Below, piece by piece: positions 1 to 49,863 of a stretch of DNA of 49,863 bases (positions are counted from its first letter, which is position 1; every line of letters begins with the position of its first letter). A program made the position numbers and the translations under genes. The notes below the pieces were generated by a model. That model was not told where the DNA came from and made no database searches. It saw only the letters and a list, made by a program, of their open reading frames with translations. Source of the DNA: Clostridiales bacterium (lineage in GTDB: Bacteria > Bacillota > Clostridia > Oscillospirales > Feifaniaceae). The stretch is taken from assembly GCA_012719075.1 (NCBI GenBank), contig JAAYBB010000063.1, positions 1 to 49,863 on the forward strand. Reading direction: 5' to 3'.

Positions 1-549
1 CCCGCCTTGTGGCGGGTGCCCAAACGGGCCAAAGCCTTGGCCCGTTTGCCGGGGGTATCGAAACCGCTTTGCGGTTTCGATACCAGGGGGTACGGGTACC
101 CCCTGGAAGCCTTCGCTTTGCCCCCGGCGGCTTTGGTACTTTTGACGCCCAAAAGTACGCTGCGGCCCGCAGGCCGCGAAACCCTCCTGCCCTGCGGCCC
201 GTGGCAGAGACCTTATTAAGGGGGGAGCGAGGAATAAGGCCGGTAGCAGCGCGCCTGGATAACCCTGTACCGGCAGCCTTTCAGAGGCGGCTGGATAAGG
301 AGGCAGCCTTTCTGTGGCCAAGTCTCACGAAGGCGAGCGTAAAAAGCCGGTGGGTCAGGCGGGACCTGACCTGGGATGCAAGGCCAGTGTCGCAGGAATG
401 GGGCAGCTTCGGCCCGCCTCCAGGGGGCCCTTCGCGGAACCCACACCGGGCAAGGGGGCCCTTCACGGACCCACACCGGGCAACCTCGGCCCGCCCCCAA
501 GGCCCCTTCAAACCTCACCCCGGGCAGGCAGGGCCTTGCGAGCCTTCCC
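1..549. repeat. Hairpin-mosaic intergenic repeat (copy A), no gene
   Basis: No convincing gene lies here. The first ~180 bases are a nearly uninterrupted run of perfect inverted repeats: 1-16, 21-48, 54-84, 85-108, 136-158 and 163-178. The part at 126-205 recurs at 35953-36041. Positions 423-453 and 454-483 are a tandem duplication of about 31 bases. Open frames through this stretch have the biased composition expected from G+C-rich repeats and no recognisable domain, so I left them out. Confidence 0.7.
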
Positions 550-1890
550 TCAGCGATAGGGCCCCTTGCCCCCCGCGCGCCTGCGGGCCTTTTGCACGCG
601 GCGGCGCCGGTTGAGCAGGATGGTCAGCCCCAAATAGAGCACCACGAGCACAACGGTCGTAAAGAGCACCAGCCTGGCCCAGCGGCCGCTGAAGAAGTTG
701 CCGATGCGGTCGATCACAAACAGCAGCGGGCTGCGCTCGGCGGCCGACTGCGCCGCCAGCAGACAGGAGGCGTAGGGGATATCGGCGTGGGAGAAGGTCA
801 CGCGGCCCAGCACCTCGCCGCGCGCGATGGGCGCCTCGATGTCCTGCTGCAGCTCAAAGCTGCGCGCCATCTCGGCCGGCGCCACGTCGGCCGGGATCAG
901 GGCCCAGCAGCCCTGCGGGGCCACCAGCGTCATGGCGTCCCTCGTGTTCGAGAGCTGCACCGTCACCTCGCAGACCGGGTCGAGCGGCTTGAGCAGCTCG
1001 GCGTACTGCAGGTTGCCGTAGCACCAGGTGAACAGCGAGACGGCGTCGGTGTAGTGCCGCTTGTTGCCGCTCGCCTCGTCCTTCGAGGCGCCCAGCACGA
1101 CGCAGATCAGCTCGAGCCCGCCCTTTTTGGCCGTGGCCACGAGGTTGTAGCCCGCGGCGGCCGAGTAGCCGGTCATCAGGCCCCTCGCAGGTGCGTAGTA
1201 GTAGTCCTCGAGCTTGCGGCGGTCGGTGCTGCTGATGATCAGCGCGTTGTTTGAAAAATAATAGCGGTCGGTCGTGAGGTTGGTCTTGGCAATGCGCTTG
1301 TACTGGGTGGCGCAGATCGTGCGCAGCGTCTCGTTCTTCATGACCTGGCGGGCCAGGACGGCCAGGTCGGCGGCGGTGGTGTACTGTAAATCATGGTCAC
1401 GCCCGTGGGGGTTGACGTAGTGGGTGCCGGCCATGCCCAGCGCCTCGGCCCGCTGGTTCATCCGCGCGACAAAGGAGGCCTCGTCGCCGGCCACGGCCTC
1501 GGCCAGCACCAGCGCGGCGTCCCCCGCCGAGGGCAGCAGCAGACAGTACAGCAGCTGTTCCACCGTCAGCACCTCGCCGGCCTTGAGGCCGGCGGTGGCC
1601 AGCCCCGAGAGGTTGGCGAGGGCCTCCTTCGAGACGGTCAGCTCCCGCGAGAGGTCGGGCAGGGCCTCCACCGCGATCAGCGCAGTCATGAGCTTGACCA
1701 GCGAGGAGGGCGCGCGCGGCCGGTCGGCGTCGCGCGCGTAGATGACAGTGCCGGTCTCTGGGTGCAGCAGCAGGACCGCGCTGCCGTTCAGCGCGGGCAC
1801 GGGCTCAAGCGCCAGCACCCGCAGGCTCGGCAGCGCCAGCGCCAGCGCCAGAATCAGCAGAAGGGAGGCTATGCGTTTGCATCGTTTCAT
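550..1890 (-). CDS. D-alanyl-D-alanine carboxypeptidase-like protein with altered active-site motifs
   Basis: 446 aa, S11 peptidase / penicillin-binding fold of the DacF type, which trims the terminal D-Ala from peptidoglycan stem peptides outside the membrane. A signal peptide covers residues 1-27. The nucleophile motif SLVK is at 63-66. A C-terminal membrane helix (about 415-435) is followed by an Arg-rich tail. The other two signature motifs are unusual: the SxN position reads SAG (121-123) and the KTG position reads MTG (239-241), the latter one base away from KTG. The start at 1890 is the ATG preceding the basic N-terminus of the signal peptide; the open frame upstream lacks relevant homology. 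It may be a non-hydrolytic or altered-specificity member. Fold assignment is secure; activity is not. Confidence 0.85.
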   Translation of the reverse strand: MKRCKRIASLLLILALALALPSLRVLALEPVPALNGSAVLLLHPETGTVIYARDADRPRAPSSLVKLMTALIAVEALPDLSRELTVSKEALANLSGLATAGLKAGEVLTVEQLLYCLLLPSAGDAALVLAEAVAGDEASFVARMNQRAEALGMAGTHYVNPHGRDHDLQYTTAADLAVLARQVMKNETLRTICATQYKRIAKTNLTTDRYYFSNNALIISSTDRRKLEDYYYAPARGLMTGYSAAAGYNLVATAKKGGLELICVVLGASKDEASGNKRHYTDAVSLFTWCYGNLQYAELLKPLDPVCEVTVQLSNTRDAMTLVAPQGCWALIPADVAPAEMARSFELQQDIEAPIARGEVLGRVTFSHADIPYASCLLAAQSAAERSPLLFVIDRIGNFFSGRWARLVLFTTVVLVVLYLGLTILLNRRRRVQKARRRAGGKGPYR

Positions 1891-1903
1891 ATGCGCAACC
1901 CAC

Positions 1904-1932
1904 TTGTCAATCAGATGGTGGCGGGATAAAAT
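1904..1932 (+). promoter_or_regulatory. Sigma-A-type promoter for the ComEA-like gene
   Basis: TTGTCA (1904-1909), a 17-base spacer and TAAAAT (1927-1932) lie about 50 bases before the GTG start at 1984. Confidence 0.6.
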
Positions 1933-1983
1933 GGAGACGGGAATCGAAAAAAGGGGAAAACCCAGCGAAGGGAGGGGCGGCCG

Positions 1984-2358
1984 GTGCGGACTTACAGGCG
2001 TCTGGTGCTGCTGGTCACCCTCTGCGCGCTGCTGGCGCTGGCGGCCGGCCGGCTGCTGCCCCTGGGCGGCCAGCTGCGGTATGTCGACCAGATCGACACC
2101 GGGCTGGTGCACCGGCAGCAGGCGCAGCGGGACCTCGAGCGGGCCATGCTGGTCGACCTCAACACGGCCGACGCACAGGCGCTGCAGCGCATCCGCGGCG
2201 TGGGGCCGGCGCTGGCCGAGGCCATCCTGGCCCACCGCGCAGAAAACGGCCCCTTCTCCTCGGTGGACGAGCTGGTGCAGGTCAAGGGGATCGGCGCGGC
2301 CAGCCTGGAAAAAATGCGCCCCCACTGCTATGTCGGGGACGGCGGGGCGGAGGACTGA
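1984..2358 (+). CDS. ComEA-like helix-hairpin-helix protein
   Basis: 124 aa. An N-terminal hydrophobic segment (about residues 6-24) should anchor it in the membrane. The C-terminal half is a paired helix-hairpin-helix domain (about 58-115) with the hallmark VDLNTADAQAL, RIRGVGPALA and VKGIGAASLE segments. ComEA family proteins bind double-stranded DNA at the cell surface during uptake. This one is short and lacks the SLBB domain seen in longer ComEA, and no comEB or comEC lies nearby, so a competence role is inferred from the family only. The start is GTG, preceded by a GAAGGGAGGGG ribosome-binding site. It is transcribed divergently from the DacF-like gene. Confidence 0.8.
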   Translation: MRTYRRLVLLVTLCALLALAAGRLLPLGGQLRYVDQIDTGLVHRQQAQRDLERAMLVDLNTADAQALQRIRGVGPALAEAILAHRAENGPFSSVDELVQVKGIGAASLEKMRPHCYVGDGGAED

Positions 2359-2468
2359 GAGGACCCGCCGCACAGGGCGGTCCGCCCAATTATCATAGCA
2401 GATTCCGCAGGGCGAGACAATAGAGGGCTTGCCCGGCGCGGGGATTTCCCCGCGCCGCGGCAAACGGC

Positions 2469-2506
2469 AAGGGCCTCCGGGGGCGCACGCGCCCCCGGAG
2501 GCCCTT
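2469..2506 (-). terminator. Intergenic G+C-rich hairpin, likely terminator of glmS/zinc-ribbon unit
   Basis: A near-perfect inverted repeat (AAGGGCCTCCGGGGGC and its complement) just downstream of the zinc-ribbon gene on the minus strand. There is no strong U tract, so intrinsic termination is probable rather than certain. Confidence 0.5.
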
Positions 2507-2542
2507 GTCAAATTGGCGATGCAACATGCGGTGCGGCAGGCC

Positions 2543-2752
2543 CTAGACCTCAAAGTCCTCCTCGCGGAACGCGGGCAGCGGCACCAGCTTCGGCGGGACG
2601 CGCTTGAGCGGGTCGTACCGGAACCGCGGGCAGGTGTAGCCGTCGGTCACCACGCCGCAGCGGATGCAGTTGATGTGGTCGGTCTGCCCGATGCGGGTGC
2701 CGAATTCACAGTATGTACAGCGCGGTTCAACTTTGTTCCCGTAGAGCTTCAT
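2543..2752 (-). CDS. Small zinc-ribbon-like protein
   Basis: 69 aa. Two CxxC pairs (CTYC and CIRC) about 14 residues apart near the middle form a probable zinc knuckle; the rest is Arg/Pro rich. The family is unrecognised. It begins 35 bases after the glmS stop codon on the same strand and is probably co-transcribed with it. A metal-binding structural or regulatory role is the most that can be inferred. Confidence 0.6.
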   Translation of the reverse strand: MKLYGNKVEPRCTYCEFGTRIGQTDHINCIRCGVVTDGYTCPRFRYDPLKRVPPKLVPLPAFREEDFEV

Positions 2753-2787
2753 GGCAAAGGACCCCCCCTGTTCTCTGTGCGCCACCG

Positions 2788-4617
<1,830 letters not shown>

Positions 4618-4777
4618 GTAATGGATCAGTCCTCCAGTGTCGCCTCGGAACGGGGCGGCCGAGGTCGAGAATATGGATCGGGAACAGGGACCGAAATTCC
4701 CATCCGGCAGCAGAACTCTGCGGCCTGAAATGAAATTTGCCGCGCGGGGATGGGCCGCGGGGCAGGGCCGTGCGCCG

Positions 4778-4951
4778 CTGTGGTTTGTGCTGCGGTCGCC
4801 CGCAGTTTTGCACAGGGCTGTCGACGACGGCAACGCCGGAGGGCACCCGCCGATGGCTCGATGAACCCTCTCCTCGTCAGCCGGAGGAACCCGGCTCAGG
4901 CGCTCTTGGTGCGGGGGCTTTGCTGGGGAATGAGGCCTTGTCTTTTGCGCT
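4778..4951 (-). promoter_or_regulatory. glmS ribozyme (glucosamine-6-phosphate-activated self-cleaving riboswitch)
   Basis: On the minus strand the glmS leader contains the conserved core in order: A|GCGC at the expected cleavage site (between 4951 and 4950), GCGCC closing the next helix, GACGAGGAGAGGGTTCATCG, then a short loop and ATCGGCGGGTGCCCTCCGG. These match the catalytic core of known glmS ribozymes. A P4-like nested stem (CTGTG / CTGCGG with their complements) ends near 4778. Position directly upstream of glmS supports the call. Cleavage would destabilise the mRNA when glucosamine-6-phosphate is plentiful. The 3' boundary is approximate. Confidence 0.9.
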
Positions 4952-4983
4952 TCTCCGGCCGGCACCACCTCCAGTATCTATTC

Positions 4984-5012
4984 AGTATACCGTATTTTGG
5001 GCGCCAGGGCAA
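4984..5012 (-). promoter_or_regulatory. glmS promoter
   Basis: On the minus strand TTGCCC (5007-5012), a 17-base spacer and TATACT (4984-4989). Transcription would start near 4977, about 25 bases before the ribozyme cleavage site. Together with the ribozyme this accounts for most of the 488-base gap between glmS and ylbJ. Confidence 0.8.
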
Positions 5013-5065
5013 CCGCTTCCACGGGGGTCGCCGGAGCAGCCTGTCCACCGGCACGAAGGGGGAAA

Positions 5066-5096
5066 GCCGGCCGGCGGCAGGGCCGCCGGGGCCGGC
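5066..5096 (-). terminator. Probable ylbJ terminator
   Basis: A 13-base G+C-only stem followed on the minus strand by a short TTT, placed 10 bases past the ylbJ stop. The weak U tract keeps confidence modest. Confidence 0.4.
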
Positions 5097-5105
5097 GGGG
5101 GTCGC

Positions 5106-6275
5106 TCACACCCAGGGGTACCACAGGGGGTCGGGCAGGTGCTCAAACAGGTCCCAGCCATACCGCTCGGAGACCCGGTCGGCCAGCCGCGCCAGCAGCA
5201 GCGCCAGCAGTGCCGACAGCACGAAGGCGCAGACGGTCAGCAGCACCATGAGCCAGAAGAGCGTTGGCGACAGCGTGACGGGCGCTGGCACCGCCGAGGC
5301 CGGCAGCACGGGCCGGAACAGCGGAAACAGCGCATAGGTCAGCAGCGCGGCCAGCCCGCCCTGCAGCAGCTTGCCCTTGAGGTAGGGGCCCATGGGCAGG
5401 TCGGTCTCCTCGAGCACGCCCTGCACCTGGCAGAGGACCGAGAGGCCGGCCAGGCCCATCAGCAGGCTCTGCAGCGCGAGGCGCCAGCGGGCGGGCAGCG
5501 GCAGCGCGGTGGTCAGGGCGATGCCGGTCGTCATCTCGATGGCGCCCGAGAGCAGCGCCTCCCAGCAGGCGCCGTCGCCCGGCAGCAGCCGGGTCAGCGC
5601 CTGCAGCAGGCCGCTTTGGCGCAGCAGCGCGATCAGCACGCCGAAGAAGACGATGTAGGCCGCAATGTAGAGGCTGGTCATGGCCGCCCCCTTGATCGAG
5701 GCCGTGAGGGCCGCCCCGAGGCCGGCCCGGCCCACCTTGCGGCCGGGCCGGCCCTGGGGGACGCTTGGCGCGCGGGCGGCCAGCAACACGCCCGAGAGCA
5801 GCGCCGCGAGCAGGTGGCAGAGGTAGAGCATCCAGCCCACCCGGGCGCTGCCCCAGAGCGCGGCGCCCACCACCCCGACGGCAAAGGCGGGCCCGGTGTT
5901 GTTGCACAGCGCGAGCAGCCGCCCCCCCTGCTCCCGTGTGCAGCCGCCGGCCCGGTAGAGCTTGACGGCGGCCGCCGCGCCGACCGGATAGCCCGAGAGC
6001 AGCCCCAGTGCAAGCACCGGCCCCGCCGCGCCCGGCTGGCGGAACAGGCGGGACATCAGGCCGCCCATCCGGCTGCCGATCTGCTCGGTCACCCCCATGG
6101 CGACCGCGAGGTCGGCCAGCACCAGGAAGGGGAAGAGGGTGGGCAGCACGCTGCCGGCCGCCATGCCGGCCGCCGTGCGGGCGGCCGCGGCCACGTCGCC
6201 GGGCATCAGCAAGATGCCCGCGCCGAACAGCAGGATGGCGGCGGTGGTGAGCAGCGGGACAACGCGCGTCCTCAT
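5106..6275 (-). CDS. ylbJ: Sporulation integral membrane protein YlbJ
   Basis: 389 aa, very hydrophobic, about 8-10 membrane segments. It has the nucleoside-recognition (Gate) type SGYPVGA motif at residues 94-100 and CNNTGPAF further on, both typical of YlbJ. YlbJ is made in the mother cell and is needed for proper spore cortex and coat formation in Bacillus; its transported substrate is not settled. The ATG start at 6275 precedes the first hydrophobic segment. The upstream region (6337-6366) has a sigma-E-like promoter, as expected for the family. Confidence 0.85.
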   Translation of the reverse strand: MRTRVVPLLTTAAILLFGAGILLMPGDVAAAARTAAGMAAGSVLPTLFPFLVLADLAVAMGVTEQIGSRMGGLMSRLFRQPGAAGPVLALGLLSGYPVGAAAAVKLYRAGGCTREQGGRLLALCNNTGPAFAVGVVGAALWGSARVGWMLYLCHLLAALLSGVLLAARAPSVPQGRPGRKVGRAGLGAALTASIKGAAMTSLYIAAYIVFFGVLIALLRQSGLLQALTRLLPGDGACWEALLSGAIEMTTGIALTTALPLPARWRLALQSLLMGLAGLSVLCQVQGVLEETDLPMGPYLKGKLLQGGLAALLTYALFPLFRPVLPASAVPAPVTLSPTLFWLMVLLTVCAFVLSALLALLLARLADRVSERYGWDLFEHLPDPLWYPWV

Positions 6276-6336
6276 GGCAAAGGCCCCTTTGTCCGCAGGG
6301 TTGGGGGCGGCGGTGTGCCCCCCGCGGGTACAGAGC

Positions 6337-6366
6337 AGTATATGGCGGCCGGCACGTCCATCATGC
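6337..6366 (-). promoter_or_regulatory. Sigma-E-like promoter candidate for ylbJ
   Basis: On the minus strand GCATGAT (6360-6366), a 15-base spacer and CATATACT (6337-6344). The Bacillus sigma-E consensus is roughly KMATATT, 14-15 bases, CATACAMT. The -35 fits at 6 of 7 positions. Confidence 0.45.
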
Positions 6367-6371
6367 GCGTG

Positions 6372-6400
6372 TCATGCAAACTTGAGGCGGCTCATACAAT
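6372..6400 (+). promoter_or_regulatory. Sigma-E-like promoter candidate for yqfC-yqfD
   Basis: CATACAAT (6393-6400) matches the sigma-E -10 consensus exactly. TCATGCA sits 14 bases upstream and fits the -35 consensus at four of seven positions. It lies 23 bases before the yqfC start codon. Confidence 0.5.
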
Positions 6401-6423
6401 AGAACTGGACAGGGGGCGATTTT

Positions 6424-6711
6424 TTGGCCAAAAAGGACCAGGGGGCACCCAGGCTGGGGGAGCGCCTCGCGCGGGGGCTGGACCTGCCGCTGGAGGCGGT
6501 CTCGCTGCTGCCCAAGCTGGAGCTGGTGGGCAACCGGGCGCTCTACGTCGAGGGACACCGCGGCATTTTGGAGTACTCGGACACCGTCGTGCGCATGTCG
6601 GGCGGCGCGCTGGTCATCGTCGTGGCGGGCAGCGGCCTCGAGCTGCTGGACATGACCGCCTCCAGCGCGCGCGTGGTGGGCCGGATCGTCCGCATCTCGC
6701 TGGAGGAGTGA
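6424..6711 (+). CDS. yqfC: Sporulation protein YqfC
   Basis: 95 aa. It resembles YqfC in length, in the N-terminal LDLPLEAVSLLPKLELVGN segment, and in the central LYVEGHRGILEYSD segment typical of this YabP/YqfC family. It lies directly before yqfD. The family is sporulation-associated with no established biochemical role. The start is TTG at 6424, chosen because an AGGGGG ribosome-binding site stands before it and it gives the usual family length. Confidence 0.85.
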   Translation: MAKKDQGAPRLGERLARGLDLPLEAVSLLPKLELVGNRALYVEGHRGILEYSDTVVRMSGGALVIVVAGSGLELLDMTASSARVVGRIVRISLEE

Positions 6712-6754
6712 GGGGGGACGGCCGTCCGTTCAATCGGCGTTGGGGGGCGTTTGC

Positions 6755-7933
6755 GTGGTCGAGCAACTCATCAAATTTCTGCGGGGCACGGTGGAGCTGC
6801 GGGTCAGCGGCGACTTCGTGGAGCGCTTTTTAAACCTGGCGGCCCGCGGCAACCTGCCCATTTGGGACCTGGTGCGCAGCGGCGAAAACGAGGTGCGGCT
6901 GACCACCACGCCGGCGGCCTTCCGCCGCATGCGCAAGGCCGCCTTCCGGGCGGGGGTGCGCATACAGGTGCTGCACAAGCGGGGGCTGCCCTTCCGCTTT
7001 AAGCGCATCAAGGGGCGGACGGCGCTGCTGCTGGGCGGGCTGCTTTTTTTTGTCACGCTCTACACGGCGGGGCAGCTGCTGTGGGACATCTCGGTCGAGG
7101 GCTGCGAGGAGCTGGACCCCGACGTGGTGCTCGAGACGCTGGCCGAGCTCGGCCTGCGCAAGGGCGCCTGGATCCGCAAGCTGGATTTGACCGACATCGA
7201 GCTCGGGGCCCAGCTGGCGCTGCAGCGGCTGTCCTTCATCGCCGTCAACATCAAGGGCACCACGGCCGAGGTGCAGGTGCAGGAGCGGGTGCTGCCGCCC
7301 GAGAGCCTGGAGCCGACCGGCGTGCGCAACCTGGTGGCCTCGCGGGACGGGCAGATCGAGCGCATGGAGGTCTACGAGGGGATGGCGGTGGTCCGTCGCG
7401 GGGACACGGTGCGGCAGGGGGACCTGCTGGTCACCGGGACCATTCAAAACGAGCTCTCGGGCATGCGGTACGTCGCGGCCGACGCCAGGATTCTGGCCAG
7501 GACCTGGAAGAGCGGTGCCATCGTGGCGCCGCGCATCGAGGTCACCCGACACCTGACCGGCAAGCAGGTGCTGCGGCATTCGCTGCTGCTGCCCGGCTTC
7601 TCGATAAAATTGTACGTGAACAGTGGTATTTCCATGGCCGATTATGTTACACTTGTCAGAGAGAACGACATCGAACTGCCCTTCGGCATCCGCCTGCCCG
7701 TCGGCGTGCGGACCGAGGCCCACTGCGAGCAGGTGACCCTCTCGCGCACGCGCAGCGACGAGGAGCTCGAGCGCATGTGCTTGGCCAAGCTGGACCAGGT
7801 GGTGGCGGCGCTGCGCGTGGAGCAGCTGCTCTCGGTCGAGCACGAACTGGCGCTGGACGGCGAGGGCGCGCGGCTGTCCTTTGAGCTCACCTGTCTCGAA
7901 GACATTGTGCAGGTCGTACAGCTGCAGCCCTGA
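6755..7933 (+). CDS. yqfD: Sporulation protein YqfD
   Basis: 392 aa. A soluble N-terminal region (to about 90) with the characteristic RLTTTPAAFRRMRKAAFRAG stretch is followed by one membrane helix (about 91-112) and a large extracytoplasmic domain. YqfD family proteins are mother-cell sporulation factors. The GTG at 6755 is preferred over the TTG at 6740 because a run of six G ends seven bases before it. It is 43 bases after yqfC, and the pair is expected to be one unit. A local A+T-rich patch around 7600-7650 is the only break in the codon bias. Confidence 0.85.
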   Translation: MVEQLIKFLRGTVELRVSGDFVERFLNLAARGNLPIWDLVRSGENEVRLTTTPAAFRRMRKAAFRAGVRIQVLHKRGLPFRFKRIKGRTALLLGGLLFFVTLYTAGQLLWDISVEGCEELDPDVVLETLAELGLRKGAWIRKLDLTDIELGAQLALQRLSFIAVNIKGTTAEVQVQERVLPPESLEPTGVRNLVASRDGQIERMEVYEGMAVVRRGDTVRQGDLLVTGTIQNELSGMRYVAADARILARTWKSGAIVAPRIEVTRHLTGKQVLRHSLLLPGFSIKLYVNSGISMADYVTLVRENDIELPFGIRLPVGVRTEAHCEQVTLSRTRSDEELERMCLAKLDQVVAALRVEQLLSVEHELALDGEGARLSFELTCLEDIVQVVQLQP

Positions 7934-7979
7934 TAAATCAAGGATTATTTGTTAAAATAAACAATGAGGAGAGCGGCGT

Positions 7980-9071
7980 TTGACCACGGAAAAAATTGTG
8001 ACCTTTGACCGGCTCGAGGAGCTTTCCCACGTGCTGGGGGCGGTGGACGAGAACGTCTCGGCCATCGAGCGGGCCTTTGGCGTCAGCATCGCCGTCCGGG
8101 ACGGCGGCATGAAGGTCATCGGCGAGCCGGAGGCGGTGGACCTGGCCGCGCGGGTGCTGGACGGCCTGCTGCAGCTGGCCGCCAAGGGCGAGCAGATCGA
8201 CCCGGCGCGGGTGGGCTATGTGATCAGCCTGACCCGCGACGGGCAGGAGGACAAGCTGCGCCGCCTGGGCGGCGACGTGATCTGCGTCACGGTCAAGGGC
8301 AAGCCCATCAAGGCCAAGACGCTTGGCCAGCAGACCTACATCGACGCCATCAAGAACAACACCATCACGCTGAGCATCGGCCCGGCCGGCACCGGCAAGA
8401 CTTACCTGGCCGTCGCGATGGCGGTGGCCGCCTTTCGGGCCCACCGGGTCAACCGCATCATCGTCACGCGGCCGGCCATCGAGGCGGGGGAGAAGCTCGG
8501 CTTTCTGCCCGGCGACCTGCAGAGCAAGGTGGACCCCTACCTGCGGCCGCTCTACGACGGCCTGTTCGACATGCTGGGGGCCGAGAGCTTTCAGAAGTAT
8601 ATGGAGCGCGGCAGCATCGAGGTGGCGCCGCTGGCCTACATGCGCGGGCGCACGCTCGAGGACTCCTTCATCATCCTCGACGAGGCGCAGAACACCACGG
8701 TCGAGCAGATGAAGATGTTTCTGACCCGGCTGGGCGCCAACTCCAAGGCCGTCATCACCGGCGACGTGACCCAGATCGACCTGCCCCGGCCCTCCCGCAG
8801 CGGGCTGATCGACGCCGAGCAGGTGCTGAGGGGCGTCGAGGACGTCGGCATCGTGCGGCTCGGGGGGCAGGACGTCGTGCGCCACCAGCTGGTGCAGCGC
8901 ATCATCCACGCCTACGAGCGGCACGAGGCGCGGCAGCAGCGGCGGGAGGCCGGCGGCGATCCCCCCGCGCAGCAGCGGCCGGCCGGAAAGCGGCCGCCCG
9001 CCGTCCGGAAGAAGCACCCGGCCGAGCGGTCGCGCGGGGCCAAGGGGGGGCGCGGCAGTGCCAAGGCCTAG
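7980..9071 (+). CDS. phoH: PhoH family ATPase
   Basis: 363 aa. An N-terminal KH-like region is followed by a RecA-like ATPase core with Walker A GPAGTGKT (134-141) and Walker B IILDEAQ (231-237). PhoH-like proteins are predicted RNA-linked ATPases/helicases and usually sit beside ybeY, as here. The last ~45 residues are a basic Pro/Arg/Lys tail absent from many homologues. The start is TTG at 7980 with GAGGAG upstream. The last 14 bases overlap ybeY, suggesting translational coupling. Confidence 0.92.
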
Positions 9072-9543
9072 CCTGTCCTTCTCCAACCGCCAGCGCGGCG
9101 TCGCCGTGGACAGGCCGCTGCGCGACCTGATCCGCGCCTGCTGCCAAGAGGCGCTGCTGCAGGAGGCGGTGCCCTTTGCCTGCGCCATCTCGCTCAGCTT
9201 TGTGTCGCCGCAGGAGATCCGCGCCCTCAACGCCGCGGCGCGGGGCGTCGACGCCGTGACCGACGTGCTGAGCTTTCCGCTCGAGGAGTTTGAGGGCGGC
9301 ATCCCGCAGGGCTACCGGCCGCCGCTGCGGCCGCTGCCGCTCGGGGACATCGTGCTCTGCCTTGCGCGGGCGGCCGAGCAGGCCGGGGAGTACGGCCACA
9401 GCTTTGCGCGGGAGTGCGGCTTTTTGACCGTGCACGCGCTGTTGCACCTGCTGGGCTACGACCACGAGACGCCGCAGCAGGAGCAGATCATGCTGGAAAA
9501 ACAGGAACGGGTGCTGTCGGCACTCGGCCTTGAGAGGGGGTGA
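9058..9543 (+). CDS. ybeY: Endoribonuclease YbeY (rRNA maturation factor)
   Basis: 161 aa. The zinc site HxxxHxxxxxH is present (His126, His130, His136, in [11 protein letters not shown]), along with the preceding DVLSFPL segment. YbeY is a metal-dependent RNase needed for 16S rRNA 3'-end maturation and ribosome quality control. The GTG start at 9058 lies inside the 3' end of phoH. In many Firmicutes yqfF, dgkA and cdd genes stand around ybeY; here era follows directly. Confidence 0.95.
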
Positions 9544-9548
9544 GCGGC

Positions 9549-10442
9549 ATGGAGAACACAGTGAACCGCTCGGGCTTTATCGCCATCGTCGGGCGGCCCA
9601 ACGTCGGCAAGTCGACGCTGCTCAACCGATTGGTCGGCCAGAAGGTGGCCATCGTGAGCCAGCGTCCGCAGACCACCCGCAACCGCATCCTCGGGGTGCT
9701 GACCGAGGAGGACTGCCAGATGGTCTTCCTCGACACGCCCGGGCTGCACCGGCCGCACAACAAGCTGGGCGACTTCATGGTGCGCCAGGCCGAGCGCGCC
9801 GTGCGGGACGTCGACATGACGGTGCTGATGGTGGAGCCCAGCGAGCGGGTAGAGGGCATCGAGACCGAGGTGCTGCGCCTCTGCGAGGGGCCGGTGCTGC
9901 TGGCCATCAACAAGATCGACACCGTGCGCAAGGATGCGCTGCTGGGCGTGATCGCGGCCTATGCCAAGGCCTACGACTTCGCGGCGCTGCTGCCGATTTC
10001 GGCCAGGACCGGCGAAGGGGTGGAGGTCCTCAAGCAGGAGCTGATCGCGCGGCTGCCCGAGGGGCCGGCCTTCTTCCCCGCCGACATGAGCACCGACCAG
10101 ACCGAGCGCCAGCTGCTGGCCGAGTTCGTCCGCGAGAAGGCGCTGCGCAACCTCGACCAGGAGGTGCCCCACGGCATCGCGGTCGAGATCGAGCAGTTTT
10201 GCCAGCACGAGGACGGGCTGCTCGAGGTGGGCGCCCTGATCTACTGCGAGAAGAACTCCCACAAGGGCATCATCATCGGGGCGGGGGGCGAGCGGCTCAA
10301 GCACATCGCCTCCTCGGCCCGCGTCGACATGGAGCGCCTGATGGGCTGCAAGGTCTATTTGAGCGTCTTTGTCAAGGTCAGAGAGAACTGGCGGGACAGC
10401 GCGCGCATGCTGCGCAGCTTTGGCTACCGCGAGGGCTCCTGA
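9549..10442 (+). CDS. era: GTPase Era
   Basis: 297 aa. The G1 loop GRPNVGKS (15-22), the switch region QTTRN, DTPG and NKID are all present, then a C-terminal KH domain with the GAGG turn. Era binds the 3' end of 16S rRNA and assists 30S assembly, linking functionally to the neighbouring YbeY. The ATG at 9549 is preferred over the in-frame GTG at 9540 because the GAGGGGG ribosome-binding site at 9533-9539 is correctly spaced only for the former. Confidence 0.97.
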   Translation: MENTVNRSGFIAIVGRPNVGKSTLLNRLVGQKVAIVSQRPQTTRNRILGVLTEEDCQMVFLDTPGLHRPHNKLGDFMVRQAERAVRDVDMTVLMVEPSERVEGIETEVLRLCEGPVLLAINKIDTVRKDALLGVIAAYAKAYDFAALLPISARTGEGVEVLKQELIARLPEGPAFFPADMSTDQTERQLLAEFVREKALRNLDQEVPHGIAVEIEQFCQHEDGLLEVGALIYCEKNSHKGIIIGAGGERLKHIASSARVDMERLMGCKVYLSVFVKVRENWRDSARMLRSFGYREGS

Positions 10443-10457
10443 CCGGGGGGCGGGCCC

Positions 10458-11204
10458 ATGGACTTTTCAGCCAACGCCCTGGTGCTCGCAGAGCACACGG
10501 TGGGCGACTACGACAAGCGCCTGGAGCTGCTGTGCGAGGGCATCGGGCGCATCGGCGTCTGGGCGCCGGGCGCCAAGCGGGTCAAGAGCCCGCTGCTGGC
10601 CGCCTGTGCCCCCTTTTGCTACGGGCACTATACGTTCCGGCAGAAGGGCGACCGCATCACGCTGCGGTCGGCCGAGCTGCAAGAGTCCTTTTTTGCGCTG
10701 TGGCAGGACCTTGAGTACCTGGCGCTGGCCGGCTACCTCGCCGAGCTCTGCCGCACGCTCTGCATGGAGCGGCAGCCCGAGGACCTGCTGCTGCGCCTGA
10801 CCCTCAACGCGCTGTTCGCGGCGGCGGAGCGCCGCGCCCCCCCGGGGCGCATCAAGGCCGCCTACGAGCTGCGGGCGCTGTCCGAGAGCGGCTACCTGCC
10901 CGAGCTCGCCCACTGTGTCGCCTGCGGCCGGGAGCAGGGGCTGTGCGCCTTTTCGCCGCTGCAGGGCGGCCTGCTCTGCGCCGACTGCGCGCAGCGGGAG
11001 CCCACGGCGGTGCCGGCCGCGCCGCCCGTCGTCGAGGCCATGCGCTTTCTGAGCGGCTGCGACCCCAGGCGGCTCTGCGCATTCACGCTGCCGGACGCCC
11101 CGCAGCGCAGCCTCGAGGAGATCAGCGAGGCCTACACGCTGTCGACGCTGGGGCACAGCCCCAAGACGCTGCTGTTTTACCGGCAGATGCAAACCATTGA
11201 ATGA
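10458..11204 (+). CDS. recO: DNA repair protein RecO
   Basis: 248 aa. An N-terminal OB fold (about 1-80, opening with MDFSANALVLAEHTVGDYDK) is followed by a helical domain and a zinc finger made of CVACG and CADC around residues 153-178. RecO loads RecA on SSB-coated single-stranded DNA together with RecR, which is encoded at 41957-42559. It begins 15 bases after era and is followed at 10 bases by mutS2. Confidence 0.93.
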   Translation: MDFSANALVLAEHTVGDYDKRLELLCEGIGRIGVWAPGAKRVKSPLLAACAPFCYGHYTFRQKGDRITLRSAELQESFFALWQDLEYLALAGYLAELCRTLCMERQPEDLLLRLTLNALFAAAERRAPPGRIKAAYELRALSESGYLPELAHCVACGREQGLCAFSPLQGGLLCADCAQREPTAVPAAPPVVEAMRFLSGCDPRRLCAFTLPDAPQRSLEEISEAYTLSTLGHSPKTLLFYRQMQTIE

Positions 11205-11214
11205 GAGAGATTTG

Positions 11215-13608
11215 ATGAATCAAACGGCAATAGAACTCAACCAAAAGGCCCTGACGACGCTGGAGTTCGACAAGGTGCTGGCCCTGCTGGCCGAGCAGGC
11301 CGGCTGCGACGGCGCGCGCGAACGCGCGGCGGCGCTGCTGCCCGCCCGCCGGCTCGAGGAGGCGCAGCGCCTGCAGGACGCCACGGCGCAGGCCTGCCTG
11401 CTGATCGGGCGCAAGGGCAGCCCGCCGGTCTACGGCGTCAAGGACATCCGCCCCTCGGTCGAGCGGGCCGAAAAGGGGGCGCTGCTGTCGCCCAAGGAGC
11501 TGCTGCGCATCGGCAACGTGCTGCGCGCCACGCGGGCGTTGCCGGCCTACCTCGAGCAGGAGGGCGGGGAGGTCCCGCTGATCGCCGACCTCTTCCGCCC
11601 GCTGTCGCCGCAGAAGACGCTCGAGGAGCGCATTGCGCAGTCCTTTATTTCAGAGGAGGAGCTCTCGGACCACGCCTCGCCCGAGCTGGCCGACATAAGG
11701 CGCAAGATCAACGGCGCCTCCGGCCGCATCAAGGAGACGCTGCAGCGCATGATCCGCAGCCCCGCCTACCAGAAGTATTTACAGGAGCCCATCGTCACGC
11801 TGCGCGGCGACCGCTATGTGTTGCCGGTGCGGGCCGAGTACCGGGCCGAGGTGCCGGGGCTGGTGCACGACACCTCGGGCAGCGGCGCCACCTGCTTCAT
11901 CGAGCCGATGGCGGTGGTGGAGGCCAACAACGAGCTCAAGCTGCTGCGGGCCCGCGAGCAGGACGAGATCGAGCGCATCTTGGCCGAGCTCTCGGCCTTT
12001 GTCTCGCAGCAGAGCGACCCCATTTTGCTGAATTACGAGCTGATCGTCGAGATCGACTTTGTCTTTTCCAAGGCCCGCCTGTCCTACAGCATGGGCGCCT
12101 ACGCGCCCGAGCTGAGCGCGCGGGGCGGCATCGACCTGCGCAGGGCGCGCCACCCGTTGATCCCGCGCGAGGCGGTGGTGCCCATCGACATCCGCCTGGG
12201 CGGCGGCGTTGACACCATGGTCGTCACCGGCCCCAACACCGGCGGCAAGACCGTCACGCTCAAGACGCTGGGGCTGCTGCACCTGATGGCGGCCTCGGGC
12301 CTGCACCTGCCGGCCGAGGCCGGCAGCGAGGTCGCGGTGTTCGCCAACGTCTTTTGCGACATCGGCGACGAGCAGAGCATCGAGCAGTCGCTCTCGACCT
12401 TCTCAAGCCACATGGTCAACATCATCCGCATTCTCGAGGTGGCCGACGCGCACAGCCTGGTGCTGCTCGACGAGCTCGGGGCCGGCACCGACCCGATCGA
12501 GGGCGCGGCGCTGGCCACGGCCATTCTCGAGCGGCTGCGGGCGCAGGGCGCCCGCGTGGCCGCCACCACCCACTACGCCGAGCTCAAGACCTACGCGCTC
12601 AACACCGAGGGCGTGCTCAACGCCTCCTGCGAGTTCGACCTCGAGACGCTGCGGCCCACCTACCGGCTGATCCTCGGCGTGCCGGGGCGCTCCAACGCCT
12701 TTGCGATCTCGGAGCGGCTGGGTATGGATCCGGCCGTCGTGGCGCGCGCGGCCGAGCTGACCAGCAGCGGCGCGCAGGCCTTTGAGGAGGTGCTGGCCGA
12801 GCTGGAAAACCGCCGCCAGCAGATGGAGCGCCGCCTGCAGGAGGCGGCGCAGGAGCGCGACCGCGCCAACCGCATCCGCGCCGAGCTGGCGCTCGAGCAG
12901 GAGCGCTTTCGCCTGCAGCGGGACCGCGAGCTCGAGCAGGCCGCCGTCGAGAGCAAGCGCAGGGTGGCCATGGCGCGCGAGATGTACAACCGCACGATCG
13001 AGGAGCTGGAGGCGCTGCGCAGGGAGCGCGATGCCGCCGACTTTGGCGAAAAGCTCGACGAGGCCCGCCAGCGGCTGCGCAGGCAGCTGCGCCGCGCCTC
13101 GGAGGAGCTCGACCCGGTGCTGCCAAAGGAGCAGGGCGACACGGTGCTGCCCCGCGCGCTGCGGGTGGGGGACCTGGTGCACATCCGCACGCTGGACAAG
13201 CGCGGCGAGGTGCTCTCGCCGCCCGACGACCGCGGCAATGTCGCGCTGCGGGTCGGCATCATCAACACCAAGGCCAAGCTGACCGACCTGACGCTCGTAA
13301 ACGAGCAGCCCGACCTGACCGAGCGCCTGACGGCCGCCCGCCGGGGCGACAAGCCGGTCAGCAGCATGAAGGCCGAGCTGGACCTGCGGGGCATGAACGG
13401 CGACGAGGGCTGCCTCGAGCTGGACCGCTACCTGGACGAGGCGGCGCTGCACGGGCTGGAGACGGCCGTGATCATCCACGGCAAGGGCACCGGCGCGCTG
13501 CGCGCCGCGGTGCAGGAATTCCTCAGGGGGCACCCCCATGTGCGCAGCTTCCGCCGCGGCGCCTTTGGCGAAGGGGAGGACGGCGTCACGGTGGTGGAGC
13601 TGCGATAG
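11215..13608 (+). CDS. mutS2: Endonuclease MutS2 / ribosome rescue factor RqcU
   Basis: 797 aa, full length. The order is: N-terminal clamp/core region, MutS ATPase with Walker A GPNTGGKT (339-346) and Walker B VLLDELGAGTDP, a long coiled coil (about 530-640) rich in Arg/Glu, a KOW-like segment, and a C-terminal Smr nuclease domain (ELDLRGMNGDE, then IIHGKGTGALR). It lacks the mismatch-recognition domain of MutS1. Family members suppress recombination or split collided ribosomes. ATG 11215 gives the usual N-terminus; the upstream TTG at 11197 would overlap recO. Confidence 0.95.
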   Translation: MNQTAIELNQKALTTLEFDKVLALLAEQAGCDGARERAAALLPARRLEEAQRLQDATAQACLLIGRKGSPPVYGVKDIRPSVERAEKGALLSPKELLRIGNVLRATRALPAYLEQEGGEVPLIADLFRPLSPQKTLEERIAQSFISEEELSDHASPELADIRRKINGASGRIKETLQRMIRSPAYQKYLQEPIVTLRGDRYVLPVRAEYRAEVPGLVHDTSGSGATCFIEPMAVVEANNELKLLRAREQDEIERILAELSAFVSQQSDPILLNYELIVEIDFVFSKARLSYSMGAYAPELSARGGIDLRRARHPLIPREAVVPIDIRLGGGVDTMVVTGPNTGGKTVTLKTLGLLHLMAASGLHLPAEAGSEVAVFANVFCDIGDEQSIEQSLSTFSSHMVNIIRILEVADAHSLVLLDELGAGTDPIEGAALATAILERLRAQGARVAATTHYAELKTYALNTEGVLNASCEFDLETLRPTYRLILGVPGRSNAFAISERLGMDPAVVARAAELTSSGAQAFEEVLAELENRRQQMERRLQEAAQERDRANRIRAELALEQERFRLQRDRELEQAAVESKRRVAMAREMYNRTIEELEALRRERDAADFGEKLDEARQRLRRQLRRASEELDPVLPKEQGDTVLPRALRVGDLVHIRTLDKRGEVLSPPDDRGNVALRVGIINTKAKLTDLTLVNEQPDLTERLTAARRGDKPVSSMKAELDLRGMNGDEGCLELDRYLDEAALHGLETAVIIHGKGTGALRAAVQEFLRGHPHVRSFRRGAFGEGEDGVTVVELR

Positions 13609-13660
13609 CAAAATCACGGACAGGGGGCGGGTGCCCCGGAGAAACCAGGAGGGACGACAC

Positions 13661-14314
13661 ATGAGTGACGTACGGCCGATCCCCATGCAGACCTTTCGAC
13701 GGCTGCCGGGCTACCACAGGTACCTCAAGGAACTGGCCGGGCAGGGGGTCGAGACCATTGCGGCCGTGGCCATCGCCAAGGAGATGAAGCTGCACGAGGT
13801 CCAGGTCCGCAAGGACCTTGCGGCGGTGTCGGTCAGCGGGGGGCGGCCCCGGATGGGGTTTCGCGTCGAGGAGCTGCTGCGCAGCATCGAGCACACGCTG
13901 GGCTACGACAACGTCAGCGAGGCCCTGCTGGTCGGCGTGGGGCAGCTGGGGCGGGCGCTGATGACCTACGAGGGCTTTGAGCAGCTGGGCCTGCGCATCC
14001 TGGCCGGCTTCGACTGCGACCCCGCCGTCGCGGGCACCGAGGTCGGCGGAAAGCCGGTGCTGCCGATGGAGAAGTTCTGCGACTTCTGCCGGCGCACCCA
14101 AGTGCACCTCGGCATTCTGGCGGTGCCCGGCGAGACGGCCCAGCAGGTCTGCGACCTCATGGTGGGCTGCGGCATTTTGGCCATCTGGAATTTCGCGCCG
14201 GTCCACCTCACGGTGCCCGCACACATCCTGGTCGAGGACGAGAACATGGCCCTCTCGCTGGCGCTGCTCTCTCAAAACCTCAAGCGGCAGATGGAGCAGG
14301 GGGACCTGTTTTAA
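13661..14314 (+). CDS. rex: Redox-sensing transcriptional repressor Rex
   Basis: 217 aa. A winged-helix DNA-binding domain (about 8-80, with QVRKDLAAVS where family members have TIRRDFS) is followed by a Rossmann NAD(H)-binding domain with GVGQLGRAL and a C-terminal domain-swap helix. Rex senses the NADH/NAD+ ratio and represses fermentation genes. An AGGAGGG ribosome-binding site is seven bases before the ATG. It ends the cluster and is followed by a strong terminator. Confidence 0.93.
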   Translation: MSDVRPIPMQTFRRLPGYHRYLKELAGQGVETIAAVAIAKEMKLHEVQVRKDLAAVSVSGGRPRMGFRVEELLRSIEHTLGYDNVSEALLVGVGQLGRALMTYEGFEQLGLRILAGFDCDPAVAGTEVGGKPVLPMEKFCDFCRRTQVHLGILAVPGETAQQVCDLMVGCGILAIWNFAPVHLTVPAHILVEDENMALSLALLSQNLKRQMEQGDLF

Positions 14315-14360
14315 GCGTGCGGGGGGCAAGCCCCTGCAAAAAATCCTGTTTACAACTCGA

Positions 14361-14398
14361 CAGACAAAACGCCTCCCGACCGGGAGGCGTTTTGTCTG
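14361..14398 (+). terminator. rex terminator
   Basis: A perfect stem built on AAAACGCCTCCC and its complement with a very short loop, followed by TTTTGTC. It can act on both strands. Confidence 0.85.
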
Positions 14399-14572
14399 CG
14401 CAAAGGCCGTTTTGCCGCCGGCCGGCGGAGGGAAGTCGCCCTGCCGATCGCCGCCGCTCCGGCTGAACGCAGGGACGCTTCTGCGGGGGCGGGGCCTTCC
14501 GACGGCAAAGAGCGCGCACCCTGCACATGCATCAGACCCAGAGAGCCATCCGCACATGCTGCCGCCTTCGGC

Positions 14573-14612
14573 AAGAAGAGGGGCCTTTTGCCGCGGCAAA
14601 AGGCCCCTTCTT
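14573..14612 (-). terminator. Terminator of the ABM-domain gene
   Basis: An inverted repeat GGCCTTTTGCC / GGCAAAAGGCC flanked by AAGA...TTCTT, 40 bases past the stop of the minus-strand gene. Confidence 0.7.
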
Positions 14613-14651
14613 AACAGGCGTTCAAATCCTCGACCGTCGGAGAATCCCCGG

Positions 14652-14939
14652 TCAGATCAGCTGCGTAAAGGTGTCCACGACCGGAGGCACTGCGCAGAGG
14701 GCGGCCAGCCTGGGCACAATGGCGGTGAAGTGGGCGCTGGCCGAGTGGGCGTCGAGGTGGGCCTGGCTCTCCCAGGCCTCCAGCACGACGAGGACGTCTT
14801 CGTCTTTGGTCGACTGCGCAAGGTCGTAAGCGGCACAGCCGGCCTCCCTGCGGGTCAGCTCGACAAGCTCCCTGACCATCTCAACGGCCTCTTGCACATG
14901 GCCGGGCTTGAGCGTAAAGGTGGCGACAACACGGATCAT
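14652..14939 (-). CDS. Antibiotic biosynthesis monooxygenase (ABM) domain protein
   Basis: 95 aa single-domain dimeric alpha-beta barrel of the ABM/YgiN type, with the typical opening VVATFTLKPGH and central YDLAQS...FVVLEAW-like segment (here VLVVLEAWES). Members include quinol monooxygenases and proteins with no known reaction; the substrate cannot be told. ATG 14939 is preferred since the AGGAG abuts the alternative GTG at 14951. It is 45 bases downstream of the gatB stop on the same strand. Confidence 0.8.
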   Translation of the reverse strand: MIRVVATFTLKPGHVQEAVEMVRELVELTRREAGCAAYDLAQSTKDEDVLVVLEAWESQAHLDAHSASAHFTAIVPRLAALCAVPPVVDTFTQLI

Positions 14940-14996
14940 GGTTGCAAACACTCCTGACAGTTTAATTTTTATCCTTCCACCCGCAAATTGCGGCGC

Positions 14997-16427
14997 TCAG
15001 CGGTCGAGCGCCTCTTTGAGCAGGCGGCTGAACAGCTGTGGGTTGCCCTTGCCGGCGCTGCGCTTCATGCACTGGCCGACCAGAAAGCCCAGCACGTTGG
15101 TCTTGCCCTGCCGGTACTCGGCCACGGGGCCGGCGTTTGCGGCCAGCACCTCGGTTGCGATGCCGGCCAGCAGCGCCTCGTCGTTGATCTGGGCCAGCCC
15201 CAGGCGCGCGACCGCCTCGGCCGGCGTCTCGCCGGTCTCGAGCAGCTGCTCGAGCACCGCCTTGGCGGCGGTGGAGGAGAGGGTGCCGTCCTGGGTGAGC
15301 CGGATCAGCTCGAGCAGGTGCTCGGGCGCAAGGCCCAGCTGCTCCACCGCCACGCCGCGCTCGTTGCAGAGGCGCGAGAGGTCGCCCAGCAGCCAGTTGC
15401 AGATGGGCTTGGAGAGCGCGGCGTCCAGCGCGGCGCAGCGCTCAAAGTAGGCGGCGCGGGAGAGGTCGCCGGCCAGCACGCCGCTCTCGTAGGGGGAGAG
15501 GCCGTAGACCCTGAGGTAGCGCTCGTACTTTTGCAGCGGCAGCTCGGGCAGGCTGCGGCGCAGCGCCTCGATGTCGGCCTCCTCGAGCCGGATCAGCGCG
15601 AGGTCGGGGTCGGCGAAGCAGCGGTAGTCGGCCTCGCCTTTGGCCCGCATGGCAAAGTTCTCGCCCAGGGCCTCGTCCCAGCGCCGGGTCTCGACCTGCA
15701 CAGCCTCACCGGCGTTCAGGATGCCGATCTGGCGGGCGACCTCGTACTCGATGGCCTTGGTCACGCCCGAAAAGGTGCTGATGTTCTTCATCTCCACGCG
15801 GGTGCCGAGGCCGGTCGAGCCCTGCGGCCGGACCGAGACGTTGACGTCGCAGCGGATGTTGCCCTCCTGCATGCGGCAGTTGCAGATGCCCAGACACTCC
15901 AAGATGGCCTTGAGGGCCTCTGCGTAGGCCTTGGTCTCCTCGGCCGAGTACAGGTCGGGTTCGCTGACGATCTCGATCAGCGGCACGCCGCTGCGGTTGA
16001 GGTCGATCAGCGTGCCCGAAAAGCGGTCGTCGTGCAGCAGCTTGCCGGTGTCCTCCTCGATGTGGATCTGGTGGATGCGCACCCGCTTGAGCCGCTCGCC
16101 GACGTAGAAGGAGACCTCGCCGTCCACGCAGAGCGGCGGGGAGACCTGGCTGATCTGGTAGCCCTTGGGCAGGTCGGCGTAAAAGTAGTTCTTGCGGTCG
16201 TGTCCCGACAGCGCATTGACCCTGCAGTTGCAGGCCAGCCCCATCTTGAGCGCATACTCCACCGCCCGGCGGTTGAGGACGGGCAGCGCGCCGGGCAGGC
16301 CGGCGCAGACCGGGCAGCACTGGGTGTTGACCATGGCGCCGTAGGTGGTGCTGCAGTTGCAGTAGACCTTGGTGGCGGTGCTCAGCTCGGCGTGCATCTC
16401 GATGCCGATCACGGGTTCGTAGTTCAC
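14997..16427 (-). CDS. gatB: Aspartyl/glutamyl-tRNA(Asn/Gln) amidotransferase subunit B
   Basis: 476 aa. GatB is the kinase/transamidase subunit that activates Glu or Asp on mischarged tRNA with ATP. The ATP/Mg-site residues in GIEMHAEL (usually GxEVHVEL), the CPVCAGLPG zinc segment, DRKNYFY, and EGNIRCDVNVSVRP are present, and the C-terminal YqeY-like tail is complete. One local change: the usual EEAHDYRYF reads GEADYRCF, a one-residue deletion removing His. The start is GTG, immediately after the gatA stop, with GAGGGGG upstream. Its partner GatA is degenerate, so the source of ammonia is an open question. Confidence 0.93.
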   Translation of the reverse strand: MNYEPVIGIEMHAELSTATKVYCNCSTTYGAMVNTQCCPVCAGLPGALPVLNRRAVEYALKMGLACNCRVNALSGHDRKNYFYADLPKGYQISQVSPPLCVDGEVSFYVGERLKRVRIHQIHIEEDTGKLLHDDRFSGTLIDLNRSGVPLIEIVSEPDLYSAEETKAYAEALKAILECLGICNCRMQEGNIRCDVNVSVRPQGSTGLGTRVEMKNISTFSGVTKAIEYEVARQIGILNAGEAVQVETRRWDEALGENFAMRAKGEADYRCFADPDLALIRLEEADIEALRRSLPELPLQKYERYLRVYGLSPYESGVLAGDLSRAAYFERCAALDAALSKPICNWLLGDLSRLCNERGVAVEQLGLAPEHLLELIRLTQDGTLSSTAAKAVLEQLLETGETPAEAVARLGLAQINDEALLAGIATEVLAANAGPVAEYRQGKTNVLGFLVGQCMKRSAGKGNPQLFSRLLKEALDR

Positions 16428-17750
16428 TTAGGACCCCCTCCTTTCCAGCGATTCAAGGGCCAGCGCGGCGTTCAGCAGCAGCGCCTCGGAGCCCCGCTTG
16501 CCGATCAGCTGCAGCGCGCCGCCGCCAAAGGGCAGCACCAGCGCCGGCAGGCCGGCCAGGTTGGCCAGCACGGTGCAGAGCCCCTCGCGGTCGAGGGCCT
16601 CCCCGTAGCCGGCGGCCGGGCGCAGCGGCGTCAGCAGCAGATCGCAGTCCGCGAGCAGCTCGTCGCAGGCGGCCACAAGCGCTGCGCGCAGGCGCACGGC
16701 CCGATCGTAGTACTCCGCCCGGTAGGCGGTGAGCAGCGCATAGGTGCCCAGCAGGGTGCGGCGGCGCAGCTCGGGGCCAAAGCCCTCGGCGCGGCTCTTG
16801 GCAATGAGGTCGCCGATGCCCTCGGCCTCCTGCGCGCGGTGGCCGTACTTGATGCCATCAAGCCGCGCGAGGTTGGAGGAGGCCTCGGCCGAGGCGAGGA
16901 TGTAGTGCGTCCGCGGGCCGAGGGCCGCAAGCGGCAGCGCCGCCTCGCGGCAGGTGGCCCCCAGAACCACAAGGGCCTCTGCGGCAGAGAGCGCGGCGGC
17001 CGACGCGGGGCCGGCGGCCTCCTGCAGCTCCCGCACCAGCGCGATGTGCAGGTGGCCGACCTCGCCGTCCAGGCTGGGGGCCACGGGGCTGTGCGGCGCT
17101 TGGCACGTGGAGGCGTCCAGCGGGTCCGGCCCGGCCAGCAGGTCAAACAGCAGCGCGCAGTCCATGACGCTGCGGGCCACCGGCGCCGCCTGGTCCAGCG
17201 AGGAGGCGGCCGAGACCAGGCCGTAGCGCGAGATGGCGCCCCAGGTCGGCTTGAGGGAGACCAGGCCGGCGTCGCCGGCGCGGCGGCGCAGCGCGCCGTC
17301 GTGGTCGCTGCCCAGCGCGAGCGGCAGCGCGCCCTGCGCCACGGCCAGCACCGCGCCGCAGGGGCCGTCCGGCTCGAGGCCGAACTCGCCGACGGCCAGT
17401 TTGCCCAGCAGGGGCAGGCCGCCCGCCTCGAGGCGGGTGACGGCGGTGGCGCTGTAGGGCGGGATAAAGCCCTTCAGCATGGCGGAGCCGCAGGCGGTCA
17501 GCACGCCCTCGGTGCAAAAGCTGTCCTCGACGCCGACCGGGACCCCGGCCAGCGGGGGGAGGGCCTCGCCCGCCCCGCGGCGGGCGTCGACGCGCCCTGC
17601 GGTCCGCAGGGCCGCCTCGGCCGAGGTGGTCACAAAGCCGCCAGCCTCGTCGGCATGGCGCAGGCAGGCCTCGGCCAGCCCGGCCGCCGTGGTCTGCCCC
17701 GCGGCCAGCAGGCCGGCAAGTTCAACAGCTGTCTTTTTCTCAATTGTCAT
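16428..17750 (-). CDS. gatA: GatA-like amidase subunit lacking the catalytic triad
   Basis: 440 aa, about 40-50 shorter than usual GatA. By family and operon position it should be the glutaminase of GatCAB, using a Lys-cisSer-Ser triad. Here the Lys of GVPVAIKDN is Glu75 (GVPVGVEDS). The Gly/Ser loop with the cis-Ser (GGSSGGS) and about 25 flanking residues are missing between GEFGLEPDG and CGAVLAVAQG. The Ser nucleophile segment TGGSIR reads HDGALR, with Ala153 at the Ser position. Flanking structural motifs (SAMLKGFIPPYSATAV, LKPTWGAISRYGLVSAASSL) are well conserved, and the frame is open throughout. It therefore looks like a retained pseudoenzyme, not a decaying pseudogene. The start at ATG 17750 fits AGGGGG at eight bases. 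Confidence 0.9.
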   Translation of the reverse strand: MTIEKKTAVELAGLLAAGQTTAAGLAEACLRHADEAGGFVTTSAEAALRTAGRVDARRGAGEALPPLAGVPVGVEDSFCTEGVLTACGSAMLKGFIPPYSATAVTRLEAGGLPLLGKLAVGEFGLEPDGPCGAVLAVAQGALPLALGSDHDGALRRRAGDAGLVSLKPTWGAISRYGLVSAASSLDQAAPVARSVMDCALLFDLLAGPDPLDASTCQAPHSPVAPSLDGEVGHLHIALVRELQEAAGPASAAALSAAEALVVLGATCREAALPLAALGPRTHYILASAEASSNLARLDGIKYGHRAQEAEGIGDLIAKSRAEGFGPELRRRTLLGTYALLTAYRAEYYDRAVRLRAALVAACDELLADCDLLLTPLRPAAGYGEALDREGLCTVLANLAGLPALVLPFGGGALQLIGKRGSEALLLNAALALESLERRGS

Positions 17751-17762
17751 CGGCACAACCCC

Positions 17763-20900
<3,138 letters not shown>

Positions 20901-21045
20901 AGAGCGTCCCCTCCCATCGAGATCGAATACAGCCTCGCCATCCTATGCAGCGGACAGGGCGGGTGTGATCGAAATGGGGCGCCAAGGGGCGTTTGGCCGC
21001 CGTGCGGCGCCCAGCGGACAGGCGGGGTTTTTATACAGACCGCAT

Positions 21046-21075
21046 AAAAAGAAGCGCCCTCCGGCGCTTCTTTTT
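21046..21075 (-). terminator. Terminator of the MATE gene
   Basis: A symmetric stem AAAAAGAAGCGCC / GGCGCTTCTTTTT just past the MATE stop codon. It has T runs in both directions. Confidence 0.85.
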
Positions 21076-21087
21076 GTCAATCTTCGC

Positions 21088-22467
21088 CTATTCGAGCACC
21101 GGCGGGGCCAGCCCCGACAGCAGCTCGGGCGGCGTTTCGGGCAGCGAGCGCAGCAGCCGCAGCCCGAGCGGCAGCGTGATTGAAAAGGTGATCAGGTTGG
21201 CCAGCGGCTGGCTGAGCTGGATGCCCAGCACCCCGAAGCGCGGGGCCAGGAAGGCCAGCAGCGGCAGCAGGAACAGCCCCTGCCGCATCAGCGAGGTGAA
21301 GCTGGCCTGAAAGGCCCGCCCCAGCGTCTGCAGCGTCATGTTGGTCAGCACGATCCAGCCGGTCAGTGGAAAGGCCAGGCACTGCAGGCGCAGCGAGCGC
21401 ACCCCGACCTCGAGCACCGCGGGGTCGTCGCGGAACTGGCGGATGAGCTGGGGGGCAAAGAGGGCCAGCAGGATCACCAGCGCCACCAGCAGCAGCGCCA
21501 GGGTCCTGACGCAGAACCAGAACCCCTGCCTGACGCGGTCGTAGCGCTTGGCGCCGTAGTTGAAGCCGCAGAAGGGCTGAAAGCCCTGCGTAAAGCCGAA
21601 GACGACGCCGTTGGCCAGCATGAGGATGCGGTTGACGATGGAGATGGCGGCGATCACGGCGTCGCCGTGCAGCTTGGCGGCCTGGTTGAGGCTGATGGTG
21701 GCCACGCTGGCCAGGCTCTGGCTGCACAGCGAGGGCAGCCCGCCCTTGCCGATCTCGAGGTAGTGCCGGACACTGGGCCGGAAGTTGCGCAGCGAGATGC
21801 GGATGCTGTCCCCCCGGGAGCAGCCGTAGAGCAGCAGCAGAAAGCTGAAGATCTGGCTGATCAGGGTGGCGATGGCGGCGCCGGCCACGCCGAGGTGGAA
21901 CACCAGGATGAACAGCGCATCCAGCCCGACGTTGAGCACCGCGCCCGAAACCATGCCCAGCATGCTGTAGACCGCGTTGCCCTGAAAGCGCAGCATCAGG
22001 CTGAGCACGTGGGAGGAGGCCATGAAGGGGGCGCCGATTAGGATGTAGCGCATGTAGTCGCAGGCGTGGGGCAGGATGGTCTCGGTGGCGCCCAGCAGCC
22101 GCGCCAGCGGCTCGAGAAAGAGCAGGCCGCCCGCCATGACCAGGCCGCCCGCCAGCAGCGACGAAAAGAAGCCGATCGAGGCCACCACGTTGGCCGAGTC
22201 CTGCTCCTGTGCGCCCAGCGCGCGGGAGATGAAGTTGCCAGACCCCTGCCCAAAGAAAAAGCCGATGGCCTGGATGATGTTCATCACGGCAAACACCACG
22301 CCGACGCCGGCGGTGGCGCTGGTGCCCAGCCCGCCGACAAAGTAGGTGTCGGCCATGTTGTAGAGCGAGGAGATCAGGTTGGCCACAATGGTCGGGGCGG
22401 CCAGCCCGAGCACCAGCCGCCCGACCGGCAGCGTGGTCATGCGCGCGTGCTTTGTCAGGGTGCTCAT
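21088..22467 (-). CDS. MATE family efflux transporter
   Basis: 459 aa, about 12 membrane segments in two repeats. The N-terminal LAAPTIVANLISSLYNMADTY and the AIG.FFGQGSGNFISRALG stretch (here AIGFFFGQGSGNFISRALGA) are typical of the multidrug/toxin extrusion family. It exports drugs or cationic metabolites by Na+ or H+ antiport; the substrate is unknown. The ATG at 22467 is used, with AAGGAGG 12 bases upstream. It is monocistronic, with its own terminator. Confidence 0.92.
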   Translation of the reverse strand: MSTLTKHARMTTLPVGRLVLGLAAPTIVANLISSLYNMADTYFVGGLGTSATAGVGVVFAVMNIIQAIGFFFGQGSGNFISRALGAQEQDSANVVASIGFFSSLLAGGLVMAGGLLFLEPLARLLGATETILPHACDYMRYILIGAPFMASSHVLSLMLRFQGNAVYSMLGMVSGAVLNVGLDALFILVFHLGVAGAAIATLISQIFSFLLLLYGCSRGDSIRISLRNFRPSVRHYLEIGKGGLPSLCSQSLASVATISLNQAAKLHGDAVIAAISIVNRILMLANGVVFGFTQGFQPFCGFNYGAKRYDRVRQGFWFCVRTLALLLVALVILLALFAPQLIRQFRDDPAVLEVGVRSLRLQCLAFPLTGWIVLTNMTLQTLGRAFQASFTSLMRQGLFLLPLLAFLAPRFGVLGIQLSQPLANLITFSITLPLGLRLLRSLPETPPELLSGLAPPVLE

Positions 22468-22571
22468 GAATCGAAGCGCCCTCCTTTTTCGCAAAGAATT
22501 TCAGCGCGGGCCGCCTCTTTCACCCATCTTAAAGAGGGGCCCGCGCGCCGGAGACTTTGAAAAGACGGGGG

Positions 22572-23513
22572 CTACTTGAGCGAGACGGCCTGCCTGGCCA
22601 CCTCGGCGATGTGCCCGGCCGTGAGGCCAAAGTGGGTCAGCAGCTGCTCGGCCTTGCCCGAGCAGCCGAAGACGTCGGGCACCCCCACCGGCAGCACCGG
22701 CACCGGCCGGGTGCGGCAGAGGCACTCGGCCACGGCGCCGCCGAGGCCGCCGATCACGCTGTGCTCCTCGGCCGTGACGACGGCGCCGCAGCGGGCGGCC
22801 AGCGCGGTCAGCAGCGCCTCGTCCAGCGGCTTGATGGTGTGCATGTCCACGACCGCGGCGTCGATGCCTTCGGCGGCCAGCAGGTCGGCGGCCTGCAGTG
22901 CGCGGGCCACCATCAGGCCGGTGGCCACGATGGCCACGTCGCGGCCCTCCCGCAGCAGGATGCCGCGGCCGAGCGCAAAGGCGGCGTCGTCCCCGTAGAT
23001 CGTGGGCACGGCCAGGCGGCCAAGGCGCAGGTAGAAGGGGCCGGGGTGTTCAATGGCGGCGCGCACGGCGGCGCGGGTGGTCACGGCGTCGGCCGGGCAG
23101 AGCACGGTCATGCCTGGGATGCTGCGCATCAGCGCCAGGTCCTCGTTGCACTGGTGGGTGGCGCCGTCCTCGCCGACCGAGAGGCCGGCGTGGCTGGCGC
23201 CGATCTTGACGTTCAGGCCGGGGTAGCCGATGCCGTTGCGCACGGCGTCAAAGGCGCGGCCGGCCGCAAACATGGCAAAGGTCGAGGCAAAGGCCACGCG
23301 CCCGGTCGCGGCGATGCCGGCCGCCACCGCCATCATGTTGCTCTCGGCGATGCCGCAGTTGACAAAGCGCTCCGGAAAGGCCGCCTGAAAGACGGCGGTC
23401 TTGGTGGAGCCCGAGAGGTCGGCGTCCAGCACCACGAAGTCGTAGCGGGCGCCGAACTCGGCCAGCGCGTCGCCGTAGGCCTCGCGCGTGGCGCGCATTC
23501 CAAGGTCCCTCAT
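22572..23513 (-). CDS. Transketolase, C-terminal subunit
   Basis: 313 aa. It contains the pyrimidine-binding domain (NCGIAESNMMAVAAGIAATGR, then GASHAGLSVGEDGATHQ) and the C-terminal transketolase domain (VAIVATGLMVARALQAADLL). It pairs with the upstream N-terminal subunit to form a two-gene transketolase that transfers two-carbon units in the pentose phosphate pathway. Its ATG overlaps the TGA of the partner (ATGA at 23510-23513), implying coupled translation. Split transketolases are common in anaerobes. Confidence 0.92.
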   Translation of the reverse strand: MRDLGMRATREAYGDALAEFGARYDFVVLDADLSGSTKTAVFQAAFPERFVNCGIAESNMMAVAAGIAATGRVAFASTFAMFAAGRAFDAVRNGIGYPGLNVKIGASHAGLSVGEDGATHQCNEDLALMRSIPGMTVLCPADAVTTRAAVRAAIEHPGPFYLRLGRLAVPTIYGDDAAFALGRGILLREGRDVAIVATGLMVARALQAADLLAAEGIDAAVVDMHTIKPLDEALLTALAARCGAVVTAEEHSVIGGLGGAVAECLCRTRPVPVLPVGVPDVFGCSGKAEQLLTHFGLTAGHIAEVARQAVSLK

Positions 23514-24337
23514 GCCGGCACCTCCCCCTGCAATTCCCGCAGGGCCTGCTCCAGCTGCGCCTCGTTCGGCGCCTTGCCGTGCCAGCCCGCCTGGTTTTCC
23601 ATAAACGAGACCCCCTTGCCCTTGACGGTCCTGGCCAGAATGGCAAAGGGCCGGCCCGTAGTTTCCCGCGCCCGGTCAAAGGCCGCAAACAGCTCGGGGA
23701 AGCTGTGGCCGTCGACCTGGGCCACCGCAAAGCCGAAGGCCGAGAGCTTCTCGCCGATGGGCTGCACGCCCATCACGTCGGCCACGCGGCCGTCGATCTG
23801 CAGGCCGTTGTCGTCCACAATGACCACGAGGTTGTCGAGCTTGTAGTGGGCCGCGAACATCAGGGCCTCCCAAACCTGCCCCTCCTGCAGCTCGCCGTCC
23901 CCGAGGATGGCGTAGACCCGATAGGGCTCGCCGTAGATCTTGGCGGCCTTGGCCATGCCGCAGGCGGCCGAGATGCCGATGCCCAGCGCCCCCGTGGTCA
24001 TGTCGACGCCCGGCGTGCCCTTGCGGTCGGGGTGGCCCTGCAGCATGGCGCCCAGCCGGCGCAGCCCGGCGAGCTCACCGCGCGGGAAGTAGCCCGCGTG
24101 GGCCAGCGCCGCGTAGAGCGCGGGGGCGGCGTGCCCCTTGGAGAGCACCAGCCGGTCGCGCGCCGGGTCGTCGGGGCGGGCGGGGTCCTGCCGCAGCTCG
24201 TCAAAGTAGAGCGCCGTCAGGATCTCCACAATGGAAAGCGAGCCGCCGGGGTGGCCCGAAGCGGCCCCGGCAATGGCCCGCAGAATGTCGATGCGCAGAT
24301 CGGTTGCGATCTGCCCGAGTCTGTCTGCCTCTCTCAA
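23510..24337 (-). CDS. Transketolase, N-terminal subunit
   Basis: 275 aa. The thiamine diphosphate-binding motif begins GDGELQEG (146-153) and ends VIVDDNG; SGHPGGSLS and LSKGHAAPALYA are also typical. The start is TTG 24337 with GGGAGG seven bases upstream. It forms one unit with the C-terminal subunit gene. DXP synthase was considered, but the split architecture and motif wording favour transketolase. Confidence 0.93.
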   Translation of the reverse strand: MREADRLGQIATDLRIDILRAIAGAASGHPGGSLSIVEILTALYFDELRQDPARPDDPARDRLVLSKGHAAPALYAALAHAGYFPRGELAGLRRLGAMLQGHPDRKGTPGVDMTTGALGIGISAACGMAKAAKIYGEPYRVYAILGDGELQEGQVWEALMFAAHYKLDNLVVIVDDNGLQIDGRVADVMGVQPIGEKLSAFGFAVAQVDGHSFPELFAAFDRARETTGRPFAILARTVKGKGVSFMENQAGWHGKAPNEAQLEQALRELQGEVPA

Positions 24338-24449
24338 GAAAACGCCTCCCGTTTAAAGATCAGGGCCGATCAAAAAATTTGCCCGCAAAGCGGGTGTGAA
24401 GTCACAGCTCCCCCTATCATACCCCAACCGAAAGGCGGCTGTAAAGGGA

Positions 24450-24478
24450 TTGTTTCGGCCGGGGGGCGGTGGTATACT
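24450..24478 (+). promoter_or_regulatory. Promoter of the GNAT gene
   Basis: TTGTTT (24450-24455), 17-base spacer, TATACT (24473-24478), 23 bases before the start codon. Confidence 0.75.
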
Positions 24479-24501
24479 GGGGGACAAGGGAGGGGAGGCC
24501 G

Positions 24502-24963
24502 ATGGACTGGCATCTCAAGTCGTTTGAGGAACTGAGCGCTCCGGAGCTGCACGACATTCTGAAGCTGCGCTGCGAGGTGTTTGTGGTGGAGCAAAACTGC
24601 GCCTATGCGGACGTCGACGGGCTGGACAGGGTCTCGCTGCACCTGTTTTGCACCGAGGACGGAGTGCTGGTGGGCTGCCTGCGCATCCTGCCGGCCGGCG
24701 TGGCCTTCGAGCGGCCGGGGCTCGGGCGCTTTGTGGTGGACCCCGTGCGGCGCGGCGGCGGGCTGGGCCGGACGCTGCTGCGGCGCGGCATGCAGGAGGC
24801 CTTTGACCGCTTTGGCTGCGACGGCCTCGAGCTGTCGGGGCAGACTTACCTGCAGCGCTTTTACGAGGCCGAGGGCTTTGTGCCGACCGGCGAGCCCTAC
24901 CTCGAGGACGGTATCGAGCATGTCGACATGCTCTGCCGGCGGGGCGATCAGCGCGCGTTATAA
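24502..24963 (+). CDS. GNAT family N-acetyltransferase (ElaA-like)
   Basis: 153 aa. The opening LSAPELHDILKLRCEVFVVEQ and the acetyl-CoA loop RRGGGLGRTLLRRGM match the ElaA branch of GNAT proteins, followed by QTYLQRFYEAEGF. The acetyl acceptor is unknown. GGGAGGGGAGG precedes the ATG. It is monocistronic, with promoter and terminator close on both sides. Confidence 0.88.
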   Translation: MDWHLKSFEELSAPELHDILKLRCEVFVVEQNCAYADVDGLDRVSLHLFCTEDGVLVGCLRILPAGVAFERPGLGRFVVDPVRRGGGLGRTLLRRGMQEAFDRFGCDGLELSGQTYLQRFYEAEGFVPTGEPYLEDGIEHVDMLCRRGDQRAL

Positions 24964-25015
24964 AGGCCTTGGTTTGCAATCAACTGAAAATCGTCGGCGC
25001 TGACCCGCCGACGCA

Positions 25016-25044
25016 AAAACGCCCCGCCGTCGGCGGGGCGTTTT
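25016..25044 (+). terminator. Bidirectional terminator between GNAT and DUF4241 genes
   Basis: Stem AAAACGCCCCGCC / GGCGGGGCGTTTT with a short loop lies between convergent genes and serves both. Confidence 0.85.
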
Positions 25045-25061
25045 ACATGCCGGGCAGAAGT

Positions 25062-25790
25062 TCAGATGACCATGCCCTCGGTCTCGCCAAATTCAAACTC
25101 GACGTCGATCAGGTGGACCACCAGGCAGCAGACATTGCCCGAGGCGTCGCGCCCGAGGTAGACCGGGTAGTTGCCGTTGCCAAAGCCGCTCTGGAAGATG
25201 GGCACGTGGTAGTCGGTGCCCGGCACGGTCCAGCGCAGCCAGTCGCCGCAGTCGGCGCTGGCTTTCTGGCTGAGCAGCGGGGCAAAGTAGTCGGCATAGA
25301 GGTCGGCGCCGGGATGCCCGGCCTGAAAGGCGGCGGCAAATTCCGCGGCGGCCTCGGCCGACTGCCGGTCAAAGATGGCCGCAAGGCCCTTTTTGACCGT
25401 AAAGCCGAAGTAGCCGTCCGGCACCAGCGTCGACAGGTCCTCGTCGCCGACCAAGGCCAGCTCGTAGGTGGCGGCCGGCGCCGGCGAAAAGGTGACGCGT
25501 ACGGCGGCATAGCGGTCGCAGTCGAACTCGGTCTTCACGGCGGCCACCGTGACCGGGTGCTCTCCGGCCGGCACGTCGACATGATAGGGCTGACCGGTTT
25601 CGGCTAGGCCGTGGATGGGGTCCTTGACCAGGACCTGGCCGGTGGGCAGCGAGACCGTCCCGACCTCAAAGCGGTGCAGGGGCTTGCCGTGCACATCCGG
25701 CATCTCGAAATAGGCCGTCAGGTTGACGGGGCTTGCAAGCAGCGCGGCTTTTTCCTCTCGTTGGGCCAGCCATTGCGCGGTCGGGTTCAT
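25062..25790 (-). CDS. DUF4241 domain protein
   Basis: 242 aa, soluble. The segments VGTVSLPTGQVLVKDPIHGLAETGQPYHVDVPAGEHPV, AAVRVTFSPAPAATYELAL and YPVYLGRDASGNVCCLVVHLIDVEFE fit DUF4241. The function is unknown; some members are found near contact-dependent toxin/immunity genes, but nothing of that kind is visible here. AAGGAG is eight bases before the ATG at 25790. Confidence 0.75.
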   Translation of the reverse strand: MNPTAQWLAQREEKAALLASPVNLTAYFEMPDVHGKPLHRFEVGTVSLPTGQVLVKDPIHGLAETGQPYHVDVPAGEHPVTVAAVKTEFDCDRYAAVRVTFSPAPAATYELALVGDEDLSTLVPDGYFGFTVKKGLAAIFDRQSAEAAAEFAAAFQAGHPGADLYADYFAPLLSQKASADCGDWLRWTVPGTDYHVPIFQSGFGNGNYPVYLGRDASGNVCCLVVHLIDVEFEFGETEGMVI

Positions 25791-25981
25791 GCGCAGCACT
25801 CCTTTGTTGTGGATTTTTTTAGTCAAGTTTAGTTTACCATAGTTTTCCCCAAAAAGAAAGCGGCCATTCCCGCTTCGGATGTGACCAAGTCACTGTGCGG
25901 GCAGAAAATTCAGGCTACAATAGAACCATATCGACCATAAAAATACATACGGGGACGGCGTCCCGGAAAGGACTATCGGCC

Positions 25982-26287
25982 ATGGCCGTGATTGCGCTTA
26001 CAAAGAAAAACTTCGAGCAGGAGGTGCTGCACTCAAAGCACCCGGTGCTGATCGACTTCTGGGCGCCATGGTGCGGACCCTGCCGCACCATGGGCGGCGT
26101 GATGGAGGAGCTGGGCGAGGAGCTCAAGCAGGTCAAGATCGCCAAGGTCAACATCGACGAGGAGGCCGAGCTGGCCGCCGCCTTCGGCATCCTCTCGATC
26201 CCGACGCTGGTGCTGATGGAGGGCGGCGAGGTGCGCAAGACCTCGGTCGGCCTGCGCAGCAAGCGGGACATCGTGGGCATGTTCTAG
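25982..26287 (+). CDS. Thioredoxin
   Basis: 101 aa. The active site is WCGPC (Trp30-Cys34), with the conserved ALTKKNFEQEV opening and the cis-Pro of SIPTLVLM. It reduces cytoplasmic disulfides. No thioredoxin reductase gene is adjacent. The ATG start is preceded by AAAGGA. A TACAAT at 25916-25921 may be its -10, without a good -35. Confidence 0.93.
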   Translation: MAVIALTKKNFEQEVLHSKHPVLIDFWAPWCGPCRTMGGVMEELGEELKQVKIAKVNIDEEAELAAAFGILSIPTLVLMEGGEVRKTSVGLRSKRDIVGMF

Positions 26288-27062
26288 CGGCCTTGCCGGC
26301 CGCAGATGCTTCAACAGGCGTACGACCTCCGAACGCGGCCGCCCGCAGATCTGCGCCTGCGCCGGCCGCCCCGGCGGCCCCCTGCGGGAGGCCTGTCTGG
26401 GGTCATCGGCAGGGGGGAGCCGAAACCGGCTTCCCCTTGGGCGACCGCTGTAGGGGTAAAGATAGTCAGAGAGCCCGGCGTCCACAGACGCCGGGCCCTC
26501 TGGCTTGTCCGGCGACAAGCCGCAGGGTTTGACACAGGGGGCCTGTCCGGCCGCCGCGCCGTTGCCTCCCCTTGGGGTACGATCTGTACGGGCCCGGCCA
26601 CCGGGATTTTGGCCGTCCTGGCCGGCAGACGTCGCTAATCAAGGGGGCGGCCTTCGCCAGGCGAACGGGGCGCGCGGCCCCTTCGATCGCCTCAACAGGG
26701 CGCCACCTGTGCGCCCTGCCCCCTGTTCAAGCCGGCCCTTGCGCCCCGCCTGAGGCAGGGCCGCCTCCGCCCCACCCGTGCCGCACCCGGACGCGGCCGC
26801 CCACATGCTCCCGCATGTGCCGCCGGCCCCGAGGGCGCCTTTGGTGCCCCACCCGGCGGGGTGCCCCACCCGGCGGGGTGCCCCGCCGGGTGGACGGCCC
26901 CCTGCGGGGGCCTGCCCTGGGCCGTCGGCAGGGGGAGCCGGCCCGGCTCCCCCTGGGCGGCCGCTGTCAGGCGGCGCGCATGCACAGAGAGGGGCCCCGC
27001 CGTTTTGCCGGCGGGGCCCCCGTTGCCCAAATGCCCGGTCGAGTCTGTCGGATGGCCGGTGG
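26288..27062. repeat. G+C-rich intergenic repeat block, no gene
   Basis: 775 bases with no credible gene. It holds a ~75-base direct repeat (26376-26451 and 26896-26967), a 17-base unit repeated in tandem (26844-26860, 26861-26877) whose second copy forms a perfect hairpin with 26880-26893, hairpins near 26468-26500 and 26505-26520, and a terminator-like hairpin at 26991-27020. Open frames through it are compositional artefacts. Confidence 0.65.
26991..27020 (-). terminator. Probable terminator of the ABC transporter operon
   Basis: Stem GGGGCCCCGCC / GGCGGGGCCCC lies 43 bases past the substrate-binding-protein stop. No clear U tract follows. Confidence 0.5.
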
Positions 27063-28067
27063 TCACTTGGCGACCAGCTCGGCAAAGTGGTTGTTGACCA
27101 GCTTGTCGTAGTCGACCTTTTCGGCCAGCACGCCGGCCTGCATCATGACCTCCTGCAGCTTGTCAAAGGCGGCCTGGGTCATGAAGGGGGTGTCGTTCCA
27201 GGCGTCGATCTCCTTGTGGCGCGCCGTGACGGCGGTCAGCAGCGCGATGTCGGTGTCGGGGAAGTGGGGCGCGATGACCTCGGCGATGGTGCCGGCGTCG
27301 TTTTCGGCCACCCACTGCTGTCCGCGGTAGACGGCCCTCGTGAAGCCCTCGATCAGCTCGGGGTTGTCGGCAATGAACTGCTTGCCGGCAAAGTAGGCCG
27401 TGTAGGGGATTTCGCCGGCCTCCTGGCCGATCGAGGCCAGGACATGGCCGCTGCCCTCCCGCTCCAGCAGGCTTGCAGTGGGCTCAAACAGTGTGACATA
27501 GTCCCCGGTGCCGCCGGTGAAGGCGCCGGCCATCACGTTGAACTGCACGCTGGAGTCCACCACCAGGTCGACATTGGGCGTCAGCCCCTTGCTGCGCAGC
27601 AGGTATTCCAGCGTCATCAGGGGCACGCCGCCGGCCCGCCCGCCGATGATGTAGCTGCCCCTCAGGCTCTCCCACTTGAAGTTCGGCTCGGGCGCGCGCC
27701 CCACCAAAAAGGAGCCGTCGCGCTTGGTGAGCTGGGCAAAGATTTCGCAGTAGTCCTCACGGCCCTCGTTGAACACATAGATGCTGGCCTCGGGGCCGGC
27801 CAGGCCGATCTGCGATCCGCCGGTCAGCACCGCCGTCATGACCTTGTCGGCGCCGCCGCCGTTGATGAGCTCCAGGTCAATGCCCTCCTCCGCAAAGTAG
27901 CCAAGCTCCATGGCGGCGTACTGCGGCGCGTAGAACACCGAGTGGGTCACCTCGTTGAGCTGGATCTTGACCAGCGCCTCCGGCTCCGGCTCGGCCTGGT
28001 TGCAGCCGACCAGGCAGAAGACCATGGTCAGGGCCAGCAGCAGCGCCGGCCATCGTACATTTTTCAT
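27063..28067 (-). CDS. ABC transporter substrate-binding lipoprotein (NitT/TauT/NMT1 type)
   Basis: 334 aa. A lipoprotein signal peptide ends in the lipobox LVGC with Cys22. The mature part is an NMT1-like periplasmic-binding fold (VTHSVFYAPQYAAMELGYFAEEGIDLELI, then GGADKVMTAVLTGGSQIGLAG). Family members bind taurine, sulfonates, nitrate, or the thiamine precursor HMP; the ligand is not readable here. The ATG 28067 and the GTG at 28070 are both possible. It is third in the operon. Confidence 0.88.
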   Translation of the reverse strand: MKNVRWPALLLALTMVFCLVGCNQAEPEPEALVKIQLNEVTHSVFYAPQYAAMELGYFAEEGIDLELINGGGADKVMTAVLTGGSQIGLAGPEASIYVFNEGREDYCEIFAQLTKRDGSFLVGRAPEPNFKWESLRGSYIIGGRAGGVPLMTLEYLLRSKGLTPNVDLVVDSSVQFNVMAGAFTGGTGDYVTLFEPTASLLEREGSGHVLASIGQEAGEIPYTAYFAGKQFIADNPELIEGFTRAVYRGQQWVAENDAGTIAEVIAPHFPDTDIALLTAVTARHKEIDAWNDTPFMTQAAFDKLQEVMMQAGVLAEKVDYDKLVNNHFAELVAK

Positions 28068-28085
28068 CACGCGTTTCCCTCCTGT

Positions 28086-28913
28086 TCAAAACGGCTGCTG
28101 GGTGGGCGGCACAAGGCGCCGCTCGAGCCAGACCACACCGAGGTACATCGCAGCCGCCAAAAACCCGAGGATCATCACCGAGGCCATGACCAGGTCCATT
28201 TGAAACACCTGGCCGCCATAGACCGTCAGGTATCCAAGACCGGCCTTGCTGACCAGGTATTCCCCCACGATGACCCCCACCCAGGAGAGGCCGACGTTGA
28301 CCTTGAGCGCATTGACAATGGTGGGCAGGTTGGCGGGCAGCACCACCTTTTGCAGCACCTGCGCGCGGGTCGCGCCGAAGGTCTCCACCAGCTTGATCTT
28401 GTCGGCATCGGTCAGCGAGAGGCCGTGGTGCACCTCCAAAATGGTCACGATGAGGCTGATGGCCAGCCCCATCGTGATAATGGAGCCAACACCGGGTCCG
28501 ATCCAGACGATGAAGATGGGGCCAAGGGCAATTTTGGGCAGGCTGTTGAGCACCACCAGGTAGGGCTCCAGCACACGAGAGGTGCGCGGCGACCACCACA
28601 GCAGCACGGCGACGGCGGTGCCAATGACTGTTCCCAGCAAGAAGCCCGCCACCGTTTCCATACAGGTTATGCCGATGTGGTAGAGGAGGTTCCCTGTGCG
28701 GAACATCCGCGAGATGGTGGCGGCGATGCGCAGCGGACTGCTCATGATAAAGGGGTCGATCCAGCGCTGTCTGGCGGCCAGCTCCCACAGCAGGAACAGG
28801 GCGATCAGCAGCGAGCCCTGCAGCCCCTTGACCTGGATGCGCTCCCAGCGGATGCGCTTCAAATAGGCGGCCCGCTCGGGGGAGACCGCTTCGGGCTGTC
28901 TAGGATTTTCCAT
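28086..28913 (-). CDS. ABC transporter permease (NitT/TauT type)
   Basis: 275 aa, six membrane segments of the BPD_transp_1 fold. The cytoplasmic EAA loop reads ETFGATRAQVLQKVVLPANL. The ATG at 28913 (AAGGAG ten bases upstream) is favoured over TTG 28922. It overlaps the ATPase gene by 14 bases and precedes the binding-protein gene by 18. Confidence 0.92.
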   Translation of the reverse strand: MENPRQPEAVSPERAAYLKRIRWERIQVKGLQGSLLIALFLLWELAARQRWIDPFIMSSPLRIAATISRMFRTGNLLYHIGITCMETVAGFLLGTVIGTAVAVLLWWSPRTSRVLEPYLVVLNSLPKIALGPIFIVWIGPGVGSIITMGLAISLIVTILEVHHGLSLTDADKIKLVETFGATRAQVLQKVVLPANLPTIVNALKVNVGLSWVGVIVGEYLVSKAGLGYLTVYGGQVFQMDLVMASVMILGFLAAAMYLGVVWLERRLVPPTQQPF

Positions 28914-29673
28914 TGAGGCCAAGCTCCTTTCGAACCAGGTTGAAGTAGCTGCGAAACTCGGGGTGGTCTCTGCGCTGCCGACTGCTGAGCCCCGCCATGT
29001 CGATGTGGTGGACGGCCCGCAGCTCGGCCGGCCGGGCGCTCAGCACCAGCACCCGGTCGGAGAGGGCGATGGACTCGCTGATGTCGTGGGTGACCAGAAT
29101 GGCGGTGGCCCCCACCTGCTTGATGATGTCGTGGATGTCCTCGGTCACCGAGAGCCGGGTCTGGTAGTCGAGGGCCGAAAAGGCCTCGTCCAGCAGCAAA
29201 ATCGAGGGCCGTGTGGCCAGCGTGCGGATCAGCGCAGCCCGCTGGCGCATGCCGCCCGAGAGCTCGCGCGGATAGCTGTCCTTAAACGCCCAGAGGTCAT
29301 AGGTCTTCAGCAGCTCCTGCGCGTAGGCCCTGGTCTCGGGCGTCAGATCGCGGCGCACCTCGAGGCCGAGCAGCGTGTTTTGCTCGATGGTGCGCCATTC
29401 AAACAGGTGGTCCTTCTGCAGCATGTAGCCGACCGACCGCGCCCCCCGCACGACCGGTTCGCCCAGCAGGGTGACCTGGCCGCTGCTCGGCTTGGTCAGC
29501 CCCGCGATGATCGAGAGCAGCGTGGACTTCCCGCAGCCCGACGGGCCGACGATGCTGACAAACTCCCCCTCGTAAACCGAAAAGCTGACCTCCCTCACCG
29601 CCTCGATCTCGCCGCTCTCGGACTGATACTTCATGGCAATCTGCTGCATTTCCACAACCTTTTGTTGATGCAT
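28900..29673 (-). CDS. ABC transporter ATP-binding protein (NitT/TauT type)
   Basis: 257 aa. Walker A GPSGCGKS (43-50), signature LSGGMRQRAAL, Walker B ILLLDEAFSALD and the H-loop VTHD are complete. It powers the import complex with the two genes downstream. GGGGAG is eight bases before the ATG. A TATACT (minus strand, 29765-29770) upstream may be a -10 without a recognisable -35. I looked for a TPP riboswitch in the leader and found none. Confidence 0.94.
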   Translation of the reverse strand: MHQQKVVEMQQIAMKYQSESGEIEAVREVSFSVYEGEFVSIVGPSGCGKSTLLSIIAGLTKPSSGQVTLLGEPVVRGARSVGYMLQKDHLFEWRTIEQNTLLGLEVRRDLTPETRAYAQELLKTYDLWAFKDSYPRELSGGMRQRAALIRTLATRPSILLLDEAFSALDYQTRLSVTEDIHDIIKQVGATAILVTHDISESIALSDRVLVLSARPAELRAVHHIDMAGLSSRQRRDHPEFRSYFNLVRKELGLNGKS

Positions 29674-29878
29674 GGCAGGTTCTCCCCTTCTATGCGTGGA
29701 CTCCGCACCGAAAGAGGCCGCGTTGCACGGCCGGGGCCGGTGTCGGAGAATCTTCAGATAGTTCAGTATAGTCTCGCCGCCCCGAAAAGGTCCTTGGCGA
29801 GGGGAGGGGAATTTTGGCGCCGCCCGGTCCGGCGGGCGGGAGGGCCGGGGTGTGGCGGGAGCCTGCACCGGGCAGGCG

Positions 29879-29907
29879 TTGAAAATGCGCGCCGCACAGG
29901 GTATACT
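29879..29907 (+). promoter_or_regulatory. yfcE promoter
   Basis: TTGAAA (29879-29884), a 17-base spacer and TATACT (29902-29907). Confidence 0.8.
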
Positions 29908-29967
29908 GGTGGTCAAAGGGGGAGATCCCCTCTGATGGAAGAGCCAACGAGGAGGCTTTGATGTTCG

Positions 29968-30510
29968 ATGAAACTGCTGATTGCATCCGACCTGCACGGC
30001 TCGAAGGCCAGCTGTGAACAGCTGCTGGCCCGCTTTCGCGAGGAGGGCGCCGACCGCCTGCTCTTTTTGGGGGACCTGCTGTACCACGGCCCGCGCAACG
30101 ACCTGCCCGGCGAGTATGCGCCCAAGGAGGTCATCCCGCTGCTCAACGGCATCAAGGACAGGCTGGTCTGCGTGCGCGGCAACTGCGAGGCCGAGGTGGA
30201 CCAGATGGTGCTGGAGTTTCCGGTGATGGCCGACTACCTGCTGCTGGAGCTGGACGGCCTGACGATGTTCGCCACCCACGGGCACCTCTACAACGAGCAC
30301 CGCCTGCCCCCGCTGGGCTCCGGGGACGTGCTGCTGAACGGGCACACCCACCTGCACGCGCTGGAGCCGCGGGAGGGGTATTATTATGTCAACCCCGGCT
30401 CGGTCACGCTGCCCAAGGGCGGAAACGAGAAGACCTACATGACGTACGAGAACCGGACCTTTGTCCTCAAGCGGCTGGACGGGGTGCCGCTGGCCTCGCT
30501 GGAGGTATAG
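29968..30510 (+). CDS. yfcE: YfcE family metallophosphodiesterase
   Basis: 180 aa. The calcineurin-like metal site is complete: SDLHG (Asp8, His10), GD (35), GNCE, THGH and GHTH. YfcE homologues hydrolyse phosphodiesters in vitro; the natural substrate is unknown. A stronger-placed ATG at 29961 (five bases after GGAGG) opens an 18-codon frame that overlaps the yfcE start. The real start may thus be translated by coupling or less efficiently. It is monocistronic. Confidence 0.9.
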   Translation: MKLLIASDLHGSKASCEQLLARFREEGADRLLFLGDLLYHGPRNDLPGEYAPKEVIPLLNGIKDRLVCVRGNCEAEVDQMVLEFPVMADYLLLELDGLTMFATHGHLYNEHRLPPLGSGDVLLNGHTHLHALEPREGYYYVNPGSVTLPKGGNEKTYMTYENRTFVLKRLDGVPLASLEV

Positions 30511-30591
30511 GGCCTACGGCCATGGGCGATCGGCAATCTCAAAGGCGCCCTGCGGGGCAAGAACGGTAGGGCGTCCCTTGATCGAAGCATC

Positions 30592-30638
30592 AAAAACCCG
30601 CCGCGGCACAGGGCAGGCCCTGCGCCGCGGCGGGTTTT
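30592..30638 (+). terminator. yfcE terminator
   Basis: Long stem AAAAACCCGCCGCGGC / GCCGCGGCGGGTTTTT with T run. It also faces the end of the M20 gene. Confidence 0.9.
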
Positions 30639-30691
30639 TGGATGACCGGCAAAATGGCAAGGTCGCGGGGCAATGGCCCCGTGCGATTCCG

Positions 30692-31875
30692 TCAAGGGGA
30701 TGGGCAGGGGATGGACTGGGAGAAGTCGTCGGGCAGCTCGAGCACTGTGGCGGCCAGCAGCTTTGCGCGCAGGGGCAGCGAGGAGAGCCAAGCGCGCTCG
30801 CGGACGGTGTGCGAGCCGTCGCCGATCGCGCCGGCCGAGCACACGCTCGGCACCCCGGCCAGCACCGTATACGCCGAATCGGAGCCGCCGCCGCTGAAGT
30901 GCGGCTCGATTTTTTCAAGGCCGTACTTCTCGCCCACGCGCCGGATTTCCGAAAACAGCCTTTCGTTGCCGGCCGTCCGCTCCATGGGCAGGCGCCTGCT
31001 GATTTCGGAACACTCCGCGGTCGTTCCCGCCACATGGACGGTGCTGACGACGCGTTCGATGTGCCGCATCGCCCGGTCCAGGCTCTCCGGGCGGATGAAC
31101 CGGATGTCGGTCGTGAAGGTGCAGAACGCGGGCACGATGTTGACGACCTCACCGCCCCGGATGACGCCGCAGTTGAAGGTCAGGTCCTCGCCGTCGCTGG
31201 CCCCCTCGATCTCGATGACCTTGTGCGCGGCCTCCCGGATGGCGCTGGCGCCCTCGCGGTACCCCCATCCCGAGTGTGCCGCCCTGCCAAAGACGCGCAC
31301 CTCAACCCTTGAGACGCCCTTTCTGCCGACCGTCAGCTTTCCGGGCATGCCGGTTTCACAGTTGATCGCGGCGGCGAAGCCGCGCACCTGGTCGCTTATA
31401 AAATCCTTGCCCGCCTGCCCGCCGAGCCGCCCGCTGACCTCCTCGTCCGAGGTCAGGATGAGCTTGAGCGGCCGCCTGTCAAAGCCCGCCTCCAGCAGCG
31501 ACTGCATGGCGAGCAGGGCCACCGCAATGCCGCCCTTGCAGTCGCAGACCCCGGGCCCGTAGATGAAGGTCCCGTCCGTCTTTACGGGCGGTTCGCCGAA
31601 TTTCCCCTTGTGGTGCACGGTGTCCATGTGCGCGAGAAAGGCGATGCCCGGCAGCGGGCCCCGGGGATTTGCGTGGACGGTCAGATATCGGCCGGCGCTG
31701 CCGAAGGCGTGTTTGTTGACCGCAAGGCCCCTGGCCGTGCAAAAGTCCGCCACAAAGTCCCCACGGCATTGGTCCCGTCGAGGTCGTCCGAGATGCTCTC
31801 GATGTTGCACAGGTCGATCCAGCATTGCCGGTAGGTTTCACAGTGGCGTTCGACGAGGTTAAACAGCCCTTCCAC
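30692..31875 (-). pseudogene. M20 family metallopeptidase, frameshifted
   Basis: About 394 codons if repaired. The N-terminal part (GTG 31875, with GGAGGG upstream; VEGLFNLVERHCETYRQC...ISDDLDGTNAVG) and the rest (DFVADFCTARGL...) are in different frames. One base appears missing in the C run at 31759-31762. The body has the zinc-site motifs AHMDTV, GVCDCKGG and TSDEEVSG and a C-terminal SGGGSDSA. M20 enzymes remove terminal residues from peptides or acylated amino acids. Only one lesion is seen, so a recent mutation or sequence error is possible. It lies 52 bases after the threonine-synthase-like gene. Confidence 0.8.
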
Positions 31876-31927
31876 AGCGCTTCCCTCCCAAATCAATTGT
31901 CCGACGGACCTCCGCCTGGCACACGCG

Positions 31928-33085
31928 CTAAGCCTGTGCGCGGTCGGGGACATTCTTAAAGCCGTGCGAGGTGGCCACCAGCACGACGCGGCTGCCCCTG
32001 GCGACGGTCCCGCCCCCGATCAGCTGCTCGAGGCAGGCGATGGGCAGCGCCGAGGAGGCCTCGAGGTAGAGCCCCTGGCCCGCCATCCGGCGGATGGCCG
32101 CCGGCACAAGCCGCTGGTCGGCGCTGGCCGCAAAGCCGCCGCTCCTTTGCAGCGCCAGCAGCGACTGGACCGTGACCGTGTCGCCGCCGATCGAAGGGGT
32201 CGCCCCATAGGCGCCCGGGTAGTGCCGGGCGCAGTCGGCCGCCGAGGTCACGCGCTCGAGCCGCGGAAAGGGCTCCACGGCCACCAGCGCGGGGAGGCGC
32301 CCGATCAGGCCGGCCTCCCGCAGTTCCGCAAAGCCCTCGTACAGGCCCCACAGCAGGTCCCCCCGGCCGACCGGCACCAAGATGTACTGCGCGAGTCCCT
32401 CCGGCATCTGCTCGTACAGCTCATAGGCCAGGACCTTGTAGCCCTGTACGCCGAAGCAGGCGCTGCCGACCGGCGGGTCGATCAGGTTGGTGGCGCTGAA
32501 CCACTCGCCGCGGTCGACGCGCTCTTTGATGTAATCCCACCGCGCGGGCGCAGTCTCGGTCAGGACGATCTCGGCCCCCGTGGCCAAAATGGCCTGCTGC
32601 CACAGCGGGTCCATGCCGCTGGTCGCCACAATCACACAGCGCAGGCCGGCCGCGGCCGCATAGCAGGCCAGCGACACGCCCTCGTTGCCGCTCGAGGCGG
32701 CCGCCACGGTCTCATACCCCTGCTGCCGGGCCCGCGCCACAATCAGGGGGTTCATGCGGTCCTTGTGGGAGCCCGTGGGGTTTTGAAATTCGTTTTTGAC
32801 CAGCAGCTGCCCGAGCCCCAGCTCGCCGGCCAACCTTGGCAGGGACACCAGCGGCGTGTCCCCCTCGCCGAGCGAGGGCAGCTCGCCGTCCGCATAGGGC
32901 AGCCTGGCCGGATACCGCGCCATCCCCCGGCGGCCCTGGTCGAGGACAAAGGGGTCGGCATAGCGGATGGAGAGGCTGGCGGGCGTTCCCCGCCGCCGGC
33001 AGTGGTCGCAGCCGAAGGGGTGGTCGCCCACCGTGAAGTCGGCCCCGCAGGAAATACAGTACATGCCCGTGATGCCGGGGTTCAC
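31928..33085 (-). CDS. Threonine synthase-like PLP-dependent enzyme
   Basis: 385 aa. A C4 zinc motif at the N-terminus (CISC...CDHC) is followed by the fold type II PLP domain with the Schiff-base Lys in GSHKDRM, the phosphate-binding ASSGNEG and a C-terminal substrate loop. Threonine synthase makes threonine from O-phosphohomoserine. The N-terminal zinc ribbon and the pairing with an M20 peptidase, not hom or thrB, leave open another lyase-type reaction. The start is GTG 33085 with AAGGGAG upstream. Confidence 0.82.
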   Translation of the reverse strand: MNPGITGMYCISCGADFTVGDHPFGCDHCRRRGTPASLSIRYADPFVLDQGRRGMARYPARLPYADGELPSLGEGDTPLVSLPRLAGELGLGQLLVKNEFQNPTGSHKDRMNPLIVARARQQGYETVAAASSGNEGVSLACYAAAAGLRCVIVATSGMDPLWQQAILATGAEIVLTETAPARWDYIKERVDRGEWFSATNLIDPPVGSACFGVQGYKVLAYELYEQMPEGLAQYILVPVGRGDLLWGLYEGFAELREAGLIGRLPALVAVEPFPRLERVTSAADCARHYPGAYGATPSIGGDTVTVQSLLALQRSGGFAASADQRLVPAAIRRMAGQGLYLEASSALPIACLEQLIGGGTVARGSRVVLVATSHGFKNVPDRAQA

Positions 33086-33288
33086 CTGTGCAGCACGCTC
33101 CCTTCAGAGTGTGGTTGGGGTATGGCCGCAGCCGCGGCCTGCCTGGACCGGATGACGCGCCGGTTGGCCGGGCAGGGCCTGCTTCCAGGCGCCCCGCCCG
33201 GGGACCCTCGGCAAAGAGGCAGTCCGCCGCATCGGGGCGGGGGAGGGGCCGTGTTGAATGGGCGGATCGCCCGACGGGCCTTGCCCTG

Positions 33289-35514
33289 TCACTCGACCTT
33301 TGCCGGCGCCTCGATCGAGAGTTGCACTTCGCCGCGGTCGGCCTCGGTCAGCAGGGCGCCGGCGGCCGGCAGCGCCCGGGAGCGGTAGCGGCCGGGGTTT
33401 TCAAAGCGGAAGGCCGCCAGCGGCGCCACCGCCTCCAGCCGGTGCCGGGCCGACAGGGCCATGACCTGCAGGCCCTGGGTGCTGCGGGTCTGCTTTTCGC
33501 CCACCATGGCCGGGTTGACGATCAGGTGCCGGCCCGAGGAGGCGCGCAGCACCACCTCCTCCATGCCCTGGCAGACGGCCACCAGCGGCGACTTGTCGCT
33601 GTAGGCGCCGCTGAGCTTTTTGCGGTTGGTCTTGGTGGCGTAGGCCGACAGCGGCACCCGGGCCGCCTTGCCGTTTTGGAAGTAGAAGCTGACAAAGCCC
33701 TCGTAGTCGGCCGTCACGGCGATGCCGACCGCCAGCTCCCCCTCGTCAAAGCCCAGCCGGCCGGGCAGGTAGAGCCCCATGGCCGAGGCCTTGGCGTCCT
33801 CGAGCTCGTGCAGCCGGACCTTGTAGACCTGCTGCGTTGAGGTGAAGACCAGCAGCTCGGCCCGGTTGACGGTCTCAAACACCTGCGCGATGCGGTCGCC
33901 CTCCTTGAGCTTCTGCTCGCCCGACATGCGCAGCGACTGCGGCGTGATCTTTTTCAGGTAGCCCTCCTGCGTGTAGAACAGCGTGACCGGGTAGTCCTCG
34001 ACCTGCTCCTCCTCGACGTAGGCGTGGCGGTCGTCGTAGAGCACCTCGGTCCGGCGCGGGGAGGGGTAGCGCGCGCGGATGGCGCGCAGCTCCTCGACGA
34101 TCACGCCCACCAGCTTTTCCTCGCTGCCGAGCGTGTCCTTGATGCGGTCGATCTCCTGCCGCAGGCTGTCCACCTCCTGCAGGCGCTTCAACACCAGCTC
34201 GCGGTTGAGCGCGCGCAGGCGGATCTCGGCGATGTACTCGGCCTGCGCCTCGTCGATGCCGAAGCCCACCATCAAGTTGGGCACCACGTCGTCGTTCTCC
34301 TCGGTGCCGCGGATGATGGCGATGGCCCGGTCGATGTCCAGCAGGATTTTTTTCAGGCCCTCGAGCAGGTGCAGCTTGGCCTGCAGCTGCGCAAGGTCGT
34401 ACTGCATGCGCCGGCGCACGCAGGTCATGCGAAAGCCGGTCCACTCGTTGAGGATCTCGCGGATGCCCATCACGCGCGGCACCCCGTCCACCAGGATGTT
34501 GAAGTTGCAGGCAAAGCTGTCCTCGAGCGGGGTCAGCTTGAACAGCTTGGCCATCAGCTTGTCGGGGTCGACCCCCCGCTTGAGCTCGATGGCGATGCGC
34601 AGGCCCTGCAGGTCGGTCTCGTCGCGGATGTCGGCCACCTCGCGCAGGCGGCCGGACTTGGACAGCGCGATGACCTTGTCGATGATGGCCTCGGCCGTCG
34701 TGGTGTAGGGGATCTCGGTGACCTCGATCAGGTTGAGCTTGGGCAGGTAGCGGTAGCGCCCCCGCAGGCGCAGCGAGCCCCGCCCGGTCTCGTAGATGCG
34801 GCCCAGCTCCTCGCGGTCGTAGAGCAGCAGCCCGCCCTGCGAAAAGTCGGGCGCGATCAGCGTCGAGGCGATGGGGTGGTCGCCGTCCTGGATGTTGGCA
34901 ATCGCGGTGTCGCACACCTCGCCGAGGTTGAAGGAGCAGATGTTGGAGGCCATGCCCACCGCAATGCCCTGGTTGGCGTTGACCAGCAGGTTGGGGAAGG
35001 TGGTGGGCAGCAGCACCGGCTCCTTGAGGGTGCCGTCGTAGTTGTCCACCATGTCGACGGGGTCCTTGTCGATGTCGGCGAACAGCTCGCGGCAGAAGGC
35101 GTCGAGCTTGACCTCGGTGTAGCGCGCGGCGGCGCAGGCCATGTCCCTGGAGTAGACCTTGCCGAAGTTGCCCTTGGAGTCCACATAGGGGATCAGCAGC
35201 GCGCCGTACCCGCGCGAGAGCCGCACCATGGTGTCGTAGATGGCGGCGTCGCCGTGGGGGTTGAGCTTCATGGTCTGGCCCACGACGTTGGCCGACTTGG
35301 TGCGCGGGCCGGTCAGCAGCCCCATCTTGTACATGGTGTACAGCAGCTTGCGGTGGGAGGGCTTGAAGCCGTCGATCTCGGGGATGGCCCGCGAGACGAT
35401 GACGCTCATCGCATAGGGCATGTAGTTGCGCTCCAGCGTCTGTGTGATGGGCTGCTCGACAAAGCGGCTGTCGGCCGTGCCGGAGACCTTGGGGACCGGT
35501 TTCTTTTTTGCCAT
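33289..35514 (-). CDS. parC: Topoisomerase IV subunit A (ParC-like)
   Basis: 741 aa. The winged-helix breakage domain has the catalytic Tyr132 in ARYTEVK, and the quinolone-pocket region (PHGDAAIYDTMVRL) is normal. A long coiled coil (about 380-490) and a C-terminal beta-pinwheel follow. It cleaves and reseals both DNA strands with ParE. It is shorter than most GyrA and lacks the GyrA box I could recognise, hence ParC. AAGGAG is ten bases before the ATG. The parE gene lies 658 bases upstream on the same strand. Confidence 0.88.
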   Translation of the reverse strand: MAKKKPVPKVSGTADSRFVEQPITQTLERNYMPYAMSVIVSRAIPEIDGFKPSHRKLLYTMYKMGLLTGPRTKSANVVGQTMKLNPHGDAAIYDTMVRLSRGYGALLIPYVDSKGNFGKVYSRDMACAAARYTEVKLDAFCRELFADIDKDPVDMVDNYDGTLKEPVLLPTTFPNLLVNANQGIAVGMASNICSFNLGEVCDTAIANIQDGDHPIASTLIAPDFSQGGLLLYDREELGRIYETGRGSLRLRGRYRYLPKLNLIEVTEIPYTTTAEAIIDKVIALSKSGRLREVADIRDETDLQGLRIAIELKRGVDPDKLMAKLFKLTPLEDSFACNFNILVDGVPRVMGIREILNEWTGFRMTCVRRRMQYDLAQLQAKLHLLEGLKKILLDIDRAIAIIRGTEENDDVVPNLMVGFGIDEAQAEYIAEIRLRALNRELVLKRLQEVDSLRQEIDRIKDTLGSEEKLVGVIVEELRAIRARYPSPRRTEVLYDDRHAYVEEEQVEDYPVTLFYTQEGYLKKITPQSLRMSGEQKLKEGDRIAQVFETVNRAELLVFTSTQQVYKVRLHELEDAKASAMGLYLPGRLGFDEGELAVGIAVTADYEGFVSFYFQNGKAARVPLSAYATKTNRKKLSGAYSDKSPLVAVCQGMEEVVLRASSGRHLIVNPAMVGEKQTRSTQGLQVMALSARHRLEAVAPLAAFRFENPGRYRSRALPAAGALLTEADRGEVQLSIEAPAKVE

Positions 35515-36172
35515 CGAACATAGACTCCTTCATGGGGACATTGGTTACTCTAGAATTTTTTGAGTTTTTATGGGTATGCGGGCAGCAGCCTTTTCCATGC
35601 GTTTCTCCCATCCGATCCGCTCCGCATCTGAAAGTGAGGGTCCTATAAATGCCATCAAAATAGGTGCGCTTATTTTTGATGGCATTTGGCCATATCGTGG
35701 GATGGCATTGTTGTCTGCACAGGACAGGATCTATTTTTAAGGCCGCGCCTCGGAATCCTATGGAAGGAGCGCGCAGAAAAAACCGGCTGTTTGAGCGCCT
35801 TCGGCGCGAGTTCCGGTTTTTCAAGTGCTCCTTACCTCAGCAACAGGCCCAAAGCCCCTTGGGGCCTGTTGTACTTTAGAGGCGCCGGGGGGTCCGGGGG
35901 GTCTCGCAATACCCCCCGGCGGCTTTTGCCTCCTTTTGCCCGCCGCAAAAGGAGGCGGTTTTGGTGCTTTTGCCGCTCAAAAGCACGGCCTTTCCCTGCG
36001 GGCCGCAGGCCGCAAAATCCTCCTGCCCTGCGGCCCGTGGCCGCGGCCTTAAAAGCACGGCGAGCAAGGCGGCGCTCTGTCAGAGCGGCCGGGCCAGGGC
36101 GGCAGAACCCATCCCAGGGTACAGGCCGCCCGGCCTTCGCGCCGGAGACAGCGCACCCGCCCAGGGGCCGCC
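35515..36172. repeat. Intergenic region with hairpins and repeat copy B
   Basis: 658 bases between parE and parC without a gene. 35648-35687 is an A+T-rich hairpin (AAATGCCATCAAAA and complement). 35778-35822 is a nested hairpin with AAAAACCGG / CCGGTTTTT outer arms. 35841-35872 is another. 35930-36060 is a hairpin-mosaic repeat homologous to 126-205. The first part (35515-35750) is much richer in A+T than its surroundings and probably holds the parC leader; no consensus promoter was clear. Confidence 0.6.
35953..36041. repeat. Hairpin-mosaic repeat, copy B
   Basis: Homologous to 126-205, with the shared end TCCTGCCCTGCGGCCCGTGGC. The hairpin 35964-35986 equals 136-158 except for a compensated base pair. 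Confidence 0.75.
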
Positions 36173-38170
36173 CTACGACACGTCGAGGTCCCCGAGGTAC
36201 CGCCCGCCGTGCTCGGCGATGAAGTCCTTGCGGCCCTGCAGGTTGTCCCCGAGCAGCAGCTCGAACATCTCGGCCGTGCGCTGCACGTCCTCGGGCGTCA
36301 CGCGCACCAGCTTGCGGGTGGCGGGGTTCATCGTGGTCTGCCACATCATGTCGGGCTCGTTCTCACCAAGGCCCTTGGAGCGGTGCACGCTGTACCGGCT
36401 GCCCCCGAGCGAGGCCGTGATCTCGTCCCGCTCGCGGTCGCTGTGGGCAAAGTAGCTCGTGTCCCTGCAGACGATCTCGTAGAGCGGGCTCTCGGCGATA
36501 TAGACCTTGCCCTCGCGCAGCAGCGTCGGCGTGAGGCGGTAGAGCATGGTCAAAATCAGCGTGCGGATCTGAAAGCCGTCGACGTCGGCGTCGGTGCAGA
36601 TGATGATCTTGTCGTAGCGCAGCGCCGACAGGTCAAACGTGGACTGGCCCTTGCCGGTCTTGCCGCGCACCTCGACGCCGCAGCCCATGACCTTGATCAG
36701 GTCGGTGATGGTGTCGTTGCCGAAGATCTTGTTGTAGTCGCTCTTGAGGCAGTTCAAAATCTTGCCCCGCACCGGGATGATGGCCTGAAACTCGGCGTCC
36801 CGCCCCTGTTTGCAGGCGCCCAGCGCCGAGTCGCCCTCCACGATGTAGAGCTCCCGCTTTTCGGGCTCCCTGGCGCGGCAGTCCACGAACTTCTGCACGC
36901 GCGAGGCCATGTCGCCGCCGCCCGACAGCGTCTTTTTGAGGTTGATGCGGGCCTTTTCGGCCTGCTCGCGCGAGCGCTTGTTGACCAGCACCTGCTCCAA
37001 GATCCTGTCGCGGTCGGCCGTGTTCTCGAGGAAGTACACCTCCAGCGACTCCTTTAAAAAGGCGGTCATGGCCTCGGCGATGAACTTGTTGTTGATGGCC
37101 TTCTTGGTCTGGTTTTCGTAGGAGGTCTCGGTGGAGTGGGAGCTCGAGATCAGCACGAGGCAGTCGGCCACGTCGGCAAAGGAGATCTTGCTCTCGTTCT
37201 TGTTGTACTTGCCCGCCACCTTGAGGTGGGCGTCGATGGCCGAGACAAAGGCCGAGCGCACCGCCTTGTCGGGGGAGCCGCCGTGCTCGAGGTAGCTGGA
37301 GTTGTGGTAGTACTCGAGCGCCTGCACCTGCGCCGAAAAGGCAAAGGCGATCTCCATGCGCACCGAGTAGGCGGGCTTGTCCGCGCGGTCGCGGCCCTGC
37401 CGCTCGGCCTGCAGGTGCCGGGGCGCCGTCAGCGCCGAGCCGTCGAGCAGCTCCTGCAGGTGGTCGGTGATGCCGTTTTCGCAGAGGTACTCGGCCGTCT
37501 CAAACCGGCCGGGCGCGACCTCGTCCCGAAACAGAAAGCGCAGCCCGGCGTTGACCACCGACTGGCGCCCCAGCACGTCGTGGAAGTAGGCAGAGGGGAT
37601 GTCGATCTCGGTGAAGACGGCCAGGTCGGGGCGCCACTTGGTGCGGGTGCCGGTGCGGCGGCCGCCCTCGGGCTGCTCGCGCAGTTCGCCTGCCGGCTCG
37701 CCCTGCTCAAAGCGCAGGTCGTAGCGGTGCCCGTCCCGCCAGACCGTCACCTCCATCCACTCGGAGGCGTACTGGGTGGCGCAGGCCCCGAGGCCGTTGA
37801 GGCCCAGCGAGTACTTGTAGTTGTCCCCCTCGTTGTTGTTGTACTTGCCGCCGGCGTAGAGCTCGCAGTAGACCAGCTCCCAGTTGTGGCGGCCCTCGGC
37901 CTCGTTCCAGCCCACCGGCACGCCGCGGCCGAAGTCCTCGACCTCGAGCGTGCCGTCGGCGTAGCGGGTGACCAGCACCCGGTCGCCGTAGCCCTCGCGC
38001 GCCTCGTCGATGGCGTTGCTGAGGATTTCAAAAAAGGAGTGCTGGCAGCCCTCCAGCCCGTCGGAGCCAAAGATGACGCCGGGGCGCAGCCGCACGCGGT
38101 CGGCGCCCTTGAGCGAGGTGATGCTGTCGTTGCCGTAGGGGGTCTCCTTTTTTTTGATCGGCTGCTTCAT
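36173..38170 (-). CDS. parE: Topoisomerase IV subunit B (ParE-like)
   Basis: 665 aa. A GHKL ATPase domain (FFEILSNAIDEA with Glu48, Asn52; LGLNGLGA), a transducer domain, then TOPRIM with EGDSA and DADVDG, and a C-terminal SKGLGENEPDMMWQTTMNP. It supplies ATP-driven strand passage for decatenation with ParC. GGGAG is seven bases before the ATG. A strong promoter lies about 130 bases upstream. Confidence 0.92.
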   Translation of the reverse strand: MKQPIKKKETPYGNDSITSLKGADRVRLRPGVIFGSDGLEGCQHSFFEILSNAIDEAREGYGDRVLVTRYADGTLEVEDFGRGVPVGWNEAEGRHNWELVYCELYAGGKYNNNEGDNYKYSLGLNGLGACATQYASEWMEVTVWRDGHRYDLRFEQGEPAGELREQPEGGRRTGTRTKWRPDLAVFTEIDIPSAYFHDVLGRQSVVNAGLRFLFRDEVAPGRFETAEYLCENGITDHLQELLDGSALTAPRHLQAERQGRDRADKPAYSVRMEIAFAFSAQVQALEYYHNSSYLEHGGSPDKAVRSAFVSAIDAHLKVAGKYNKNESKISFADVADCLVLISSSHSTETSYENQTKKAINNKFIAEAMTAFLKESLEVYFLENTADRDRILEQVLVNKRSREQAEKARINLKKTLSGGGDMASRVQKFVDCRAREPEKRELYIVEGDSALGACKQGRDAEFQAIIPVRGKILNCLKSDYNKIFGNDTITDLIKVMGCGVEVRGKTGKGQSTFDLSALRYDKIIICTDADVDGFQIRTLILTMLYRLTPTLLREGKVYIAESPLYEIVCRDTSYFAHSDRERDEITASLGGSRYSVHRSKGLGENEPDMMWQTTMNPATRKLVRVTPEDVQRTAEMFELLLGDNLQGRKDFIAEHGGRYLGDLDVS

Positions 38171-38297
38171 GAAAACGCTCCCTAAAGAATCATTTGTTTG
38201 AATGAAAAGCGGTCAGAAAAAAATCCCAAAGCGGGATGCAGACCGGAAAGCGGTCGTAAAATCAAGTTGAGGTCAATAGATTGACAGAATTTTGTTT

Positions 38298-38326
38298 ATT
38301 ATATCAACGAAATTCGGCGGTTGCAA
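38298..38326 (-). promoter_or_regulatory. parE promoter
   Basis: On the minus strand TTGCAA (38321-38326), a 17-base spacer and TATAAT (38298-38303), with an A+T-rich leader of about 120 bases. Confidence 0.8.
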
Positions 38327-38337
38327 GCAAAAAACGT

Positions 38338-38360
38338 CAGGGGGGACAGCGTCCCCCCTG
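38338..38360 (-). terminator. Terminator of the DUF4349 gene
   Basis: Stem CAGGGGGGA / TCCCCCCTG followed on the minus strand by ACGTTTTTTG; it lies just upstream of the parE promoter. Confidence 0.8.
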
Positions 38361-38397
38361 ATCGGCCAGGGCTGAGTGATTTTCGACCGTTGCGCCG

Positions 38398-39399
38398 CTA
38401 CGGGCGCTCCTCCTCGCGCTCGTCCGGCAGCGCCTCGCCGCCCCGGGGCAGCTTGCCGCCCCTGGTGCGGCGCAGCCGCTGCAGCAGGCCAAGGCGGCCA
38501 AAGCACCGAAGGCCGAGGAACAGCGCCAGGGCCAGCAGCGCCGCGTAGGGCAGCAGGTAGATCAGCGCAAAGAGCAGGTTTTGCAAAAAGAACCCAAAGC
38601 CCGAGAGCGAGTCGCGCAGGCTGTCCCCGAGGCGGGTGACAAAGCGGTCGGCCGGCGGCGAGTAGCGCGAGACCTCGTACAGCTCCATCGTGACCTTGCT
38701 GTAGGCCACCCGCGAGGAGTAGCCCCGCATCTGGGTGGTCAGCGCCTCGATCTGGTAGCGGATCTCGGAGAGCCGGGCCTCGATGTCGAGGATGTCCTGC
38801 ATCTCGTCGGCCTTCTCGAGCAGCGCCAGCAGGCGGTCGTATTGGAGCTGGTAGGCGTCCAGCCTCGACTGGGTGTCGTAGAAGGTGGTGGAGATGTCCT
38901 GCACGTCGGTGCCCACCGAGACCACGCTGCCGATGTCGCCGACCGATTTCACAAAAGCGTCAAATTCGGCGCTGGGGATGCGCAGCTCGAAGGAGGCGTT
39001 GCGGTCGACCAGCTTGTGGCTGCCGTCCTCGCCCCGCACGCTGCGGCCGTCCAGCCGGCTGCTCTCGACATAGCCGCCAAAGCGCCGGGTCAGCGCCCCG
39101 ATGGCGTCGTAGGCGGCATCAAACTCCAGCGTCTCCAGCGTCATGCGGCCGGTGTAGACCAGCTTGCGCTCCAGCCCCTCGTAGATGTTGCCCTCGGGGG
39201 CGGGCTCAAAGGGGGGTGCCGCCTGCGGATCGATCTGGTCTTCGCCGCGGCTGCTGCTGGAAAAGCCGTCGTACTCGGCGGCCATGTCGTTGCGCGTGCT
39301 GTCGCCGCCGGCGCTTTCGGACGGAGAGGACTTTCGACTGCTGCAGGCCGAAAGCAGCAGCAACAGGGCCAGGCAGGCGGTCAGCAGCCTTCGTTTCAT
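38398..39399 (-). CDS. DUF4349 lipoprotein
   Basis: 333 aa. A lipoprotein signal peptide with LSAC (Cys19), a Ser/Asp-rich linker, a DUF4349 domain (about 75-260, with GGYVESSRLDG, FELRIPSAEFDAFV and a coiled coil around 190-235), a membrane helix (about 272-298) and a charged C-terminus. Function is unknown; DUF4349 proteins are cell-envelope proteins. The combination of a lipid anchor and a C-terminal helix is usual for the family. ATG 39399 has GGGAG nine bases upstream. A hairpin at 39444-39465 sits in its leader. Confidence 0.85.
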   Translation of the reverse strand: MKRRLLTACLALLLLLSACSSRKSSPSESAGGDSTRNDMAAEYDGFSSSSRGEDQIDPQAAPPFEPAPEGNIYEGLERKLVYTGRMTLETLEFDAAYDAIGALTRRFGGYVESSRLDGRSVRGEDGSHKLVDRNASFELRIPSAEFDAFVKSVGDIGSVVSVGTDVQDISTTFYDTQSRLDAYQLQYDRLLALLEKADEMQDILDIEARLSEIRYQIEALTTQMRGYSSRVAYSKVTMELYEVSRYSPPADRFVTRLGDSLRDSLSGFGFFLQNLLFALIYLLPYAALLALALFLGLRCFGRLGLLQRLRRTRGGKLPRGGEALPDEREEERP

Positions 39400-39536
39400 G
39401 TACAACAACTCCCTTATTTTGGTTTGCCATCTGGGCGATCTTGCCTGTTCCGACGCAGGAACAGGTCATCAGGTTCCCGTCTTGTCAAAATTTTATCACA
39501 ATATTCGCCAAAAAGAAAGCGGGGGTCAAATTCGCG

Positions 39537-39565
39537 TTGACGCGCCCCCCGATTTCAAGTATAAT
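39537..39565 (+). promoter_or_regulatory. Promoter of the SRP RNA / dnaX unit
   Basis: TTGACG (39537-39542), 17-base spacer, TATAAT (39560-39565). This is among the closest matches to sigma-A consensus in the window, as expected for a stable RNA. Confidence 0.88.
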
Positions 39566-39601
39566 CAAATCAGCATTTCACACCCTGAATTTACGATCAA
39601 A

Positions 39602-39905
39602 AACCGGTGCTTCTGAAGGCCGCACTATCCGGGGAGTTAGCGGTGCCCTGTACCCGCAACCCGCTGTAGCGGGGGAGAATTCCCACACGAGGGCCCCCTT
39701 TGTGCGGACTGCCCGGCGGGCGGTGGTGTTGAGAAGCAGGTCTCGCGCAATGGTCCTCCGTGAACCATGTCAGGCGGGGAACCGAGCAGCATTAAGCGGA
39801 TTCGAGCATGTGCCGCGAGGAAGCCTGTTTTGAGCCATCCCTGCCGGTTACGCGCATAACGGTCGGTTCGACTGTGGGTGTGCGGCCTTCAGAGGCACCG
39901 GTTTT
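39602..39905 (+). ncRNA. ffs: Signal recognition particle RNA, large Gram-positive form
   Basis: The ends pair over more than 20 bases (39602-39624 with 39880-39905), closing a ~300-base rod. The Alu domain reads GGGGAGTTAGCGGTGCCCTG and continues TACCCGCAACCCGCT, close to the B. subtilis scRNA. The apical domain IV is GTCAGGCG-GGGAACCG-AGCAGC with a GGAA tetraloop at 39778-39781 and the asymmetric loop bound by Ffh. It lies directly before dnaX, the usual Firmicutes position. Exact processed ends are uncertain. Confidence 0.95.
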
Positions 39906-39942
39906 GCATTCTTTTTTGACACTGTAAGGCGGGTGAACACCC

Positions 39943-41604
39943 TTGTCATCCTATCAGGCGCTCTACCGCAGGTGGCGGCCCCGGACCTTCTCGGAGATGG
40001 TGGGCCAGGACGCGGTGCGCCGCGTGCTGCGGCAGCAGGTGCAGGACGGCCAGATTTCGCACGCCTATTTGTTCTGCGGCACGCGGGGCACCGGCAAGAC
40101 CTCGGCCGCCAAGATCCTGGCCAAGGCCGTCAACTGTCTGAACCCGCAGCAGGGCAACCCCTGCAACGCCTGCGCGCTCTGCACCGGCATTGAGGACGGG
40201 TCGGTGCTGGACGTCGTGGAGATCGACGCCGCCTCCAACAACGGTGTCGACAGCGTGCGCGAAATCCGCGAGGAGGTGCTGTACACCCCCGCCGTGGCCC
40301 GCTACCGCGTCTACATCATCGACGAGGTGCACATGCTGACCGGCGGCGCCTTCAACGCGCTGCTCAAGACGCTGGAGGAGCCGCCGCCCCACGTCATCTT
40401 CGTGCTGGCCACCACCGAGCTGCACAAGATCCCGGCCACCATCTTATCCCGCTGCCAGTGCTTTTTGTTTGCCCGCATCCCGCAGGAGGTCATTGCGGGG
40501 CGGCTGATGGAGGTGGCGCGGGACTCGGGCATCGCGCTTGCGCAGGAGGCGGCCGAGCTGATCGCGCGGCTGGCCGACGGCGCGCTGCGCGACGCGCTGT
40601 CCATTTTGGACCAATGCGCCGTCGGCGGTGGGCGGATCGATGTCCCGCTGGTGGAGCAGGTGGGCGGCCTGACCGGCCGCGGCTACCTGTTCGAGGTCTC
40701 GCAGGCGCTGGCCGCGCGGCAGCTGCAGGAGGTGCTGCGGGCGACCGGGCACATGCTGGCCCAGTCCAAGGACCCGTCGGTGCTGACCGGCGAGCTGCTG
40801 ACCCACCTGCGGGACCTGCTGATTTACAAGCTGGTGGAGGACCCCGGGGAGCTGCTCTCGGCCCCGCCCTCCGAATTCGGACAGCTGGCGGCGCTCGCGG
40901 GGCGCTGGGGGGCGGCCGAGCTGCTGCAGGCCGTCCGCACGCTGACCGCGGCGCTCGACGCCATGGCGCGCACGCCGCAAAAAAAGATTGTGTTGGAGCT
41001 GGCGCTGCTGGAGCTGGCCTCGCCGGCCCTCTCAAACGAGCCGGCCGCACTGCTGGCCCGCATCGAGGGGCTGGAGCGGCGCCTGGCTGAAATCAAGACG
41101 GCCGCTGTGCCGATGCAGGCGGTGTCCCCGCCCGTGGAGACAGGGGAGCCCGCGCCGCAGACCCCGGCCGGGCAGGCAGAGTTGGCCCCTGCGCCGGCAC
41201 AGGACGAGGCGCCTCCCCCCTGGGAGGTGGAGGCCTCCGCACAGCAGGCGCCACCCGGGTGCGCCGACTTGCCCCCGGAGAAGGCATCGGCCAAGCGCGA
41301 GGGCGAACCCGCCTTCTGGCAGGCGGTGCTGTCGGCGCTCGACCCCAGTATCTCGGGCTTTTTGACCGGCGTGCGGGTGTCGCTCTCGGGCGACGTGCTG
41401 ACGCTGGACCCCGGCAGCCCCTTTGTGCAGCGGGTGCTGAGCAAGCAGAGCGTGCTGGCCGAGCTGACCGAGAAGGTCTGCGCGGCGGCGGGGCGGGCTC
41501 ACCGCATCCGCATCGAGCGCAGCGCGCCGGGCGCGGCGCCCGAGAATCCGCTGTTTGAGCGGCTGGCCGATCGAATTGACAGATTGCAACAGGAGGATGA
41601 GTGA
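39943..41604 (+). CDS. dnaX: DNA polymerase III subunits gamma and tau
   Basis: 553 aa. AAA+ clamp-loader module with Walker A GTRGTGKT (46-53), zinc ligands Cys65, Cys74, Cys77 and Cys80, Walker B IIDEVHML and sensor LATTELHKIP. The collar domain ends near 365, followed by a Pro/Ala-rich linker (about 395-450) and a small C-terminal domain. The start is TTG 39943. The heptamer A AAA AAG at 40980-40986 stands in the zero frame for a -1 slip; the -1 frame stops at 41090, giving about 382 aa. It is first in the protein-coding part of the ffs-dnaX-ybaB-recR unit. Confidence 0.95.
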   Translation: MSSYQALYRRWRPRTFSEMVGQDAVRRVLRQQVQDGQISHAYLFCGTRGTGKTSAAKILAKAVNCLNPQQGNPCNACALCTGIEDGSVLDVVEIDAASNNGVDSVREIREEVLYTPAVARYRVYIIDEVHMLTGGAFNALLKTLEEPPPHVIFVLATTELHKIPATILSRCQCFLFARIPQEVIAGRLMEVARDSGIALAQEAAELIARLADGALRDALSILDQCAVGGGRIDVPLVEQVGGLTGRGYLFEVSQALAARQLQEVLRATGHMLAQSKDPSVLTGELLTHLRDLLIYKLVEDPGELLSAPPSEFGQLAALAGRWGAAELLQAVRTLTAALDAMARTPQKKIVLELALLELASPALSNEPAALLARIEGLERRLAEIKTAAVPMQAVSPPVETGEPAPQTPAGQAELAPAPAQDEAPPPWEVEASAQQAPPGCADLPPEKASAKREGEPAFWQAVLSALDPSISGFLTGVRVSLSGDVLTLDPGSPFVQRVLSKQSVLAELTEKVCAAAGRAHRIRIERSAPGAAPENPLFERLADRIDRLQQEDE

Positions 41605-41606
41605 GC

Positions 41607-41951
41607 ATGAAGGCGAGGATTCCCAAGCAGGCGGGCGGCAACATGATGGAGCAGCTCCAGCGCATGCAGCAGGATATGCAGGACAAGACCGCCGAGCTGG
41701 AGGAGCGCACTTACGAGGTCAAGGCGGGCGGCGGACTGGTGCGGGTGGTCATGACCGGCAAAAAGCAGCTTCGGGAGCTGGAGCTTGACCCCGACATCGT
41801 GGACCCCGAGGACCTCGAGACGCTGCAGGACCTGGTCATCGCGGCCGTCAACGAGGCCGTCTCCACCGTGGAGGAGACGGCGGCCCGCGAGATGGAGAAG
41901 ATCACCGGGGCCCTGGGCCTGCCGGGTATGCCCGGCCTCATGGGGATGTAG
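41607..41951 (+). CDS. ybaB: Nucleoid-associated protein YbaB/EbfC
   Basis: 114 aa. The Met/Gln-rich helix (MMEQLQRMQQDMQDKTAELE) and VKAGGGLVRVVMTGKKQLREL identify the YbaB/EbfC DNA-binding family, a dimer bound to the nucleoid. The ATG at 41607 follows AGGAGG by ten bases; the GTG at 41601 is an alternative that would overlap the dnaX stop. Confidence 0.92.
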   Translation: MKARIPKQAGGNMMEQLQRMQQDMQDKTAELEERTYEVKAGGGLVRVVMTGKKQLRELELDPDIVDPEDLETLQDLVIAAVNEAVSTVEETAAREMEKITGALGLPGMPGLMGM

Positions 41952-41956
41952 CGGCG

Positions 41957-42559
41957 ATGAACGGACACTCTGGATCGGTGCTGCGGCTGATCGATTGCTT
42001 TGCCAGGCTGCCGGGCATCGGCCGCAAGACGGCCTCCCGGCTGGCCTACCACCTGCTGCGCATGGAGGAGGAGGAGGCCCTGGCCTTTGCAAGGGCCATC
42101 GTCGAGGCGCGGCAGAACCTGCACTACTGCCTGTGCTGCCAGACCATCTCGGACGGCGAGTACTGCCCCATCTGCGCCGACGGGGCGCGAAGTGGCAGCG
42201 AGATCTGCGTCGTGGAGCGCCCGCGCGACATTCCCGCCATCGAGAAGACCCGGGAGTTCCACGGCCGCTACCATGTGTTGCACGGCCTGATTTCGCCGCT
42301 CGACGGCATCGGCCCCGAGGAGCTGCGCATCAAGCAGCTGGTGGAGCGGGTGGGGCAGGAGGGGGTCGAGGAGGTCATCATGGCCACCAACCCCACCGTC
42401 GAGGGGGAGGCCACCGCGCTGTACCTGGCGCGGCTGTTGAAGCCCTTTGGCGTCCGCGTGACCCGGCTGGCCTTCGGCCTGCCGGTGGGTGGCGACCTCG
42501 AATACGCCGACGAGGTGACCCTGACCAGGGCGTTGGAGGGGCGCAGGGACATCCTGTGA
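41957..42559 (+). CDS. recR: Recombination mediator protein RecR
   Basis: 200 aa. Helix-hairpin-helix (ARLPGIGRKTASRLAYHLL), a C4 zinc finger (CLCCQTISDGEYCPIC), a TOPRIM domain (ICVVERPRDIPAIEKT, then TNPTVEGEATALYLARLL) and the C-terminal GLPVGGDLEYADEVTL. It acts with RecO in RecA loading. It starts five bases after ybaB. Confidence 0.96.
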   Translation: MNGHSGSVLRLIDCFARLPGIGRKTASRLAYHLLRMEEEEALAFARAIVEARQNLHYCLCCQTISDGEYCPICADGARSGSEICVVERPRDIPAIEKTREFHGRYHVLHGLISPLDGIGPEELRIKQLVERVGQEGVEEVIMATNPTVEGEATALYLARLLKPFGVRVTRLAFGLPVGGDLEYADEVTLTRALEGRRDIL

Positions 42560-42606
42560 GCCGGGCGCGACAGGCCCCCACAATATCAAGACAAAGGTGA
42601 TGGGAA

Positions 42607-43188
42607 ATGGCCAAGAAGAAAAAGAAGAGGCCGATGCACTACACCCCGCCGGCCGAGCTGACCAAGCCTGCACGAAAGGGGCCGCGCCTCTCCAACGTGG
42701 TGGCGGTGGTGGCCGGCTTCATGCTGATGGCACTCGGGCTGGCCTTTTTGTACAACGGCAACCAGGACCTCACCTTTCGGGTTGAAGACCTGCAAATAGA
42801 GCGGGTGAGCCACACGATGGAGGAGCTGGAAACCAAGACCTACGGCTTTTCGGTCGTCACCACGGCGTACAGTCGGCTGACCACCCGGGAGGGGCTGGTG
42901 CCCTTTGACATCCCCTGGAAGGGCTTTGACTACGAGGCCTTTGCCGCCGCGGTGCAGCCGGGCGATCCGGTCGAGATCGAGTATGTCGAGATGGGGCGGG
43001 CCCGCGAGGTCTACCGCCTGACTGCCGGCGGCCGGTCCTACCTGGACAGCAGCAGCATTGAGCAGGAGGTGCAGCGCACCGGCACGCGTGACGCGCTGCT
43101 GGGCAGCCTGTTTGTCGTGCTGGGCATCCTGGTGCTGCTCTTTCGCGTGCGGGTGCAGCCCAAGCCGCGCCGGGTCGGGCCAAGATAG
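42607..43188 (+). CDS. Two-helix membrane protein of unknown function
   Basis: 193 aa. A basic N-terminus (MAKKKKKRP) and a membrane helix at 29-50 are followed by an external domain of about 110 residues and a second helix at 164-182 with a basic tail. Both ends should thus be cytoplasmic. The external part (YGFSVVTTAYSRLTTREGLVPFDIPWKGFDYEAFAAAVQPGDPVEIEY) recalls small beta domains of DUF3592-like proteins, but I cannot assign it. It is 47 bases after recR and likely co-transcribed. Confidence 0.7.
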   Translation: MAKKKKKRPMHYTPPAELTKPARKGPRLSNVVAVVAGFMLMALGLAFLYNGNQDLTFRVEDLQIERVSHTMEELETKTYGFSVVTTAYSRLTTREGLVPFDIPWKGFDYEAFAAAVQPGDPVEIEYVEMGRAREVYRLTAGGRSYLDSSSIEQEVQRTGTRDALLGSLFVVLGILVLLFRVRVQPKPRRVGPR

Positions 43189-43192
43189 CGGT

Positions 43193-43333
43193 ATGGGTAC
43201 CGTGCAAGTCCGATGCTTTGGGCCGGGCAGCTGTGCAGGCACAGTGCGGGCCGACTGTTTTGGGTCGGGCAGCTGTGCAGGCACCGTGCAGGTCCGACTG
43301 TTTTGGACTGGGCTGACGGTGCGGGCGACCTAA
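43193..43333 (+). other. 42-base tandem repeat with a possible 46-codon ORF
   Basis: Three units begin at 43199, 43241 and 43283; the first two are 42 bases and the third is partial. From ATG 43193 the repeat is in frame and encodes a Cys-containing 14-residue unit (GTVQVRCFGPGSCA, GTVRADCFGSGSCA, GTVQVRLFWTG). No good ribosome-binding site precedes it, so translation is doubtful. It lies between the membrane-protein stop and the terminator. Confidence 0.55.
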
Positions 43334-43361
43334 TCCATGAATAAAGAGATCCATAAATTAA

Positions 43362-43409
43362 AGAGATAAAGAGGCCGGCCATCTTCCGATGGCCGGCCTC
43401 TTTATCTCT
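43362..43409 (+). terminator. Bidirectional terminator between recR unit and Fpg-like gene
   Basis: A 20-base perfect stem beginning AGAGATAAAGAGGCCGGCCA with an eight-base loop, between convergent units. Confidence 0.9.
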
Positions 43410-43419
43410 GCAGGGGCCG

Positions 43420-44253
43420 CTATTGGATCAGCGGCTGGCAGGTCGCGCAAAAGTAGATGCTGCCGCCGAGGAAGGCCCTCTTGGTGAGCGGGCCGCCGCA
43501 GACGGGGCAGGGGTAGGGCAGGGTCTTGGCGCTGAGCCGGGTGGCGTAGCCGCCGGGGTTGCCGTACAGGTCCCGCTCGGTGTCGCGGCCGCCCTGGGCG
43601 GTCATCTCGGCCAGCAGGCGCCTGACGGAGTGGAAGAGCGCCTCGAACTCGCCGTCCGCCAGACGGGAGACCTTTGACTGCGGGTGGACGCCCGCCGCAA
43701 ACAAAATGTCCTGCAGGCAGCCGTTTCCAAGCCCCGGAATGCGCTGCTCGGTGGCCAGAAAGGCCTTTGCGCTCATCGTGGGGGTGAGTTCGCGGCGCAG
43801 CCCGTCGAAGTGGTCGGCCGAAAAGTCCTCCGACAGCGGCGAGGGCTTTTGCCGCGCCACGAGGGCATAGGGGTTCTGATCCTCCCCCGCCTGGACCAGG
43901 CGCAGGCCGCCGTACATCTGCACCGTGCAGACCAGCGCCCGCCCGTCCTCAAAGGCCAGCAGCAGCTGGTGCTTCTTTGGCCGGGCCGCACCCGCCTCGA
44001 GCAGGCGCGGCGCGACGCCGTCGTTGAGGATCAGCAGCAGTCCCCCCTCAAAGGCCAGCTCCACCTGCCCGCCGTGCGGGCACACCTCAAGCAGGCGGCG
44101 CCCGCGCAGCCGGCCGTCGTAGTCGGCCGGATCCCCCTCATAAAAGGCAAAGCGGTGGGGTGCCTGGGCCGCGAGGACCCGGTCCACGCGGCAGCCGGCA
44201 AGGCATTCCCCAAGCTGCTTCGACAGGGTGTGGCTCTCGGGCAGTTCAATCAT
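43420..44253 (-). CDS. Fpg/Nei-like DNA glycosylase family protein without the N-terminal proline
   Basis: 277 aa. The N-terminal beta-sandwich, H2TH region (FLATEQRIPGLGNGCLQDILFAAGVHP) and C-terminal zinc finger (CPVCGG...CATC) are those of formamidopyrimidine/endonuclease VIII enzymes. The protein begins MIELPES, not MPELPE, so the catalytic Pro2 that forms the Schiff base is Ile; Glu3 is kept. The start at 44253 is fixed by AAGGAG nine bases upstream, and the frame extending upstream runs into the tandem repeat. It may bind lesions without cutting or use another nucleophile. Confidence 0.87.
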   Translation of the reverse strand: MIELPESHTLSKQLGECLAGCRVDRVLAAQAPHRFAFYEGDPADYDGRLRGRRLLEVCPHGGQVELAFEGGLLLILNDGVAPRLLEAGAARPKKHQLLLAFEDGRALVCTVQMYGGLRLVQAGEDQNPYALVARQKPSPLSEDFSADHFDGLRRELTPTMSAKAFLATEQRIPGLGNGCLQDILFAAGVHPQSKVSRLADGEFEALFHSVRRLLAEMTAQGGRDTERDLYGNPGGYATRLSAKTLPYPCPVCGGPLTKRAFLGGSIYFCATCQPLIQ

Positions 44254-44280
44254 TTTACAAACTCCTTCCAGGCCCCCCGG

Positions 44281-44486
44281 CCTGCCGCCGGGGCGGGCGA
44301 TGCCTGGCCCGGGGACCTCAAAGCGGAACACGCCCTCCCGGTCTGCCGCCGGGGCGGGCGATGCCTGGCCTAGGGACCTCAAAGCGGAACACGCCCTCCC
44401 AGCCTGCCGCCGGGGCGGGCGATGCCTGGCCCGGGGACCTCAAAGCGGAACACGCCTTTCCGGCCTCTTGCCGGGGTGAAGGGACC
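44281..44486. repeat. 61-base tandem repeat
   Basis: Three nearly identical 61-base units start at 44281, 44342 and 44403, and a degenerate fragment continues to the next stop codon. Each has CTGCCGCCGGGGCGGGCGAT, then GCCTGGCC, and GGGACCTCAAAGCGGAACAC. They fill the space between the zinc-ribbon stop and the Fpg-like start. Since 61 is not a multiple of three, they cannot code a repeated peptide in one frame. Confidence 0.9.
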
Positions 44487-44753
44487 TCACTTGGCCCAGC
44501 GCTTGAGCGTGGGGAAGAAGGCCTGCATCTGTGCGCGGGCCTGTTCGGGCGTCATGCCCGGGTTGGCCTCCGCCATCGGGGCGACGCAGAACTCGATCAT
44601 CTCCTCCATGGAGCAGTCGCCGGTAAAGGCGCCGCCCTGATAGCAGTAGGTGCAGTAGTCCTCGCTGGCGCTGCCGTCGGCGTTGGTGCCGTGGTTGTCG
44701 GCGCCAAGCGGCATGGCGCAGCTCTGGCAGAATTTCATTTGAGTATGGTTCAT
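44487..44753 (-). CDS. Zinc-ribbon domain protein (zf-ribbon_2-like)
   Basis: 88 aa. KFCQSCAMPLG near the N-terminus and YCTYCYQGGAF in the middle supply four Cys for zinc, followed by a helical MEEMIEFC...ARAQMQAFFPTLKRW tail. This is the putative zinc ribbon family seen in many anaerobes; function is unknown. GAGAGGA precedes the ATG. Confidence 0.8.
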   Translation of the reverse strand: MNHTQMKFCQSCAMPLGADNHGTNADGSASEDYCTYCYQGGAFTGDCSMEEMIEFCVAPMAEANPGMTPEQARAQMQAFFPTLKRWAK

Positions 44754-44846
44754 CGCAATCGTTCCTCTCAATGTTAGGTGTGCCAACAGTTTGCCACAGA
44801 AAATGGGACAACAGGGCGTCATATTCAAAAATCGCAAAAAAAAACG

Positions 44847-44896
44847 GACATCCGGCCGCCCTCCCGCAGGCGGCGGGGGCAGGTGGCGCGGATGTC
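44847..44896 (-). terminator. Terminator of the WYL regulator gene
   Basis: A long stem with GACATCCG arms, whose 5' arm overlaps the regulator's stop codon, followed on the minus strand by nine T. Confidence 0.85.
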
Positions 44897-45794
44897 ACAT
44901 ATAGGTGCGAAAAATCTCCATCAGGCGCAGGCGGATGCGCTCGCGCAGCTCCGGGGGCTCCAGCACCAGGGCCAGCGTGCCGAAGGAGAGCAGGTAGCCC
45001 ATCAGCCACTCGTCAACAACGGCCTCCATCTCGACCAGGAAGGAGCCGTCCTCCCGCCGGGTCACCGTGGCCTCCTCAAACTCGTCGTACACCCGGTAGG
45101 CGGCCTTTGGGGACAGCTGCAGGACCAGCCGGAGGCTGCGGCCCTCGGGCGGGGCCTCGGGCATCTGCGGCTCGGCCTCCTCGACCGCGTGGGTGCAGGG
45201 CCGGTCGAGCAGCTGCACATTGCGCATGCGCGTGAGCTTGAACAGCCGCGGGGCCTCCCGCGTCAGGCAGTACCCCAGCAGGTACCAGGCCCGGTGCTTG
45301 AACCACAGCCGGGCGGGCTCAACGCTGCGCAGCGCGTGCTCGCAGTTGCTGTTGTAGTAGTCGAACTCGATGACCCTTTGGGTCAGAATGGCCTGCTGCA
45401 GCACCTGCAGCTTGTCGCTGCTGCGGGGGCCCCAGTCCGAAAAGTCGATGGCGATCCAGTCGGGCGCCGGCTGTTCAAACAGGCCGCTGAGCTTTTCAAG
45501 CGTTGCGCCGGCCTCGGGCAGGCGGACGGCCGCCATGGCCTGCAGGCCCGAGAGGATGTCGTTTTGCTCCTGCTTCGAGACCAGGGCCTTCTCGAGCGTG
45601 AAGCCGGGCATCAGGCGCAGGCCACCCCCCTTGCCCTTGACGGCGTAGACCGGCACGCCGGCGCCGCTGAGCAGGTCGATGTCGCGGTAGATGGTGCGCG
45701 TGGACACCTCAAAGCGCTCGGCCAGCCTGGAGGCCGGGATGCTCTCCTGCTGGGTCAGCAGGTAGACGATTTCAAACAGCCTGGCAATCTGCAT
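44895..45794 (-). CDS. HTH-WYL transcriptional regulator (YafY type)
   Basis: 299 aa. An N-terminal HTH_11 winged helix (SIPASRLAERFEVSTRTIYRDIDLLSGAGVP) is followed by a WYL domain (about 135-215, with WYLLGYCL) and a C-terminal extension. WYL proteins sense small ligands or nucleic acids and regulate stress, metabolism or defence. Its promoter overlaps a perfect 16-base palindrome, pointing to autoregulation. It is 53 bases downstream of the ABC-F gene on the same strand, and may also receive read-through. Confidence 0.9.
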   Translation of the reverse strand: MQIARLFEIVYLLTQQESIPASRLAERFEVSTRTIYRDIDLLSGAGVPVYAVKGKGGGLRLMPGFTLEKALVSKQEQNDILSGLQAMAAVRLPEAGATLEKLSGLFEQPAPDWIAIDFSDWGPRSSDKLQVLQQAILTQRVIEFDYYNSNCEHALRSVEPARLWFKHRAWYLLGYCLTREAPRLFKLTRMRNVQLLDRPCTHAVEEAEPQMPEAPPEGRSLRLVLQLSPKAAYRVYDEFEEATVTRREDGSFLVEMEAVVDEWLMGYLLSFGTLALVLEPPELRERIRLRLMEIFRTYM

Positions 45795-45812
45795 GCGTCA
45801 TCACCCTTGTCC

Positions 45813-45845
45813 AGTATAGCACAAAATGATGACATTGCAATGTCA
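45813..45845 (-). promoter_or_regulatory. WYL-gene promoter with palindromic operator
   Basis: On the minus strand TTGCAA (45835-45840), a 16-base spacer and TATACT (45813-45818). The perfect palindrome TGACATTGCAATGTCA (45830-45845) covers the -35 box. Confidence 0.75.
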
Positions 45846-45847
45846 GG

Positions 45848-47329
45848 TTATCGGGGCTGCGCAGGCGGCTGCAGCGCCACGGTCCTGGTGGCCACGCGGT
45901 CGCAGAAGGCGCGGTCGTGCTCCACAAACAGCAGCGTCGGGGCGTGCGCCAGAATCAGCTCCTCGATCTGCAGGCGGGAGAGCAGATCGATGTAGTTGAG
46001 CGGCTCGTCCCAGAGGTAGAGGTGGGCCGGCCGGCAGAGGCTGGCGGCCAGCAGCACCTTCTTCTTCTGGCCCTCCGAAAAGGTGGAGAGGTCCAGGTCG
46101 AACTGGCTGCGCGGCAGGCCGAGCTTTTTCAAAAACTGCAGCAGCAGCGTCAGGTCGGCGCCCTGCTGCGCCGCATAGTCGCGCAGCGGGCCGCAGAGGC
46201 CCTGCAGCTCCTGCGGCAGCGTGGAGAGCACAAGGTTTGCCGGGCTGCGCAGCAGCCCCTCGTGGGCCAGCGGCTCCCCCGCCAGCAGCTTGAGCAGGCT
46301 GCTCTTGCCGCTGCCGTTGGCGCCGCGCAGCGCCACGCGCTCCCCGCGTTCGACCCTCAGGTCCAGCGGCGCAAAGACCGGCCGGCCGCCGTGGGAGATC
46401 ACAAGGGCCCGCGCCTCGACCAGCAGGCGCTCGTGGTGGCGCAGCGGGTTCAGGCGGATGGGCTCGGCCGTCTCGACGTCCTGCAGCAGCGCCCGCTTCT
46501 CCTCGACCGCGCGGTCGCGCCGCGCCTCGGTGGCCTTGGCCCGCTTCATCATCTTGGCAGCCTTGTGGCCGACGTAGCCCTTGTCGGCGGCGCCGGCCTT
46601 GCTGCGCTCGACGCGGTCGGACCAGTCGGCCGTGCGGCCGGCCGCCTCGCCCAGCCGCGCGATGTCCCGGCGCAGCTGCCGGTCCCGCTCGCGCTGCTGC
46701 AGCTCCCGCCGCCGGGCGTTCTCGGCCCAGCGGGAATAACTGCCCCGCACCAGCTCGGGGCCGGTGTTGTTGAGGGCCAGCGTGTGGTCGGTACAGCGGT
46801 CTAAGAAGGCCCGGTCGTGCGACACCAGCAAAAAGCCCGGCTTGCCCCGCAGGTAGTCGCCCAGCAGCGCGCGCCCCTCGATGTCGAGGTGGTTGGTGGG
46901 CTCGTCGATCAGCGGGAAGTGGTCTTCGCGCAAAAACAGCGCCGAGAGCAGCACCCGGGTGCGCTCGCCGCCGCTCAGCGTAGAGAAGGGGCGCCCCAGG
47001 ATGTCGGGCGCCAGCCCCAGCAGCGAGAGCTCGCGCTGCAGCTGCCAGCCCTCGGCGCCGGGGCAGAGGCCCTCGAGCAGTGGGCCGGTCGCAAGCGAGG
47101 GGTCCTCCATCTCGTAGGGAAAGCGGACAAAGGGCATGGGCGACAGAATGCGGCCGCGGTGAGCCAGGCCGCCCTGCAGCAGCCGCAGCAGCGTGGTCTT
47201 GCCGCGGCCGTTGCGGCCGACCAGGCCGATCCGCCAGTCGGTGTCAAACTGCAGTGAGAGCTGCTCAAACACGTTTTCGGCGCTGCCCTCGTAGCCGAAG
47301 GTCAACGCCTCGATGGTGATTTGCGCCAT
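45848..47329 (-). CDS. ABC-F ribosomal protection protein, Lsa-type
   Basis: 493 aa with two nucleotide-binding domains and no membrane segments. The first has Walker A GRNGRGKT (38-45) and LIDEPTNHLD; the second has GANGSGKS, the signature FSEGQKKKVLLAASL and WDEPLNYIDLLSRLQ. The second pair and the linker with many Arg/Glu match the Lsa/Vga class of antibiotic-resistance ABC-F, which remove lincosamides, streptogramin A and pleuromutilins from the ribosome. Substrate range is inferred. AAGGAGG is eight bases before ATG 47329. An attenuator lies upstream. Confidence 0.9.
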   Translation of the reverse strand: MAQITIEALTFGYEGSAENVFEQLSLQFDTDWRIGLVGRNGRGKTTLLRLLQGGLAHRGRILSPMPFVRFPYEMEDPSLATGPLLEGLCPGAEGWQLQRELSLLGLAPDILGRPFSTLSGGERTRVLLSALFLREDHFPLIDEPTNHLDIEGRALLGDYLRGKPGFLLVSHDRAFLDRCTDHTLALNNTGPELVRGSYSRWAENARRRELQQRERDRQLRRDIARLGEAAGRTADWSDRVERSKAGAADKGYVGHKAAKMMKRAKATEARRDRAVEEKRALLQDVETAEPIRLNPLRHHERLLVEARALVISHGGRPVFAPLDLRVERGERVALRGANGSGKSSLLKLLAGEPLAHEGLLRSPANLVLSTLPQELQGLCGPLRDYAAQQGADLTLLLQFLKKLGLPRSQFDLDLSTFSEGQKKKVLLAASLCRPAHLYLWDEPLNYIDLLSRLQIEELILAHAPTLLFVEHDRAFCDRVATRTVALQPPAQPR

Positions 47330-47382
47330 GGCTTGTCCCTCCTTGTCAGGCGGCGCCGACGCGCGCCGCAGCCAATGAAAAA

Positions 47383-47415
47383 GCGGCGCGGGAAAGGTGT
47401 TCCTTCCCGCGCCGC
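47383..47415 (-). terminator. Attenuator terminator upstream of the ABC-F gene
   Basis: Stem GCGGCGCGGGAA / TTCCCGCGCCGC followed on the minus strand by TTTTT, 54 bases before the start codon. Its 5' arm is repeated upstream at 47466-47474. Confidence 0.88.
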
Positions 47416-47476
47416 AAAAGGTCATGCAGACGCACGGAGCCCCCCTGTGCAAAGGGGTGCGACAGCCTTCCCGCAT

Positions 47477-47516
47477 GGAAAAGCACAGGACAACTGTCCC
47501 GAACCTGTGTTTTTCC
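47477..47516 (-). promoter_or_regulatory. Leader hairpin (possible pause or anti-structure) before the ABC-F attenuator
   Basis: Stem GGAAAAACACAGG / CCTGTGCTTTTCC (one mismatch) begins 20 bases after the leader peptide's stop codon. A ribosome stalled on the leader would block its 5' side. Confidence 0.65.
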
Positions 47517-47535
47517 GAGGTTTGACGCTGCGGGG

Positions 47536-47547
47536 TCAGATGCGCAT
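47536..47547 (-). CDS. Three-codon leader peptide MRI
   Basis: ATG CGC ATC TGA preceded by AGGAG at seven bases, in the 5' leader of the ABC-F gene. Too short to be a protein; its likely role is to report ribosome stalling by antibiotic. Confidence 0.7.
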   Translation of the reverse strand: MRI

Positions 47548-47579
47548 TTTTTCACTCCTGTTATTCAACGGTTGGCCCC

Positions 47580-47608
47580 AGTATAGCACAGCCGCGCGGC
47601 CGGCGCAA
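47580..47608 (-). promoter_or_regulatory. ABC-F gene promoter
   Basis: On the minus strand TTGCGC (47603-47608), 17-base spacer, TATACT (47580-47585). Transcription from about 47573 gives a 240-base leader. Confidence 0.75.
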
Positions 47609-47620
47609 GCCGGAGGGGGC

Positions 47621-47884
47621 TCAGAGCTTTAAGATCAGGCGGCTGACGGCCAGCGCCGTCACGCCCGGAAAGCCCAGCACGGCGGCCGTGGCGATGGTCA
47701 GCAGGTTGATGCCGATCGGCAGCCCCAGCGGCGTGCCGACCAGGTTGAGCAGCACCAGCGAGAGCACGGCGCCCCCCATGCGCAGCAGCACGCCCATGAG
47801 CCGGCCAAGCGGCCCGGCCAGCAGCAGCACGGCAATCAGCCCGAGCACCGCCAGCACCGGCGCGAGCAGGATCCAGGTGTTCAT
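47621..47884 (-). CDS. bofA: BofA family protein (pro-sigma-K processing inhibitor)
   Basis: 87 aa, largely hydrophobic with about three membrane segments, and the family's C-terminal NLLTIATAAVLGFPGVTALAV (usually NxxTxxxxGxLGxPG). In Bacillus BofA holds SpoIVFB inactive until the forespore signal arrives. The ATG at 47884 overlaps the stop codon of the upstream gene (ATGA), so the two are translationally coupled. Confidence 0.85.
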   Translation of the reverse strand: MNTWILLAPVLAVLGLIAVLLLAGPLGRLMGVLLRMGGAVLSLVLLNLVGTPLGLPIGINLLTIATAAVLGFPGVTALAVSRLILKL

Positions 47885-48102
47885 CCGCACTCCCCCTTCT
47901 CTTGGCAGGCGGCCTGTTCGGCCTTGGCCTGTAAAATGACGGCGCTGATGCGCCGGTTGATCGAGATGCGCTCGTAGAACAGCGCCTCCAGCAGCGTGTC
48001 GTCGAGGGCCTCGTCAATGCGGGCGTCCAGCTCGATGAGCTCCCGCCGCAGCGAGGCCATGTGCTGACCGGCGCCATAGCCCTGTTGCCTGCACCTGCGC
48101 AA
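47881..48102 (-). CDS. DUF2508 (YaaL-like) protein
   Basis: 73 aa, helical and charged. The pattern DDTLLEALFYERISINRRISAVILQAK resembles the DUF2508 core, and its coupling to bofA mirrors the yaaL-bofA order of Bacillus. The start is TTG 48102 with GGAGG seven bases upstream. A CATAGGAT element at 48138-48145 could be a sporulation -10. Confidence 0.6.
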   Translation of the reverse strand: MRRCRQQGYGAGQHMASLRRELIELDARIDEALDDTLLEALFYERISINRRISAVILQAKAEQAACQEKGECG

Positions 48103-48185
48103 GTCGACACCTCCCCAAACGCAAGGCTTCTGAAGGCATCCTATGCGCGCGGGGCGGGAAATAGAACCCTGTCCACAAGGGCCGC

Positions 48186-49130
48186 CTAAAACAGCCCGAG
48201 CAGCTTGAAGGCATAGACAAAGCCGAAGATCGTCAGGATCGAGAGCCCCGTCGTGACCACGATGATCTCGCTGGTCAGCTCGCCGTCCCCGCCCGCGTCG
48301 GCCACCATGGGCAGCGCGCTGACGGCGGTGGGCGTGGCGAAGGCGCAGAGCAGCGCGACCAGCGCCGCGCCGCGGAAGTCAAACAGCAGAATGCCCAGCG
48401 GGATGACGGCCAGCGGCGTGAGCAGCAGCTTGACCGCCGAGGCGACGGCCAGCAGCCGGGCGTCCTTTTTGCAGGCGCTCAGCGTGAAGGTGGCGCCCAG
48501 CACCACAAAGGCGATCGGCGTGGCCGCCGCCGCGAGCGAGCGCAGCGGGGAGAGCAGCAGCTGCGGCAGCGAAAAGGGCAGCGCCTGCGCCACCATGCCC
48601 AGCGCAAGGCCGTAGATGATGGGGTTTTTCACGGCGCGCAGCAGCAGTGCCAGCGGCCTTGGCCGCTCGCCCTTGAAGAGCTCGGCCGCGACCACGGCCA
48701 GCAGGTTGGTCACGAGGATCAGCACCGAGGTCATCACCAGCACGTCGGCGACCGCGCCGGCGTCCCCGAGGATGCCGGCCGCCAGCGGCAGGCCGTAAAT
48801 GGCCGAATTGGGGCGATACATGCCGAGCACGAGGGCGCAGCGCCGCCTGGGGTCCTCGACCAGCCGGTTGACGGCCGCCACGATGAGCAGGAACAGCAGC
48901 ACCGACGCGGTCACCGCGAAGGCCGCAAAGGTGAGGCCGGTCCCCTGCAGCAAATCCCCCTCGCAGACGCTCGAAAACAGCATGACCGGCAAAAAGAACC
49001 GCACGTTGAGGCGGTTGAGCTCGGCCAGGCCGGGCGCGGTGACCAGGCCGACGCGGCGGACCAGCCAACCGGCCAGCATCATCACAAACAGCGGCAGCAC
49101 GACGTTGAGGGAGGAGAGCAGCAGCGCCAT
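48186..49130 (-). CDS. AEC family transporter (auxin efflux carrier type)
   Basis: 314 aa, ten membrane segments in two halves. The opening NVVLPLFVMMLAGWLVRRVG and MYRPNSAIYGLPLAAGI are typical of bacterial AEC permeases, often for malate or other organic acids. The substrate is unknown. AAGGGG is nine bases before the ATG. Confidence 0.9.
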   Translation of the reverse strand: MALLLSSLNVVLPLFVMMLAGWLVRRVGLVTAPGLAELNRLNVRFFLPVMLFSSVCEGDLLQGTGLTFAAFAVTASVLLFLLIVAAVNRLVEDPRRRCALVLGMYRPNSAIYGLPLAAGILGDAGAVADVLVMTSVLILVTNLLAVVAAELFKGERPRPLALLLRAVKNPIIYGLALGMVAQALPFSLPQLLLSPLRSLAAAATPIAFVVLGATFTLSACKKDARLLAVASAVKLLLTPLAVIPLGILLFDFRGAALVALLCAFATPTAVSALPMVADAGGDGELTSEIIVVTTGLSILTIFGFVYAFKLLGLF

Positions 49131-49215
49131 ATCGAAGGACCCCTTTGGGAGAGATTCCCGCCCGCGCGGGGGCGGCTGTCCACATCATACCCCCGAAGGG
49201 GTGGGGCGGTCAATG

Positions 49216-49270
49216 CCGGACAAACATTGCGCAGGGAATCTCCCTGCGCACCTGCGCAATTTTTGTCCGG
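49216..49270 (-). terminator. Terminator of the VOC gene
   Basis: Long stem CCGGACAAA...TTTTGTCCGG with a nested TGCGCAGGGA / TCCCTGCGCA alternative. It lies directly past the VOC stop codon on the minus strand. Confidence 0.6.
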
Positions 49271-49276
49271 CCGGCG

Positions 49277-49648
49277 CTACCGGCGGCTGGGCACGATCTC
49301 GACCCAGTAGCCGTCGGGGTCGGCGATGAAGTAAATGCCCATGGCCGGGTTTTCGTAGCAGATGCAGCCCATCTCGCGGTGCTTGGCGCGGGCGGCCTCG
49401 AGATCGTCGGTCTCGAGGCAGAAGTGGATCTCGTTTTCGCCGAGGTCGTAGGGCTGCGGGTGGTCGCGCAGCCAGGTCAGCTCGAGCCGCCAGTCGGACA
49501 GCCCGTCCTCGAGGAAGACCAGCGTGAAGCTGCCGTCCCCGGCCGCGTGGCGGCGCTGCTCGCGCAGGCCGAGGGCCTCCTTGTAAAAGGCGACGGATTT
49601 TTCAAGGTCGGTCACGTTGATGTTGTTGTGCGAAAAACGGAAGGTCAT
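49277..49648 (-). CDS. VOC family protein (glyoxalase I-like)
   Basis: 123 aa with two beta-alpha-beta-beta-beta modules. The metal ligands expected for glyoxalase I are in place: His7, a Glu in RLELTW, a His in EIHFCLE and a Glu in YWVEIVP. NDPDGYWVE-like ADPDGYWVEI is diagnostic. It probably isomerises a hemithioacetal or related aldehyde adduct. GAGGTG precedes ATG 49648. Confidence 0.88.
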   Translation of the reverse strand: MTFRFSHNNINVTDLEKSVAFYKEALGLREQRRHAAGDGSFTLVFLEDGLSDWRLELTWLRDHPQPYDLGENEIHFCLETDDLEAARAKHREMGCICYENPAMGIYFIADPDGYWVEIVPSRR

Positions 49649-49692
49649 GGTCAGCACACCTCGCTCATCTAAAAAATACGCGGGGGCGGGGG

Positions 49693-49863
49693 CTACTGGC
49701 CGCCCGGCCCGGCGGGAACCACAAAGCGCATCAGCAGCGCCGAGGCCTCGGCGCGCGTGACGGGGGCCTTTGGCGCCAGCCCGCCGTCGCGGCCGTTGAC
49801 GAGCCCGGTCGTGACCGCCCAGCGCATGGCGGGCAGCGCCCAGTCCGAGAGGGCCGGGCGGTC
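49693..49863 (-). CDS. SLH-domain protein, C-terminal fragment
   Basis: The last 56 residues of a protein whose start lies beyond the window. They read DWALPAMRWAVTTGLVNGRD, then LAPKAPVTRAEASALLMRFV, the pattern of an S-layer homology domain, then a short Pro/Gly tail. SLH domains anchor exported proteins to pyruvylated cell-wall polymers. The rest of the protein cannot be seen. Confidence 0.85.
   Translation of the reverse strand, partial: DRPALSDWALPAMRWAVTTGLVNGRDGGLAPKAPVTRAEASALLMRFVVPAGPGGQ

Follow-up and report, generated by a model that had tools for sequence, protein, structure and literature searches.

A GatA without its catalytic triad in a Clostridiales ligA-gatCAB operon, and the glutaminase-free amidotransferase it is predicted to serve

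Introduction

GatCAB is taught as a glutamine-dependent amidotransferase with GatA as its glutaminase. The ligA-gatCAB operon described here, found in a 49,863-nucleotide stretch of DNA (contig JAAYBB010000063.1 of assembly GCA_012719075.1, hereafter the window) from a Clostridiales bacterium of the family Feifaniaceae, order Oscillospirales, encodes a GatA in which no residue of the amidase triad is left. The locus raises the question of whether such a complex can still amidate tRNA-bound glutamate, and from where it would draw its ammonia. A first-pass annotation made from the letters of the window had proposed a GatA retained as a scaffold without glutaminase activity in an ammonia-dependent complex, or else a regulatory paralogue or a complex with a new task, and had named no known system of this kind. 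In the open-access literature, we found no description of a GatA that lacks the triad naturally.

Results

The window genome is a draft of 1.88 Mb in 92 contigs (92.8% complete), and its gatA is known from this one genome of its genus. On the minus strand of the window, ligA, gatC, gatA and gatB lie consecutively with every frame open (Table 1), and gene order is the same in the six other members of the family that have GatA (G001-G006). Directly 3' of gatB is a small gene with an antibiotic-biosynthesis-monooxygenase domain (14652-14951, minus strand).

Table 1. Features of the gatCAB region, in window positions
Feature	Position	Strand	Basis
ligA, first gene of the operon	18022..20133	-	gene order
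gatC, full-length but weak match	17763..18038	-	profile match
triad-less gatA (Glu77 and Ala155, cis-Ser loop lost), 442 aa, 442 open codons	16428..17756	-	profile matches, alignment, model
Glu77 codon replacing the catalytic Lys	17526..17528	-	alignment; codon counted from ORF start 17756
Site of the net 21-residue cis-Ser loop deletion; PDGPC (129-133) remains between EFGLE and GAVLAVAQ	17358..17372	-	alignment
Ala155 codon replacing the Ser nucleophile	17292..17294	-	alignment
gatB, kinase/transamidase subunit, 84/87 conserved columns	14997..16427	-	profile match, tree, alignment

The gatA product matched the Pfam Amidase model at 1e-65 and the NCBIfam GatA model at 1e-84, scoring 284 bits with the latter, below its cut-off of 481. 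Alignment of window GatA with the GatA sequences of six family members and 24 further genomes confirmed the annotated loss of the triad: the catalytic Lys and the Ser nucleophile are substituted and the GGSSGGS loop is absent. The two substitutions had been correctly recognised as Glu75 and Ala153, a numbering counted from Met3 that becomes Glu77 and Ala155 from the ORF start. The loop deletion also stands, its size being a net 21 residues (63 bases) relative to the nearest relatives rather than about 25, and the open frame runs for 442 codons instead of the 440 first given. The triad is intact in five of the six family relatives. Having none of the three catalytic residues, window GatA is, as judged from its sequence, unable to hydrolyse glutamine. 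It keeps 59 of the 88 columns conserved in intact relatives, and the losses cluster, affecting 20 of 40 conserved columns in the active-site segment as compared to 9 of 48 elsewhere (Fisher p 0.003).

The observation comes from one draft genome, as would be the case for an assembly or binning artefact; however, three separated changes lie within an open frame, the operon order matches that of six relatives, and GatA and GatB both place in the family, so that we hold an artefact to be extremely improbable. A mosaic origin of gatA was also rejected, as sliding identity was nearest to its own family almost throughout; the region of the deleted loop was about equally close to the short clades.

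Modelling of window GatA with AlphaFold2 gave a confident full-length fold (pLDDT 92.1, pTM 0.92), and the solved structures nearest to the model were GatA chains of GatCAB complexes. Codon periodicity of gatA is normal, with a GC3 of 0.92, and the gene is not a visible pseudogene. In the trees, the window GatA branch is very long (1.59, vs about 0.3 on the path to the sister genomes), while the GatB branch is of ordinary length (0.48). Thus, constraint on GatA is weaker than on its operon partner GatB; a long GatA branch is expected under relaxed constraint too.

Window GatB falls within its family clade with 100/100 support and retains 84 of 87 conserved columns, in agreement with its description as intact; the difference from GatA in conserved-column loss is marked (p 3e-7). 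The His of HDYRYF, the loss of which had been listed as a GatB defect, does not belong to a conserved column (Kineothrix has Gln there), and its absence is therefore meaningless. GatC, likewise described as intact, is indeed present and full-length, but its match is weak (37.5 bits, below its NCBIfam cut-off). With gatC, gatA and gatB present together, and the conserved columns kept in GatB, the GatCAB gene set is complete.

The synthetase complement indicates what the complex may be needed for. The window assembly contains no second GatA or other amidase, and no GlnRS exceeded its cut-off. GltX is the only Glu/Gln-class synthetase. AsnRS is present and adjoins the ammonia-dependent AsnA, the asnA gene (L251:1254-2264) lying directly upstream of asnS (L032) on contig 56. 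Thus, of the genes to which the first-pass annotation had pointed, asnS was found whereas glnS and a second gatA were not. AsnRS allows direct charging of tRNA(Asn). As GlnRS is absent, no route to Gln-tRNA(Gln) other than GatCAB is visible. The synthetase set is the same in the six family relatives that have GatCAB, none of which has GlnRS. In another member of the family, G007 (L033, L040), GlnRS is present and GatA absent; its GlnRS and GltX genes are adjacent on contig 29.

The fast evolution of window GatA and the incompleteness of the genome make decay the main rival explanation: a glnS gained in the unassembled part would have rendered GatCAB dispensable, with gatA the first to erode. 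The long GatA branch, the occurrence of GlnRS without GatA in the same family and an assembly only 93% complete, from which glnS could be missing, are in keeping with such a course. On the other hand, GlnRS occurs in neither the window genome nor the six relatives with GatCAB; GatB is nearly lossless although it would be equally useless; the gatA frame is intact and its model well folded (pLDDT 92); and the losses in GatA gather in the active site in place of being evenly spread. On balance, we consider decay unlikely.

The window GatCAB is probably a working Glu-tRNA(Gln) amidotransferase without a glutaminase, in which GatA serves as a scaffold and free ammonia is drawn from solution, its activity being a prediction. 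With a single GltX and no GlnRS, GluRS would mischarge tRNA(Gln) with Glu. GatB, given its intact conserved columns, would then activate this Glu with ATP and amidate it. The folded GatA would hold GatB and GatC together and probably shape the inner end of the ammonia tunnel. Ammonia from solution might enter by way of the active-site pocket, which is emptied and has an acidic residue at the former Lys position; conversion of the pocket into an ammonium entry is speculative. The scaffold reading of the first-pass annotation is thus the best one, given the absence of a second gatA and of glnS and the presence of asnS, with the ammonia dependence following by inference. Neither a regulatory paralogue nor a new task finds support, as this is the sole GatCAB of a genome that apparently needs one.

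The window GatA turned out not to be alone in the order. A single-sequence scan of reference genomes uncovered a triad-less GatA in a Clostridia genome from yak colon (G008, L005), where an aspS-gatC-gatA-gatB operon has an asparaginase-family gene after it. When 394 genomes of the order were surveyed, and 55 of them, mostly picked for odd matches, were searched with a GatA model, 23 other genomes with triad-less GatA came to light, a count that is a lower bound since one query was used and only selected matches were followed up. Fifteen of the 23 resemble the yak-colon GatA, with ORFs of 389-435 aa except in G128, where a stop interrupts the frame and leaves 347 aa beyond it. This stop is one in-frame TAG near codon 53 (L106:5617-6813), at which the close relative G269 is open, and represents either a sequencing error or recent damage. 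The remaining eight GatAs (L117-L123, L126) are shorter or more divergent (302-387 aa); several of their genomes are without GlnRS or AsnRS, and most are without asparaginase.

In this parallel clade, every readable Lys site carries a replacement, which is Asp or Glu in all cases but one, the cis-Ser loop is lost, and the nucleophile position varies (Ala, Ser, Thr, His and others). In the GatB tree, the triad-less aspS-gatCAB genomes group in one clade (100/100) that splits into two sub-clades and excludes the window. Holding the GatB rows of all triad-less genomes in a single clade was rejected (AU p 3.8e-50), and with it a shared origin of the window GatA and the aspS-gatCAB type; with the GatA tree alone, a single triad-less clade gave p 0.10. 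Since the GatB tree separates the two, the triad has been lost at least twice, and the system is not a one-off: a triad-less clade exists in the same order and was reached independently. In the same family as the window, G003 (L025:1886-3358) has Gly in place of the nucleophile Ser (SDTGGGLR) with the Lys and cis-Ser kept, in a genome without GlnRS; on sequence grounds it is possibly a third loss of GatA activity.

Window and parallel clade have several pocket replacements in common (Lys to Asp/Glu, DEF to GEF, Gly to Asp/Glu), which may be a convergent adaptation or the usual fate of an emptied pocket. Such likeness between two independent lineages is also what one would expect had the GatA site been rebuilt into another amide-hydrolysing active site still serving GatB. 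This we regard as very unlikely, because residues at the nucleophile position differ freely among the GatAs of the parallel clade, the pocket loop has been lost, and no newly conserved Ser, Cys or Thr can be seen.

The synthetases of the parallel clade suggest a different substrate. In its first sub-clade (16 genomes including G008), AsnRS exceeded the cut-off in none, G008 alone having a sub-threshold match, as compared to 28 of 32 canonical-GatA genomes with AsnRS; GlnRS was found in 15 of the 16. With no standard AsnRS in these genomes, their GatCAB should make Asn-tRNA; the complexes appear to be devoted to amidating Asp-tRNA(Asn), in partnership with the AspRS encoded in the operon. Their GatB keeps 80 of 87 conserved columns, and dN/dS of their gatA was 0.102 and 0.096 in two pairs, showing purifying selection. 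This selection together with the lack of AsnRS makes it likely that the triad-less GatA clade is functional. Glutaminase activity of a non-discriminating AspRS is reported in a paper cited by PMC8406222.

An asparaginase-family protein (PF00710) was detected in 15 of the 16 genomes of the first sub-clade vs 6 of 36 canonical-GatA genomes, these genomes being related and not independent, and was mostly absent from the second sub-clade. In 10 of the 16 its gene adjoins the operon, either following gatB (in one case at a distance of about 1.8 kb) or immediately ahead of aspS. Divergent genes beside the operon are those at L103, L104, L105, L106, L109, L112, L115, L116, L127 and L190; in L191-L194 the gene is unlinked to it. 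Fourteen of the 15 proteins are divergent. Of the Thr-Thr-Asp-Lys catalytic set of the family, the first Thr and the second Thr-Asp are invariant in the 15 sequences and the usual Lys position is not conserved; a conserved His appears in YHSxT. The predicted fold is that of an asparaginase, GatD structures are among the Foldseek matches, and the GatD models are hit at 1e-19 to 1e-23, far under the GatD cut-off. From its gene neighbourhood and co-occurrence, this protein is the leading candidate for the ammonia source of the aspS-gatCAB complexes and a possible bacterial counterpart of archaeal GatD; a simpler possible role is the disposal of free asparagine in cells unable to charge it. One further genome, G236 (L195:4677-5654), has a divergent asparaginase with a canonical GatA and no AsnRS, and is perhaps an intermediate state.

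The asparaginase of the parallel clade, present in 15 of 16 genomes and beside the operon in 10, gives some grounds for supposing that in the window lineage also an unrecognised separate protein docks on GatA or GatB and supplies ammonia from glutamine. The window genome, however, has no PF00710 protein, and no glutaminase-like gene adjoins its operon; we therefore rate the chance of such a partner as slim. As for a glutaminase encoded nearby, the sole glutamine amidotransferase domain of the window belongs to a GlmS-like protein (2788-4968).

Discussion

Here we describe a GatA that has lost its active site in an operon that has kept the rest of the complex, and a second, independent set of triad-less GatAs, which apparently makes this a wider and undescribed pattern in the order. 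With dead GatA active sites in both lineages, the complexes probably take their ammonia from elsewhere. We tentatively propose, at somewhat short of even chances, that on two or more occasions bacteria of the order dispensed with the GatA glutaminase. In one old clade an asparaginase-family protein would have taken its place as a GatD-like supplier of ammonia, forming with GatC, GatB and a catalytically dead GatA scaffold an Asp-tRNA(Asn) amidotransferase; the complex of the window lineage would use free ammonia alone. If true, cells that rely on GatCAB for an essential aminoacyl-tRNA show glutamine-fed ammonia channelling to be dispensable in nature, catalysis by GatA can be separated from its scaffold role, and bacteria have a natural parallel to the archaeal GatD solution. 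For annotation, the presence of gatA should not be equated with glutamine-dependent amidation.

Compared with the canonical GatCAB of S. aureus (2df4), A. aeolicus (3h0l) and P. aeruginosa (4wj3), the window complex likewise has three subunits and the conserved columns of GatB, its GatA fold is alike (TM-score 0.91-0.93 over the query), and a like role is suggested by its synthetase set, but no member of the Lys-cisSer-Ser triad remains, which should leave it without glutaminase. The archaeal GatDE (1zq1, 2d6f) resembles the parallel clade in that ammonia possibly comes from an asparaginase-fold protein. The parallel clade differs in having GatB and not GatE, with GatA still present, and in an asparaginase that scores far below the GatD cut-off and does not conserve the catalytic Lys position; the window genome is without any such protein. 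AsnA, which is present in the window genome, works with free ammonia in a reaction for which a parallel enzyme takes glutamine, although it is unrelated to GatCAB and not tRNA-dependent. Yeast mitochondrial GatFAB with glutaminase impaired by a truncated GatF still transamidates with NH4Cl (PMC4027206); there, GatF was truncated in the laboratory, whereas the triad of the window GatA was lost in nature.

Follow-up and report, generated by a model that had tools for sequence, protein, structure and literature searches.

A putative ribosome-mediated transcription attenuator in the leaders of Lsa-type ABC-F genes from an uncultured clostridium and relatives in Clostridia and Paenibacillaceae

In an uncultured clostridium, the leader of an Lsa-like ABC-F gene is probably a ribosome-mediated transcription attenuator that works as a three-way switch of the vmlR type, a reading to which we give a probability of roughly three in four. 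Its elements, their mutual complementarity and an order and spacing conserved among relatives can be read directly from the DNA. The gene lies on the minus strand at 45848-47329 of the window (the whole analysed stretch of 49,863 nucleotides), has an intact reading frame and is preceded by the Shine-Dalgarno (SD) sequence AAGGAGG (47344-47338). The encoded protein scored 587 bits against the NCBIfam Lsa family NF000167, below the cut-off of 750, 391 bits against the general ribosomal-protection-like ABC-F model (cut-off 380) and 126 bits against the CplR model (cut-off 780), and its best PDB match was Lsa(A) (7nhk, E 8.7e-111). With Lsa as both the best family and the nearest solved structure, the protein is by these matches Lsa-like, while corresponding to no named Lsa, and its gene is a probable antibiotic-resistance gene.

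All of the minus-strand elements listed in an earlier note on this DNA were found where it had placed them. Transcription could start from a promoter-like site, TTGCGC-N17-TATACT (47580-47608; -35 box 47608-47603, -10 box 47585-47580), with a TG one base upstream of the -10 box. As three of the six -35 positions match the consensus, this is a plausible promoter with a weak -35 box; a promoter scanner called no promoter at this site, and several relatives carry TTGACA at the equivalent position. It is followed by a short upstream open reading frame (uORF, 47536-47559) consisting of the SD sequence AGGAG (47559-47555), a spacing of seven bases and ATG-CGC-ATC-TGA (47547-47536), encoding Met-Arg-Ile. 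A longer frame from the GTG at 47555 was rejected as the uORF because its start abuts the SD sequence with zero spacing. One base past the uORF stop, at +13 to +18 counted from the uORF AUG, lies CCCGCA (segment 1, 47529-47534), which is complementary to TGCGGG at 47475-47470. An internal hairpin (GGAAAA-A-CACAGG ... CCTGTG-C-TTTTCC, 47477-47516) stands between segment 1 and segment 2 (TGCGGGAAGG, 47466-47475), of which the nine bases GCGGGAAGG (47474-47466) repeat part of the 5' arm of the terminator. The latter, identified by a terminator scan (47378-47415, -30 kcal/mol), comprises a 14-bp stem (47415-47383) and five T residues (47382-47378). Its 3' arm CCTTTCCCGC (47397-47388) can pair with segment 2, which thus has two alternative partners, segment 1 and the terminator 3' arm. 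At the gathering score, no Rfam family was found in the leader of the window or in the loci of six relatives. Rfam matches at other positions of the window were a glmS ribozyme (RF00234, 89.8 bits, 4766-4915, minus strand) and a large bacterial SRP RNA (RF01854, 208 bits, 39620-39885, plus strand).

This anatomy predicts how promoter use, drug, ribosome stalling and read-through would be connected. In the absence of the drug, the ribosome would complete the three-codon uORF and depart, whereupon segment 1 (47534-47529), brought close by the internal hairpin (47516-47477), would bind segment 2 (47475-47470) and block its access to the terminator 3' arm. The terminator would then form, and transcription would end ahead of the ABC-F gene. 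A drug acting on the peptidyl transferase centre, probably a pleuromutilin, a lincosamide or a streptogramin A, would instead stall the ribosome on the first codons, so that segment 1 would be masked, segment 2 would be free to bind the terminator 3' arm (47397-47388) and the polymerase would read through. The antiterminator pairing between the repeat and the terminator 3' arm had already been proposed in the earlier note, and we find it to be a 10-pair helix that is mutually exclusive with the terminator. CCCGCA, which would act as the anti-antiterminator, is an element absent from that model.

The principle of such a switch is already known. In Bacillus subtilis, the mechanism of the vmlR leader has been shown experimentally: a three-codon uORF acts through an anti-antiterminator, an antiterminator and a terminator, and the toeprint of a 30S subunit on the start codon lies at +16 (PMC9226507). 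The window shares with vmlR the three-codon uORF, the antiterminator and an intrinsic terminator followed by an ABC-F gene, and its proposed anti-antiterminator would correspond to the one around the vmlR uORF. However, the vmlR uORF encodes MIN rather than MRI, VmlR belongs to another ABC-F subfamily, and a NusG-dependent pause and an SD-hiding hairpin are described for the vmlR leader (PMC9226507). The uORF of Clostridioides difficile cplR is exactly Met-Arg-Ile, the consensus of clostridial cplR leaders is MR[I/M], and drug induction through the MRI uORF has been shown (PMC10201436). There too a terminator lies ahead of an ABC-F gene in a clostridium, although CplR represents another subfamily and the cplR terminator stem, unlike that of the window, contains the SD sequence of the gene. 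Enterococcus faecalis lsaA, itself a member of the Lsa family, is also preceded by a short uORF (MAGN; PMC10201436), which differs in sequence and length from that of the window, the comparison here being one of uORFs. The suggested novelty of a minimal MRI leader consequently fails, since MRI is published for cplR (PMC10201436) and three-codon sensors are published for vmlR (PMC9226507), while the placement of a ribosome-mediated attenuator before an Lsa-type gene is well supported by anatomy and relatives. What the present comparison would add is the occurrence of the same switch before Lsa-type genes in many Firmicutes.

To assess chance, dinucleotide shuffles of the window leader were used. 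These seldom reproduced the nine-base repeat of the terminator arm (p = 0.004), an antiterminator helix at least 10 pairs long (p = 0.015) or a short ORF behind an SD sequence (p = 0.011, 1.1% of the shuffles), and the joint three-way complementarity reached p = 0.02. The energy of the antiterminator duplex was not significant (p = 0.23); because the region is G+C-rich and 23% of the shuffles reach the same energy, this measure was dropped as a test. The stem between segments 1 and 2, which has six pairs and lies inside the ribosome footprint, is by itself at chance level (p = 0.39), and support for segment 1 therefore comes from the relatives. Among the 51 terminator-like sites of the window, four are preceded at a distance of 60-230 bases by a short ORF with an SD sequence, and the site in the ABC-F leader has the highest score for three-way complementarity.

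We then compared upstream sequences from 171 Lsa-type relatives, whose proteins are 44-58% identical to that of the window (nearest relative, 57-58%). Most of them have a short SD-preceded uORF at the same place. A joint search for the uORF, the pairing of segment 1 with segment 2 and the pairing of segment 2 with the terminator 3' arm was carried out on 159 distinct leaders including that of the window. It gave 118 candidates with all elements (window included), of which 93 reach p ≤ 0.05 against shuffles, with 100 shuffles for each leader and leaders that are not independent of one another. The complementarity is kept although the sequences of the leaders differ widely, and the arrangement precedes Lsa-type genes across many genera. 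As in the window, these leaders of Clostridia and Paenibacillaceae combine a uORF, a segment 1 just after the start codon, an internal hairpin, a segment 2 and a terminator; they differ in that most have uORFs of six to seven codons which contain segment 1 and end in Phe-Ser-Cys, or, in Paenibacillaceae, an AUG followed by a stop.

Counted from the AUG, segment 1 has its 3' end between +13 and +21 in 85 of the 93 leaders regardless of uORF length, which would place it under a ribosome stalled on the first codons. The uORFs themselves range from one to seven codons and their residues are variable. The Phe-Ser-Cys that longer ones often contain is the pairing segment TTTTCTTGC in codon form, and this consensus was accordingly rejected as a peptide signal. 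Since segment 1 mostly stays within this distance of the AUG whatever the length of the uORF, the quantity sensed is probably the occupancy of the first codons by a ribosome and not the peptide. Conservation among homologues, which the earlier note had named as a check, thus has two sides: the MRI peptide is not conserved, whereas homologues keep the location of the uORF, a pairing segment just past its start codon and a duplicated arm, a combination that favours a switch over a peptide-specific sensor.

The nearest neighbours of the window in the protein tree are L085, L010 and L011 (100/93), but this grouping is unsure, as the window and two of the three are long branches. The uORFs of these relatives (MRNTTC, MRMISRK and MRKA, respectively) are all short and start with MR, and L009, from the same family, has the full arrangement with ATGCGCAATAATTTCCGCTGA. 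The MRI uORF of the window therefore looks like a family uORF that an early TGA has shortened, leaving the pairing segment intact immediately beyond it. The three-way scheme was not significant in the leaders with MRK or MIR uORFs (L013, L113, L026, L100, L135 and L171), L020 being the exception. In the MRK leaders L013 and L113, a stretch further on (GCGCTCCTCTCAC) is complementary to the SD sequence and start of the uORF (GGTGAGAGGATGCGC in L013) and may thus mask the uORF, a layout unlike that of the other leaders. In L026, L100, L135 and L139, a terminator-like hairpin adjoins the ABC-F start and seems to include the SD sequence of the gene, as in cplR.

The shortest uORFs consist of an ATG and an immediate stop shortly before the pairing segment. 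They are found in 23 leaders, nearly all from Paenibacillaceae, and in L054 (L015, L017, L025, L029, L030, L036, L037, L042, L050, L052, L053, L054, L055, L060, L062, L065, L066, L067, L068, L071, L072, L076, L083 and L090). Their layout is an SD sequence, ATG-stop and the pairing segment TTTCTTGC, approximately 200-230 bases upstream of the ABC-F start. The identity of the stop (TAA, TAG or TGA) varies by species, yet a stop is always present. Cohnella xylanilytica (L024) has ATG-GAC-ATT-TCT-TGC-TAA in place of the start-stop, and the arrangement is absent from some Paenibacillus loci, e.g. L022, L034, L074 and L080. Start-stop uORFs would be missed by uORF4u because its default minimum is three codons (PMC10219788). 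In the literature searched, which takes in a minority of the subscription journals, no start-stop sensors were found in bacteria; nor was a description of an Lsa-type leader family of Clostridia and Paenibacillaceae, an absence that, given the incomplete coverage, is weak evidence. We consider it an evenly balanced proposition that a single broad attenuator family unites the Lsa-type ABC-F leaders of Clostridia with those of Paenibacillaceae and that its sensor is a ribosome held at the first codons, independently of the peptide, the MRI of the window being a shortened uORF of six to seven codons and the Paenibacillaceae form a bare start-stop.

Folding of the window leader bears on whether the switch works well. 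When the stretch that begins 18 bases upstream of the uORF start and runs to the gene is folded, the stem between segments 1 and 2 coexists with the terminator. In transcripts ending at or before the terminator, the minimum-energy structure lacks this stem, which has a probability of approximately 0.11-0.18 and can be imposed at a cost of 1.9 kcal/mol. Segment 2 is hidden by a competing local hairpin (47484-47465). The terminator is more stable than the antiterminator by 6.4 kcal/mol, a balance less favourable than in 84 of the 93 leaders, and most leaders of Clostridia and Paenibacillaceae are better balanced in this respect. Furthermore, the terminator loop of the window has no paired bases of the kind that would let the antiterminator nucleate first and that are found in 77 of the 93 leaders. 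Because of the weak antiterminator, the empty loop and the competing hairpin, the switch may be tightly off or partly decayed. A leader that derives from the family but switches poorly, with a gene that is near-silent or expressed otherwise, would account for the unfavourable balance and the hairpin at 47484-47465; we nevertheless regard it as improbable, as the SD sequence, the uORF, segments 1 and 2, the terminator and the intact ABC-F frame have all been retained and nine of the 93 leaders have a balance equal to that of the window or worse.

Control could also be exerted mainly on translation, as cplR would suggest, where the uORF stall is essential for induction and termination is not (PMC10201436). 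The stall would then chiefly free the ABC-F start, with termination secondary. The cplR stem contains the SD sequence of the gene, however, whereas that of the window gene lies outside the terminator stem, 34 bases past the T-run, and we judge translational control to be very improbable here. Least credible of all is an ordinary terminator of the upstream gene accompanied by a chance short ORF, since the terminator, though downstream of this gene on the same strand, lies approximately 200 bases past its stop and directly before the ABC-F gene, and the arrangement recurs before Lsa-type genes in many genera and is the best among the 51 terminator sites of the window. The upstream gene itself (47621-47890, minus strand) is BofA-like, resembling the inhibitor of pro-sigmaK processing (37 bits, cut-off 53).

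If the attenuator reading of the window leader and its relatives is true, drug-inducible ABC-F resistance, governed by a shared RNA switch, would be widespread in uncultured gut clostridia, and constitutive behaviour could be a misleading guide to susceptibility. Comparing the leaders separates the constraint on the RNA from that on the uORF peptide and suggests that these sensors respond to a ribosome occupying the start codon. The start-stop uORF would, if true, be the smallest possible sensor.
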